NCBI RefSeq assembly: GCF_000565075.1
Contig: NZ_JDFG01000001.1
Span: 1 to 40,482, forward strand
Reading direction: 5' to 3'
Source: Atopobium sp. BS2
Lineage (GTDB): Bacteria; Actinomycetota; Coriobacteriia; Coriobacteriales; Atopobiaceae
Length of the DNA stretch: 40,482 nt
Within the stretch, counting starts at the first letter, position 1, and every line of letters begins with the position of its first letter. The position numbers and the translations under genes were made by a program. The notes beneath the pieces are model-generated. The model had not been told where the DNA came from. It saw nothing but the letters and a program-made list of their open reading frames with translations, and did no database searches. Shown piece after piece: positions 1 to 40,482 of this stretch.

Positions 1-53
1 AATACCGACCTCCTAATCGTTAGATTTTGGTCTAACTTTTGGGGGTCGGTACA
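1..53 (-). mobile_element. End of an IS3-family (IS150-like) element, partial
   Basis: Read on the minus strand from base 53 the sequence begins TGTACCGACCCCCAAAAG and continues GTTAGACC, which resembles the terminal inverted repeat of IS150-group IS3 elements (remembered family pattern, not searched). It contains two nested inverted repeats: TACCGACC at 3-10 with 44-51, and GTTAGA at 19-24 with 31-36. A Shine-Dalgarno-like AGGAGG (minus strand) lies in the outer stem just before the window edge, so an orfA would start beyond base 1 and would be shielded from read-through by the hairpin, as is common in IS elements. A 13-codon frame, MYRPPKVRPKSND, starts at 54 behind AAGGAG and stops at 13; it could be an artefact of the junction. 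The transposase itself is outside the window. Confidence 0.5.
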
Positions 54-96
54 TAAGCAGGCTCCTTTTTCTTTTTGAATGAGGTGTGCTTTTGAC

Positions 97-108
97 GGGT
101 TTCTCGCC
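97..108 (+). repeat. Short dispersed word GGGTTTCTCGCC
   Basis: First copy of the 12-mer that recurs through the window. It is embedded in an 18-base stretch (94-111) found again without change at 1871-1888. It lies in the non-coding space between the IS end and argR. Confidence 0.8.
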
Positions 109-122
109 AAAAGATTTGTGTT

Positions 123-563
123 TTATAGAACGCTCTCTACATTGCCAAGCTGCGTAATGATGCGCACCACGTCTGCAGCGTGCTCAGTCTTATCCACAAT
201 CATCAAAACGGTATCGTCGCCGGCAACGGTGCCAACAACGTGGTCAAGCTCAACATCGTCAAGGGCAAACGCAACGGCTGATGCAGTGCCCGGATGACAT
301 CGAATCACAATAAGATTCTCTGCTGCCGTAGCCCCAACCACAAACTCAGAGAGCATTTTCTGCAAATGCATATCTTCAGAAAGCACATAGGCGCCCTCAG
401 GAAGCTTTTGCAAATCCATTTCTGCAGTATCACGAGAAACGGTTGCTTGAGTACAGGCAAAGCCACGATTTTTGAGCATGTCAACAAGATCGCGCTGTGT
501 GCGGATGGACTCGCTGCGAACAAGCTCACGAATCACGTCCTGTCGAGCATTTCTATGCTTCAC
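123..563 (-). CDS. argR: Arginine repressor ArgR
   Basis: ArgR is a hexameric DNA-binding repressor that uses L-arginine as corepressor to control arginine biosynthesis and catabolism. The N-terminal winged helix-turn-helix carries the diagnostic TQATVSRD (about residues 38-45). The C-terminal oligomerisation and arginine-binding domain carries GTVAGDDT (about 111-118), matching the family GT(V/I)AGDDT with both Asp residues. A GTG start at 563 is chosen because AAGGAAAGAAGG precedes it by a few bases and gives 146 residues, the usual length; an upstream TTG at 605 would add 14 residues without a ribosome binding site. No arg biosynthetic genes lie next to it here, so its targets are elsewhere. 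It is transcribed divergently from the C39-like gene. Confidence 0.95.
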   Translation of the reverse strand: MKHRNARQDVIRELVRSESIRTQRDLVDMLKNRGFACTQATVSRDTAEMDLQKLPEGAYVLSEDMHLQKMLSEFVVGATAAENLIVIRCHPGTASAVAFALDDVELDHVVGTVAGDDTVLMIVDKTEHAADVVRIITQLGNVESVL

Positions 564-696
564 GACGCCTTCTTTCCTTATACGACTCGCTAACTTTGAA
601 AACAAATGATAGTGAATAAAAGAATATACTTAATCAACCCTTATGCGCATGCCAAACCGCTAAACGGTGCAAATAACCCGCTCGTCGGTCGGAATA

Positions 697-725
697 TTGC
701 ATTCACCGTTTTCTAAAAGTATTTA
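697..725 (+). promoter_or_regulatory. Candidate promoter for the C39-like gene
   Basis: TTGCAT (697-702) and TATTTA (720-725) are separated by 17 bases, about 60 bases before the ATG at 786. The -35 overlaps a near-palindrome GAATATTGCATTC (693-705), which loosely resembles half-sites of an ARG box but has a 5-base rather than 4-base centre. Confidence 0.35.
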
Positions 726-785
726 TACACTTCTCGCCGTATGATTCATCATGAGTGAAACTATTTTTACGGCTTGGAGGCCACC

Positions 786-1835
786 ATGCCCCTGAATGAT
801 TCACCTGATAGAAGACAAGGCTCCCACGGAGATCCTGCAATGCGTCGTCGTCCCCCACAAAATGGCCGTCCTCCTCGTGATGGCGGTATTTCTGATAGGC
901 AGGCAAGACGTCGCAAGAGAAATACCCTTGGTTCGCAGGCAGTTCTCTTTAAGAGACAGTCTCTACTACATCGCATTGATTCTCGTACGAGAACCTATAT
1001 TGTCATTGGTCTAGCAGTTATTGCGGCACTTTTACTGGTCTTTATTGTGTCGAGCTGCGTGCGCGGTTGCGCTAAAGAATCTACTCCAGAGGTAGAGGCC
1101 AACTCCGTTGATTCTCGCGTTGCTGTGGGAACTTCAGAGGAGCTGACTAAAGCCCTGGCAGCCAAGCTAGATCAGAACAAAAACCTTGCCTGGATTGCAG
1201 AACACGCTGATAAATACAGCGATAAAAGCCTCATTGAGCTGGCACTTGCCCACCCTGAAGCTATTGATTTTGTTGCAAACTATCCCAATTCTGACGGCAA
1301 AGCTAAAACCTACGACGATTCAATCACCAAAGGCACAGCTCCTCAGCTTTATACCTGGGACTCCAGGTGGGGCGGCGTCTCGTATGCCGGCTCTGTAATT
1401 GCCACCAAGGGCTCTGGTCCCACTGCACTCTCTATGGCATACATGGGTCTTACCGGAAAGAACAACTGGACTCCAGCAGATATTGCGGGCGCTGTAGAAA
1501 CAGCTAAAGCAACGGACACCGACTCTGGAATGAACAGATCATTTCTCGAGAAGAATTTAGCTAACCTTGGTCTTACCGCTGATAGCTATAACATTTCTGC
1601 CGACAATATCACCACGCTTCTAGATGCTGAAACCTTCCTGCTTGTTGAGGTTAAGGGCAATAAGCTGAGCTCTGATGGCGATCACTGGATTTTGGTAACC
1701 AGCAAGAACGATGACGGCACCGTAAATGTCCACGACCCTCTGTCCCCTGAGGTAAGCGCACGTCCATGGGCGGCAGAAACTATTGCCGGCGCTGCAAATG
1801 CCCTGTACACCGTGACGGTAAAGGCTGCCGAGTAA
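786..1835 (+). CDS. Membrane-anchored C39-like peptidase-fold protein, Cys-to-Ser
   Basis: This 349-residue protein has a basic, Arg-rich cytoplasmic N-terminus, one membrane segment (about 70-92) and an extracytoplasmic domain of the Peptidase_C39_2 type. Alignment by eye to the family pattern places the oxyanion and nucleophile motif at TKGSGPTALSMAY (about 207-219), where family enzymes have GCGPT. The catalytic Cys is therefore Ser210 (codon TCT). His300 in DGDHWILVTS and Asp317 in VNVHDP fit the other triad positions. It may be a Ser-variant hydrolase or a binding pseudoenzyme. The start is the ATG at 786, behind GGAGG with 5 bases spacing; an in-frame TTG at 774 contains the ribosome binding site and is unlikely. 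It is a single gene, convergent with the phosphohexomutase gene. Confidence 0.8.
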   Translation: MPLNDSPDRRQGSHGDPAMRRRPPQNGRPPRDGGISDRQARRRKRNTLGSQAVLFKRQSLLHRIDSRTRTYIVIGLAVIAALLLVFIVSSCVRGCAKESTPEVEANSVDSRVAVGTSEELTKALAAKLDQNKNLAWIAEHADKYSDKSLIELALAHPEAIDFVANYPNSDGKAKTYDDSITKGTAPQLYTWDSRWGGVSYAGSVIATKGSGPTALSMAYMGLTGKNNWTPADIAGAVETAKATDTDSGMNRSFLEKNLANLGLTADSYNISADNITTLLDAETFLLVEVKGNKLSSDGDHWILVTSKNDDGTVNVHDPLSPEVSARPWAAETIAGAANALYTVTVKAAE

Positions 1836-1867
1836 AAACCCAGCATCCACAAAAAGTGAATGCTGGG
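1834..1867 (-). terminator. Rho-independent terminator after the phosphohexomutase gene
   Basis: On the minus strand a 12-bp stem (1867-1856 with 1850-1839, one mismatch, 5-base loop) is followed by TTTTT at 1838-1834. The stem can also form in the plus-strand transcript of the C39-like gene, but there it lacks a U run. Confidence 0.8.
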
Positions 1868-1873
1868 CTGGAC

Positions 1874-1885
1874 GGGTTTCTCGCC
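1874..1885 (+). repeat. Short dispersed word GGGTTTCTCGCC
   Basis: Second non-coding copy, lying just beyond the terminator between two convergent genes. Together with the copy at 97-108 it brackets the argR/C39-like pair. The flanks GAC and AAA are also identical to the first copy. Confidence 0.8.
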
Positions 1886-1925
1886 AAAGAATTGCGCGGA
1901 AAAACGTTTTAGAGGTAAAGGCGAA

Positions 1926-3647
1926 CTATGAAAGAACCTTCTGTGCAGCCTCGCTAAGCTCGGCGATGCGTGCCTCGGCCTCCTCGCGAGTTTTGCCGTT
2001 GGCAAAGAGATAGGCCTTGACCTTAGGCTCAGTGCCCGATGGACGGAAGATAACCTTGTTGTCGCCCTCAAGCCTGTACTCAATGACATTGGAAGCTGGC
2101 AGTGTCTGAGGAGCCTCTTTCTGCAGGCCCGAGACGCGAGGCATTTCTGCGCACTCAGCATAGTCTGTTACGCCAACAACCTTGTAGTTGCCCACCATTT
2201 CCAGTGGATTCTTACGCAGGCTGCTCATAATCTGAGCCATCTTTGCAGCGCCCTCGGCACCTGGGTAAGCAGCGTTAACAACGCCATTGAGGTAGTAGCC
2301 ATAGCGCTGATACAGGGCATCCATTGCCTCGTAGAGGTCCATGTTACGAGCTGCGTACCAAGAAGCCATCTCAACGCAGAGCATGGTGGCAACAATAGCA
2401 TCCTTATCGCGAGCATGTGTTCCAACAAGGTAGCCGTAGGACTCCTCAAAGCCCATGAGGAAGCGGTCCTCCTCGCCGGCATCCTTGAGCTGGTCAATTT
2501 GGTCGCCAATGTACTTGAAGCCTGTGAGGACACGACGCATCTCAAAGCCGCGGGCACGTGCCAAGACGTCGGGCATAGCAGAAGATACGATGGTGGAAAC
2601 AGCTACCTTATCCTGGGGTTTCTCGCCACGCTCTTCTGCCATGGTAAGAAGCCAGTCCATAAGCAGGACGCCCATCTCGTTGCCGGAAAGCAGCACGTAA
2701 TCGCCGTTGTGTGGGATTGCGGTACCCATACGATCGGCGTCAGGGTCAGTTGCAACCAAAAGGTTTGGCTTTACCTTATCGGCAAGCTTGAGGCCCAGCT
2801 CAAGCGCCTCACGGAACTCTGGATTTGGATAGGAGCAGGTTGGGAAGTTTCCGTCTGGCTCTGCCTGCTCTGGGACAACATCAACGTCATTGACGCCAAT
2901 CTCTTTAAGAATGCGCGTGACGCACTCCATGCCTGTACCATTGAGCGGCGTATACACAACCTTGTAGCCGTCGGCAGCCTTAAATCCTGGAATAGAAACG
3001 CGCTTGATAGCCTCAATAAAGTTGTCCAGAACCTCTTCTGGCGTCCAGACAATCAGGCCCTTCTCCAAGCCCTCTTCAAAGTCCATAGGCTTGACGTCAA
3101 AAGGATTGACGCGTGCGATATTTGCAGAAATCTCTGCTGCAGCCTCGTCAGTTATCTGACCACCGTTATCGTTGTATACCTTATAGCCGTTGTAAGGCGC
3201 AGGGTTGTGGCTTGCAGTAAGCACGATACCTGCGGAAGTCTTGAGGTAGCGGACGGCAAATGAGAGCGTTGGAACAGGCTCAATACGTGGGTAGACATAT
3301 ACACGGATTCCATTAGCTGCCAAAACACCGGCTGCAACCTTCTGGAAGTCCTCGCCCTTAAGGCGAGAATCCCTTGCAAGAGCCACGGTAGGATTCTGGT
3401 AGTGAGCGTTGAGATAATCCGCAAGTCCCTGGGTTGCCTGAGCAACAACGTAGACGTTCATGCGATTAGTGCCCACGCCAATGGTGCCGCGCAAACCAGC
3501 AGTACCAAAAGCAAGCGAACGATAAAATGCGTCGTAGAGCTTATCTTCTGCTTCTGGTTTAGCAAGCTCACCGAGCTCTTCTACCAGGTCTTCTTCGGTG
3601 ACGTTTGCACGCCAGGACTCAAATGCTTCCATAACTTTTGCATCCAT
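1926..3647 (-). CDS. Phosphoglucomutase/phosphomannomutase (alpha-D-phosphohexomutase)
   Basis: The enzyme interconverts hexose 1-phosphate and 6-phosphate in the cytoplasm, feeding glycogen and cell-wall sugar synthesis. All four domain signatures are present: the phosphoserine loop TASHNP (about 144-149, Ser146), the Mg2+ loop DPDADR (about 301-306), the sugar-binding GFEESYG and the phosphate-binding RPSGTEPK near the C-terminus. At 573 residues it matches the long PgcA/ManB-like bacterial class. The start is the ATG at 3647 with GGGAG five bases upstream; the TTG at 3659 lies over the ribosome binding site. It is a single gene with its own terminator at 1834-1867. Whether glucose or mannose phosphate is preferred cannot be told from sequence. 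Confidence 0.93.
   Translation of the reverse strand: MDAKVMEAFESWRANVTEEDLVEELGELAKPEAEDKLYDAFYRSLAFGTAGLRGTIGVGTNRMNVYVVAQATQGLADYLNAHYQNPTVALARDSRLKGEDFQKVAAGVLAANGIRVYVYPRIEPVPTLSFAVRYLKTSAGIVLTASHNPAPYNGYKVYNDNGGQITDEAAAEISANIARVNPFDVKPMDFEEGLEKGLIVWTPEEVLDNFIEAIKRVSIPGFKAADGYKVVYTPLNGTGMECVTRILKEIGVNDVDVVPEQAEPDGNFPTCSYPNPEFREALELGLKLADKVKPNLLVATDPDADRMGTAIPHNGDYVLLSGNEMGVLLMDWLLTMAEERGEKPQDKVAVSTIVSSAMPDVLARARGFEMRRVLTGFKYIGDQIDQLKDAGEEDRFLMGFEESYGYLVGTHARDKDAIVATMLCVEMASWYAARNMDLYEAMDALYQRYGYYLNGVVNAAYPGAEGAAKMAQIMSSLRKNPLEMVGNYKVVGVTDYAECAEMPRVSGLQKEAPQTLPASNVIEYRLEGDNKVIFRPSGTEPKVKAYLFANGKTREEAEARIAELSEAAQKVLS
2616..2627 (+). repeat. Short dispersed word GGGTTTCTCGCC, inside the phosphohexomutase gene
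   Basis: Here the word is read in the gene as GGC GAG AAA CCC, encoding GEKP in a surface-like loop (ERGEKPQDK). Confidence 0.8.
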
Positions 3648-3744
3648 AATGACTCCCAAACCTCAAACAGCTCTCTGTATTTCTTAATAAAAGATACTAC
3701 GCGTATTTTAAGCGAAAAATAACAGATGATTTGGGACATTATGT

Positions 3745-3880
3745 ATGAACTTCCGCTCTTCGGTGAGTGGAGGTTGGTGCGGGCTGCAGACGCGCTGCTC
3801 ACAGCCACGCACGACCGAGGGACGACTCAAGGGAACGCGCGCGGCCGAGCACCCACGGGTTCTTGATGTATTTTCTTTTC
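3745..3880 (+). ncRNA. GC-rich structured segment, possible non-coding RNA
   Basis: The 310-base gap between the phosphohexomutase and methyltransferase genes contains about 100 bases (3770-3865) much richer in G+C than the surrounding intergenic DNA. A helix of about 14 bp with two single-base bulges pairs 3772-3786 with 3802-3816. A small CGCTC/GAGTG hairpin (around 3754-3769) and a weaker outer pairing GTGAGTG with CACCCAC (around 3851-3857) could close a rod. A T-rich stretch (TATTTTCTTTT) follows. It lacks the tetraloop core of SRP RNA and conserved RNase P and tmRNA words, so no family is assigned. It could instead be a leader of the downstream gene. The strand is uncertain. Confidence 0.3.
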
Positions 3881-3958
3881 CCCAACCATTTGGCGAGAAA
3901 AACATGGGAAAATGTTGCACTAGTATGTATTCAATTCCTACGGGCGAAAGGTGTCCCG

Positions 3959-6247
3959 ATGTCTCAAGAACTTGAGTTTTTTGCAACGTGTCCAAAAGGC
4001 TTTGAGAAGCTTCTTGCACAGGAGCTTGACGGCCTGCGCATCAAAAAGGTGCGCCCTCTTGGCGGACAGGTTGCGTTTTACGGCCCACTTGCCGATGCTT
4101 ACCGCGTCTGTTTATGGTCTCGCCTTACGTCTCGCGTCATTTTGGTGCTTGATCGCGTTGGTGCTGCAACCTCAGACGCTCTCTACGAAGACCTCTCCCA
4201 CATTGCTTGGGAAGACCATATTGGTCCGCATGCCACCATTGCAGTCAGTGCTCACGGCACAAATGACCAGCTCAGAAACACCAACTTCATTGCTGTCAGA
4301 ACAAAAGACGCTATTGTAGATAGGCTTGCAGCAAAGCGCGGAAGCCGTCCTATGGTCAACACGCTTGCGCCTGACGTAACTATTGTCGTGCGCGTATCAC
4401 GCAACCGTGCCACAGTTGGCATTGACCTTGCTGGTGAGGCGCTCTTTAAGCGCAGTCTGACTGGCGGTCGAGGGCCGGCACGTGAGTTTGCGCCGCTCAG
4501 GCTAGACTACGCCGCTGCCCTTCTGTACCTGCAGGCGCAAACTGCTGCGAGTGCATCGGGTTTCTCGCCAGACGCACCGCTGCCGGCGCTGCTGTTCCCG
4601 GGAGCAGGTGCGCTTGCGCAGGAGGCAGCGGGCATGGCGCTGGACGTGGCGCCGGGCATTCTGCGCGCTCGCTGGGGCATGACGGGTTGGGCTGGCCACG
4701 ACGACGATGCCTGGCAGGATTTGCTTGCCGAGGCCGATGAACGTGCCGAGAAGGGCCAAGAGCGCCAGGTCACACTCTATGCAGCAGACCCTCGCCCAAA
4801 GGCCAAGGAGGCTGTGCTTTATACGCTTCGTGCAGGCGGTCTCAAGGCTGACGTGCAGTTCTTGGCAGCTTCTGAGCTGCTAAAACATGCAGAGCACTTC
4901 ACGGGCATTGTTGCAGATCTCTCATGGACCAAAGAAGAGCCTACACTTCAGGGCTCTGCTTACTCCACGCTTGGACTTTTTGCGGGACAGGCAAGCACGC
5001 TTCTTACCAGCGATACAAATACTGATACGGTACTCAGAGCAACTCCATCGCAGACACTTTCTGTCTACGTGGGCAACTCCATTGCCACCATGCGCTGCTA
5101 CCCTGCCGCGATCGCAGAGAAAGCAGGTGGCGGCGAAGCTGATGCCACTGCACCAGCAAGCAACTCTGAGTCAACCTCGGTTCCTGCAGGTCCCACTGTC
5201 ATGGTTAACAACCAGCCGGTAAGCGTGCTGGTTCCTGCATCAGATCAATTTGCCGCACGCCTTGCTAAGGTGGCCAAGCAACGCGCTAAGTGGGCTCGTA
5301 AAAACGACGTCTCGTGCTACCGCGTATACGACGCTGACCTGCCCGATTATGCCGTCAGCATTGACATCTACAAAGGCGCCATAAAGCCAACTACCTGGAT
5401 GCAAATCTCTGAGTACGCTGCATCTAAAGAGATTGATCCAGACCTTGCAAAGCGTCGCCTCCTAGACGTCCTAGCTCTGGCTCCTCGCATTCTAAGCGTA
5501 CCCAGCTCAAACGTAAATCTACGAACAAGAACGCGTGCAAAGGGTGGCTCTCAGTACTCTGACGAGGGCAGCGCTGCAGACAACTCCAGAAAAGAAATGC
5601 TGCTCATCGATGAGGGCGGCCTACTCTTTGAGGTCAACTTTGCATCCAGACTGGACTGTGGAATCTTCCTAGACCACCGCGATACGCGCGCAGAGATTCG
5701 CGAGCTCATGAAGAGTGCCGGCGCAGCTAAGAGCTTCCTCAACCTCTTTGCCTACACAGGTACCGCTACCTGCTACGCAGCAGATGGTGGCGCGCTTCAC
5801 TCCACAACCGTTGACCTCTCCAAGCCTTCGCTTGAGTGGGCCAAGCGCAACATGAAGCGCAACGGTTTTGACGGAGAGGAGCACGAGTTTGTCCAGGCAG
5901 ACGTCCTGTCTTGGATTACCGAGATGCGTCACACCAAAAACCGCTGGAACGTCATCTTCTGCGACGTCCCCACCTTCTCCAACTCATCGCGCATGAGGCA
6001 GAGCTCGTTTGATGTCCAGAGAGATCACGCTGAGCTTATCATTGGCATTTCTCGCCTTCTGACTCGCGGTGGCGTTGCCATTTTCTCGTGCAACCTACGT
6101 ACCTTTAAGCCAGATGTCGAGAAAATCCAGCGAGCTGGCGTCGACATTGAAGACATAACAAGTGAAACTATTCCGGAGGACTTCTCAAGAAATCAGAAGA
6201 TTCACCATGCATATAAAATCTCGAGAAAACCGCGGGAAAATGAGTAA
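3959..6247 (+). CDS. rlmL: RlmKL-type 23S rRNA methyltransferase, RlmL half degenerate
   Basis: This 762-residue protein has the layout of bifunctional RlmKL: an N-terminal ferredoxin-like/THUMP region (about 1-155), an RlmL-type methyltransferase domain (m2G2445 in E. coli) and a C-terminal RlmK domain (m7G2069). The RlmK half is well preserved: FLDHRDTR, the SAM motif NLFAYTGTATCYAADGGA and DVPTFSNSSRM (DPPTFSNS in relatives). In the RlmL half the family DPMCGSGT is replaced by FPGAGALA and the NPPYGER motif by ADLSWTKEE, although the following WGMTGWAGHDDDAWQDLL still aligns. That half is probably non-catalytic. The start is the ATG at 3959 behind GAAAGG. It has its own upstream region and no operon partner. 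Confidence 0.85.
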   Translation: MSQELEFFATCPKGFEKLLAQELDGLRIKKVRPLGGQVAFYGPLADAYRVCLWSRLTSRVILVLDRVGAATSDALYEDLSHIAWEDHIGPHATIAVSAHGTNDQLRNTNFIAVRTKDAIVDRLAAKRGSRPMVNTLAPDVTIVVRVSRNRATVGIDLAGEALFKRSLTGGRGPAREFAPLRLDYAAALLYLQAQTAASASGFSPDAPLPALLFPGAGALAQEAAGMALDVAPGILRARWGMTGWAGHDDDAWQDLLAEADERAEKGQERQVTLYAADPRPKAKEAVLYTLRAGGLKADVQFLAASELLKHAEHFTGIVADLSWTKEEPTLQGSAYSTLGLFAGQASTLLTSDTNTDTVLRATPSQTLSVYVGNSIATMRCYPAAIAEKAGGGEADATAPASNSESTSVPAGPTVMVNNQPVSVLVPASDQFAARLAKVAKQRAKWARKNDVSCYRVYDADLPDYAVSIDIYKGAIKPTTWMQISEYAASKEIDPDLAKRRLLDVLALAPRILSVPSSNVNLRTRTRAKGGSQYSDEGSAADNSRKEMLLIDEGGLLFEVNFASRLDCGIFLDHRDTRAEIRELMKSAGAAKSFLNLFAYTGTATCYAADGGALHSTTVDLSKPSLEWAKRNMKRNGFDGEEHEFVQADVLSWITEMRHTKNRWNVIFCDVPTFSNSSRMRQSSFDVQRDHAELIIGISRLLTRGGVAIFSCNLRTFKPDVEKIQRAGVDIEDITSETIPEDFSRNQKIHHAYKISRKPRENE
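4558..4569 (+). repeat. Short dispersed word GGGTTTCTCGCC, inside the methyltransferase gene
   Basis: In this orientation the word is read as G-F-S-P, in the degenerate RlmL domain just before the altered SAM motif. This is a different peptide from the GEKP/GEKT reading elsewhere, so the DNA word and not one protein motif is what recurs. Confidence 0.8.
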
Positions 6248-6290
6248 ATTTTTCCGCTTGCAGGCAAAATAAGTACGTTTGTACATTCGT

Positions 6291-6304
6291 CTAGTTATAA
6301 CTAG
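6291..6304 (+). promoter_or_regulatory. 14-bp perfect palindrome upstream of kup
   Basis: CTAGTTATAACTAG is a perfect palindrome 60 bases before the kup ATG. It sits between a possible -35 (TTGTAC, 6279-6284) and AT-rich -10-like sequence (around 6302-6310), where a repressor would block RNA polymerase. The 116-base intergenic region is too short for a c-di-AMP riboswitch. Confidence 0.45.
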
Positions 6305-6363
6305 GTATATGGACTAACATATGATGACGAACTGTACTAATCATCTGTTGAGAGGATTAATAG

Positions 6364-8646
6364 ATGAATACAAGTAAAGCTGCATTTCATGCGCTTTTCT
6401 CTAAGAATAAAGCCAAGAAATCAACTGGCATTCCTCTAAGTGCCGGCATGGTACTTGTTACCCTTGGCATCGTCTACGGTGACATTGGCACTTCTCCAAT
6501 GTACACCATGAAGGCAATTATTGCTGGTAACGGTGGTCTTCTTACCATGAGCACCGATGTTGTTTTGGGTGCTCTGTCCCTCATTATCTGGACGCTGACA
6601 CTCATTACAACCGTTAAATACGTCATGGTTGCAATGAAGGCAGACAACCACAATGAGGGCGGAATCTTTGCGCTCTACAGTTTGGTTAAAAAGTGCGCCA
6701 AATGGCTGATTATTCCTGCCATGATTGGTGGCGCAGCTCTTCTTGCTGACGGTATTTTGACCCCAGCTGTTACAGTAACCACCGCTATTGAGGGTTTGCG
6801 TACTATTCCTGCAGCTCATGCTATCATTGGTGATAATCAGCACATTGTTGTCATGATTACCATCATCATCCTCTGCACCCTCTTTGCCTTACAGAAGGCA
6901 GGTACTTCTACCATTGGTAAGGCCTTTGGCCCTGTCATGACGCTTTGGTTCTTGTTCTTGGGTGCCATGGGTGTTATGAACATGTTTGCTGACATTAGCG
7001 TTGTTCGAGCTCTTAACCCAGTCCGCGGCATTCTGTTTCTCTTTGATGGCAAGCTCAATGCAGCTGGTCTCATGGTTTTAGGTAGTGTCTTCCTTTGTAC
7101 CACTGGTGCAGAAGCACTTTATTCTGACATGGGCCACGTTGGCAAGAGCAACATTTACGTAAGCTGGCCTTTTGTTAAGGTCTGCTTGATTCTGAACTAT
7201 CTTGGACAAGGCGCATGGCTCATTACCAACCACAATAACACCGTGCTAAATACTATCAAAGACCTCAATCCTTTCTTTGAAATGCTTCCTGGTCAGCTTA
7301 GACCATTTGCCGTTATTCTCTCTGCGCTTGCTGCAATTATTGCCTCTCAGGCACTGATTACCGGCTCTTACTCCATTGTCTCTGAGGCTATTAAGCTTGA
7401 CCTTATGCCTCATATCAAGATCAACTACCCCTCCACAACTAAGGGCCAGATTTACATTCCACTTGTAAACAACATCATGTGGGTTGGTTGCATTGGCGTT
7501 GTACTTCTCTTCCAGAGCTCTGAGCACATGGAAGCAGCGTACGGTCTTGCAATTACCGTTACCATGCTCATGACCTCAATCTTGCTCTACACCTACCTGG
7601 CCGTTATCAGAAAGCGCCTATGGGCGGCCATTCCATTCATTCTTTTCTTTGGTGCTATCGAGGCTATGTTCTTCTTCTCAAGCCTTACCAAGTTCTTCCA
7701 CGGCGGCTACTTTACCGTTCTTATGGCTACCGCAATCTTTGTTGTCATGTTTGTCTGGCGTCGCGGTACCGCTGTTGAGAGGACGCAGAGCGTTTATCTC
7801 CCCGTAGATAAATACATTGACCAGCTCCGTAGCTTGAGCCACGATGCAGACTATACAACCCTCGCTGATAACCTGGTCTTCTTGACCAATGACTCTTCAT
7901 TTGACAAGCTGGATCGAGACATCCTCTATTCCATCTTGGATAAGCGTCCAAAGCGTGCTAAGGCTTACTACTTCATTAACATCTCGCTGACAGACGATCC
8001 AAATACCCGTGAGTTTATCGTCAATGACTTTGGTACAGACTTCCTGTTCAAGATTACCCTGCGTCTTGGCTTTAGGGTAAACCAGCGTATTAACACCTAT
8101 CTGTATCAGATTGTTGGTGACCTGATTAAGAACAATCAGCTTGCTCCACAGAATCACAAGTATTCCATTTACAAGGAGCACTCCGAAATTGGTGACTTTA
8201 GATTCTGTCTGCTGCGTAAGGTACTAGCTCCAGAGACTGACATCAACGGTTTTGACGCTCGCTGCCTTGAGCTCAAGTACTTTATTCGTCGCATCTGCGG
8301 ATCTCCTGCTCGCTGGTATGGTCTTGAGAACTCCAACATTGTCTTTGAATACGTTCCTCTGTTCTCCAAGGTTAAGCGCGGGCAGAAGCTTACTCGTATC
8401 ACGCTTGATGACGCAGCTCAGACGGGTTCTATGCCACTTGTTGAGGCTCCTATGAAAGAGCGTATTGCAGAGATTGAGGAAGACGAAGATATCTTTGCAG
8501 AAGCGCTGCACAAGGAGCGCGTTGAAAACGCAGCTACTGTTGCAGACTACGTTGGTGGCGATACCGCTAGCTTCCGTCCTCTTAAACTTGACGAAGAAGA
8601 GGCTGATGAAGATGTCTTTGAGGAGCAACAAGACTCCAATCACTAG
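6364..8646 (+). CDS. kup: KUP-family potassium importer
   Basis: Kup takes up K+ by proton symport through the cytoplasmic membrane. The 760-residue protein begins its membrane part with the family signature GIVYGDIGTSPMYTMKA (about 38-54), followed by about 12 hydrophobic segments to about residue 470. A soluble C-terminal domain of about 290 residues ends in an acidic tail rich in Glu and Asp. GAGAGG lies about 9 bases before the ATG. The tail (EDEDIFAEA and DEEEADEDVFEE) is more acidic than I would expect for the family; this is an impression. The gene stands alone, with a palindromic operator candidate upstream and a strong hairpin terminator downstream. Confidence 0.95.
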   Translation: MNTSKAAFHALFSKNKAKKSTGIPLSAGMVLVTLGIVYGDIGTSPMYTMKAIIAGNGGLLTMSTDVVLGALSLIIWTLTLITTVKYVMVAMKADNHNEGGIFALYSLVKKCAKWLIIPAMIGGAALLADGILTPAVTVTTAIEGLRTIPAAHAIIGDNQHIVVMITIIILCTLFALQKAGTSTIGKAFGPVMTLWFLFLGAMGVMNMFADISVVRALNPVRGILFLFDGKLNAAGLMVLGSVFLCTTGAEALYSDMGHVGKSNIYVSWPFVKVCLILNYLGQGAWLITNHNNTVLNTIKDLNPFFEMLPGQLRPFAVILSALAAIIASQALITGSYSIVSEAIKLDLMPHIKINYPSTTKGQIYIPLVNNIMWVGCIGVVLLFQSSEHMEAAYGLAITVTMLMTSILLYTYLAVIRKRLWAAIPFILFFGAIEAMFFFSSLTKFFHGGYFTVLMATAIFVVMFVWRRGTAVERTQSVYLPVDKYIDQLRSLSHDADYTTLADNLVFLTNDSSFDKLDRDILYSILDKRPKRAKAYYFINISLTDDPNTREFIVNDFGTDFLFKITLRLGFRVNQRINTYLYQIVGDLIKNNQLAPQNHKYSIYKEHSEIGDFRFCLLRKVLAPETDINGFDARCLELKYFIRRICGSPARWYGLENSNIVFEYVPLFSKVKRGQKLTRITLDDAAQTGSMPLVEAPMKERIAEIEEDEDIFAEALHKERVENAATVADYVGGDTASFRPLKLDEEEADEDVFEEQQDSNH

Positions 8647-8678
8647 GCCTAGCGCGTAGTAGTTTTACTTCTCATAAC

Positions 8679-8712
8679 AAAAGCCGACAGATTGTATCTG
8701 CCGGCTTTTCCT
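8679..8712. terminator. Bidirectional terminator between kup and the HAD phosphatase gene
   Basis: A 14-bp stem with one mismatch (arms 8679-8692 and 8696-8709) begins with AAAAGCCG and ends with CGGCTTTT. The A run on one side and T run on the other let it act for both convergent genes. Confidence 0.85.
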
Positions 8713-8782
8713 TTAAACAATATGTCTCAAGCAAAACTTTAAAGCGAAAACTCTGAAACGTTACGTTTCCAGCGCCAAGTGC

Positions 8783-9685
8783 TTACTCCCCCAGTGCCCA
8801 CGTTAAGAATCGCGAGAAACCCGCCTCATCGTTAGTCAAAGTGATATAGGTTGCTGCCTCAAAATCTTCACGACGAGCGTTGGCAACTGCCGTACCCATT
8901 CCCGCCGTAGAAAGCATGGCGACATCATTAAGCGAATCGCCAAAAGCTGCAGCATTATCCGTTGAAATGCCAAGATGATTGCAGAGCCACTTAAGTGCAG
9001 CACCCTTTGAAGTGCCGTCGGCCAAGATTTCCATTCCCATACTCATGGAAGCTGTGCCACTGAGTCCCTTTACTGAAGCTACAGCATCTGCTACAAGTGC
9101 TTGGTACTTCTCGCCTTCCGCAACAGACCAATAGGAACCAAGTCGCTCAATGGTAGTAACGCCTTCAATAAACTCCTCAACGCTTTGATCAAAGGGTGTG
9201 CGAGAACGCTGCATAAATGCTGCGTGATCTGCGGGGATACCAAGCTGAGTAATCAGATTGTGTCTTGAGCGCTCCAGATAAACACCACCGTCTGCAAAAA
9301 TATCAAAAGTCACAGGATAGTCCTTAAGCTTTTGATACAACTCAAGAGCTTGCTCTTTTGTCACCGTGGACTCGTGCAGTACCGTCTGGGTAGAAAGATC
9401 TCTAATGATGGCGCCATCGCAGGATACCACGTACTTAGAAGCAGGATGGTTCACAACCTCTTTTGGCAGCACGTTAAACGCGCGTCCGGAACAAGGCACG
9501 AACGGGATGCCTAGCTCAGCCAGGCGGTCCAGCATTGCCATGTTGTTATCGTCAAGAGATTTATCAGTATGCAAAAATGTCTCATCCATATCGGAAAAGA
9601 CAATGTCTACTTTCAGATTTGATACATCTTGAGTGAGCCAAGACTGTTTTTGAGCAATGAGTTCTTCAGTTGAAAGCTCTGACAA
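8783..9685 (-). CDS. Cof-type HAD-IIB family phosphatase
   Basis: Cytoplasmic HAD hydrolase of the Cof/IIB class, which dephosphorylates sugar phosphates or cofactors such as FMN and PLP; the substrate here is unknown. Motif I is FSDMDETFLHTDKSL, with the nucleophile Asp and general acid Asp in DMDET. Motif IV is GDSLNDVAMLSTAGMG, and the intervening cap and the Lys of motif III (TSKGAALKWL) are visible. At 300 residues it is slightly long, owing to about 25 extra N-terminal residues before motif I. The start is TTG at 9685 with AGAGG seven bases upstream; no better start precedes motif I at the right distance. It follows the ACT-domain gene by 12 bases and is probably cotranscribed. Confidence 0.88.
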   Translation of the reverse strand: MSELSTEELIAQKQSWLTQDVSNLKVDIVFSDMDETFLHTDKSLDDNNMAMLDRLAELGIPFVPCSGRAFNVLPKEVVNHPASKYVVSCDGAIIRDLSTQTVLHESTVTKEQALELYQKLKDYPVTFDIFADGGVYLERSRHNLITQLGIPADHAAFMQRSRTPFDQSVEEFIEGVTTIERLGSYWSVAEGEKYQALVADAVASVKGLSGTASMSMGMEILADGTSKGAALKWLCNHLGISTDNAAAFGDSLNDVAMLSTAGMGTAVANARREDFEAATYITLTNDEAGFSRFLTWALGE

Positions 9686-9697
9686 AACACTACCTCT

Positions 9698-9985
9698 TTA
9701 TGGACGATACATAAACGTGAAGACCTCTTCACGCTGCATATTTACTTGTACACCAAGCTTTTCTGAGACGGCATCAAGACGCTCTTTGAGGCTCAAGAAA
9801 GACTCAGCATCCTGAAGTTCAACAAGCATGGTCATAGTAAAAATACCAGACAAAATGGTTTGAGCGATATCCAGAATATTAGCGTTGGACTCGGCTAAAG
9901 TGGTTGAAATTGCCGCAACAATTCCAGGAGCATCGCTGCCCAAAACAGTAACAACAGCGCGATTAGCGGATGTTTCTGAAGCCAT
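9698..9985 (-). CDS. ACT-domain protein, UPF0237 family
   Basis: A 95-residue protein made of one ACT domain, the small ligand-binding fold that typically senses amino acids. The segment AVVTVLGSDAPGIVAAISTT matches the start of UPF0237 proteins, and the C-terminal MQREEVFTFMYRP occupies the position of the family MHRI-like end. UPF0237 genes often lie next to a PFL/DUF711 gene, which is absent here; instead a HAD phosphatase gene follows at 12 bases. The function is unknown. The ribosome binding region GATGGGA is caught in a hairpin (9991-10011), so translation may be modulated. Confidence 0.88.
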   Translation of the reverse strand: MASETSANRAVVTVLGSDAPGIVAAISTTLAESNANILDIAQTILSGIFTMTMLVELQDAESFLSLKERLDAVSEKLGVQVNMQREEVFTFMYRP

Positions 9986-9990
9986 AATTT

Positions 9991-10011
9991 CCCATCTCTT
10001 GAACGGATGGG
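9991..10011 (-). promoter_or_regulatory. Hairpin covering the ribosome binding site of the ACT gene
   Basis: CCCATC (9991-9996) pairs with GATGGG (10006-10011). In the minus-strand mRNA the last arm is the only Shine-Dalgarno-like sequence before the ACT-gene ATG. It lies in the 37-base gap behind the CarD-like gene and could uncouple or tune translation within a polycistron. Confidence 0.35.
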
Positions 10012-10022
10012 TTAATTATAAG

Positions 10023-10523
10023 CTACGCTTTTCCAATTTCTACGCCATAGCGTGAACTAAAAACCTTTTGAATCTCGTCAACGGTGCAATTAAGTGCCGT
10101 AATAAGCTCGTAAAGACCGCGATTACTGGCCATCTTAAAAATTCTCTCGTGAGAAACAGGTGGTTTCTTGTTGAGCGAACGCGCCTTATCAATACGAGCT
10201 CTAAATGTTTTAGCAATGCTAAAGGAGTCTTTACAAGAACCTTCTCTAATAGCGTGTCTAAAATGAGATTCCTCAAGCGACGCATTATGAATATGGAACG
10301 TAATAAGCTCAATTTGAGGATAGGTATCAACAAGATTCATGGCCTCGTCGTGCGTCATAAGATCACGAAGCCTGAACTCTTGATTAAGAGGAAATACAAT
10401 CTGAACAGGGTGTTTTTGCCCAATAGGAGACAAAACGTAGGCCGGAGTAGGCTCCGAAACTACATTTTCAACAAGACATACGCCCTGACCTGGGTGAACG
10501 CAAAACTCGCCAACAGCTCGCAT
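10023..10523 (-). CDS. CarD-family transcriptional regulator
   Basis: CarD/CdnL proteins bind the RNA polymerase beta subunit and stabilise open complexes, often at rRNA and housekeeping promoters. The N-terminus MRAVGEFCVHPGQGVCLVENV matches the CarD/TRCF RNAP-interacting Tudor-like domain with its PGQGV turn, and a helical, basic C-terminal part follows. The start is the ATG at 10523 behind GAGAGGAG, giving 166 residues; upstream in-frame codons to 10622 lie in the promoter. An extended -10 lies about 30 bases upstream. The ACT-domain and HAD genes follow on the same strand. Confidence 0.85.
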   Translation of the reverse strand: MRAVGEFCVHPGQGVCLVENVVSEPTPAYVLSPIGQKHPVQIVFPLNQEFRLRDLMTHDEAMNLVDTYPQIELITFHIHNASLEESHFRHAIREGSCKDSFSIAKTFRARIDKARSLNKKPPVSHERIFKMASNRGLYELITALNCTVDEIQKVFSSRYGVEIGKA

Positions 10524-10548
10524 AACACCACTCCTCTCGGATAACAAT

Positions 10549-10557
10549 AGTATACCA
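10549..10557 (-). promoter_or_regulatory. Extended -10 promoter of the CarD-like gene
   Basis: The minus strand reads TGGTATACT, an extended -10 (TGn plus TATACT) with no good -35 at the right distance. Initiation would fall near 10542, about 20 bases before the ATG. Confidence 0.55.
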
Positions 10558-10577
10558 TGAGAAGCGTATTTTAAGCC

Positions 10578-10613
10578 AATGACCTGCAACTTTATAACTT
10601 GTCGCAGGTCATT
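10578..10613 (-). terminator. Hairpin between the cyclophilin and CarD-like genes
   Basis: A 10-bp perfect stem (AATGACCTGC at 10578-10587 with GCAGGTCATT at 10604-10613) lies 32 bases beyond the cyclophilin stop codon. No U run follows on the minus strand, so it may be an mRNA-stabilising hairpin rather than a true terminator. Confidence 0.45.
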
Positions 10614-10644
10614 CAATAACATAACAATATTTTATATAAGGAAT

Positions 10645-11349
10645 CTAATCAATCATTGTGATGGACTCAATGACTGGCTGCTCTGAAGCAGGGATAGTTC
10701 CATTTGAATCGGTTGGGGTTACGCCTTTACAAATTGCATCGACAACGTCCATTCCACTTGTTACCGTGCCAAATGCAGCGTAATTTCCATTCAGAGTTGA
10801 GTTGTCTGCCTGCATGATAAAGAACTGTGAGCTTGCAGAGTTTGGATCTTGGGCGCGTGCCATGGAAATAGTTCCACGTGTATGCGAGATGTTATTCTCG
10901 ACACCGTTTTTGGTGAACTCGCCCTTGATTTTATTCTCGGATCCACCCGAGCCATTGCCCTTAGGATCTCCACCTTGAATCATGAAGCCATCAATAATGC
11001 GATGGAACGTAAGGCCATTATAGAAGCCTGACTCGGCAAGATGAGCAAAATTGGAAACCGTAATAGGAGCAACGTTTGCGTTAAGAGTTGCCTCGATAGT
11101 GCCGTAATCCTTCACCACAATACGAACATGGTGAATGCCCTTTGCATATGGGTCATCCGCTGCTACAGAATCAATGTAGCCCTTGTTTTGTGAGCTCTGA
11201 GACTGCGTCTGTTGCGTCTGTTGGGATTGCGAGCTTGCTTGTGACTGAGACTTATCAGCACCCCTCATAAGAGAGAAGAATATTGCTCCTACCGCAAGCA
11301 CAACGATGACTATAACACCATACAGTCGGCGATTCTTTGTTTGAAACAC
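10645..11349 (-). CDS. Membrane-anchored cyclophilin-type peptidyl-prolyl isomerase
   Basis: Extracytoplasmic foldase catalysing proline cis-trans isomerisation. The 234-residue protein has one N-terminal anchor (about 11-29), a Gln/Ser-rich linker (about 34-56) and a cyclophilin domain (about 75-232). Core motifs are FHRIIDGFMIQGGDPKGNGSGG, with the catalytic Arg in FHR, and SQFFIMQADNSTLNGNYAAFG, with QFFI forming the active-site floor. Trp of the cyclosporin-binding site is not apparent, as in many bacterial enzymes. The start is GTG at 11349 behind GAGGAGGG. The gene is 15 bases downstream of the tannase-like lipoprotein gene and probably cotranscribed with it, so both products act at the cell surface. 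Confidence 0.92.
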   Translation of the reverse strand: MFQTKNRRLYGVIVIVVLAVGAIFFSLMRGADKSQSQASSQSQQTQQTQSQSSQNKGYIDSVAADDPYAKGIHHVRIVVKDYGTIEATLNANVAPITVSNFAHLAESGFYNGLTFHRIIDGFMIQGGDPKGNGSGGSENKIKGEFTKNGVENNISHTRGTISMARAQDPNSASSQFFIMQADNSTLNGNYAAFGTVTSGMDVVDAICKGVTPTDSNGTIPASEQPVIESITMID

Positions 11350-11364
11350 GCTATGCCCTCCTCT

Positions 11365-13188
11365 TTAAGCAGACGCACACGAAACAATCCAAGAAACCAA
11401 GTTGGCAGTTGCATTGCCTGTTCTCTCGGCAAGAACGTGGCCCTTATCCCAAACAAGCGTGTAATCAACACTGCTCACGCCCGAGAAATGCTTTAGAGAC
11501 AGGCCCAAATTGAACGAGGTGCAAATTGAAGTATCAGTATTCTGAGCGCCCTCATTAATACGCCAATAAGGAGCAACCGATGCTGTCTGATAGCCTTTGT
11601 AAGATGCGCTGGTAAAGTACAGTGGATTGAACATATCAACACGAGTTGGAATGTCATTCTCCAGCGTATCAGCCTTATTCAGATCAGAGGTCCAATCATT
11701 AGCGTAGCTGGACTTCCAATCGGCAAGCTTCATGTACGTATCAAGGTTCTTTTTAATGAGGTCAGCAGTCTGCTCATCAAAATGCAGTGTACTTTGCTCT
11801 CCAACACCAAAAAGCTGATTAGCGCGGGTGCTTCTATCAGGAGCATCAAAAGCTCCAACTGGAAGCGACGCGCCTCTTAAGGCTCGCGAGAAACCCCTCA
11901 AGTTCTCAAGCTCAACGCTCTGACGACGAAGGTTATATACAACCCAAATAGATTCTGAGTTCAGAGAGCCAAAATAGTGCTCAGCAGTATCGTAGATAGT
12001 AGATTGAACCTGCTGAGTAGCAGGAGCTGCATTATCTGTACCACGAACCGTCGCGAGATTTGGATCACCTGGGAACGTAGGCTCTTCCAGTCGCTGAGGC
12101 GTAGAGGTATATGGGAACGCGTTGTCTCTGACAAAGTTATTTGCAGAGGTCTTGAGCTCGTTGATAAGAAGGTCTGCATATGATCCAGCGGTATAGACGC
12201 CAGAGTTAGTCTCATCAAGACTGACCTTACTGTCATTGCTGTCGAGAAGATCCATGTTGTTGACAAATGAGGCATATGCACCAGCAAGATCTTGCGAGAG
12301 AGGTTGGGTCCATACACCCTCAGCACGAGAATCTGTTGCATCTGCATACTGACCGGCCGACCACTCATACGCTGCGTCTGCGAGGTCGTATGAAGTTGCA
12401 GGACACCATGAAGCGCTGCCGTAAATAGAGTCTGACAGCTGCTCGCCCTTCTCGCTATGCGTAGCAGCGCCAACAGCCTTAAGATATGGCGTATAGAGCG
12501 GAGAATCGCCTGAGGTTCCCAGCACCGCACTAAGGCCGCCGCCAGCTGCAAAGCCAAACACAAAAATCTTTGATGTATTGCATGGGAGCAGCTCGTTGTT
12601 GTAGCGCAAATACCTGATAGCTGCCTTGAAGTCTACTGCTGGCCAAGGAGATCCGCCTGCGTAAAGCTCGTCCGAGCCTGTGGTTGAATCGTAGCCGGCG
12701 CTTCTGCCGCGGAAACCTGCGTATACGTACACAAAGCCAGCCTCAAGGTACGGTGCAAGGCCTTCGTATGAGTAACTTGTAGGGGCGCTCTGAGGGGCGA
12801 GCGTTGCCGTGTTAATAGGCATGACAATTGGCGCGGTACGTGCGGTGAAGCTGCCTACAACGGCCTTCTCGCTCACTTCGCACTCGTACGTAGAGCCATT
12901 CTTCTTTCCCGAGAGATACTTTCCAGGTACAAAGACCGAGAGGGTATTCACCGACTTGCTTGCAGGCTTAGTGCAGTACTGAATGCCCAGCTGATAGTAG
13001 CAGTCGTTATCCTCGTCATAACTCCACTGGGTCATGTCCAGCTTAAGTGACTTGAACTCTTCAAGGTCCACGTTAGATGCAGGCTGATTCGTATCCTCAG
13101 ACGTCCTTGCCTGTGGAGTACATGCAGCCAAAGTACCTGCAGCTCCCAAAGCAGAAAGGGACAAGAATTCTTTTCTCGTAAAGGCCAT
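11365..13188 (-). CDS. Tannase/feruloyl-esterase-like lipoprotein lacking the nucleophile
   Basis: A 607-residue alpha/beta-hydrolase-fold lipoprotein. The N-terminus has basic residues, a hydrophobic stretch and the lipobox LAAC with Cys23; TRKEFL is also Tat-like. The body resembles subtype-B tannases and related esterases: the IFVFGFAAGGGLSAVLGTSG region occupies the nucleophile elbow, and WRINEGAQNTDTS and WDKGHVLAE fit the Asp and His regions. In active enzymes the elbow is GTSAGG; here the central residue is Ala214 (codon GCA), so serine-esterase chemistry looks lost. It may bind a plant phenolic, a glycan or a peptide. The start is the ATG at 13188 with GAGGGG upstream. The cyclophilin gene follows at 15 bases. 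The family assignment is by motif recognition only. Confidence 0.75.
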   Translation of the reverse strand: MAFTRKEFLSLSALGAAGTLAACTPQARTSEDTNQPASNVDLEEFKSLKLDMTQWSYDEDNDCYYQLGIQYCTKPASKSVNTLSVFVPGKYLSGKKNGSTYECEVSEKAVVGSFTARTAPIVMPINTATLAPQSAPTSYSYEGLAPYLEAGFVYVYAGFRGRSAGYDSTTGSDELYAGGSPWPAVDFKAAIRYLRYNNELLPCNTSKIFVFGFAAGGGLSAVLGTSGDSPLYTPYLKAVGAATHSEKGEQLSDSIYGSASWCPATSYDLADAAYEWSAGQYADATDSRAEGVWTQPLSQDLAGAYASFVNNMDLLDSNDSKVSLDETNSGVYTAGSYADLLINELKTSANNFVRDNAFPYTSTPQRLEEPTFPGDPNLATVRGTDNAAPATQQVQSTIYDTAEHYFGSLNSESIWVVYNLRRQSVELENLRGFSRALRGASLPVGAFDAPDRSTRANQLFGVGEQSTLHFDEQTADLIKKNLDTYMKLADWKSSYANDWTSDLNKADTLENDIPTRVDMFNPLYFTSASYKGYQTASVAPYWRINEGAQNTDTSICTSFNLGLSLKHFSGVSSVDYTLVWDKGHVLAERTGNATANLVSWIVSCASA

Positions 13189-13317
13189 AATTTCCCCTCG
13201 AATAGTTTATTCAGTGGAGGCAGCAACGACCGCTGACCTAATTCAAGCTAGACAATCTATTGTACCAATTTGCAAACGTGTATGCTTAAGAGCAAGCGTT
13301 TAGAGAAACGAGTTAGC

Positions 13318-13587
13318 ATGCCAAAAGTTGTCAACTTCTTTGACCTCATTCATCTCAATGAAAGGCTTGCTCAGCAGGGCCTTTTAAGCAAAATCCACCT
13401 GCGTGACACATGTGGTAAGCAAACCCTCTGGATAGAACTCCCCTCTGGCGAGAAAACCGATGAGCGCGAGAAAATCGACGGTCAAGAGCTCGAGAAAACA
13501 AAGGAGCAAATTGAGGCATTTTTTGCAATAAAGGGTATGACCGTTGAATTTGACCTCACTGGCGGAAAAAATTTCTGGATTGTATAA
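13318..13587 (+). CDS. RDAC-family small protein
   Basis: An 89-residue protein recognised by its HLRDTCGKQTLWIE core (RDAC in many Coriobacteriia, RDTC here), preceded by FFDLIHLNERL and ended by GMTVEFDLTGGKNFWIV. These blocks recur in small Coriobacteriia proteins of unknown function. It is soluble and has one Cys. The ATG at 13318 is preferred because homologues begin close to this point; an earlier in-frame ATG at 13282 and TTG at 13270 have no ribosome binding site, and the site before 13318 is also weak (GAGAAACGAG). The tRNA-Phe promoter starts directly behind the stop codon. Three GAGAAA words fall inside the gene. Confidence 0.75.
   Translation: MPKVVNFFDLIHLNERLAQQGLLSKIHLRDTCGKQTLWIELPSGEKTDEREKIDGQELEKTKEQIEAFFAIKGMTVEFDLTGGKNFWIV
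13447..13458 (-). repeat. Short dispersed word (GGCGAGAAAACC), inside the RDAC gene
   Basis: Read in frame as GEKT on a charged segment (SGEKTDEREK). Two partial copies follow within 50 bases (GCGCGAGAAAATC and GCTCGAGAAAAC), giving a local cluster. Confidence 0.8.
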
Positions 13588-13596
13588 ATTGCCCGC

Positions 13597-13624
13597 TTGA
13601 CGAAGCGCTTCAGTCTGTTATAGT
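13597..13624 (+). promoter_or_regulatory. Promoter of tRNA-Phe
   Basis: TTGACG (13597-13602) and TATAGT (13619-13624) are 16 bases apart, 24 bases before the mature tRNA 5' end, as expected for a dedicated tRNA promoter. Confidence 0.75.
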
Positions 13625-13648
13625 AAATAAGCTTTTCGAAGCACCAAT

Positions 13649-13724
13649 GGCTGGGTAGCTCAGTTGGTAGAGCAGGGGACTGAAAATCCCCGTGTCAGGG
13701 GTTCGATTCCCTTCCCCGCCACCA
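13649..13724 (+). tRNA. tRNA-Phe (GAA)
   Basis: A 76-base cloverleaf with encoded CCA. The D arm is GCTC/GAGC, the anticodon stem GGGGA/TCCCC encloses CTGAAAA with anticodon GAA, and the T arm is AGGGG-TTCGATT-CCCTT. The acceptor stem GGCTGGG/CCCCGCC has one unpaired position, U4 opposite C69, where G4-C69 would be expected. The gene has its own promoter and a strong terminator. The DNA just downstream is AT-rich and accessory in character, fitting the common use of tRNA 3' ends as integration sites. Confidence 0.96.
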
Positions 13725-13735
13725 TTTTAACGCTC

Positions 13736-13767
13736 AGGTTGATACCATCTTGGTGTCAACCTTTTTT
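13736..13767 (+). terminator. Terminator of tRNA-Phe
   Basis: A 12-bp stem (arms 13736-13747 and 13751-13762, one G-U pair, loop TCT) is followed by TTTTTT to 13767. Confidence 0.9.
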
Positions 13768-13781
13768 GTTATCTGAGGCTT

Positions 13782-13803
13782 GTGTCTTACGAGTGTCTTA
13801 CGA
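13782..13803 (+). repeat. Tandem 11-bp repeat downstream of tRNA-Phe
   Basis: GTGTCTTACGA occurs twice in direct succession, followed by a third start GTGAGCG. It lies between the tRNA terminator and the accessory peptide locus and could be an integrase arm site or the scar of a former integration. No integrase gene is in the window. Confidence 0.5.
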
Positions 13804-13929
13804 GTGAGCGTTTGTGCTAGTGGATATATAAACGGTTACTTCTGTATAAAAACGATAAAAGTGTTGCACTAGCAATGAGAATTCAAGCGTGAGTATTACC
13901 ATTGCAACCCAACTTCTATTGATAAAAGC

Positions 13930-14259
13930 CTATTGCTGTCCATGCATAATAAAATAAACCATACTTCCAACTATATATAATGCGCCAATAAACGCGAATG
14001 AGAGTGTGATAATCTGCAACAAAAAGGAATCAGAAAACAGCATAATCAACACGGAATAGATAAGCGTTACCGCTGCCATAATACATATACCAATACCTGC
14101 TCTTTTTGTAAACTCTTTCCTGTATTTTAAGGGAATCAAAATAATATTATACCTATGTACTAGGAAGGGATTTTTAGTTTTTATCAGCACATAGCCAATG
14201 TACAAAAAGCAAAGGCTAATAATACCTATCGCTATGCTTCTGTAAATATTAGCACCCAT
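13930..14259 (-). CDS. Small three-TM membrane protein, candidate immunity protein
   Basis: I do not recognise the family. The 109 residues contain three hydrophobic segments (about 9-25, 53-73 and 80-100). A basic loop between the first two (KTKNPFLVHRYN to YRKEFTKRAG) recalls small DUF3784-type membrane proteins in layout only. The ATG at 14259 follows AAGGG by about 11 bases. It starts 49 bases behind the stop codon of a 51-codon peptide gene on the same strand, an arrangement typical of bacteriocin-like peptide and immunity pairs. The region is clearly AT-rich compared with the housekeeping genes, which suggests acquired DNA. An immunity or export role is inference from context. Confidence 0.65.
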   Translation of the reverse strand: MGANIYRSIAIGIISLCFLYIGYVLIKTKNPFLVHRYNIILIPLKYRKEFTKRAGIGICIMAAVTLIYSVLIMLFSDSFLLQIITLSFAFIGALYIVGSMVYFIMHGQQ

Positions 14260-14308
14260 GTATATTCAACCCTTCAAAGTTTGGATTCACTCCTGGAATT
14301 ACGATAAC

Positions 14309-14464
14309 CTAAAAACCTGCAATTGCGGTTACAGCCAACAGAATATTTTGACCAATCGCATAATTCACGTCATAGACAACATCAGCTTGAACATCTCTAG
14401 AATTGCTCGATTCAATCCTATTGATGTACTCAAATGTGGGCTTAGAATACTCTAGTTTTTTCAT
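14309..14464 (-). CDS. 51-residue peptide, candidate RiPP or bacteriocin precursor
   Basis: ATG at 14464 with GGGAG six bases upstream opens a 51-codon frame. The N-terminus MKKLEYSKPTFEYINRIE has the MKKxxYxKPxFE look common to leader peptides of ribosomally made modified peptides. After a polar stretch (SSNSRDVQADVVYDVN) the C-terminal third is hydrophobic: YAIGQNILLAVTAIAGF. There is no Cys and no GG processing site. No modifying enzyme or peptidase gene lies within the window, so either an unmodified hydrophobic peptide, a signalling peptide or a precursor matured in trans is possible. It lies between an XRE regulator gene and a three-TM protein gene on the same strand. Assignment is from composition and context. 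Confidence 0.55.
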   Translation of the reverse strand: MKKLEYSKPTFEYINRIESSNSRDVQADVVYDVNYAIGQNILLAVTAIAGF

Positions 14465-14569
14465 AGTTGGCTCCCTTAATATCGTTGTCTAGTAAATGAA
14501 TGTTATTGCCATCTATCAAATCTACCTCTATGTCACATCCTTGGTTTATATTCCCAATCATTAGGGATT

Positions 14570-14613
14570 GAACTGCCTCCCATTTCTTATGTCCAAGAAA
14601 TGGGAGGCAGTTC
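14570..14613 (-). repeat. 44-bp palindromic element, copy 1
   Basis: A perfect 19-bp stem (arms 14570-14588 and 14595-14613) with a 6-base loop ATGTCC on the plus strand. The outer arm reads GAACTGCCTCCCATTTCTT. A second copy lies at 40264-40307 in the opposite orientation with one base pair exchanged (G-C here, A-T there). It is upstream of the peptide gene and downstream of the XRE gene. There is no U run, so it is not a standard terminator. Confidence 0.9.
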
Positions 14614-14615
14614 TT

Positions 14616-14645
14616 AAAAGATGTGCCTCTTTTAAGAAGCACATC
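14616..14645 (-). terminator. Possible terminator of the XRE gene
   Basis: On the minus strand GATGTGC (14645-14639) and GCACATC (14626-14620) pair around a 12-base loop, followed by TTTT. The loop can alternatively form a 9-bp stem, CTTAAAAGA (14613-14621) with TCTTTTAAG (14628-14636), so two structures compete. Confidence 0.45.
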
Positions 14646-14681
14646 CTACACAAGGTCTCTTATGTTAAACATGAACTAAAG

Positions 14682-14909
14682 CTATCGATACGTACGCAAC
14701 GCTTCGATAAGTTCGGAAGCTTCTATACCTAAGGCTTCGGCAAAAGAAAAAACTTCTCCGAGTTTAACGCCACGCTCGCCTGATTCAACCTTTGATATGA
14801 ATGCTTGATCTCCAGCAAGGTGCTCAGCAACCGCCTCTTGAGTAAGACGTTGCTTCTTTCGCAAATCGCGAAGACACTGGCCCACTAATCTGTTAGATAT
14901 CTGCTCCAT
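14682..14909 (-). CDS. XRE-family HTH regulator
   Basis: A 75-residue Cro/CI-type DNA-binding protein consisting only of the helix-turn-helix domain: LRDLRKKQRLTQEAVAEHLAGDQAFISKVESGERG (about 13-47) contains the scanning and recognition helices, and GVKLGEVFSFAEALGIEASELI completes the five-helix bundle. There is no sensor domain. The ATG at 14909 has no recognisable Shine-Dalgarno, so translation may be leaderless or weak. An inverted repeat (14935-14957) just upstream is a probable autoregulatory operator. It may control the downstream peptide and membrane protein genes, separated by a palindromic element. Confidence 0.9.
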   Translation of the reverse strand: MEQISNRLVGQCLRDLRKKQRLTQEAVAEHLAGDQAFISKVESGERGVKLGEVFSFAEALGIEASELIEALRTYR

Positions 14910-14934
14910 AAATGCAGCGTAAAACTATCAACTC

Positions 14935-14957
14935 AAATATGCCAAAATCGCATATTT
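14935..14957. promoter_or_regulatory. Candidate operator of the XRE regulator
   Basis: AAATATGC (14935-14942) and GCATATTT (14950-14957) form an 8-bp inverted repeat with a 7-base centre, 26 bases before the XRE start codon. The 15-base centre-to-centre spacing suits a dimeric HTH protein. Confidence 0.55.
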
Positions 14958-14960
14958 TCT

Positions 14961-15000
14961 TAAAAAAGAAATTCTCCCCGACAAGTTCACGGGGAGAATT
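14961..15000 (-). terminator. Terminator of the DUF2207 gene
   Basis: An 11-bp stem (AATTCTCCCCG at 14970-14980 with CGGGGAGAATT at 14990-15000) is followed on the minus strand by TTCTTTTTTA. It closes the transcription unit that ends with the DUF2207 gene and insulates the XRE gene. Confidence 0.88.
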
Positions 15001-15050
15001 AAAACCTTTAAACGTAGCTTCTTGTGATGTTTATTGAAGCGCTTATGGCA

Positions 15051-17033
15051 TTAGAAGCCACCACCGCCGCCTCCGCCGCCGAAGCCGCCACCGCCGCCTC
15101 CGGAGAAGCCGCCACCAAAACCGCCGCCAGAACTTGAATTAGAAGAAGCGAGCGCTGCCGTGGAGACAGAATGAGCAGCTGTAACACTCTTGGTTACGCT
15201 CTCAATTGCATTGGTTCGCATGCCATTTCCATAGTAATACCAGCTATAAACAGGCATAAACTGAGGATCTTTGAGCATCTCTGGCATTGCAACTTTCAGC
15301 TGCTCGATAACCTTATCCGCAACACCAAGCGCAACTGCCATAACCAGAAGCCTATTCCAAAGAATGACGTCAGTAGGGATTGCTTCATGTAGATTGGTGA
15401 ACTCAGTAAGCCACTTTCTTAGCGCACGAGTCTTAGCAAGCGTCTCAACACCCTCTCTGTTCATCAAATCAAACGAGCCAATGTTTACAAGTGCAACAAG
15501 ACCGGCAATGACAAGAATGAACAGATGTAGTAGTAGATTGGCAAATGAAACATCAGCCATAACACCCATGAAGAATGCAGCAGCTGCAACAAGAACATCA
15601 ACAGCAATCAGAGCACCAAGAATTCCCTTACCGTGGAATGGAATCTTATTTGTTCCATACTTAGCAGCATAGCTAAGCTTGATGGGGCTCTCCCAAGACT
15701 CATATGCCTTATTAAAATCTTCTGGATGTGATGAAGCATATTTGCCAATTTGCTTCATAGTAACAGTGGTGTTTACCGCTCCAGATTCTCCGGCCTTATC
15801 AAAGATTAACCTCATTGCCATGATATCAATCTTATTTGACAGTGAACTGCCAGGGTAGAAAGGCTGCTGGCTTTCTGAAAGGTCTTGAACCTTTGTAAGA
15901 CAGTAATCAGACTTCTCCATACCAAGGAAGTTTGTACTAACCGTCTTATTCAAGCTAATGTACTTTGAATCCGAAAGGTGCATAAGGGTTGCTGTCAGAG
16001 CGTCTCCCTTAATCAGCTCACCGTTGTAAAGCATAGAAAGAACTGCCGGGTGATCATTAGATGGAACATCTCTGTAGTAAAGGTCATTAAACTGAGGAGC
16101 CATTACCTTTTTGTATTGAATACGCAGCAAGATTGCTGCTACAACGGTGATAGCTGCAAGTACTAATGGCGCATAAAGAATAAGAGCTACCTGAGTTTTT
16201 GCAACATCACGCTTGTGATTTGCTTCATCCGCCCACGCTTGTTCCTCAGACAAGATGCTGCTCAGTTTATTCTGCTGAATAGGAGCTAGCCCAGAAACCC
16301 AATCGCTTGGGAATGTAATACGAGCTTCCGCAAATTCATCAGTTCCTACACCAGGAACTTTGTAGACAACTGCATTGTTGGTAATTTCAACATTTGCATC
16401 TAGTGGACCATGTCCCCAGGCGCGAACAGTATCTCCGGCAACTATAGACTGTCCTGATGGGACAGGAAGATGAATAGTAGCAGTGACATTTCGAGACTCA
16501 GAATCCCAGCCATCAGATACAAACTTCCAGTACAACTCCGCGGTATCCGACCAGTTTGTTACAACATTAGTAATGTCATACTCGATAGTGATATGTGCTG
16601 ACTCATCATCATGCGCTGAATAAATCTTTAAGTTCAACATGTTGTTTGATTGAGTTGGAACATAATACTCATCTGAGCTGGAATTATTTCCACTAGAGTC
16701 TTTACTATAAATCTGACGAGTTCCTTGCCTATCCTGAACCTTAACTGAAGTAATGTTTACTTCAACGTTCTGTCCATTGTATTTATTCTTTCCAACTGGA
16801 AGATTCCAATAGACACCATGAAAACTACCATTGAAATAGAACGTACGAGTTTCTACGACATGCAACGTTCCGTCTTTTTGAACCGTCGCATCAATATTTA
16901 CCGTATCTATTGAAAGGTCGCGCGCAAATGCTCTTGCAGGCGTAATTAAAAACGCAACAGCCAAAAGCATTATGCAAAGCGCAATCTTTACAAACTGGCT
17001 CTTTTTAGAAGAGCGAAGCGAGACTTTATACAT
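15051..17033 (-). CDS. DUF2207-domain membrane protein with Gly-rich tail
   Basis: A 660-residue surface membrane protein. A signal peptide (about 1-39, ending ARAFA) precedes an extracytoplasmic beta-rich DUF2207 region (about 40-260) with IDTVNIDATVQKDGTLHVVETRTFYFNGSFHGVYWNLP. A membrane segment (about 280-305), a cytoplasmic domain, two more membrane segments (about 470-525) and a C-terminal half follow. The protein ends in a low-complexity run of Gly and Phe (GGGFSGGGGGGFGGG), which is usual for this family. Function unknown; the family is suspected to act in cell-envelope processes. AAAGGAG stands five bases before the ATG. It lies 54 bases behind the last tad-operon gene with no terminator between, so it may be cotranscribed. 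Confidence 0.9.
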   Translation of the reverse strand: MYKVSLRSSKKSQFVKIALCIMLLAVAFLITPARAFARDLSIDTVNIDATVQKDGTLHVVETRTFYFNGSFHGVYWNLPVGKNKYNGQNVEVNITSVKVQDRQGTRQIYSKDSSGNNSSSDEYYVPTQSNNMLNLKIYSAHDDESAHITIEYDITNVVTNWSDTAELYWKFVSDGWDSESRNVTATIHLPVPSGQSIVAGDTVRAWGHGPLDANVEITNNAVVYKVPGVGTDEFAEARITFPSDWVSGLAPIQQNKLSSILSEEQAWADEANHKRDVAKTQVALILYAPLVLAAITVVAAILLRIQYKKVMAPQFNDLYYRDVPSNDHPAVLSMLYNGELIKGDALTATLMHLSDSKYISLNKTVSTNFLGMEKSDYCLTKVQDLSESQQPFYPGSSLSNKIDIMAMRLIFDKAGESGAVNTTVTMKQIGKYASSHPEDFNKAYESWESPIKLSYAAKYGTNKIPFHGKGILGALIAVDVLVAAAAFFMGVMADVSFANLLLHLFILVIAGLVALVNIGSFDLMNREGVETLAKTRALRKWLTEFTNLHEAIPTDVILWNRLLVMAVALGVADKVIEQLKVAMPEMLKDPQFMPVYSWYYYGNGMRTNAIESVTKSVTAAHSVSTAALASSNSSSGGGFGGGFSGGGGGGFGGGGGGGGF

Positions 17034-17087
17034 GGAAACTCCTTTATGTTACTTTCGCAACTCTTCTTAAAGGATACCACGTACTGT

Positions 17088-17360
17088 TTAATCTGCTGGT
17101 GAATATGAGTTATCCAGTTCAAACAAAGCAGGTGGCAGGCCTTTATCCCACTCCTCTCCTACTTCCTCAGAAAGCAAATACTCATCAGTTTCTATAAAGG
17201 GAAGGTTGGCAATTCTTTTATTTCTTGATACTTCGAGATTGCATACAAGTGAGCTTGGACCGCTGAAGTCTAGAAGGCACCCGTAACAAATTCTCATGTC
17301 CTGAAACAGCTTTTCTCCGCATCTGGGGCAAATTTTTACGGAGTAGTTTTCTATAGCCAT
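17088..17360 (-). CDS. Small zinc-ribbon protein at the end of the tad operon
   Basis: A 90-residue protein with a double-Cys zinc ribbon, CPRCGEKLFQDMRICYGCLLDF (about 11-32), followed by an acidic C-terminal region (EEVGEEWDKGLPPALFELD). No other domain is recognised. The ATG at 17360 follows AAGGAG by five bases; an in-frame TTG at 17378 overlaps that site. It overlaps the 3' end of the DUF192 frame by 143 bases in another frame. It may be a regulatory or assembly adaptor of the pilus locus, but this is only positional inference. Confidence 0.75.
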   Translation of the reverse strand: MAIENYSVKICPRCGEKLFQDMRICYGCLLDFSGPSSLVCNLEVSRNKRIANLPFIETDEYLLSEEVGEEWDKGLPPALFELDNSYSPAD

Positions 17361-17739
17361 AGCGACTCCTTCTTTCAACGTTGCTTTCTTCAGTACTTAT
17401 TTCTTGAATGAGCACTTTCTGACCAACCTCAAACCATGGGAAATCATCAACTGATGGTCTTTCAAATGTGCAATAAGCACCCGCGCAGCTATGAATTTGT
17501 TTAGGATGTACTCGTCTCCGAATTTTTAAAATTTCTCCGTGATCGTCTGCAAATGCGATATCAATCGGATACGTCATTCCAAAAGTATGAACTGAAGAGC
17601 ACCTTAGAAGTAAGACTGGAGGAGCTGTTATCTCGGTACCCAAAAGACCGACGAACTTTTCGAAGCCTCCTTGTAACAATTCAAAAATTTGCTCTGAATT
17701 AGGGACTTCTTCTATCGAAACCTGTACATTCATTTTCAA
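17218..17739 (-). CDS. DUF192 protein with an out-of-frame C-terminal extension
   Basis: Residues 1-110 fit DUF192, a small beta-barrel family of unknown function: LLLRCSSVHTFGMTYPIDIAFAD is the core signature, followed by GEILKIRRRVHPKQ and FEVGQKVLIQEIS. DUF192 proteins normally stop about here. In this frame 57 more residues follow, very basic (ERRSRYGYRKLLRKNLPQMRRK), produced by reading the zinc-ribbon gene in another frame. Removing one base in the A-rich AAGAAATAAG before codon 117 would give an immediate TAA. The extension is therefore probably a frameshift relic. The TTG at 17739 overlaps the stop codon of the upstream tadE-like gene and has GGGAG seven bases upstream; ATG at 17733 is the alternative. 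The gene sits in the tad operon. Confidence 0.7.
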   Translation of the reverse strand: MKMNVQVSIEEVPNSEQIFELLQGGFEKFVGLLGTEITAPPVLLLRCSSVHTFGMTYPIDIAFADDHGEILKIRRRVHPKQIHSCAGAYCTFERPSVDDFPWFEVGQKVLIQEISTEESNVERRSRYGYRKLLRKNLPQMRRKAVSGHENLLRVPSRLQRSKLTCMQSRSIKK

Positions 17740-18194
17740 ATCACAACTCCCGACTTATAGGGACTAACAACAATTGAAGTTGTATGGGTGAGGTACAGAG
17801 GAGACTCTAATGACACTAAGGGGAGACGCACAGTATGTGGCCAAGGTCTGTACTTTAGAGTTGCTTGATATTTAGGAAAAACAGAGACCATATTCCCAAT
17901 CCCCTCCTTTTCTCCCTCCATGGAGACGACAATGTCGCAATTGTCATCACATTTAAGAGCAGTTTTTATTTTCTGAGTTAAGTTTTCTAGCGTTCCTCCA
18001 TCCGTGGAATGACTGGAAGAAATTCCATGAGCAATGATTTGATCTGCCGCAACACGATCAAACTTTGAGCACATATCTGCAAACTTAAATAAATTGATTG
18101 CAATTAGAGCAACCACTAATACAACCGGAAGTACCAATGCAGTCTCAACAAACATTTGCCCTTTTTGGCAACAAAGAAATTTCATTTTTCTCAT
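17736..18194 (-). CDS. TadE-like pseudopilin
   Basis: A 152-residue protein with the TadE/TadG N-terminus: a short basic leader (MRKMKFLCCQK), then GQMFVETALVLPVVLVVALIAINLF, where Gly precedes the mature hydrophobic helix and Glu is at +5. A small extracytoplasmic domain with one CDDNC pair follows. Such minor pilins prime or shape the Flp pilus. The start codon overlaps the end of the large tadG-like gene by four bases (ATGA type), indicating translational coupling. It is the second TadE-like gene of the locus, 1.7 kb from the first. Confidence 0.82.
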   Translation of the reverse strand: MRKMKFLCCQKGQMFVETALVLPVVLVVALIAINLFKFADMCSKFDRVAADQIIAHGISSSHSTDGGTLENLTQKIKTALKCDDNCDIVVSMEGEKEGIGNMVSVFPKYQATLKYRPWPHTVRLPLVSLESPLYLTHTTSIVVSPYKSGVVI

Positions 18195-20248
18195 ATGCCA
18201 CCAAAAACTTTCTTAACATCAATTTCTAAAGGAATCTCAATATCAATGACAGGAATGGTCAGCTTTGCAATTGTGATTTTGTCAGGCAAATACTGGAGAG
18301 AAAACGCACCAAGTGAACGAGCTAAAGCAATTGGATCTGATGTATTAGGTATTTTCTGAACTAGTTCACGAATCGTTGATTCTTTCTCAAAGCCAGCTTG
18401 TTTCAAAACACTTTCTGTATTAACAAGAACAGGCTTCATTTGTCTTAAATCACTTGGCTCTAATCCAGCGTCAATAACTATTTGTTTCAAAGCACTCTGT
18501 AATTTGGAGCCGACACTTCCACCTGTTATTCCGTCAACGTTATCAAGAAATTCCGACAGCTTAGAAGACCAAGAAGTTACACCATCCCCATATGAGATTA
18601 AAAGAGATCCCCACAAGCTCATTACCTTATCTATGGTCTGTCCAATAAACCCTCCCCTCCTTTCAACCTGATCAAAAAAGCTTGAAAGAACGTTGTTTGT
18701 AGAAGAGCTGTCTGGAGCAAGCGTTGCTCCGGATATTGCATATCCTTCTGGGAGAAAAACTGACTGCTCAAGTGTTCCTAAACTTCCTTGAAATTCTGGA
18801 GATGAACCTCCTCTTCTCACAAATGAAATACATCCCCAAGCTCCTGGAGGACATAATCTGGGCCTAGCAACCTTTAGGGCATCAAGTGCTTTTTGAAATA
18901 TTCCAGTTGATTTATCTGCAGCTTCAGACAACTTTTTTCGCAAATCTTTTATTTGCTGACGTGATGATTCATAAACTTCAGACTCTTCGACTACGATTTT
19001 CCAGTAATACTCAAACCCGTTATCAATATTTGTCGAAGCAGAAGCCACTCTTCCCACATCGCTGCTCGTAAAATGACAATGTTGACACTCATGAACCGCT
19101 CCAGAATCTAAATCTTGTAGCGATGCAAATCCCGCGTTTTCTCCTGTTGCTCCTGGACAAGACCTATGAGCATGAATGGTTTTCTCGCCATTTTCATAGG
19201 TGCAAGGCCAAATAGGCTTTAGATACAGGTCTGTTTTCTTTGTCTCCTCTAAGTTATGTGGCAATCGAGGTAAATTCATATCGACCTCACCATCAGCTGT
19301 TTCTTTATAAAATCCTTTAGAAAGTTCCGTAAACGCAAAGTTGTAAAACGCTTTTCGTATAGCAGAATCACGTAATTCTTCTGCAGTGCTTCCATTGACA
19401 ATTTCTTGATCATATCGAGCTCTGTAATATGCTCTAGCTCGCTTTAAAGCGATACCGAACGTCCAAGAAGTTGGCGACGGGATAGATGGATTTATATCCC
19501 CAGAAAGACCAGCGAGATGCTCTGCTCTTTCACGCATAGAATACGGACCTCCACCGCAGTCTGCCTCCCACGCCCTCTTTTTAGATGTCTCTGCTTTACT
19601 TTGTAACTCTTCAATTTCTTTTGCTATCTGCTGTAATAGCTCGCTCTGTTCTTTTAATTCATCTGACGAAACGTCGCTATTTAAATGTCCAAAATCAGAT
19701 TGTGACTGAGCGGGAAATAAAAGAGCTGATCCCACGAAGTTACCCGCATCAGTAGAGTTCTTTTGTATACAAGAGCTCGCCGCCATTGCTGCAAAAACTG
19801 GAAGCATTTTTTCAGTTTCCTCTAAGCCTTCACAAGCTGAAGTAGCAAATTTTTTACGCGCTTCAAGTGTCTTAAAACCTGCATCACACAATTTAGAACC
19901 CGCTGAAGCTAAACCTGGAACACATGAAGCAACCAATCCGGCTCCAACACATAACAATCCTGATAACCCAAGACTCAAAATGCTTGCATCAATTACCTGC
20001 GCAATAGTTGTGTATTTAGCTACGACATTTTCTCCTGCCATAGAAGCCGCATCTGCTATTGACTGAGTTTTGTATGCTCTCGATGAAACCCAAGCGACCG
20101 ATACCAGTGCGAATACAAGCGCTAGACATACTAAAATCGCACTTGCAAAAGCGATTGACGTAATACCGCCTTTATCGTCTATAAACATGGAAAGTCCAAG
20201 CTTTATTTTCTTATGTTTATCCTTTCCAAAAGGCAATCCAATCCGCAT
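18191..20248 (-). CDS. Large TadG-like pilus protein with Ada-like Cys/His cluster
   Basis: A 685-residue protein with one N-terminal membrane helix (GITSIAFASAILVCLALVFALV, about 27-50) preceded by a basic leader, as in TadG-like proteins. A large extracytoplasmic region follows, with a coiled-coil-like segment (about 195-225) and many Ala/Ser. Around residues 349-392 lies a Cys/His cluster: HAHRSCP, then GFASLQDLDSGAVHECQHCHF. The spacing of HRxxCP, FxSL, G and CxxC resembles the small zinc fold known from Ada-type metal-binding domains. The C-terminus (IAKLTIPVIDIEIPLEIDVKKV) is a beta-rich repeat. Start chosen at the ATG at 20248 (GAGGG five bases upstream), which overlaps the upstream tadE by 32 bases; the ATG at 20188 is the alternative. 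Confidence 0.72.
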   Translation of the reverse strand: MRIGLPFGKDKHKKIKLGLSMFIDDKGGITSIAFASAILVCLALVFALVSVAWVSSRAYKTQSIADAASMAGENVVAKYTTIAQVIDASILSLGLSGLLCVGAGLVASCVPGLASAGSKLCDAGFKTLEARKKFATSACEGLEETEKMLPVFAAMAASSCIQKNSTDAGNFVGSALLFPAQSQSDFGHLNSDVSSDELKEQSELLQQIAKEIEELQSKAETSKKRAWEADCGGGPYSMRERAEHLAGLSGDINPSIPSPTSWTFGIALKRARAYYRARYDQEIVNGSTAEELRDSAIRKAFYNFAFTELSKGFYKETADGEVDMNLPRLPHNLEETKKTDLYLKPIWPCTYENGEKTIHAHRSCPGATGENAGFASLQDLDSGAVHECQHCHFTSSDVGRVASASTNIDNGFEYYWKIVVEESEVYESSRQQIKDLRKKLSEAADKSTGIFQKALDALKVARPRLCPPGAWGCISFVRRGGSSPEFQGSLGTLEQSVFLPEGYAISGATLAPDSSSTNNVLSSFFDQVERRGGFIGQTIDKVMSLWGSLLISYGDGVTSWSSKLSEFLDNVDGITGGSVGSKLQSALKQIVIDAGLEPSDLRQMKPVLVNTESVLKQAGFEKESTIRELVQKIPNTSDPIALARSLGAFSLQYLPDKITIAKLTIPVIDIEIPLEIDVKKVFGGI
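19178..19189 (+). repeat. Short dispersed word GGTTTTCTCGCC, inside the tadG-like gene
   Basis: Encodes GEKT immediately before the Cys/His cluster of the tadG-like protein. It is the only full copy within the tad operon. Confidence 0.8.
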
Positions 20249-20687
20249 AAGAACCCTCAATCCAATCTGGATACGTACTAGCAGATAAACTTGAATGCAA
20301 GACAATCCCTTGGTTATCCGTCTGACCTGCAAGGAATAAACACCAGCCTATTGGCGGCATCGCTGCCACATGACCCGTAATTTCAATCAAGACATCGTTT
20401 TCTTTTTTATCAATAGAGATATTCCAGTCCTCATCTCCACCCTTATGAAATAGAGGTATCTCTGGTATAGCCTTAAGTCTGCGTTTGATATAGGACTCTA
20501 TTAACTCAGTGTCAGAAGACGTTGTTGCTACTCTTAATCCTTCTGCACAGGCTCCATCCATAACTGTCTTTGTATAGAGAATGCAAACAGGTTCTACAAG
20601 CAATGCAATAATCATCAGAATAACGGGAAATAACAGCGCAGCTTCTACTGACGCTTGACCAGCATTCTGTTTAAAACGAGAGAACAT
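20217..20687 (-). CDS. TadE-like minor pilin
   Basis: A 156-residue protein opening with MFSRFKQNAGQASVEAALLF and continuing into a hydrophobic helix: the basic leader, Gly before the cleavage point and Glu in the first residues of the mature helix match TadE pseudopilins cleaved by a type IV prepilin peptidase. The C-terminal extracytoplasmic part has Cys residues that could form a disulfide. The ATG at 20687 overlaps the preceding pseudopilin gene by 17 bases; the Shine-Dalgarno is weak, so coupling to upstream translation is likely. Confidence 0.82.
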   Translation of the reverse strand: MFSRFKQNAGQASVEAALLFPVILMIIALLVEPVCILYTKTVMDGACAEGLRVATTSSDTELIESYIKRRLKAIPEIPLFHKGGDEDWNISIDKKENDVLIEITGHVAAMPPIGWCLFLAGQTDNQGIVLHSSLSASTYPDWIEGSYADWIAFWKG

Positions 20688-20919
20688 CTTTGGCTAAATC
20701 TAAAAGAGAGTCATGCATAGTATGTGAAGCAGCTTGAGTAGCCAGTTGAACAACTGCTCCATTTTGCACAAAGTGATATATCACACCAAGAGACGTAATG
20801 ACAATTAAGCACGAAAATAAAACTAGAGCATATTCAAGCGTTGCTTGTCCTTGTGTATTCTTAACACCTAGTTTGATTGCTCTAATAGATTCTTCGCATC
20901 TTGAGTGGATATGTGACAT
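20671..20919 (-). CDS. Flp/TadE-like pseudopilin
   Basis: An 82-residue protein with a 24-residue basic leader and TQGQATLEYALVLFSCLIVITS, closely resembling Flp pilin helices with Glu-Tyr at mature positions 5-6 (G|QATLEY). The region after the helix is short (about 35 residues). It may be a minor pilin or second Flp subunit. GGAGGG stands eight bases before the ATG at 20919, which lies inside the end of the previous gene (52-base overlap). Confidence 0.78.
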   Translation of the reverse strand: MSHIHSRCEESIRAIKLGVKNTQGQATLEYALVLFSCLIVITSLGVIYHFVQNGAVVQLATQAASHTMHDSLLDLAKDVLSF

Positions 20920-21332
20920 GTTGAGACCCTCCTTATCTCTCCTTGATCAGAAACAGTCACAAGTTCTGACCAATTTCCACCATTAACTAAACAGCCCCAT
21001 ACATTGCCGGCTATGTCTAAATATCCGGAATAAACAAGCACACAATCAGCTCTTTGCTGATAGCCCTCTAAAATACTCTGGGCTTCGTTTTGAATAGTTT
21101 CTTTACTATCTCTTTGCACGGAATTCTGTTTAAACAAATCTTCTGCTGCTGCATATGAGATTGGCTGTTCATTGGCTTTTTTGTCGTCTCTATTTTCATG
21201 AGTCTGCACATAGTCTGAGCTCGTATTTGATGAATGGTCCTGTTTTCTTGGTAATACGAGAAGTGCAGCAAATAGTAAACATACAGTGACAATAATGAAC
21301 ACAGAATAAGCAGCAGTGCTCTTTCTGCTCAT
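20868..21332 (-). CDS. Anchored extracytoplasmic protein of the tad operon, unknown
   Basis: I do not recognise the family. The 154 residues comprise an N-terminal membrane anchor (AAYSVFIIVTVCLLFAALLV, about 7-26), a polar linker rich in Asn, Asp and Lys, a helical stretch and a compact C-terminal part with three Cys (DCVLVYSGYLDIAGNVWGCL and STCHIS) facing outward. Its start ATGA overlaps the stop codon of the Flp pilin gene, so it is translated together with the pilin and may chaperone or modify it. Confidence 0.7.
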   Translation of the reverse strand: MSRKSTAAYSVFIIVTVCLLFAALLVLPRKQDHSSNTSSDYVQTHENRDDKKANEQPISYAAAEDLFKQNSVQRDSKETIQNEAQSILEGYQQRADCVLVYSGYLDIAGNVWGCLVNGGNWSELVTVSDQGEIRRVSTCHISTQDAKNLLEQSN

Positions 21333-21517
21333 AGAGAATTAATTCCCGATGTAATTGCTTCCCAAAGCTCAGAAATTTTACCTTTAAAAGCAATGATTGC
21401 GACAATCGCAATAACTACAAGTACGCCAACTAAAATTGCATACTCTGTAGTTCCCTGTCCGGATTCATCCTCTTTTAAGTCTCGAAGATACCTAAAAAAT
21501 TGATATAAATACATCAT
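21329..21517 (-). CDS. flp: Flp major pilin
   Basis: The 62-residue prepilin has a leader (MMYLYQFFRYLRDLKEDESG) and a mature part starting QGTTEYAILVGVLVVIAIVA, with Gly at -1, Glu at +5 and Tyr at +6: the diagnostic Flp motif cut by a TadV/CpaA peptidase. The mature pilin of about 42 residues is very short, as usual. AAAGGA precedes the ATG at 21517; a second ATG follows directly. The gene lies between tadC and an unknown anchored protein. The peptidase gene is not in this window. Confidence 0.93.
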   Translation of the reverse strand: MMYLYQFFRYLRDLKEDESGQGTTEYAILVGVLVVIAIVAIIAFKGKISELWEAITSGINSL

Positions 21518-21532
21518 CGTCTTTCCTTTCTC

Positions 21533-22144
21533 CTAAGAAGAAAATGCAGGCCCAAGCAAGGGACCTAAAATTGCAAGTAACATTGCTGGAACAATCAGCG
21601 TTCCTAGAGGGATGAGCATTTTAATTGGGATCTTTTCAATTTCCGTTTCTAACAGCGAACGCTGCTCATCGCGAAGAACTGAAGCTTGTCTATCTAATAT
21701 TTCTGCAAGAGGAGTTCCAAAAGTAAGCGCTTCATTCACAACAGTCGCAAAGCTTTTAAGCGATGGAACTCCTACTTTTGCCGCCATCTGATTGAGTGCT
21801 TCTTCGCGAGTAGTAGCACCAAGCTTCCAAGTCATATGAGCATTTGAAAGCTCTCTCGATAATTCTCCAGATTCTCGCAAACAATACAGATCAAGCGCTG
21901 AATCAAAAGATAGCCCTGATGACAGCCCAAGAATCAAAATGTCAATCATTTCTGGCATCTCACGTAGGCATGATTTTCTTGTAAACTCAGACTTTGCCCG
22001 GAGGCTCATTCTCTTGTGACTTTTTATGCCTCTTATAATTTGCTGATAATAGCTATGGACATCAAAATGATTCAAATTGACGGGAACAACTAGGGCGAGA
22101 ATACCTATGCATGTTGCAAATAATACGGAGCATAGTAAATCCAT
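21533..22144 (-). CDS. tadC: TadC-like platform protein
   Basis: A 203-residue T2SSF-domain inner-membrane protein that with TadB anchors the pilus motor. It begins with a membrane helix (LLCSVLFATCIGILALVV), has the cytoplasmic four-helix T2SSF part with EMIDILILGLSSGLSFDSAL and ends with two hydrophobic segments (PIKMLIPLGTLIVPAMLLAI). The start at 22144 overlaps the tadB stop codon (TGATG); the longer open frame to 22309 lies within tadB and is not used. Confidence 0.88.
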   Translation of the reverse strand: MDLLCSVLFATCIGILALVVPVNLNHFDVHSYYQQIIRGIKSHKRMSLRAKSEFTRKSCLREMPEMIDILILGLSSGLSFDSALDLYCLRESGELSRELSNAHMTWKLGATTREEALNQMAAKVGVPSLKSFATVVNEALTFGTPLAEILDRQASVLRDEQRSLLETEIEKIPIKMLIPLGTLIVPAMLLAILGPLLGPAFSS

Positions 22145-23079
22145 CACTTCATTACTCCTTTCATAATGCTTCGAATAATCAAAAGAGCAACGCAATCCAT
22201 GACCATTGCAATTGATGTGCATATAACGCCCGATGGCGTAAATAAACCCTTTTGAAAGTCCGGCGATAGAAGCGACAAGACAATCAATAAAACAACTGGG
22301 AGAAGACATACAATTCGAGCAGATAATCTAACTTGAGCAGTCTTTGTTGCTATGAGCCTTTGATTCTTCTCTTGTAATTCAACTAACTCGGCAGTTTTCT
22401 GTAAAAGACTCTTAAGCGGAGACCCTGTTCTATGTGAAATTACTAAGGCGCTAGCCAGCAAATTAACACCTGGAGCATCCAACCTTTCTGCCAAGTCCTC
22501 AATAGCTTCTTCGATAGGAAAACCGCACTTGATTTGCATGTCAGCAATATAAAAATTTTCTGATACGACACCTTCTGTGTGTTTACTGACATATTCAATA
22601 GATTGTGAAAGTGTGAGACCTGATCCAAGAGCAACGGCGATTGTTCTAAAAATCGAAGGCATCATATGGGCGATTTCTAAAGCAGATTGATGCTTGGCAT
22701 GTTCATATAGAAAATAAGGAACGAGAAATAACGAGAAAACACCGCAAAGCGTACCTATTGCAGACTCAAATAGAACACCAAGCAAGATGGATCCAGCTAT
22801 GCCACTAATAAAAAACAGTACGAAAGCATCAGTGACTAAGGTAATCCCATATTTGTAAAGAAAACGATTACGTAGCTGCATTGATGTATAAGAAAAAGGT
22901 TCCCATTTGAGCAAGCGCTGGACAAAAGTGCTATTGCGTGCAAATTGAAAAAACTGAACTACATAACCTGTTACTCGTGCATTTATTTGAGAAACAGTTT
23001 TTTCCTCACCGTTGCATACAAGAAAATAAATAATTACTCCAAAAACACCTCCTGTGATTGAGGAAGTAAAGACATCCAT
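22144..23079 (-). CDS. tadB: TadB-like platform protein
   Basis: A 311-residue T2SSF-domain membrane protein, partner of TadC. Two hydrophobic segments in the N-terminal half (about 78-125) precede the T2SSF core (MMPSIFRTIAVALGSGLTLSQSIEYVS and AGVNLLASALVISHRTGSPL-like helices), and two follow near the C-terminus (IVCLLPVVLLIVLSLL and ICTSIAMVMDCVALLII). GGAGG is seven bases before the ATG at 23079, which lies 46 bases inside tadA, so the two are translationally coupled. Confidence 0.9.
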   Translation of the reverse strand: MDVFTSSITGGVFGVIIYFLVCNGEEKTVSQINARVTGYVVQFFQFARNSTFVQRLLKWEPFSYTSMQLRNRFLYKYGITLVTDAFVLFFISGIAGSILLGVLFESAIGTLCGVFSLFLVPYFLYEHAKHQSALEIAHMMPSIFRTIAVALGSGLTLSQSIEYVSKHTEGVVSENFYIADMQIKCGFPIEEAIEDLAERLDAPGVNLLASALVISHRTGSPLKSLLQKTAELVELQEKNQRLIATKTAQVRLSARIVCLLPVVLLIVLSLLSPDFQKGLFTPSGVICTSIAMVMDCVALLIIRSIMKGVMK

Positions 23080-24386
23080 GAAGTAACCTCCTTTTTATTG
23101 AGTATTCCTTCTTGTATTGCACGATTGATAAAAGAAGGAACTTTTACAAAAAGCCAACTTCTTTTCTGCGCGTCAAACGACACCACCTCTTGCACTTCAA
23201 TTGATCCTGACGAAGACAAGGAGATTTCTGAAACGCTGGTCACATATCGTTTTCCATCAGGAAATCTTTGAGACATAACTATCAGATCAAGTGCAGTGGC
23301 AATCTGCTTTTCTATGATTTCTGCAGGTAAGTCCATTCCAAAACGAGCCATCAACACTAGGCGCAATATTGCCTCTTGAGCGGTTCCGGCATGCAATGTA
23401 GTTAAAGAACCGTCGTGACCTGTATTCATAGCCTGCAGCATATCAATGCACTCCTCCCCTCTTACCTCTCCTACTACAATGCGATCTGGCCTCATTCGGA
23501 GCGCGTTTCTCACCAATGATCTAATGGTTATTTCTCCTGTTCCTTCTATTGAGGCGGGCCGAGCCTCTAGCCTGACAACATTTGGATGCGAATCGAACTT
23601 AAGCTCCGCTGAATCCTCAATAGTGACAATTCTTTCTGACTTTGAAATTTCACATGAAAGTGCATTTAAAAGCGTAGTCTTACCGGATCCTGTTCCTCCA
23701 ACAACCGCGATTCCCTGTCTGCACTTCACAGCCCAAGACAAAAATCTTGCAAGCCATTGAGGCAGCGATTTCATTTCCACTAGCCGGTCCAAAGAAGTAA
23801 TTTTTCCAGTGAATCTTCGAATAGTTACTGAAGTACCATTCACTGCAACAGGACTTGCAACTGCATTAACACGGTCCCCATTCTCAAGTCGAGCGTCAAC
23901 AATAGGACTTACCCTATCCAGCCTTCTTCCTAATGGAGACAAAATGCGATCCATAACAATCAAAATCTGCTCTTCAGAGTCAAAGACTGTTTTTGATTCA
24001 AATAGCTCGCCGTTTTTCTCGTAAAACAAATTGTTGCAGCCGTTAATCATAATTTCAGTAACATCTTTATCATTCAGTAATGGCTGAATTGGACCAAGAC
24101 CGCACACCTCATTTATGACCTGTTCAATTGTTTCCTCATAGTCAACTGAACTAAAGAGCTCGTCCTTCTCTTCATTAACAATTGCCTCACAAGTAACTCT
24201 TAGTTCGTCTCTTACGCGATCGATATCACTGCCTGTTATAAGAGAAGAAACCGTGGAAAGCCCTAATCGAGAAACAAGTTTTTCTTTTAACTTCTTTCTA
24301 GCCTTCTGAAATACTTCTTTTTGGAGTAGTGAGTCATTCTCATCTTGCGCCTCAATTTGCTTAGCAACGCGTTCAAAGACAAGCAT
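23034..24386 (-). CDS. tadA: TadA/CpaF pilus assembly ATPase
   Basis: The hexameric secretion ATPase that powers Flp pilus assembly. The 450-residue protein has an N-terminal helical domain (about 1-90), the CpaF-type domain with CGLGPIQPLLNDKDVTEIMING, Walker A GGTGSGKTTLLNAL (about 230-243), the Asp box VTIEDSAEL, and Walker B/His-box region RIVVGEVRGEECIDMLQAMNTGHDGSLTTLHA, all intact. The ATG at 24386 overlaps the tadZ stop codon (TAATG). The full set of motifs argues for an active motor. Confidence 0.95.
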   Translation of the reverse strand: MLVFERVAKQIEAQDENDSLLQKEVFQKARKKLKEKLVSRLGLSTVSSLITGSDIDRVRDELRVTCEAIVNEEKDELFSSVDYEETIEQVINEVCGLGPIQPLLNDKDVTEIMINGCNNLFYEKNGELFESKTVFDSEEQILIVMDRILSPLGRRLDRVSPIVDARLENGDRVNAVASPVAVNGTSVTIRRFTGKITSLDRLVEMKSLPQWLARFLSWAVKCRQGIAVVGGTGSGKTTLLNALSCEISKSERIVTIEDSAELKFDSHPNVVRLEARPASIEGTGEITIRSLVRNALRMRPDRIVVGEVRGEECIDMLQAMNTGHDGSLTTLHAGTAQEAILRLVLMARFGMDLPAEIIEKQIATALDLIVMSQRFPDGKRYVTSVSEISLSSSGSIEVQEVVSFDAQKRSWLFVKVPSFINRAIQEGILNKKEVTSWMSLLPQSQEVFLE

Positions 24387-25684
24387 TAACCCACCTCCTT
24401 CCTCCTATTGAATAAGCTAAATGGCTTTTTCTCAGGAGCTACTTGCAGGGCAATCTGAGCCTCTCGCAGCTGTGGAAGAATGCCCAGCTCGTTAAGGAAA
24501 TGTGCAAGTACAAAAGAAACCGACTGCGCAAATGAAGTTTCCTCTTGTAACAACACAGAAAGCTTTCCTTGCTGAATAAGCTCCTGAAACCCTGGTCCGC
24601 CTTCAAAAATCCTAAACATCTTTGCTGCTTCAAGACCAATTTCTGCCTTTCCAACAGAAAAGTCCTGTTTAACCTTTGGATTTGCTTTGTTTTCAAGTCG
24701 GATAATGCGAGTTCTTGCCACTCCAAGACGCACTGCAAGTCCACTTACTTTTGCTAAAGAATTAATGCACGTAAGAGGGTTCTCGGAGACAATTACCAGC
24801 CTATCTGCACATTGGGCCGCTTGAGCGTAGCAATCTGTTGAAGCGGTAGTAGTATCCACAAGTACCAAATCAACCAAACCAGAAACAGCTTGAAGAAAAT
24901 TACTTACACAAGGAAATAACAACTCTGCCATTTCAGGTTTTACACAAGGGCCATAAAGATACAAATTTTTATTGATACAAGTTGCCTTTTCTAGAAGGTT
25001 CTCCTTTTCTGAAGGAACATCAGCGATAAGGTCAGAGAAGTCTTTTGGCTGCCTAATTCCAAGCTTTTCAAACGCATTTCCATAAGACAGGTCAAGATCA
25101 ATTAATGCAACTTTTAAACCCCAAGAAGAAGCAAGCAGTGCCATTGAAGAAACAAGCGTGGTCTTTCCCACTCCTCCTCTTCCTGAAGTGAACGTAAGGA
25201 TTGGAGCTTTTAAAGTCTTATCAAGAGGAATGAGGGATTGTAGATAGGTATTTAACTCTTGGATACTGGCAACATAATCTGAAGCTTCTGGTAAAGGCTG
25301 AGAAAGCCTGTCAGCCCCATACGATTGATATCCTCTTCCAACCTTTACCAGATCCCCTAATTCCATAGGGTCAATAACTAAGTCAACTCCTGCTTTAGCT
25401 GCTCTTGAACGAAGTGATCCAGATGCACCTGACCTTACCAACACCACACAGCGAGCATTTCCGTCTTTAACAATTGCAGCCGCTAGATTTATATCTGAAA
25501 CATCGGAGCCTGTGTTACCAATTAAGACCGAATAATCTTGAGGAGTTGAACAGGCGACAATTGATCTAAGAGATGCTGCTGAATCGGCAAATTCACACCT
25601 ATTGCTAATTCCCAAGTAAGTAAGAATGGCGCCAATCTCAACGCGTGCATCAAGACCTACATATGAGATCCACTTTTCTAACAT
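24386..25684 (-). CDS. tadZ: TadZ/CpaE-like MinD/ParA ATPase
   Basis: A localisation factor of Tad pili. Residues 1-125 form a receiver-like domain without a convincing phosphoacceptor set; about 160-420 is a SIMIBI ATPase with deviant Walker A SGRGGVGKTTLVSS and ALIDLDLSYGN. The 432-residue length matches TadZ. GGAGG precedes the start; the ATG at 25684 overlaps the cpaB stop codon, and a GTG one codon earlier is also possible. It is directly upstream of tadA, as in most tad loci. Confidence 0.88.
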   Translation of the reverse strand: MLEKWISYVGLDARVEIGAILTYLGISNRCEFADSAASLRSIVACSTPQDYSVLIGNTGSDVSDINLAAAIVKDGNARCVVLVRSGASGSLRSRAAKAGVDLVIDPMELGDLVKVGRGYQSYGADRLSQPLPEASDYVASIQELNTYLQSLIPLDKTLKAPILTFTSGRGGVGKTTLVSSMALLASSWGLKVALIDLDLSYGNAFEKLGIRQPKDFSDLIADVPSEKENLLEKATCINKNLYLYGPCVKPEMAELLFPCVSNFLQAVSGLVDLVLVDTTTASTDCYAQAAQCADRLVIVSENPLTCINSLAKVSGLAVRLGVARTRIIRLENKANPKVKQDFSVGKAEIGLEAAKMFRIFEGGPGFQELIQQGKLSVLLQEETSFAQSVSFVLAHFLNELGILPQLREAQIALQVAPEKKPFSLFNRRKEVG

Positions 25685-26511
25685 CACGCTTCACCTCCTG
25701 GGCTAGTAGACGAATCTGCTTGTGATGCACTGTCGCTGTTTTGGTCGGCTGTTGAAGCAGCACTGTTCTCTGGCTGCACGCCTTCACTTGCAGGCGATGA
25801 GCTTGCTTGATCTGACTTGTCAGAAAGATCCTTTGAGTCTTCTTGCTCAACGAAGGAGTTGCTATTTACTAAATCCTGAGCGTTAATCTTTGACCCAGGA
25901 AGAGTAAATCGAAGTGTTCCTCGAGCGTATGCAGAAAGCACAGCAGGAACCTGTTCAGGAGTCAATCCAAGCGTTACGGAAGAAGAAGTGTAAAGAGTGC
26001 CTTCGGTGTCATCTGACAAGACCGCAATGTCCGAAGCAATGCAGGTAATGAGAGAATCGGTGACCTCATACGCTGCAAGCTTTGTACCAGCGCTGAGCCT
26101 CTCAGCAAGTCCGTACTTCTCGCCATGGGAAATAGTAAGACCAACAAGATTTTCTGGAATAGATATCTGAGAGGCAACAGATCGTAAGTGAAGAGAAACA
26201 ACAGGCATGCCAACTCCAATAACAGATGAAACCGTTCGACCCATCACACTTTCCGGATTAGTAATTGCACCCTCCGGAATCAGATCAGAAATCCAGCTTT
26301 TTAACTGAGTGTTAGAAGATGAAAGGGTTTCTCCGGGTTCTATTTGTTTAGTGGCCACCAAAATTGAAGTAAGCTCACCGCCGTATTTTTGTATTGCCTC
26401 TGCTCGTGACTTCTCCGCTTCAGCGCGAACACTTTGCACGTATGCAAAGAAACAAAAACTGGCCAAAAGTGCGCTTAACACAGAAATTAAAATTCTTGTT
26501 TTCTTAGTCAC
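25684..26511 (-). CDS. cpaB: CpaB/RcpC-like SAF-domain protein
   Basis: First gene of the tad operon. The 275-residue protein has one N-terminal membrane anchor (ILISVLSALLASFCFFAYV, about 7-25), a SAF domain (about 48-115: VATKQIEPGETLSSSNTQLKSW, then MPVVSLHL), a second beta domain and a low-complexity Ser/Ala/Asp/Glu tail (about 225-275). In diderms RcpC assists the secretin; in monoderms like this one it probably organises the pilus in the wall. GTG at 26511 is chosen because GGAGG lies seven bases upstream; the open frame extends further but without a ribosome binding site. Confidence 0.85.
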   Translation of the reverse strand: MTKKTRILISVLSALLASFCFFAYVQSVRAEAEKSRAEAIQKYGGELTSILVATKQIEPGETLSSSNTQLKSWISDLIPEGAITNPESVMGRTVSSVIGVGMPVVSLHLRSVASQISIPENLVGLTISHGEKYGLAERLSAGTKLAAYEVTDSLITCIASDIAVLSDDTEGTLYTSSSVTLGLTPEQVPAVLSAYARGTLRFTLPGSKINAQDLVNSNSFVEQEDSKDLSDKSDQASSSPASEGVQPENSAASTADQNSDSASQADSSTSPGGEA

Positions 26512-26864
26512 TGTTTGTCCTCCCTCCATTTGCGATATATCGATTGTGCGCTCGAGTTGAGAAAGAAAGAGCAAAAACAAAAGATTTACCTGCACAAATA
26601 TGTCAGGTAGCTGACGAGAATCTGACGCAAAGTAATAAGTTCGCTGGCTGCTGCGGTGACATAAAAAATAGGTAATTTAAATTTTTATCTAACTTGATAT
26701 ATAAAAATTTTTAGAACGTCATAGCCGCTACATTTTTGACAGTTTTACTAAATGATTTTCTAAGTGGTCTCCCTGACATATAAAACGAGGATTGACCCCC
26801 CTAATTAGCTAGGCAGGACCAACCCCGTTGGTCTCAATATAGCATATTTCCTGCTAGTTTAGCG
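26512..26864. other. Long regulatory gap upstream of the tad operon
   Basis: No gene is visible. The stretch holds GTCAG-GTAG-CTGAC (26603-26616), an AT-rich imperfect inverted repeat around 26675-26715, direct repeats of CTGACG, and a G/C-rich hairpin GACCAA/TTGGTC near 26818-26834. Some of this may be a decayed mobile element. The tad promoter should lie here, but I cannot single out a convincing -10/-35 pair. Confidence 0.5.
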
Positions 26865-26894
26865 AAAAACACCCTAGACAAGCCAGGGTGTTTT
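26865..26894 (-). terminator. Terminator of the cation ATPase-rsgA operon
   Basis: A 10-bp stem, AAAACACCCT (26866-26875) with AGGGTGTTTT (26885-26894), lies 20 bases beyond the rsgA stop codon. On the minus strand it is followed by TTTTT (the last T at 26865). A T run also exists on the plus side, so it can work in both directions. Confidence 0.88.
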
Positions 26895-26915
26895 GAGGAT
26901 TTACGCCGTTAAAGC

Positions 26916-28100
26916 TTAAAGCACAACATCAGGGTCGAGCGATTGCTGACTTTCTCGCATTTCTTTTGCCAAAGACAAATATGCTTTTAACTGCGGCTCT
27001 GTAATCTTGCCCTCGTGCAGAGCATCCTGAACACTACATCCAGGCTCATGCGTATGGGTGCAATCCCTAAACTTACACGTCTGAGCAGCTTCAGAGATAT
27101 GCGGGAATATCTTCTGCAATCCCCTCTCATGACCCACAATAGGCAGACTTCTGAGGCCAGGTTCATCCACAATAACGCCAGCATCAGGAAGCGCTACCAT
27201 GCGACGAGCAACTGTTGTATGACGGCCAGCCTTATCAGATTCGCGGACTTCTCCCGTTTCAAGTGCCTCATGTCCCAAAAGCGCATTCAGAAGCGTTGAT
27301 TTACCAGCCCCTGATTCGCCAAGCACAATGGCCACGGAGCCGTAAGGAACAAGGCTACGAACAGCATCAATTCCCCACGCAGCCCCAAACTTTTGGGCAG
27401 TCTGAGCAAGATCTGCAAGTGCATCGGTTTTCTCGCCCTCAAGCTTTGAAGCTGTTGCAACAATCTTCACCGTAGAGCCAAGAGCTGCGGTGATAGAAGA
27501 AATCTCTTGAGCCAAAAGCTCCGGACCCGCTACATCTGACTTAGTAAGCACCACAGCACAGGCTGCACCGCAGTCTTTAGAGATAACCGCCGAGCGCACA
27601 ATGCGATCAACCGAGACAGCTTCGCCGTCTAAGGCCTGTACCACAAGCACCAGGTCAACGTTTGCGGCCAAGGTCTGCTTTTGGCCACGAGCTCCGCCCT
27701 TCCAGCGAGCAATATCGGTCTCTCGTGGCAGAATGGCCTCGATGATGCCCATATCGTGCGAGTCCGGAATGCGAGCACATACCCAGTCACCAACGGCTAC
27801 CGTGGAGTTCTGGCCCTTGGTCACGCGCGCAGCAAACTCGGCGCGAAACACTCCCTGCTCTGACACAACCGCAGGAAATCCCCTATCCAAGCGGACCACG
27901 CAGGCCATGGTTATCGTCTGGCGAGAAACCCCTTGAGCTTCAAGCTCAGATACGACGTCTGTATAAGCTTGCGTCTGATCCGACGATGGAGTCAGCTGCT
28001 CAAACGCTGGAACGTCCAGCAATGAAGAAAGGGCCGGCAGAGACCCTTGAGTCCTGCCGGCTCCTAGTTTTTTGGAACTTTTTGTACGCTTAGCGGACAA
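26916..28100 (-). CDS. rsgA: Ribosome small-subunit GTPase RsgA
   Basis: RsgA is a circularly permuted GTPase that checks late 30S maturation. The 394-residue protein has an OB-fold N-terminal domain (about 60-125), the permuted G motifs in order G4 TKSD (186-189), G1 GESGAGKST (261-269) and G3 DEPG (312-315), and the C-terminal zinc site with Cys342, Cys347, His and Cys355 in CKFRDCTHTHEPGC. A 40-residue basic N-terminal extension is present. The start is TTG at 28100 with GAGGAG upstream. It is 15 bases behind the cation ATPase gene and shares its leader, an unusual pairing for a ribosome assembly factor. Confidence 0.95.
   Translation of the reverse strand: MSAKRTKSSKKLGAGRTQGSLPALSSLLDVPAFEQLTPSSDQTQAYTDVVSELEAQGVSRQTITMACVVRLDRGFPAVVSEQGVFRAEFAARVTKGQNSTVAVGDWVCARIPDSHDMGIIEAILPRETDIARWKGGARGQKQTLAANVDLVLVVQALDGEAVSVDRIVRSAVISKDCGAACAVVLTKSDVAGPELLAQEISSITAALGSTVKIVATASKLEGEKTDALADLAQTAQKFGAAWGIDAVRSLVPYGSVAIVLGESGAGKSTLLNALLGHEALETGEVRESDKAGRHTTVARRMVALPDAGVIVDEPGLRSLPIVGHERGLQKIFPHISEAAQTCKFRDCTHTHEPGCSVQDALHEGKITEPQLKAYLSLAKEMRESQQSLDPDVVL
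27426..27437 (+). repeat. Short dispersed word GGTTTTCTCGCC, inside rsgA
   Basis: Encodes GEKT between G4 and G1 of RsgA (KLEGEKTDAL). A second copy in the opposite orientation lies 483 bases away in the same gene. Confidence 0.8.
27920..27931 (-). repeat. Short dispersed word (GGCGAGAAACCC), inside rsgA
   Basis: In the gene frame this orientation reads GVSRQT, unrelated to the GEKT reading of the neighbouring copy, so the word is not explained by repeated protein sequence. Confidence 0.8.
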
Positions 28101-28115
28101 GAGTACTCCTCTACC

Positions 28116-30800
28116 TTATGCCTTGTTCTTTTGAACAGAACGCATAACAGCCTTATAAAGCTCCATCAGAGGAATGATAGATGCAGCTAAAAGCATTGCC
28201 ATGGCGTACTCTTCAAAACCAATCTCAGCAAAGCCAAATGCCTGAGAAAGTGGTGTCTCAATTACCACAAAGGTAAGAATCAAAGACATAACAAAGGAAC
28301 CCCACAGCCAAATGTTTTGGCTGGTTAGCTTGAAGATGGAACCACGCAGAGAACGCATGTTGAAGGAGTGGAACATCTCAACCATAGAAAGCGTCAAGAA
28401 TGCCATGGTCATACCCTCAACGCCAGCCTCTGGGTTAGTAATAACCTGTGAGATATCAAAGGTTCCATACTCAAAGTAGTGACCAATAAAATAGCTGGCA
28501 AGAGTGAGAAGAGCAATGATAGAGCCCTGAACAAGGCAGTCAAAGCCAACGCCACCCGCAAAAATTCCGTCCTTAGGATTACGAGGCTTACGCTTCATAA
28601 TGCCTGGTTCAGCCTTCTCGGTAGCCATAGCAAGAGCTGGCAGAGAGTCGGTGATCAGGTTAATCCACAGAAGGTGGGTAGGCTGAAGAATGGTAAAGCC
28701 AACCAGGGATGCAATAAAGACGGAAATAACCTCTGCAAGGTTGGAGCTCAAGAGGAACTGGATGCACTTACGAATGTTGTCGTAGATGCGTCTTCCCTCT
28801 TCGCATGCACTAATGATGGTGGCAAAGTTATCGTCTGCCAAAACCATATCTGCAACGCCCTTAGTGACATCGGTACCAGTAATACCCATACCAATACCAA
28901 TATCGGCGCGTTTAATGGAAGGAGCATCGTTAACGCCGTCACCCGTCATGGCCGTAACCATGCCCTTCTTGCGCCAGGTATCAACAATGCGAACCTTGTG
29001 CTCAGGCTGAACACGTGCGTAAACGCCAATTGTCTCAATGCGCTGCTCAAACTCTTCATCAGAAATCTTATCAAGCTGTGCGCCGGTGATTGCCTGAGAG
29101 CGATCGGTAATAATGCCCAGCTCAACCGCAATAGCAACGGCTGTATTAATGTGGTCACCTGTAATCATAACGGTGCGCATACCAGCTTCATGAGCCTCTG
29201 CAACAGCACCCTTAACCTCAGGACGAACTGGGTCAATCATGCCAGAGAGTCCAACAAAGACCATGTCATGCTCAAGGTTAGCTGGGTCATAGCTCTGAGG
29301 AGCTTCTGTTCCCCAGTCACGACGAGCAGATGCCATAACGCGAAGAGCCTGGTCAGCCATGGACTTGTTCTGAGCCAAAATCTCAGAGCGGGCCTCATCG
29401 GTGAGGTCAATAATGCCATCACTTGTCATAATCTTGGTGCAGCGAGCAAGCACCTCATCAGGCGCACCTTTGGTGTGCTGTACAACTTTGCCAGAGCGAG
29501 TACGCACCACAACAGACATCATCTTACGAACAGAGTCAAAGGGCGCCTCGCCAATGCGAGGACGAGAAGAAGCAAGGTCACTTGTGGTGTATCCAAGTTT
29601 TGCAGCGTCTGCAACAAGAGCAGCTTCGGTTGGCTCACCCTTTGCAACCTGCTCCGCATCGTCCCAGGTAGCGTCACAGCACAGTGCCATGGTACGTACA
29701 TGTGCATCAAGATTTTCTGTCTCATGACGGACAACAGTCATCTTGTTCTGGGTCAGAGTACCGGTCTTATCAGAGCAGATAACCTGAGTACAACCAAGGG
29801 TCTCAACTGCAGTAAGACGACGGACAATAGCGTGGCGCTCGCTCATTCTGGTAACGCCCATAGAAAGAACGATGGTAACAACAGCAACAAGACCCTCTGG
29901 AATTGCAGCTACTGCAAGAGAAACTGCAACCATAAACGTGCTTAGGATAAGGTCAAAGTTGCCAAGCATCTCGGCACCGTGCTTAATAAAACCTGTTGCA
30001 AAAACAAGCAGTGAGATGACAACAACAAGAATGGTAAGTGTATGTGAAAGCTTATCAAGCGCAATCTGAAGTGGAGTCTGTCCCTCTTCTGCCTGAGAAA
30101 TTGCATCTGCAATCTTGCCCATCTCGGTGTCCATGCCTGTTGCAACAACAACTGCACGACCGCGTCCATAGACCACAATAGATCCGGAGTAGCACATATT
30201 CTTTCGGTCACCCAAAGGAATGTCATCGGTGTCTTCAGCAAGACTGAGGGTCTCAGCGTGTTTCTCGACAGGAACTGATTCGCCCGTGAGCGCAGACTCC
30301 TCCACCTTCATGGAGGCGCTCTCAAGAATGCGGCAATCAGCTGGGACAGAGTCACCCGCCTCAAGCAGGATGATATCGCCCACAACAAGCTCAGTTGAGG
30401 CAATCGTCTCAAGGCGGCCGTCCCTGATAACCTTGCTCTGAGCTGCGCTCATCTCTTGCAGAGCAGCAAGGGCTTCCTCGGCTTTGCCCTCCTGGACAAC
30501 ACCAAGAACAGAATTAATAACAACAACAAACAGAATAATTACGACGTCTGCAACTCCGCCTTCTCCGGTATAAATACCTTCAGCAGCAGAAATAGCAGCA
30601 GCAACAAGAAGCATGATGACCATAGGATCAGCCATCTGCGCAAAGAATCTTTTAATAATTGATTCTTTTGGAGCTTCTTTAAGCTTATTGAGGCCATAAG
30701 CCTCAAGACGTGAAGCTGCTTCTACATCAGACAATCCAGCTTCAACATCAGTTTTTTGCGCACTGATAACATCAGACGCACTTGAAAGATACTCTTTCAA
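28116..30800 (-). CDS. P-type (P2A) cation-transporting ATPase, Ca2+-type
   Basis: An 894-residue P-type ATPase of the PMR1/PacL group that exports Ca2+ (possibly Mn2+). Visible are the actuator TGES (about 172-175), the phosphorylation site CSDKTGTLTQ with Asp344, the nucleotide-domain KGAPD and the hinge TGDGVNDAPSIK. Ion-site residues include PEGL in M4 (Glu302), SSNLAEVISVF in M5 and INLITDSLPALA in M6 (Asn and Asp). Ten membrane helices are expected. The start is TTG at 30800 with AGGAGG six bases upstream. The leader of about 125 bases folds into mutually exclusive helices covering that ribosome binding site, so ion- or ligand-dependent translation is likely. rsgA follows in the same operon. 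Confidence 0.92.
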   Translation of the reverse strand: MKEYLSSASDVISAQKTDVEAGLSDVEAASRLEAYGLNKLKEAPKESIIKRFFAQMADPMVIMLLVAAAISAAEGIYTGEGGVADVVIILFVVVINSVLGVVQEGKAEEALAALQEMSAAQSKVIRDGRLETIASTELVVGDIILLEAGDSVPADCRILESASMKVEESALTGESVPVEKHAETLSLAEDTDDIPLGDRKNMCYSGSIVVYGRGRAVVVATGMDTEMGKIADAISQAEEGQTPLQIALDKLSHTLTILVVVISLLVFATGFIKHGAEMLGNFDLILSTFMVAVSLAVAAIPEGLVAVVTIVLSMGVTRMSERHAIVRRLTAVETLGCTQVICSDKTGTLTQNKMTVVRHETENLDAHVRTMALCCDATWDDAEQVAKGEPTEAALVADAAKLGYTTSDLASSRPRIGEAPFDSVRKMMSVVVRTRSGKVVQHTKGAPDEVLARCTKIMTSDGIIDLTDEARSEILAQNKSMADQALRVMASARRDWGTEAPQSYDPANLEHDMVFVGLSGMIDPVRPEVKGAVAEAHEAGMRTVMITGDHINTAVAIAVELGIITDRSQAITGAQLDKISDEEFEQRIETIGVYARVQPEHKVRIVDTWRKKGMVTAMTGDGVNDAPSIKRADIGIGMGITGTDVTKGVADMVLADDNFATIISACEEGRRIYDNIRKCIQFLLSSNLAEVISVFIASLVGFTILQPTHLLWINLITDSLPALAMATEKAEPGIMKRKPRNPKDGIFAGGVGFDCLVQGSIIALLTLASYFIGHYFEYGTFDISQVITNPEAGVEGMTMAFLTLSMVEMFHSFNMRSLRGSIFKLTSQNIWLWGSFVMSLILTFVVIETPLSQAFGFAEIGFEEYAMAMLLAASIIPLMELYKAVMRSVQKNKA

Positions 30801-30804
30801 AGTT

Positions 30805-30890
30805 CCTCCTGGGTTTCTACCTGACAGATTGATGCCCGATCATAATTCCCCAGGAGAGGGGCAAGGGCTCACCAAGGTTGCCGTGTCAGG
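30805..30890 (-). promoter_or_regulatory. Riboswitch-like leader of the cation ATPase operon
   Basis: On the minus strand CCTGACA (30890-30884) pairs with TGTCAGG (30826-30820), enclosing GGCAA/TTGCC (30882-30878 with 30864-30860) or CCCC-TCTCCT-GGGG (30861-30848). TCTCCTGGG (30857-30849) can instead pair over nine positions with CCCAGGAGG (30813-30805), the ribosome binding site itself. TGCCC/GGGCA (30863-30859 with 30837-30833) is a further competitor. These alternatives are the hallmark of a translational switch. The conserved GGGGAGUAG of yybP-ykoY Mn2+ riboswitches is absent, and I recognise no other known class. Confidence 0.55.
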
Positions 30891-30922
30891 ACCTTACAAC
30901 GTCCTATCATAGGACCTTACAA
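30888..30922 (-). repeat. 12-bp direct repeat in the ATPase leader or promoter
   Basis: TTGTAAGGTCCT (minus strand) occurs at 30922-30911 and 30899-30888, a period of 23 bases. The 11 bases between them complete a hairpin GTCCTA-TGA-TAGGAC (30915-30901). The second copy runs into the outer leader helix. It could be a regulator site spanning about two helix turns or part of the RNA switch. Confidence 0.7.
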
Positions 30923-30931
30923 TGCTCTATC

Positions 30932-30959
30932 ATTTTACCGTATTCTTCTTTTTTTCAAA
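30932..30959 (-). promoter_or_regulatory. Candidate promoter of the cation ATPase operon
   Basis: On the minus strand TTTGAA (30959-30954) and TAAAAT (30937-30932) are 16 bases apart. Initiation near 30925 would give a leader of about 125 bases that includes all the helices described. Confidence 0.4.
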
Positions 30960-31045
30960 CCTTATAAATATTTCTTAAAACTCCTGTTATGTGCCAAATA
31001 ATTGTTATTCAAGGGGTACAATAAGCGCAGTACATAACAACATAA

Positions 31046-31064
31046 GCCAAACGTTAGTTTTGGC
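31046..31064 (+). promoter_or_regulatory. Hairpin directly before the ribosome binding site of the dehydrogenase gene
   Basis: GCCAAAC (31046-31052) pairs with GTTTTGGC (31057-31064, one bulged T) around GTTA. AAGGAGG begins at the next base, so the hairpin abuts but does not cover it; a 5' stabiliser or repressor site is possible. Confidence 0.4.
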
Positions 31065-31076
31065 AAGGAGGCAGTT

Positions 31077-32081
31077 ATGAAAATCCTGTTTTATGGTGCT
31101 CAAAGTTATGACAAGGATTCTTTCAACCTTGAGCTTCCAAAGTATCCAGATGTTTCAATCGACTACATTGAGTCAAACCTTACGCCTATGACCGCAGGCT
31201 TTGCTAAGGGTTATGATGCTGTCTGTGCTTTTGTTAATGCAGATGCTTCAATTCTGACTCTTGAGATTCTTGCCGGCTTTGACGTTAAGCTTCTACTTAT
31301 GCGCTGCGCTGGCTTTGATGCTGTCGATGTTAACGCTGCTAAAGACCTTGGTATTACGGTTACGCGCGTACCTGCTTACTCCCCTGAGGCAATTGCAGAG
31401 CACGCAATGGGTCTTGCGCTTGCTGCTAACCGTCGTATTCACCGTGGCTACATCAGAATTCGCGAGAATAACTTCTCGCTTGTTGGCCTTGTTGGCGATA
31501 CACTTCACGGTAAAACTGCCGGCATTGTTGGAACTGGTCGTATTGGCGCAGCACTTTGCCGTATCTGCAAAGGCTTTGGCATGCACGTCCTTGGCGCAGA
31601 CCTCTATCCAAATATGAGCCTTGTCAATGACGAGCACGTTGTTGATGAGTATGTCAGCTACGATGAGCTCTGGGAGCGTTCGGACTTTATTTCACTCCAC
31701 GCTTTCTTGAATGATGAGAGCTATCACATGATTAACGATAAGACCATCGGAAAGATGAAAGATGGTGTCATCCTCGTTAATACTGGTCGCGGTGGACTTA
31801 TTGACACCAAGGCTCTTATTCGCGGCATTCTTTCTGGCAAAATTGGTGCTTGCGGCCTTGACGTTTATGAAGAAGAAAATCCAAACGTCTATAAGGATCG
31901 CGGTGCTGAGGTCTTCGACTCAGTTACTTCTACGCTTTGCTCCTTCCCTAACGTAGTTATGACCAGTCACCAGGCATTCTTTACACATGAAGCGCTCTCT
32001 CAGATTGCACAAGTTACGCTTGATAATGCAACTGCTTTTGCTGAAGGCACTGACTACGTTGATAAAAGTGTGGTTTGCTAA
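31077..32081 (+). CDS. D-2-hydroxyacid dehydrogenase, D-lactate dehydrogenase type
   Basis: Cytoplasmic NAD-dependent enzyme, most likely reducing pyruvate to D-lactate. The 334-residue length and motifs fit fermentative D-LDH: nucleotide fold GIVGTGRIG (about 149-157), catalytic Arg238 in NTGRGG, Glu265 in DVYEEE and the general acid His298 in TSHQAFFTHEA. The VPAYSPEAIAEHAMGLALAANR segment is typical of the D-LDH subgroup. AAGGAGG is five bases before the ATG. The pyruvate kinase gene follows 79 bases later on the same strand, so the two genes may supply and consume pyruvate at the end of glycolysis. Confidence 0.92.
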   Translation: MKILFYGAQSYDKDSFNLELPKYPDVSIDYIESNLTPMTAGFAKGYDAVCAFVNADASILTLEILAGFDVKLLLMRCAGFDAVDVNAAKDLGITVTRVPAYSPEAIAEHAMGLALAANRRIHRGYIRIRENNFSLVGLVGDTLHGKTAGIVGTGRIGAALCRICKGFGMHVLGADLYPNMSLVNDEHVVDEYVSYDELWERSDFISLHAFLNDESYHMINDKTIGKMKDGVILVNTGRGGLIDTKALIRGILSGKIGACGLDVYEEENPNVYKDRGAEVFDSVTSTLCSFPNVVMTSHQAFFTHEALSQIAQVTLDNATAFAEGTDYVDKSVVC

Positions 32082-32160
32082 GCGCCAGAGAAACAATCGC
32101 TTCAAAAACGGTTACTATTGATATCTGAATGTGATTTCAATTCCTATGAAAAGGAGAGAT

Positions 32161-33603
32161 ATGGCTCGCAAAAAGACCAAGATTGTTTGTACTATGGGTC
32201 CTGCTACAGAAAGTGATGAGGTCCTTCGTGAGCTCATTCTTGCTGGCATGAACGTCGCACGTTTTAACTTCTCGCACGGTAGCCATGAGTATCACCGCAC
32301 TATGATTGGTCGCGTTCGTTCTATCTCTGATGAGCTTGGTATTCCTATTGCTATCATGCTTGATACAAAGGGTCCTGAGGTTCGCACCGGTCTTCTCGAG
32401 GATGGCAAGAAGGTCACCCTTACTACTGGTGAGTCCGTCATTGTAACCACCGATGATGATGTCATTGGTAACGCTCAGCGCTTCTCGCTTGACTACAAGA
32501 ATCTTCCAAAAGAGGTCAAGAAGGGCTCCATCATCCTTATTGATGACGGCCTCATTGGTCTTGAGGTTGATCACGTTGAGGGCACCGACATGCACTGCAA
32601 AATCATCAACGGCGGTGAGCTTGGCGAGAAGAAGGGCGTAAACGTTCCTAACGTCAACATTGGCCTTCCTTCCGTTACTGAGCAGGACCGCGCAGACATC
32701 ATGTTTGGTTGCGAGCTTGGTATTGACGCAATTGCTGCTTCCTTCATCCGTGATGGCGCTGCAGTTGAGGAGATTCGTAACATCTGCCGTGAGATGGGCA
32801 CTCCTAACGTACAGATTTTCCCTAAGATTGAGTCTGCTCTTGGCGTAAAGAACTTTGACGAGATTCTTGCAGCTTCTAACGGCATCATGGTTGCCCGTGG
32901 TGACCTTGGTGTTGAGGTTCCTGCAGCTGAGGTTCCTCACATCCAGAAGACTGTCATCAAGAAGTGCAACGATGCCTACAAGCCTGTCATCACCGCAACT
33001 CAGATGCTTGATTCTATGATTCGTAACCCTCGCCCAACCCGTGCAGAGGTTACCGACGTTGCTAACGCAATCTACGACGGCACTGACTGCGTCATGCTTT
33101 CTGGTGAGTCCGCAGCTGGTAAGTACCCTGTTGAGGCAGTAAAGACTATGGCTTCCATCTGCAAGGAGACCGAGAAGTACCTGCCAGTCAAGGATGTTTA
33201 TCACCAGCGTGAGGGCCTTAAGAATGTCAATGGCGCTACTGGCTTTGCTGCAGTTGATATGGCAATCCGTGTTGACGCAAAGTGCATCATCTGCCCAACA
33301 CACTCCGGCCGTACCGCTCGCCTTGTTTCTAACTTCCGTCCAAAGCGTCCTCTGTATGCAATGTCTCCATCCGATGAGGCAGTTCGTCGCACTTGCTTCT
33401 ATTGGGGCGTCTATGCATTCAAGACCTCTGAGCAGGGCACGCTTTCTAACACCATGTACAACGCTTTGAACATTGCAAAGGAAGTTGGTGTTGTTGAGAC
33501 CGGTGACATTGTTGTTCTGACTGCTGGCGATCCTCATACCAGCCCACGTCTTGGTGACTACACCACTTCAACTAATGTTGCTATGATTTGCCAGGTTCAG
33601 TAA
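32161..33603 (+). CDS. pyk: Pyruvate kinase
   Basis: Converts phosphoenolpyruvate and ADP to pyruvate and ATP. The 480-residue protein shows KTKIVCTMGPA, FNFSHGSHE, DTKGPEVRTG, FPKIESALG, MVARGDLGVEVP (substrate and Mg2+ site), ATQMLDSMIRNPRPTRAE and SGESAAGKYP, then a C-terminal allosteric domain; there is no extra PEP-utiliser domain. The start is the ATG at 32161 with AAGGAGAG upstream; earlier in-frame starts lie before that site. Codon use is strongly biased to a few codons (GTT, CTT, AAG, CGT), fitting high expression. A near-ideal terminator follows. Confidence 0.98.
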   Translation: MARKKTKIVCTMGPATESDEVLRELILAGMNVARFNFSHGSHEYHRTMIGRVRSISDELGIPIAIMLDTKGPEVRTGLLEDGKKVTLTTGESVIVTTDDDVIGNAQRFSLDYKNLPKEVKKGSIILIDDGLIGLEVDHVEGTDMHCKIINGGELGEKKGVNVPNVNIGLPSVTEQDRADIMFGCELGIDAIAASFIRDGAAVEEIRNICREMGTPNVQIFPKIESALGVKNFDEILAASNGIMVARGDLGVEVPAAEVPHIQKTVIKKCNDAYKPVITATQMLDSMIRNPRPTRAEVTDVANAIYDGTDCVMLSGESAAGKYPVEAVKTMASICKETEKYLPVKDVYHQREGLKNVNGATGFAAVDMAIRVDAKCIICPTHSGRTARLVSNFRPKRPLYAMSPSDEAVRRTCFYWGVYAFKTSEQGTLSNTMYNALNIAKEVGVVETGDIVVLTAGDPHTSPRLGDYTTSTNVAMICQVQ

Positions 33604-33625
33604 ACCGCATTTCAGCTTTAACGTT

Positions 33626-33662
33626 ATATGCACCCAAGCACAAGCTTGGGTGCATATTTTTT
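33626..33662 (+). terminator. Terminator of pyk
   Basis: A perfect 14-bp stem, ATATGCACCCAAGC (33626-33639) with GCTTGGGTGCATAT (33644-33657), loop ACAA, followed by a run of T to 33662. Confidence 0.96.
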
Positions 33663-33693
33663 ACGTGGGATATTTTTAGCGTCTTGCCAGCAG

Positions 33694-35427
33694 TTAGGCA
33701 ATCTTCCAGCCGACGGTTTTCTCGCGCATGTTAACAAAATCAGCGTAGATGCCGCCTTCTGCCATCAGTGACTCGTGAGTGCCTCTTTGCACAATACGGC
33801 CCTTATCCAGGACAAGTATCTGATTTGCATTACGCACTGTCTTGAGGCGATGGGCAATCATAATAACGGTCTTAGACTTGGTGAGTTCTGCGATTGCACG
33901 CTGAAGTTCAAGCTCGTTTTCTGGATCAACATTAGCTGTTGCCTCATCAAGTACCACGATTGGTGCATCTTTTAAGATAGCGCGCGCAATAGAAAGACGC
34001 TGGCGCTCACCACCAGAAAGCATTGAACCGCCTTCACCTAAACGTGTCTCGTAGCCATTAGGTAATGCCTCAATAAACTCCTCACAACAAGCACGCTTAG
34101 CTGCGTCAACTACTTGCTCATGAGTTGCACTTGGATTACCAAACTTGATGTTGTTCTCAATGGTGTCATCAAAAAGGAATACTCCCTGAAAAACGGTAGA
34201 GAAATTTTGCAGGAGTGCATCAACTTTGTAGTCGCGCACATCGCGTCCACCAAGTGTCACTTGACCTGCATTTACATCCCAAAAACGCTCAATAAGGCGG
34301 ACAAGCGTTGTTTTGCCCGAACCACTTGGGCCCACAATGGCACAAGAGGTTCCTGCGGGAATAGAAAGACTAACATCCTCAAGAATTTGCCGGTCATCGT
34401 AGCCAAACGAAACATGAGAAAGCTCAATATCGCAGGATGCTGTTTTCTCAAGACCTTCTCCCTCCTCCATTGCGGGGGTGGCGAGAATAGCGTTTGTTTG
34501 CTCCATTGCAATTTCAAGATTGCGCAGAATAGTTGAGAAACGACCAGCAGATTCTAGACGACTAAACAACATAAATGACATCACTACTACGGTTAAACAC
34601 GCAGCTGTATCAAGTGTTCCAGAGAGCCATAAACCAACTGATACCAGACACATGATAATACTGGTAGCCTTGGAGATGACCATTTGCAAAACTGAGAAAT
34701 GAAGAGCCTTAAGCTCGAGGTTAAGCGCTTGAACGCGACAATCGCCAACTGCCTTGGCATATTTTCCTTCAGCATCATCAATAAGAGAAAACGCCCTTAC
34801 TACACTGATGCCGCGGACATATTCAAGAACAGCGCTGATTAAGGTGGTATTAGCAGCTACATACTTATCTGATACATTGCGCACGTAGGCCTGGAGCAGC
34901 TCCATAGTAATGCAGAAAAGAACAAATGTAGCCGCAGTTATAAGTCCTAGTTGCCAACAAAACACAAACAAGAACGCAACAATAATTGCGGTTAAAGCTA
35001 ATCCTCCAACAACCATCATATACAGTAGGCCACCAAGACTTTGCATTACATCCAGTTGATTGGTCATAACAGCTGTTACTTCTCCCAGGCTATTCTCGTT
35101 AAAATAACCCATAGGAAGGCGGCGCAGTGTGTCTCCTATTTCCGCGCGCTTGGTACCAGCCATACTAAAATTAGCATCACAGAAATTCTCACTCTTAAAA
35201 TGAGCGCAAATGAACGCTCCTATAATGCTTAGAAGCATAACTCCCAGCGCAGAAAATATCGTCTGAGTTGAGAGTGTATCCGTAGTAAGAGCAGTAAAAA
35301 CAATCCAAAGCGCCGTTATTTGTACGCCTTCAAAGAGACAGCCAAGAACGGTAAAGAACAGGCCCTTATGGAGTTTCTGGCGATAAGAACTTCCAAACTG
35401 AAAGTACATTTTTAAGACAGATAACAT
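33694..35427 (-). CDS. ABC exporter half-transporter, second of a pair
   Basis: A 577-residue fused membrane and ATPase protein of the exporter (type IV, MsbA-like) fold: about six membrane segments (25-290) then the nucleotide-binding domain with Walker A GPSGSGKTT (366-374), Q-loop STVFQGVFLFD, signature LSGGERQRLSIARA, Walker B VVLDEATA with the catalytic Glu, and H-loop IAHRLKTV. All catalytic residues are present. It is 14 bases behind the first half-transporter and probably forms a heterodimer with it. The substrate is unknown (drug, peptide, lipid or siderophore). AAGGAGGGG precedes the ATG. Confidence 0.92.
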   Translation of the reverse strand: MLSVLKMYFQFGSSYRQKLHKGLFFTVLGCLFEGVQITALWIVFTALTTDTLSTQTIFSALGVMLLSIIGAFICAHFKSENFCDANFSMAGTKRAEIGDTLRRLPMGYFNENSLGEVTAVMTNQLDVMQSLGGLLYMMVVGGLALTAIIVAFLFVFCWQLGLITAATFVLFCITMELLQAYVRNVSDKYVAANTTLISAVLEYVRGISVVRAFSLIDDAEGKYAKAVGDCRVQALNLELKALHFSVLQMVISKATSIIMCLVSVGLWLSGTLDTAACLTVVVMSFMLFSRLESAGRFSTILRNLEIAMEQTNAILATPAMEEGEGLEKTASCDIELSHVSFGYDDRQILEDVSLSIPAGTSCAIVGPSGSGKTTLVRLIERFWDVNAGQVTLGGRDVRDYKVDALLQNFSTVFQGVFLFDDTIENNIKFGNPSATHEQVVDAAKRACCEEFIEALPNGYETRLGEGGSMLSGGERQRLSIARAILKDAPIVVLDEATANVDPENELELQRAIAELTKSKTVIMIAHRLKTVRNANQILVLDKGRIVQRGTHESLMAEGGIYADFVNMREKTVGWKIA

Positions 35428-35441
35428 TGCTACTCCCCTCC

Positions 35442-37241
35442 TTAAGCCTCATCAAGTGCGCCAATATGAGCGCGATACATGGTTGCATAGAGCGGACATG
35501 TCTCCATAAGCTGCTCGTGAGTACCCTCAGCTTCAATGGAGCCATCATTAACAACAACAATTTTGTCGGCATTTTGTACAGTAGAAAGGCGGTGCGCGAT
35601 AACCACCAGCGTTTTACCAGCCACCAGCTTTGCAACTGCAGATTCAACCTCTGCTTCTGATTCTGGATCCGCGTAGGCTGTTGCTTCGTCGAGCATGATA
35701 ATAGGCGCATTTTTGAGCATAGCTCGAGCAATTGCCACGCGCTGACGCTCGCCACCAGAAAGGTGACCTCCCGAGCCTCCTACAACCGTTTGATAGCCAT
35801 GAGGAAGCGATTGGATAAAGTTATGGCAGCCAGAAGCTTTTGCGCAAGCAATTACCTCTTCATCAGTAGCGTCTTTTTTGCCCATCCTGATGTTTTCCAT
35901 AATGGTCTCATCAAAAAGGTAACTATCTTGATCAACGTAAGCTACAAGGTCCGCGAGTTGAGATGGAGCGCAGGAGCGAATATCTTGTCCTCCAATAGAA
36001 ACAGACCCTCCATTTGGATCCCAGAAACCTGCGATAAGCCGTGCAACAGTAGACTTACCTGATCCACTTGGTCCAACAAGTGCCGTAACTTGTCCTGGCT
36101 CAATATCTAAAGTAATCCCATGGATTACTTCATTGCTTCCGTACGAGAAACGAACATCACTCAGTTTAATTTCAGTGCCCTCAAGCGTACAAGGGACCTC
36201 GGCTCTAACCTGATCTGGGTAGTTCAATACCTCAGAGATTTCTTTGACAACAGAACCTACCTGTGCAAGGGAATCCATAAAGCTCATCGCTTCAAAGAGC
36301 GGCTGAAAAATACCTAAAGAAAGCACGGCACACATAACAAAAGTAGAAGGAGAAAGAGTTCCCTGAAGCACAAACAAGCATCCAAGGGGTAATACCGTTA
36401 CTAACGTTGCAGGAGCAATTGACAGCATGGCATCCTGCCAGATTTGGCAGTGACTCATCCAATCAATAAAAGCATGGGCAGAGGCATAAACAGCCTTTGA
36501 GAACTTATCATAAGAACTTGCGGACTGTCCAAAAGCCTTAATTACCTCAATTCCTGAAACGTACTCAACAGAGGCATTATTCATCTCTTTACCAGTTACG
36601 ATAGTATTCTGATACCAATACTCATAGTCCTTCATCATGCCTGATAAACAAGCAAGTCCCACAATTATGGTCAGCAATGCAGCAAGAGCAAGACGCCAGT
36701 CTAAAACAACGAGGTACACAAAAACCGCAAAAGCAGCTGTAAGGTTTGAAGTAAGTTCAGGAACTGCATGGGCAAGGGTGGTTTCAATACTATCGATCTT
36801 CTCGACTAACAGGCGTTTGAGAGAGCCCGAAGGAGTATCAAGCACATATCCCATGGGGATAGTTGTTAGCTTCTTTGCCACTCGGGTGCGCATGTTTGCA
36901 ATTGTTGCAAACGTTGCCTTATGAGAAACGATAGTTGAAAGGTGGTGGAAGATAATCTTTATCAAGTAGCTGAGACCTGCTATAAGTCCCCAATACAGGT
37001 AAAACGGCCATTCTTGAATTCCATTAAAGATACCAACCACCATGTTGCCTGCGGCAACGTAGGGAACCATTCCTCCCAAAACGCCAATAATAGCAAGGAT
37101 GACAGAAAGCGCGTACATACTTTTTCTGTCTGACCACTCGAGCAATACTGCAACAGGATTTACTTCAGATTGCTGAGGATCCTGTTTTGTATTTTGGTTG
37201 GGCTCAGTAGCTTGAACACTTTGGTTCTGACGATTTGCCAT
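35442..37241 (-). CDS. ABC exporter half-transporter, first of a pair
   Basis: A 599-residue exporter half: a cytoplasmic N-terminus of about 45 residues rich in Gln and Asn (NRQNQSVQATEPNQNTKQDPQQ), six membrane segments, and an NBD with Walker A GPSGSGKST, YVDQDSYLFDET (Q-loop), signature HLSGGERQRVAIARA, Walker B IIMLDEATA and H-loop IAHRLSTV. Both ATP sites of the predicted heterodimer look catalytically complete. The ATG at 37241 is chosen (GGAGG ten bases upstream); an in-frame GTG at 37262 would overlap that site. A 15-bp palindrome about 100 bases upstream may be its operator. Confidence 0.92.
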   Translation of the reverse strand: MANRQNQSVQATEPNQNTKQDPQQSEVNPVAVLLEWSDRKSMYALSVILAIIGVLGGMVPYVAAGNMVVGIFNGIQEWPFYLYWGLIAGLSYLIKIIFHHLSTIVSHKATFATIANMRTRVAKKLTTIPMGYVLDTPSGSLKRLLVEKIDSIETTLAHAVPELTSNLTAAFAVFVYLVVLDWRLALAALLTIIVGLACLSGMMKDYEYWYQNTIVTGKEMNNASVEYVSGIEVIKAFGQSASSYDKFSKAVYASAHAFIDWMSHCQIWQDAMLSIAPATLVTVLPLGCLFVLQGTLSPSTFVMCAVLSLGIFQPLFEAMSFMDSLAQVGSVVKEISEVLNYPDQVRAEVPCTLEGTEIKLSDVRFSYGSNEVIHGITLDIEPGQVTALVGPSGSGKSTVARLIAGFWDPNGGSVSIGGQDIRSCAPSQLADLVAYVDQDSYLFDETIMENIRMGKKDATDEEVIACAKASGCHNFIQSLPHGYQTVVGGSGGHLSGGERQRVAIARAMLKNAPIIMLDEATAYADPESEAEVESAVAKLVAGKTLVVIAHRLSTVQNADKIVVVNDGSIEAEGTHEQLMETCPLYATMYRAHIGALDEA

Positions 37242-37344
37242 ACCCACACCGCCTCCTGCCACAAACTCACAATGTAGTGTCTGTTATTCAGGCTGGCTTT
37301 GACAGAGAAAGCAAGTCTTCAACTGCCATAAGTTAGCTATATAT

Positions 37345-37359
37345 AACTATTTAATAGTT
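37345..37359. promoter_or_regulatory. 15-bp palindrome upstream of the ABC exporter pair
   Basis: AACTATTTAATAGTT has perfect 7-bp arms around one T. It overlaps a second inverted repeat, AGTTA at 37331-37335 with TAACT at 37344-37348. It lies in the 322-base divergent gap with the UBA gene, about 100 bases from the exporter start and 70 from the promoter of the UBA gene. MarR- or TetR-type operators look like this; no such regulator gene is adjacent. Confidence 0.45.
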
Positions 37360-37430
37360 TCACACTGCTGAATAGCTAAAACAAGCTAGTTTTATAAGTA
37401 ATCGGTAAGTGGTAAGCGCGCTGCCTGTAA

Positions 37431-37459
37431 TTGAGGCGTGTAAACAATCCCATTAAAAT
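37431..37459 (+). promoter_or_regulatory. Promoter of the UBA-DUF4342 gene
   Basis: TTGAGG (37431-37436) and TAAAAT (37454-37459) are separated by 17 bases. The resulting leader of about 100 bases carries a small hairpin AAGACG/CGTCTT (near 37521-37537) before the ribosome binding site. Confidence 0.55.
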
Positions 37460-37563
37460 ACTTATGAAAGCTTAATCTAACCTCAATAATTGGTTAATCT
37501 TTATAAGAGACCATGTATCACGAAGACGAGAGGCGTCTTTAACATCTCGAAAGGAAGCTGATC

Positions 37564-38106
37564 ATGGAAAAGCTAGAAAAGGTTGAGGTAATTCGCGAGA
37601 AGTGCGGCGTAAGCTACGAGGACGCAAAGGCAGCACTTGACGCTTGTGATGATAATGTTCTTGATGCAATTATTTGGCTCGAGAAGCAGGGCAAGTCCAC
37701 TAAGCAGACTGCAAACTATACTACTGAGCCAGCTGCACAGTCAGACGTTTCTCCAGAAATGGAAGCAGCTCAAATTGCCTACCAAGAATCAAGCAAGAAG
37801 TCTGATTTCTCAGAGAATATGTCTTCTCTTTGGGAAAAGTGCAAGGAACTCTTCCATAAGAGTGTAGAAGCAAAATTTATTGTTACTCGTCGTGGCGAGC
37901 AATTCATGGCCATGCCAGTAATTATTCCGATTGTTGGTCTATTCCTCTGGGGTGCTACATTCTGGCTGCTCATCATTGGTCTGTTCTTTGAAATGCGCTA
38001 TCACATCCAGGGAGCTTATCCTATTGTTGTTGATGTAAATGAGGCAATGGATAAGGCTGCAGATGCAGCGGGTTCCATCAAAAAAGATGTTATCGACAAA
38101 AAATAA
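37564..38106 (+). CDS. UBA-like/DUF4342 membrane protein
   Basis: A 180-residue protein with an N-terminal UBA/TS-N-like three-helix domain (KLEKVEVIREKCGVSYEDAKAALDACDDNVLDAIIWLEKQG, about 3-43, the fold also found in EF-Ts), a polar linker, and a DUF4342 region (about 95-150: CKELFHKSVEAKFIVTRRGEQFMAMPVIIPIVGLFL) with one or two membrane segments. A helical tail (NEAMDKAADAAGSIKKDV) ends it. Function is unknown. AAGGA precedes the ATG. A response regulator gene follows after 53 bases on the same strand, so it may be part of the envelope-sensing unit. Confidence 0.85.
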   Translation: MEKLEKVEVIREKCGVSYEDAKAALDACDDNVLDAIIWLEKQGKSTKQTANYTTEPAAQSDVSPEMEAAQIAYQESSKKSDFSENMSSLWEKCKELFHKSVEAKFIVTRRGEQFMAMPVIIPIVGLFLWGATFWLLIIGLFFEMRYHIQGAYPIVVDVNEAMDKAADAAGSIKKDVIDKK

Positions 38107-38159
38107 AATGCAATTGGTTCCAAACCTAAAATAGAAAACTTCGATATTTAGGCGAGAAA

Positions 38160-38864
38160 ATGATTAAGGTTCTTATCGTTGAAGATGAAGAAAAAATTGC
38201 GCGCTTTATAGAACTCGAGCTTAAACATGAGGGCTATGAAGTAGACAAAGCTCTTGACGGAAGAACCGGAGCTGAAAAAGCACTGTCAAATGACTACGAC
38301 CTTATCTTGCTTGATGTACTTCTCCCCCAGCTGAACGGTCTAGAAGTTCTTAGAAGGATTCGTCGCGAGAAAAACACGCCAACTATCATGCTTACCGCTC
38401 GTGATTCGGTTATGGATAAAGTGGCTGGTCTGGATGCGGGGGCAGACGACTACCTCACCAAACCTTTTGCGATAGAGGAGCTTCTCGCCCGCATTCGAGT
38501 GGCCCTTAAGCATCATGAGACAGACAGTTTAAACTCCCCGACAATTCCTCAAACAGCTGCTACAAGCACCTTTACAATTAAAGATGTCTCGCTTGATGTT
38601 GATCGTAGAGAAGTCTGTGTCAAGAACGATTCAATCGAACTTACTACTAAGGAATTTGAAGTCCTCCGTACGCTCATGGAACACGCTGGTGTTGTTATGA
38701 GCCGTGAGCGTATTGCTTCTGAAGCCTTGGGTTATGAGTTTGCCGGAGAAACTAATAACGTGGATGTACATATTGCCCATCTACGTGCAAAAATTGACGA
38801 CCGCTATAACATCAAGCTAATTACTACTGTTCGTGGAGTCGGATATGTCATCAGAGAAGCATAA
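38160..38864 (+). CDS. OmpR/PhoB-family response regulator
   Basis: A 234-residue regulator with a receiver domain (Asp9 and Glu10 in VEDE, phosphoacceptor Asp52 in LLDVLLPQ, Lys in YLTKPF) and a winged-helix DNA-binding domain (about 140-232: ELTTKEFEVLRTLMEHAGVVMSRE, NNVDVHIAHLRAKI, ITTVRGVGYVI). It would be phosphorylated by the histidine kinase encoded immediately downstream with overlap. The ATG at 38160 is directly preceded by GGCGAGAAA, so the only Shine-Dalgarno-like sequence (AGGCGAG) coincides with a copy of the dispersed word. Confidence 0.96.
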   Translation: MIKVLIVEDEEKIARFIELELKHEGYEVDKALDGRTGAEKALSNDYDLILLDVLLPQLNGLEVLRRIRREKNTPTIMLTARDSVMDKVAGLDAGADDYLTKPFAIEELLARIRVALKHHETDSLNSPTIPQTAATSTFTIKDVSLDVDRREVCVKNDSIELTTKEFEVLRTLMEHAGVVMSRERIASEALGYEFAGETNNVDVHIAHLRAKIDDRYNIKLITTVRGVGYVIREA

Positions 38865-40215
38865 CCAGTCCACCATACAAGAGCATAAAAAGCCTTTCTT
38901 TACTCCCTCTGATTCGTCGACAGCTGGAGTAATTACCTGGGGATTTTGGTGGCGTAAGATGATGAATTACGTCGGCTTTAATCTCTTTTTACTGGTAAAT
39001 ATTGCTCTGATTTTTATTTATACGTATAACCAGCATGTTCCACAAGGTACTTTTTACCTAGGATTTTTCCCTACTGAGTCTCACTCTATTTCTCTTACTG
39101 GATTCACTTTCTTACACGGACTCTCAAGCCTAAAATACATTGTTCATGGCCCTACTTTTGGCGCCAAAATATTTGATTTAGGCGTAGACTTAGCTCGTTT
39201 CTGGCCCATGTATATTGCAATTCTTATCTGGGAAATCATTGATCTGTTGTCATTCTTCGGTGATATGCGCCGTGTCAGAAGAGCTCTTCAGCCCCTCAAT
39301 ACACTTGCACTTAAAGCCGACCAACTGGTAAATAGTGATGTTCTTTCTACCGAAGCTACAACAAATGACATCTTGGTCAAAAGCGAGAAAATAAGGAGTC
39401 TTGAACAGGCAATTGAAGAAGCCAATATCAACGCTCCAAAGATTCAAACAGGTGACCAAGACCTGGCAAGTATTGAGATTGCCTTGAATAAATTGCTTCA
39501 ACGTATGCAAGAAGCAAAATTGCAACAGATGCGCTTTGTCAACGATGCCAGCCACGAGCTTCGAACGCCTATAGCTGTTATCCGAGGTTATACTGACATG
39601 CTGGATCGCTGGGGTAAGACGGACGAGGCTGTACTAGATGAGTCTATCGCTGCACTCAAATCCGAGAGCGAACACATGCATGACCTTGTTGAGCAGCTCC
39701 TCTTCTTAGCACGCGGAGACGCAGGAAGAAATACCCTCACAAAGACTAAGCTCAATCTTGCACGGATAACTTCTGAGGTCTGTGAAGAGTCGGAGATGAT
39801 TGATCCAGATCATCAGTATGTGCTGAAATTTGATCAGAGTACACAAACAGACGATTGCTATCAGGTGCTTGCTGATACCGCAATGATTAAGCAGTCTATC
39901 CGTATCATCGTGCAAAATGCTGCTCGATATTCTGCTGCTCAGACCACCATTTCTTTTAATGTCGCGTATGACGAGAAAACCGTTCAAGTTTCAATCGAAG
40001 ATGAAGGTATGGGCATGTCCGAGACAGCAGCCGCTCATATTTTTGAGAGATTCTGGAGAGCCGACAACGCTCGTATTGAAAGCAACGAGGGTTCTGGACT
40101 TGGCTTATCCATTGCTAAATGGATTGTCGATAATCATGACGGCTCTATTGAGGTACTTTCACGCGAAGGTGTAGGCACACGTTTTACCATCGTTTTACCT
40201 CGAGAGATGTCATAG
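38845..40215 (+). CDS. Two-component sensor histidine kinase
   Basis: A 456-residue membrane kinase. Two membrane segments (about 42-60 and 118-139) flank an outer loop of about 55 residues that may sense an envelope signal. A linker follows, then the HisKA domain with NDASHELRTPIAVIRGY (His237) and the HATPase domain with N-box (IIVQNAARYS), G1 EDEGMGMS, F-box IFERFWRAD and G2 GSGLGLSIAKWI. All are intact. The ATG at 38845 is chosen (GGAG six bases upstream, inside the regulator gene, overlap 20 bases); a GTG at 38833 is also in frame. The downstream 44-bp palindrome lies 48 bases behind the stop codon. Confidence 0.95.
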   Translation: MSSEKHNQSTIQEHKKPFFTPSDSSTAGVITWGFWWRKMMNYVGFNLFLLVNIALIFIYTYNQHVPQGTFYLGFFPTESHSISLTGFTFLHGLSSLKYIVHGPTFGAKIFDLGVDLARFWPMYIAILIWEIIDLLSFFGDMRRVRRALQPLNTLALKADQLVNSDVLSTEATTNDILVKSEKIRSLEQAIEEANINAPKIQTGDQDLASIEIALNKLLQRMQEAKLQQMRFVNDASHELRTPIAVIRGYTDMLDRWGKTDEAVLDESIAALKSESEHMHDLVEQLLFLARGDAGRNTLTKTKLNLARITSEVCEESEMIDPDHQYVLKFDQSTQTDDCYQVLADTAMIKQSIRIIVQNAARYSAAQTTISFNVAYDEKTVQVSIEDEGMGMSETAAAHIFERFWRADNARIESNEGSGLGLSIAKWIVDNHDGSIEVLSREGVGTRFTIVLPREMS

Positions 40216-40263
40216 TGAACTCAAAAGAGCGTCTACAAGTAAAAGGTCCTTCTCGCCAGTCGT

Positions 40264-40307
40264 GAACTACCTCCCATTTCTTGGACATAAGAAATGGGAG
40301 GTAGTTC
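40264..40307 (+). repeat. 44-bp palindromic element, copy 2
   Basis: Same element as at 14570-14613, inverted: 19-bp perfect stem, arm GAACTACCTCCCATTTCTT (40264-40282), loop GGACAT. Relative to copy 1 one stem pair is A-T instead of G-C, a compensatory change. It follows the histidine kinase gene; no U run follows. Confidence 0.9.
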
Positions 40308-40482
40308 ATATACGGGTAATTATGATTCTGCAGCGTGTTAGCGTCGGCTTTTAGGCCTGGCGCACAAAATAGCGCAGCTTTGGTAGGTTTTGCCGAAGAA
40401 TCGACATGTTCCTAATCAAGATAGCTAGGCAGCTAGGCGGTCGCACTGCCTGATATGCATCTCTATGCATAAACTTCATCTA
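40308..40482. other. Right-end region without a recognisable gene
   Basis: I see no convincing gene. A 42-codon minus-strand frame (40351-40479) lacks a ribosome binding site and a recognisable family. Two direct copies of GCTAGGC (near 40428-40440) and the pair ATGCAT-CTCT-ATGCAT (near 40455-40470) are visible. Confidence 0.4.

Follow-up and report, generated by a model that had tools for sequence, protein, structure and literature searches.

Ion-transport genes are typical targets of riboswitches, and few ion riboswitch classes have been validated. To our knowledge, no Ca2+-specific class has been established, and a literature search for the phrase "Ca2+-sensing riboswitch" found no paper, which is weak evidence. 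The M-box, Mg2+, NiCo, Na+, Li+ and fluoride riboswitches are all 5' leaders of ion-transport genes. The closest described system, yybP-ykoY (RF00080), is a metal-responsive 5' leader of exporter genes that in Clostridia controls P-type ATPase genes orthologous to the one considered here. Mn2+ riboswitches have been reported ahead of C. difficile CD2503 and its orthologue in L. lactis (PMC11477304), and S. pneumoniae mgtA is preceded by a Mn/Ca-sensing yybP-ykoY riboswitch (PMC11434433). In the mgtA leader and that of L. lactis yoaB, where yybP-ykoY precedes a Mn2+/Ca2+ ATPase, an RNA switch also governs this type of gene (PMC11434433, PMC11477304), but these leaders belong to another RNA class and to other organisms than the leader described below.

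This leader was found in a stretch of 40,482 nucleotides from Atopobium sp. BS2 (hereafter, the window), in which it occupies positions 30890-30805 of the minus strand, 5' of a P-type ATPase ORF. In the first-pass annotation, it had been described as an unassigned riboswitch-like leader ahead of a cation ATPase-rsgA operon, a description that is now supported by covariation, conservation and coevolution of the Shine-Dalgarno (SD) and anti-SD segments. Both ORFs were confirmed downstream of the leader, i.e., a type IIA (PMR1/LMCA1-like) Ca2+/Mn2+-type ATPase with a TTG start (28116-30800, minus strand), assigned by an NCBIfam profile and by homology to LMCA1, and rsgA, encoding the ribosome small-subunit GTPase (26916-28100, minus strand; TIGR00157 above cut-off), which is the probable second gene of the operon. 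Among profile models, those of the PMR1/SERCA type lie nearest to the ATPase; the best-scoring family is TIGR01522 (PMR1-type Ca2+ ATPase), although its 622 bits lie below the cut-off of 798, and the closest solved structure is Listeria LMCA1 (E=1.6e-191); Ca2+-pump homology and the ion-site motifs place the protein among the broad type IIA Ca2+/Mn2+ P-type ATPases. An rsgA homologue lies 3' of the ATPase gene in 32 related loci, but none was found among the ATPase loci of Clostridia; rsgA may simply be cotranscribed with the pump gene. The gap between the two genes in Coriobacteriia loci at times reaches some hundred bases.

The clostridial orthologues are 62-63% identical to the pump and have the same M4 PEGL, M5 SNLxEV and M6 NLITD motifs. 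The word GGGAGUAR occurs in 28 of their 41 leaders (about 0.5 expected), many of which also contain GUCAAC and GAGAC elements together with terminator-like hairpins, a combination that we take to be the yybP-ykoY signature. In contrast, GGGAGUAR is present in none of the 128 new leaders, in agreement with the earlier remark that the yybP-ykoY core word GGGGAGUA (with its distal GAGAC element) is missing. RF00080 itself matches the clostridial orthologue leaders only weakly (E=0.0038 for locus L066), and seven of its ten clostridial matches precede P-type ATPases. The clostridial versions have terminator-like hairpins, whereas for the new RNA, with its anti-SD segment, the SD would be the point of control. 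It seems that a single gene lineage is under two unrelated RNAs, and the new candidate offers such a case for study.

A search of Rfam 15, which the first-pass annotation had named as a check, gave no match to the leader at the gathering score and, at E<=10, only chance-level matches to unrelated families; none of the other ion classes listed above was among them. RF00080 matched neither the leader, even at E<=10, nor any site in the genome that contains the window. This silence alone is weak evidence, since RF00080 scores visible yybP-ykoY-like leaders poorly; the model (177 positions) seems to be insensitive in Coriobacteriia and Clostridia, and it missed yybP-ykoY-like mntP leaders in four motif-bearing Coriobacteriia (G027, G129, G084 and G149). 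Such insensitivity, together with the same type of downstream gene, might suggest that the leader is a divergent member of the yybP-ykoY Mn2+ class. However, this is extremely unlikely in view of the missing RF00080 match, the complete absence of GGGAGUAR and an architecture that is not shared, i.e., a consensus consisting of a single hairpin (P1-P2-P3) without the multi-helix junction of yybP-ykoY. The mntP leaders of loci L286, L294 and L302 are yybP-ykoY-like, with terminator-like hairpins, and are undetected by the Rfam 15 model. The notion that motif-bearing families lack yybP-ykoY was rejected because of the visible mntP leaders of the four genomes, and an argument from the presence or absence of MntP was likewise abandoned, since many genomes of the motif families contain MntP. 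Orphan conserved RNAs have also been reported as candidate RNAs of human microbiomes (PMC8040213) and in surveys of 26 and 50 genomes (PMC8632094, PMC11109978); the main texts of these papers do not mention a Coriobacteriia ATPase leader. As far as these texts and Rfam 15 show, the motif is previously undescribed, although it may be listed without a name in the survey supplements.

The leader is a real structured RNA, as evidenced by covariation, conservation and gene linkage. Taken alone, the window sequence folds no better than its shuffles (z = 0.04), and the case therefore depends on comparative data. When 27 distinct leaders were aligned by sequence only (A2), 93.3% of the cells of P1-P2-P3 are paired, and 13 of the 22 pairs exhibit changes on both sides; none of 500 shuffles of A2 matched the real pairing, and sliding the helix partners reduced it to 29-45%. 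RNAalifold, unaided, returned the same fold. In a structure-blind ranking of 2485 column pairs (rigid alignment of 106 leaders, APC-corrected G-test), the first rank was taken by a P2 pair, and P1/P2 pairs also took ranks 3, 5, 8, 15, 17, 21, 22 and 23. Covarying helices in relatives, which the first-pass annotation had proposed as a check, were found for P1 and P2 in both alignments. P2b and P3 vary little, and their support comes mainly from conservation, with P3 additionally showing a U-A replacement.

According to the RNAalifold consensus, the RNA (about 78 nt) forms one extended hairpin composed of P1, an internal loop, P2, an asymmetric loop (UUG-AAUUAUGAUC) and P3. Nearly all Coriobacteriia loci among the fetched ATPase orthologues have this conspicuous common leader, in the order P1, YGGCARCC, UUGRU-GA-GCCC, UUG, CC(C)-loop-(G)GG, AAUUAUGAUC, GGGC-AUCAA, UC and P1'. 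In the window (all on the minus strand), P1 is formed by CCUGACA (30884-30890) and UGUCAGG (30820-30826); this outer helix had been noted earlier, and all ten P1 pairs of A2 show compensatory double changes. The J1/2 internal loop CGGCAACC (30876-30883) follows, for which the main-group consensus is YGGCARCC. Helix P2 (TTGGT/ATCAA plus GCCC/GGGC, 30875-30865 / 30837-30829) was absent from the first-pass annotation. Its P2a 5' strand UUGGU (30871-30875) shows double changes from U-A to C-G and among G-U, A-U and G-C, and contributes the top-ranked column pair, whereas the P2b 5' strand GCCC (30865-30868) is near-invariant, with GGG(C/A) as its partner; between them lies a conserved GA bulge (30869-30870; variants GG, AA and AG). 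The 3' strand of P2, GGGCAUCAA (30829-30837), is likewise supported by covariation. The asymmetric core loop comprises a near-invariant UUG on its 5' side (30862-30864) and the near-invariant AAUUAUGAUC on its 3' side (30838-30847), which is a candidate ligand-binding site; the near-invariant core, GAGCCCUUGCC...GGAAUUAUGAUCGGG, had also escaped earlier notice. The CCCC/GGGG hairpin that had been proposed corresponds to P3 (30861-30858 / 30851-30848), supported by the alignment and by a double change from C-G to U-A in L038; longer variants of P3 exist. A further proposed helix, GGCAA/TTGCC, did not stand: it has no double changes on A2, where GGCRR is present, it reaches an ensemble pairing of about 0.02, and GGCRR is missing in 52 of the 128 leaders, which retain TTGCC.

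One target gene and an irregular hairpin whose asymmetric loop is invariant are features that a protein-binding site might also have; a regulatory protein would then bind the P2-core-P3 stem and govern access to the SD, with no small ligand involved. We consider this unlikely, as so large a conserved core would be unusual at a simple binding site and ion-transport genes are, as a rule, riboswitch targets.

The anti-SD segment that had been recognised in the first-pass annotation was upheld by coevolution. In the window, TCTCCTGGG (30857-30849) is complementary to the SD region CCCAGGAGG (30813-30805, minus strand). The former, i.e., the P3 loop and 3' strand (UCUCCUGGG at the RNA level), is predicted to pair with the SD and shows compensatory C:G replacements, and in most leaders it complements an SD lengthened by CC or CCC. 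Of 32 ATPase genes, 30 have CC in front of AGGAG, vs. 2 of 62 other genes, the latter being neighbouring genes in the same fetched loci. In three lineages (L162, L163 and L229), CUCCC in the loop instead of CUCCU is accompanied by CCGGGAG instead of CCAGGAG at the SD. However, L243 is mismatched, and the anti-SD match is weak in L003, L027, L237 and L244. The minimum free energy folds predicted for 127 leaders have the SD paired to the P3 segment in 99 cases, with a mean pairing probability of 0.80, which suggests that sequestration is the default state in most sequences. When the aptamer helices are forced, the predicted folds lie a median of 4.8 kcal/mol higher, and the SD is free in only 69 of the 127. 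Because the pairing partner of the SD is made up of the loop and 3' strand of P3, the expression platform and the aptamer fold are predicted to be mutually exclusive.

Such default sequestration could also be expected of a thermometer- or ribosome-responsive hairpin, in which the SD/anti-SD pairing alone would matter and the rest would serve as a scaffold. This is very improbable, since helices P1 and P2 show covariation and the near-invariance of the core loop extends across >30 genera, and none of these elements takes part in the SD pairing.

It is instead moderately probable that this structured RNA acts in cis on translation of the P-type ATPase and represents a new candidate class of riboswitch. 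Ligand binding, the polarity of the switch and the ligand itself are matters on which we infer the following. In the unbound state, translation would be off, with the loop and 3' strand of P3 (CUCCUGGG) paired to the extended SD (CCCAGGAG). A ligand would bind the conserved core, i.e., the GA bulge and the UUG/AAUUAUGAUC loop between P2 and P3, and stabilise the P1-P2-P3 fold; P3 would then reform, the SD would be released, and the pump would be made. A translational ON switch of this kind fits the predicted sequestration and has the polarity expected of an exporter. However, the pairing between the loop and the SD might also arise as a pseudoknot of the bound state, and the small share of forced aptamer folds with a free SD (69 of 127) likewise tempers the ON reading.

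Because only one gene family is controlled, the inference of the ligand rests on the function of one gene. Mn2+ is our first guess, a tentative one that falls somewhat short of an even chance, since orthologues of the pump sit behind Mn2+-riboswitch-like leaders. The yybP-ykoY-like mntP leaders in some motif genomes leave room for a ligand other than Mn2+, and Ca2+ would be the next candidate, although a distinctly less likely one. With respect to the earlier suggestion of metal, nucleotide or ribosome-status sensing, the clostridial leaders point to a metal, and no support was obtained for the other two. That the same switch responds to something other than a divalent metal (e.g., a nucleotide, an organic metabolite, Na+/H+ or pH) is doubtful: rsgA looks cotranscribed and, in some motif genomes, mntP already has a yybP-ykoY-like RNA, but the controlled gene is a type IIA Ca2+/Mn2+-type pump with orthologues behind Mn2+-riboswitch-like leaders. 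On balance, a new class of ion riboswitch that is unrelated to yybP-ykoY, is confined to Atopobiaceae and Coriobacteriaceae, senses Mn2+ or Ca2+ and opens the SD of the pump gene is a reasonably likely reading. If this holds and the ligand is Mn2+, the RNA would be a second, independent architecture of Mn2+ riboswitches. The tie to one pump, with orthologues elsewhere under a known Mn2+ riboswitch, makes the ligand directly testable.

The candidate is small, strongly supported and widespread in common gut and oral genera (relatives of Collinsella and Atopobium). A covariance model of the motif (R1) found it in 163 of 398 Coriobacteriia genomes: 101 of the 111 genomes of the window's family (10 were without it), 61 genomes of a second family and one weak match treated as chance. 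From the named loci, which belong to Lancefieldella, Atopobium, Olsenella, Thermophilibacter and Parafannyhessea (Atopobiaceae) and to Collinsella (Coriobacteriaceae), we infer that these are the two motif families. R1 had no matches outside them when 396 genomes were sampled more widely from Actinomycetota and none in 291 clostridial genomes, and an exact pattern search found no viral copies. Weak R1 matches in G046 (E 0.0015) and G219 (E 0.06) are not accompanied by the ATPase and were treated as chance. In all 128 distinct copies examined, the ATPase start lies directly behind the motif. Genus g5 of the window's family (L266-L270) has retained the ATPase and lost the motif, providing a natural comparison case.

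In some Collinsella, two tandem ATPase genes each have their own, more divergent copy of the motif. These paralogues (L181-L185, L259 and L260) have a GAAUUAAGAUCGGGC core, with P2a apparently replaced, and might represent a sub-class. Other loci of Collinsella and relatives (L024, L027 and L165-L179) have a form without P1, with the promoter box 20-23 nt before the GAG core. The box is thus located just 5' of P1 or, in this subgroup, 5' of P2, and the transcript seems to begin there at P2; therefore, P2-core-P3 may be the minimal aptamer, nearer 45 nt.

In most relatives, a conserved GTANNNT box lies 48-49 nt ahead of the GAG core. Its homologue in the window is a probable -10 box, TAAAAT (30932-30937, minus strand), and the window species has about 20 extra nucleotides between this box and P1. 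An alternative -10 box, TATGAT, is found at 30906-30911 (minus strand). The first-pass annotation had stated that a transcription start downstream of 30860 would speak against a riboswitch; judging from the promoter sequences, either box would place the start upstream of P1. The word TTGTAAGGTCCT occurs twice, about 23 nt apart, in window positions 30932-30881 (minus strand), so that the region of the P1 5' strand looks tandemly duplicated, and the first copy can form the perfect hairpin GTCCTATGATAGGAC.
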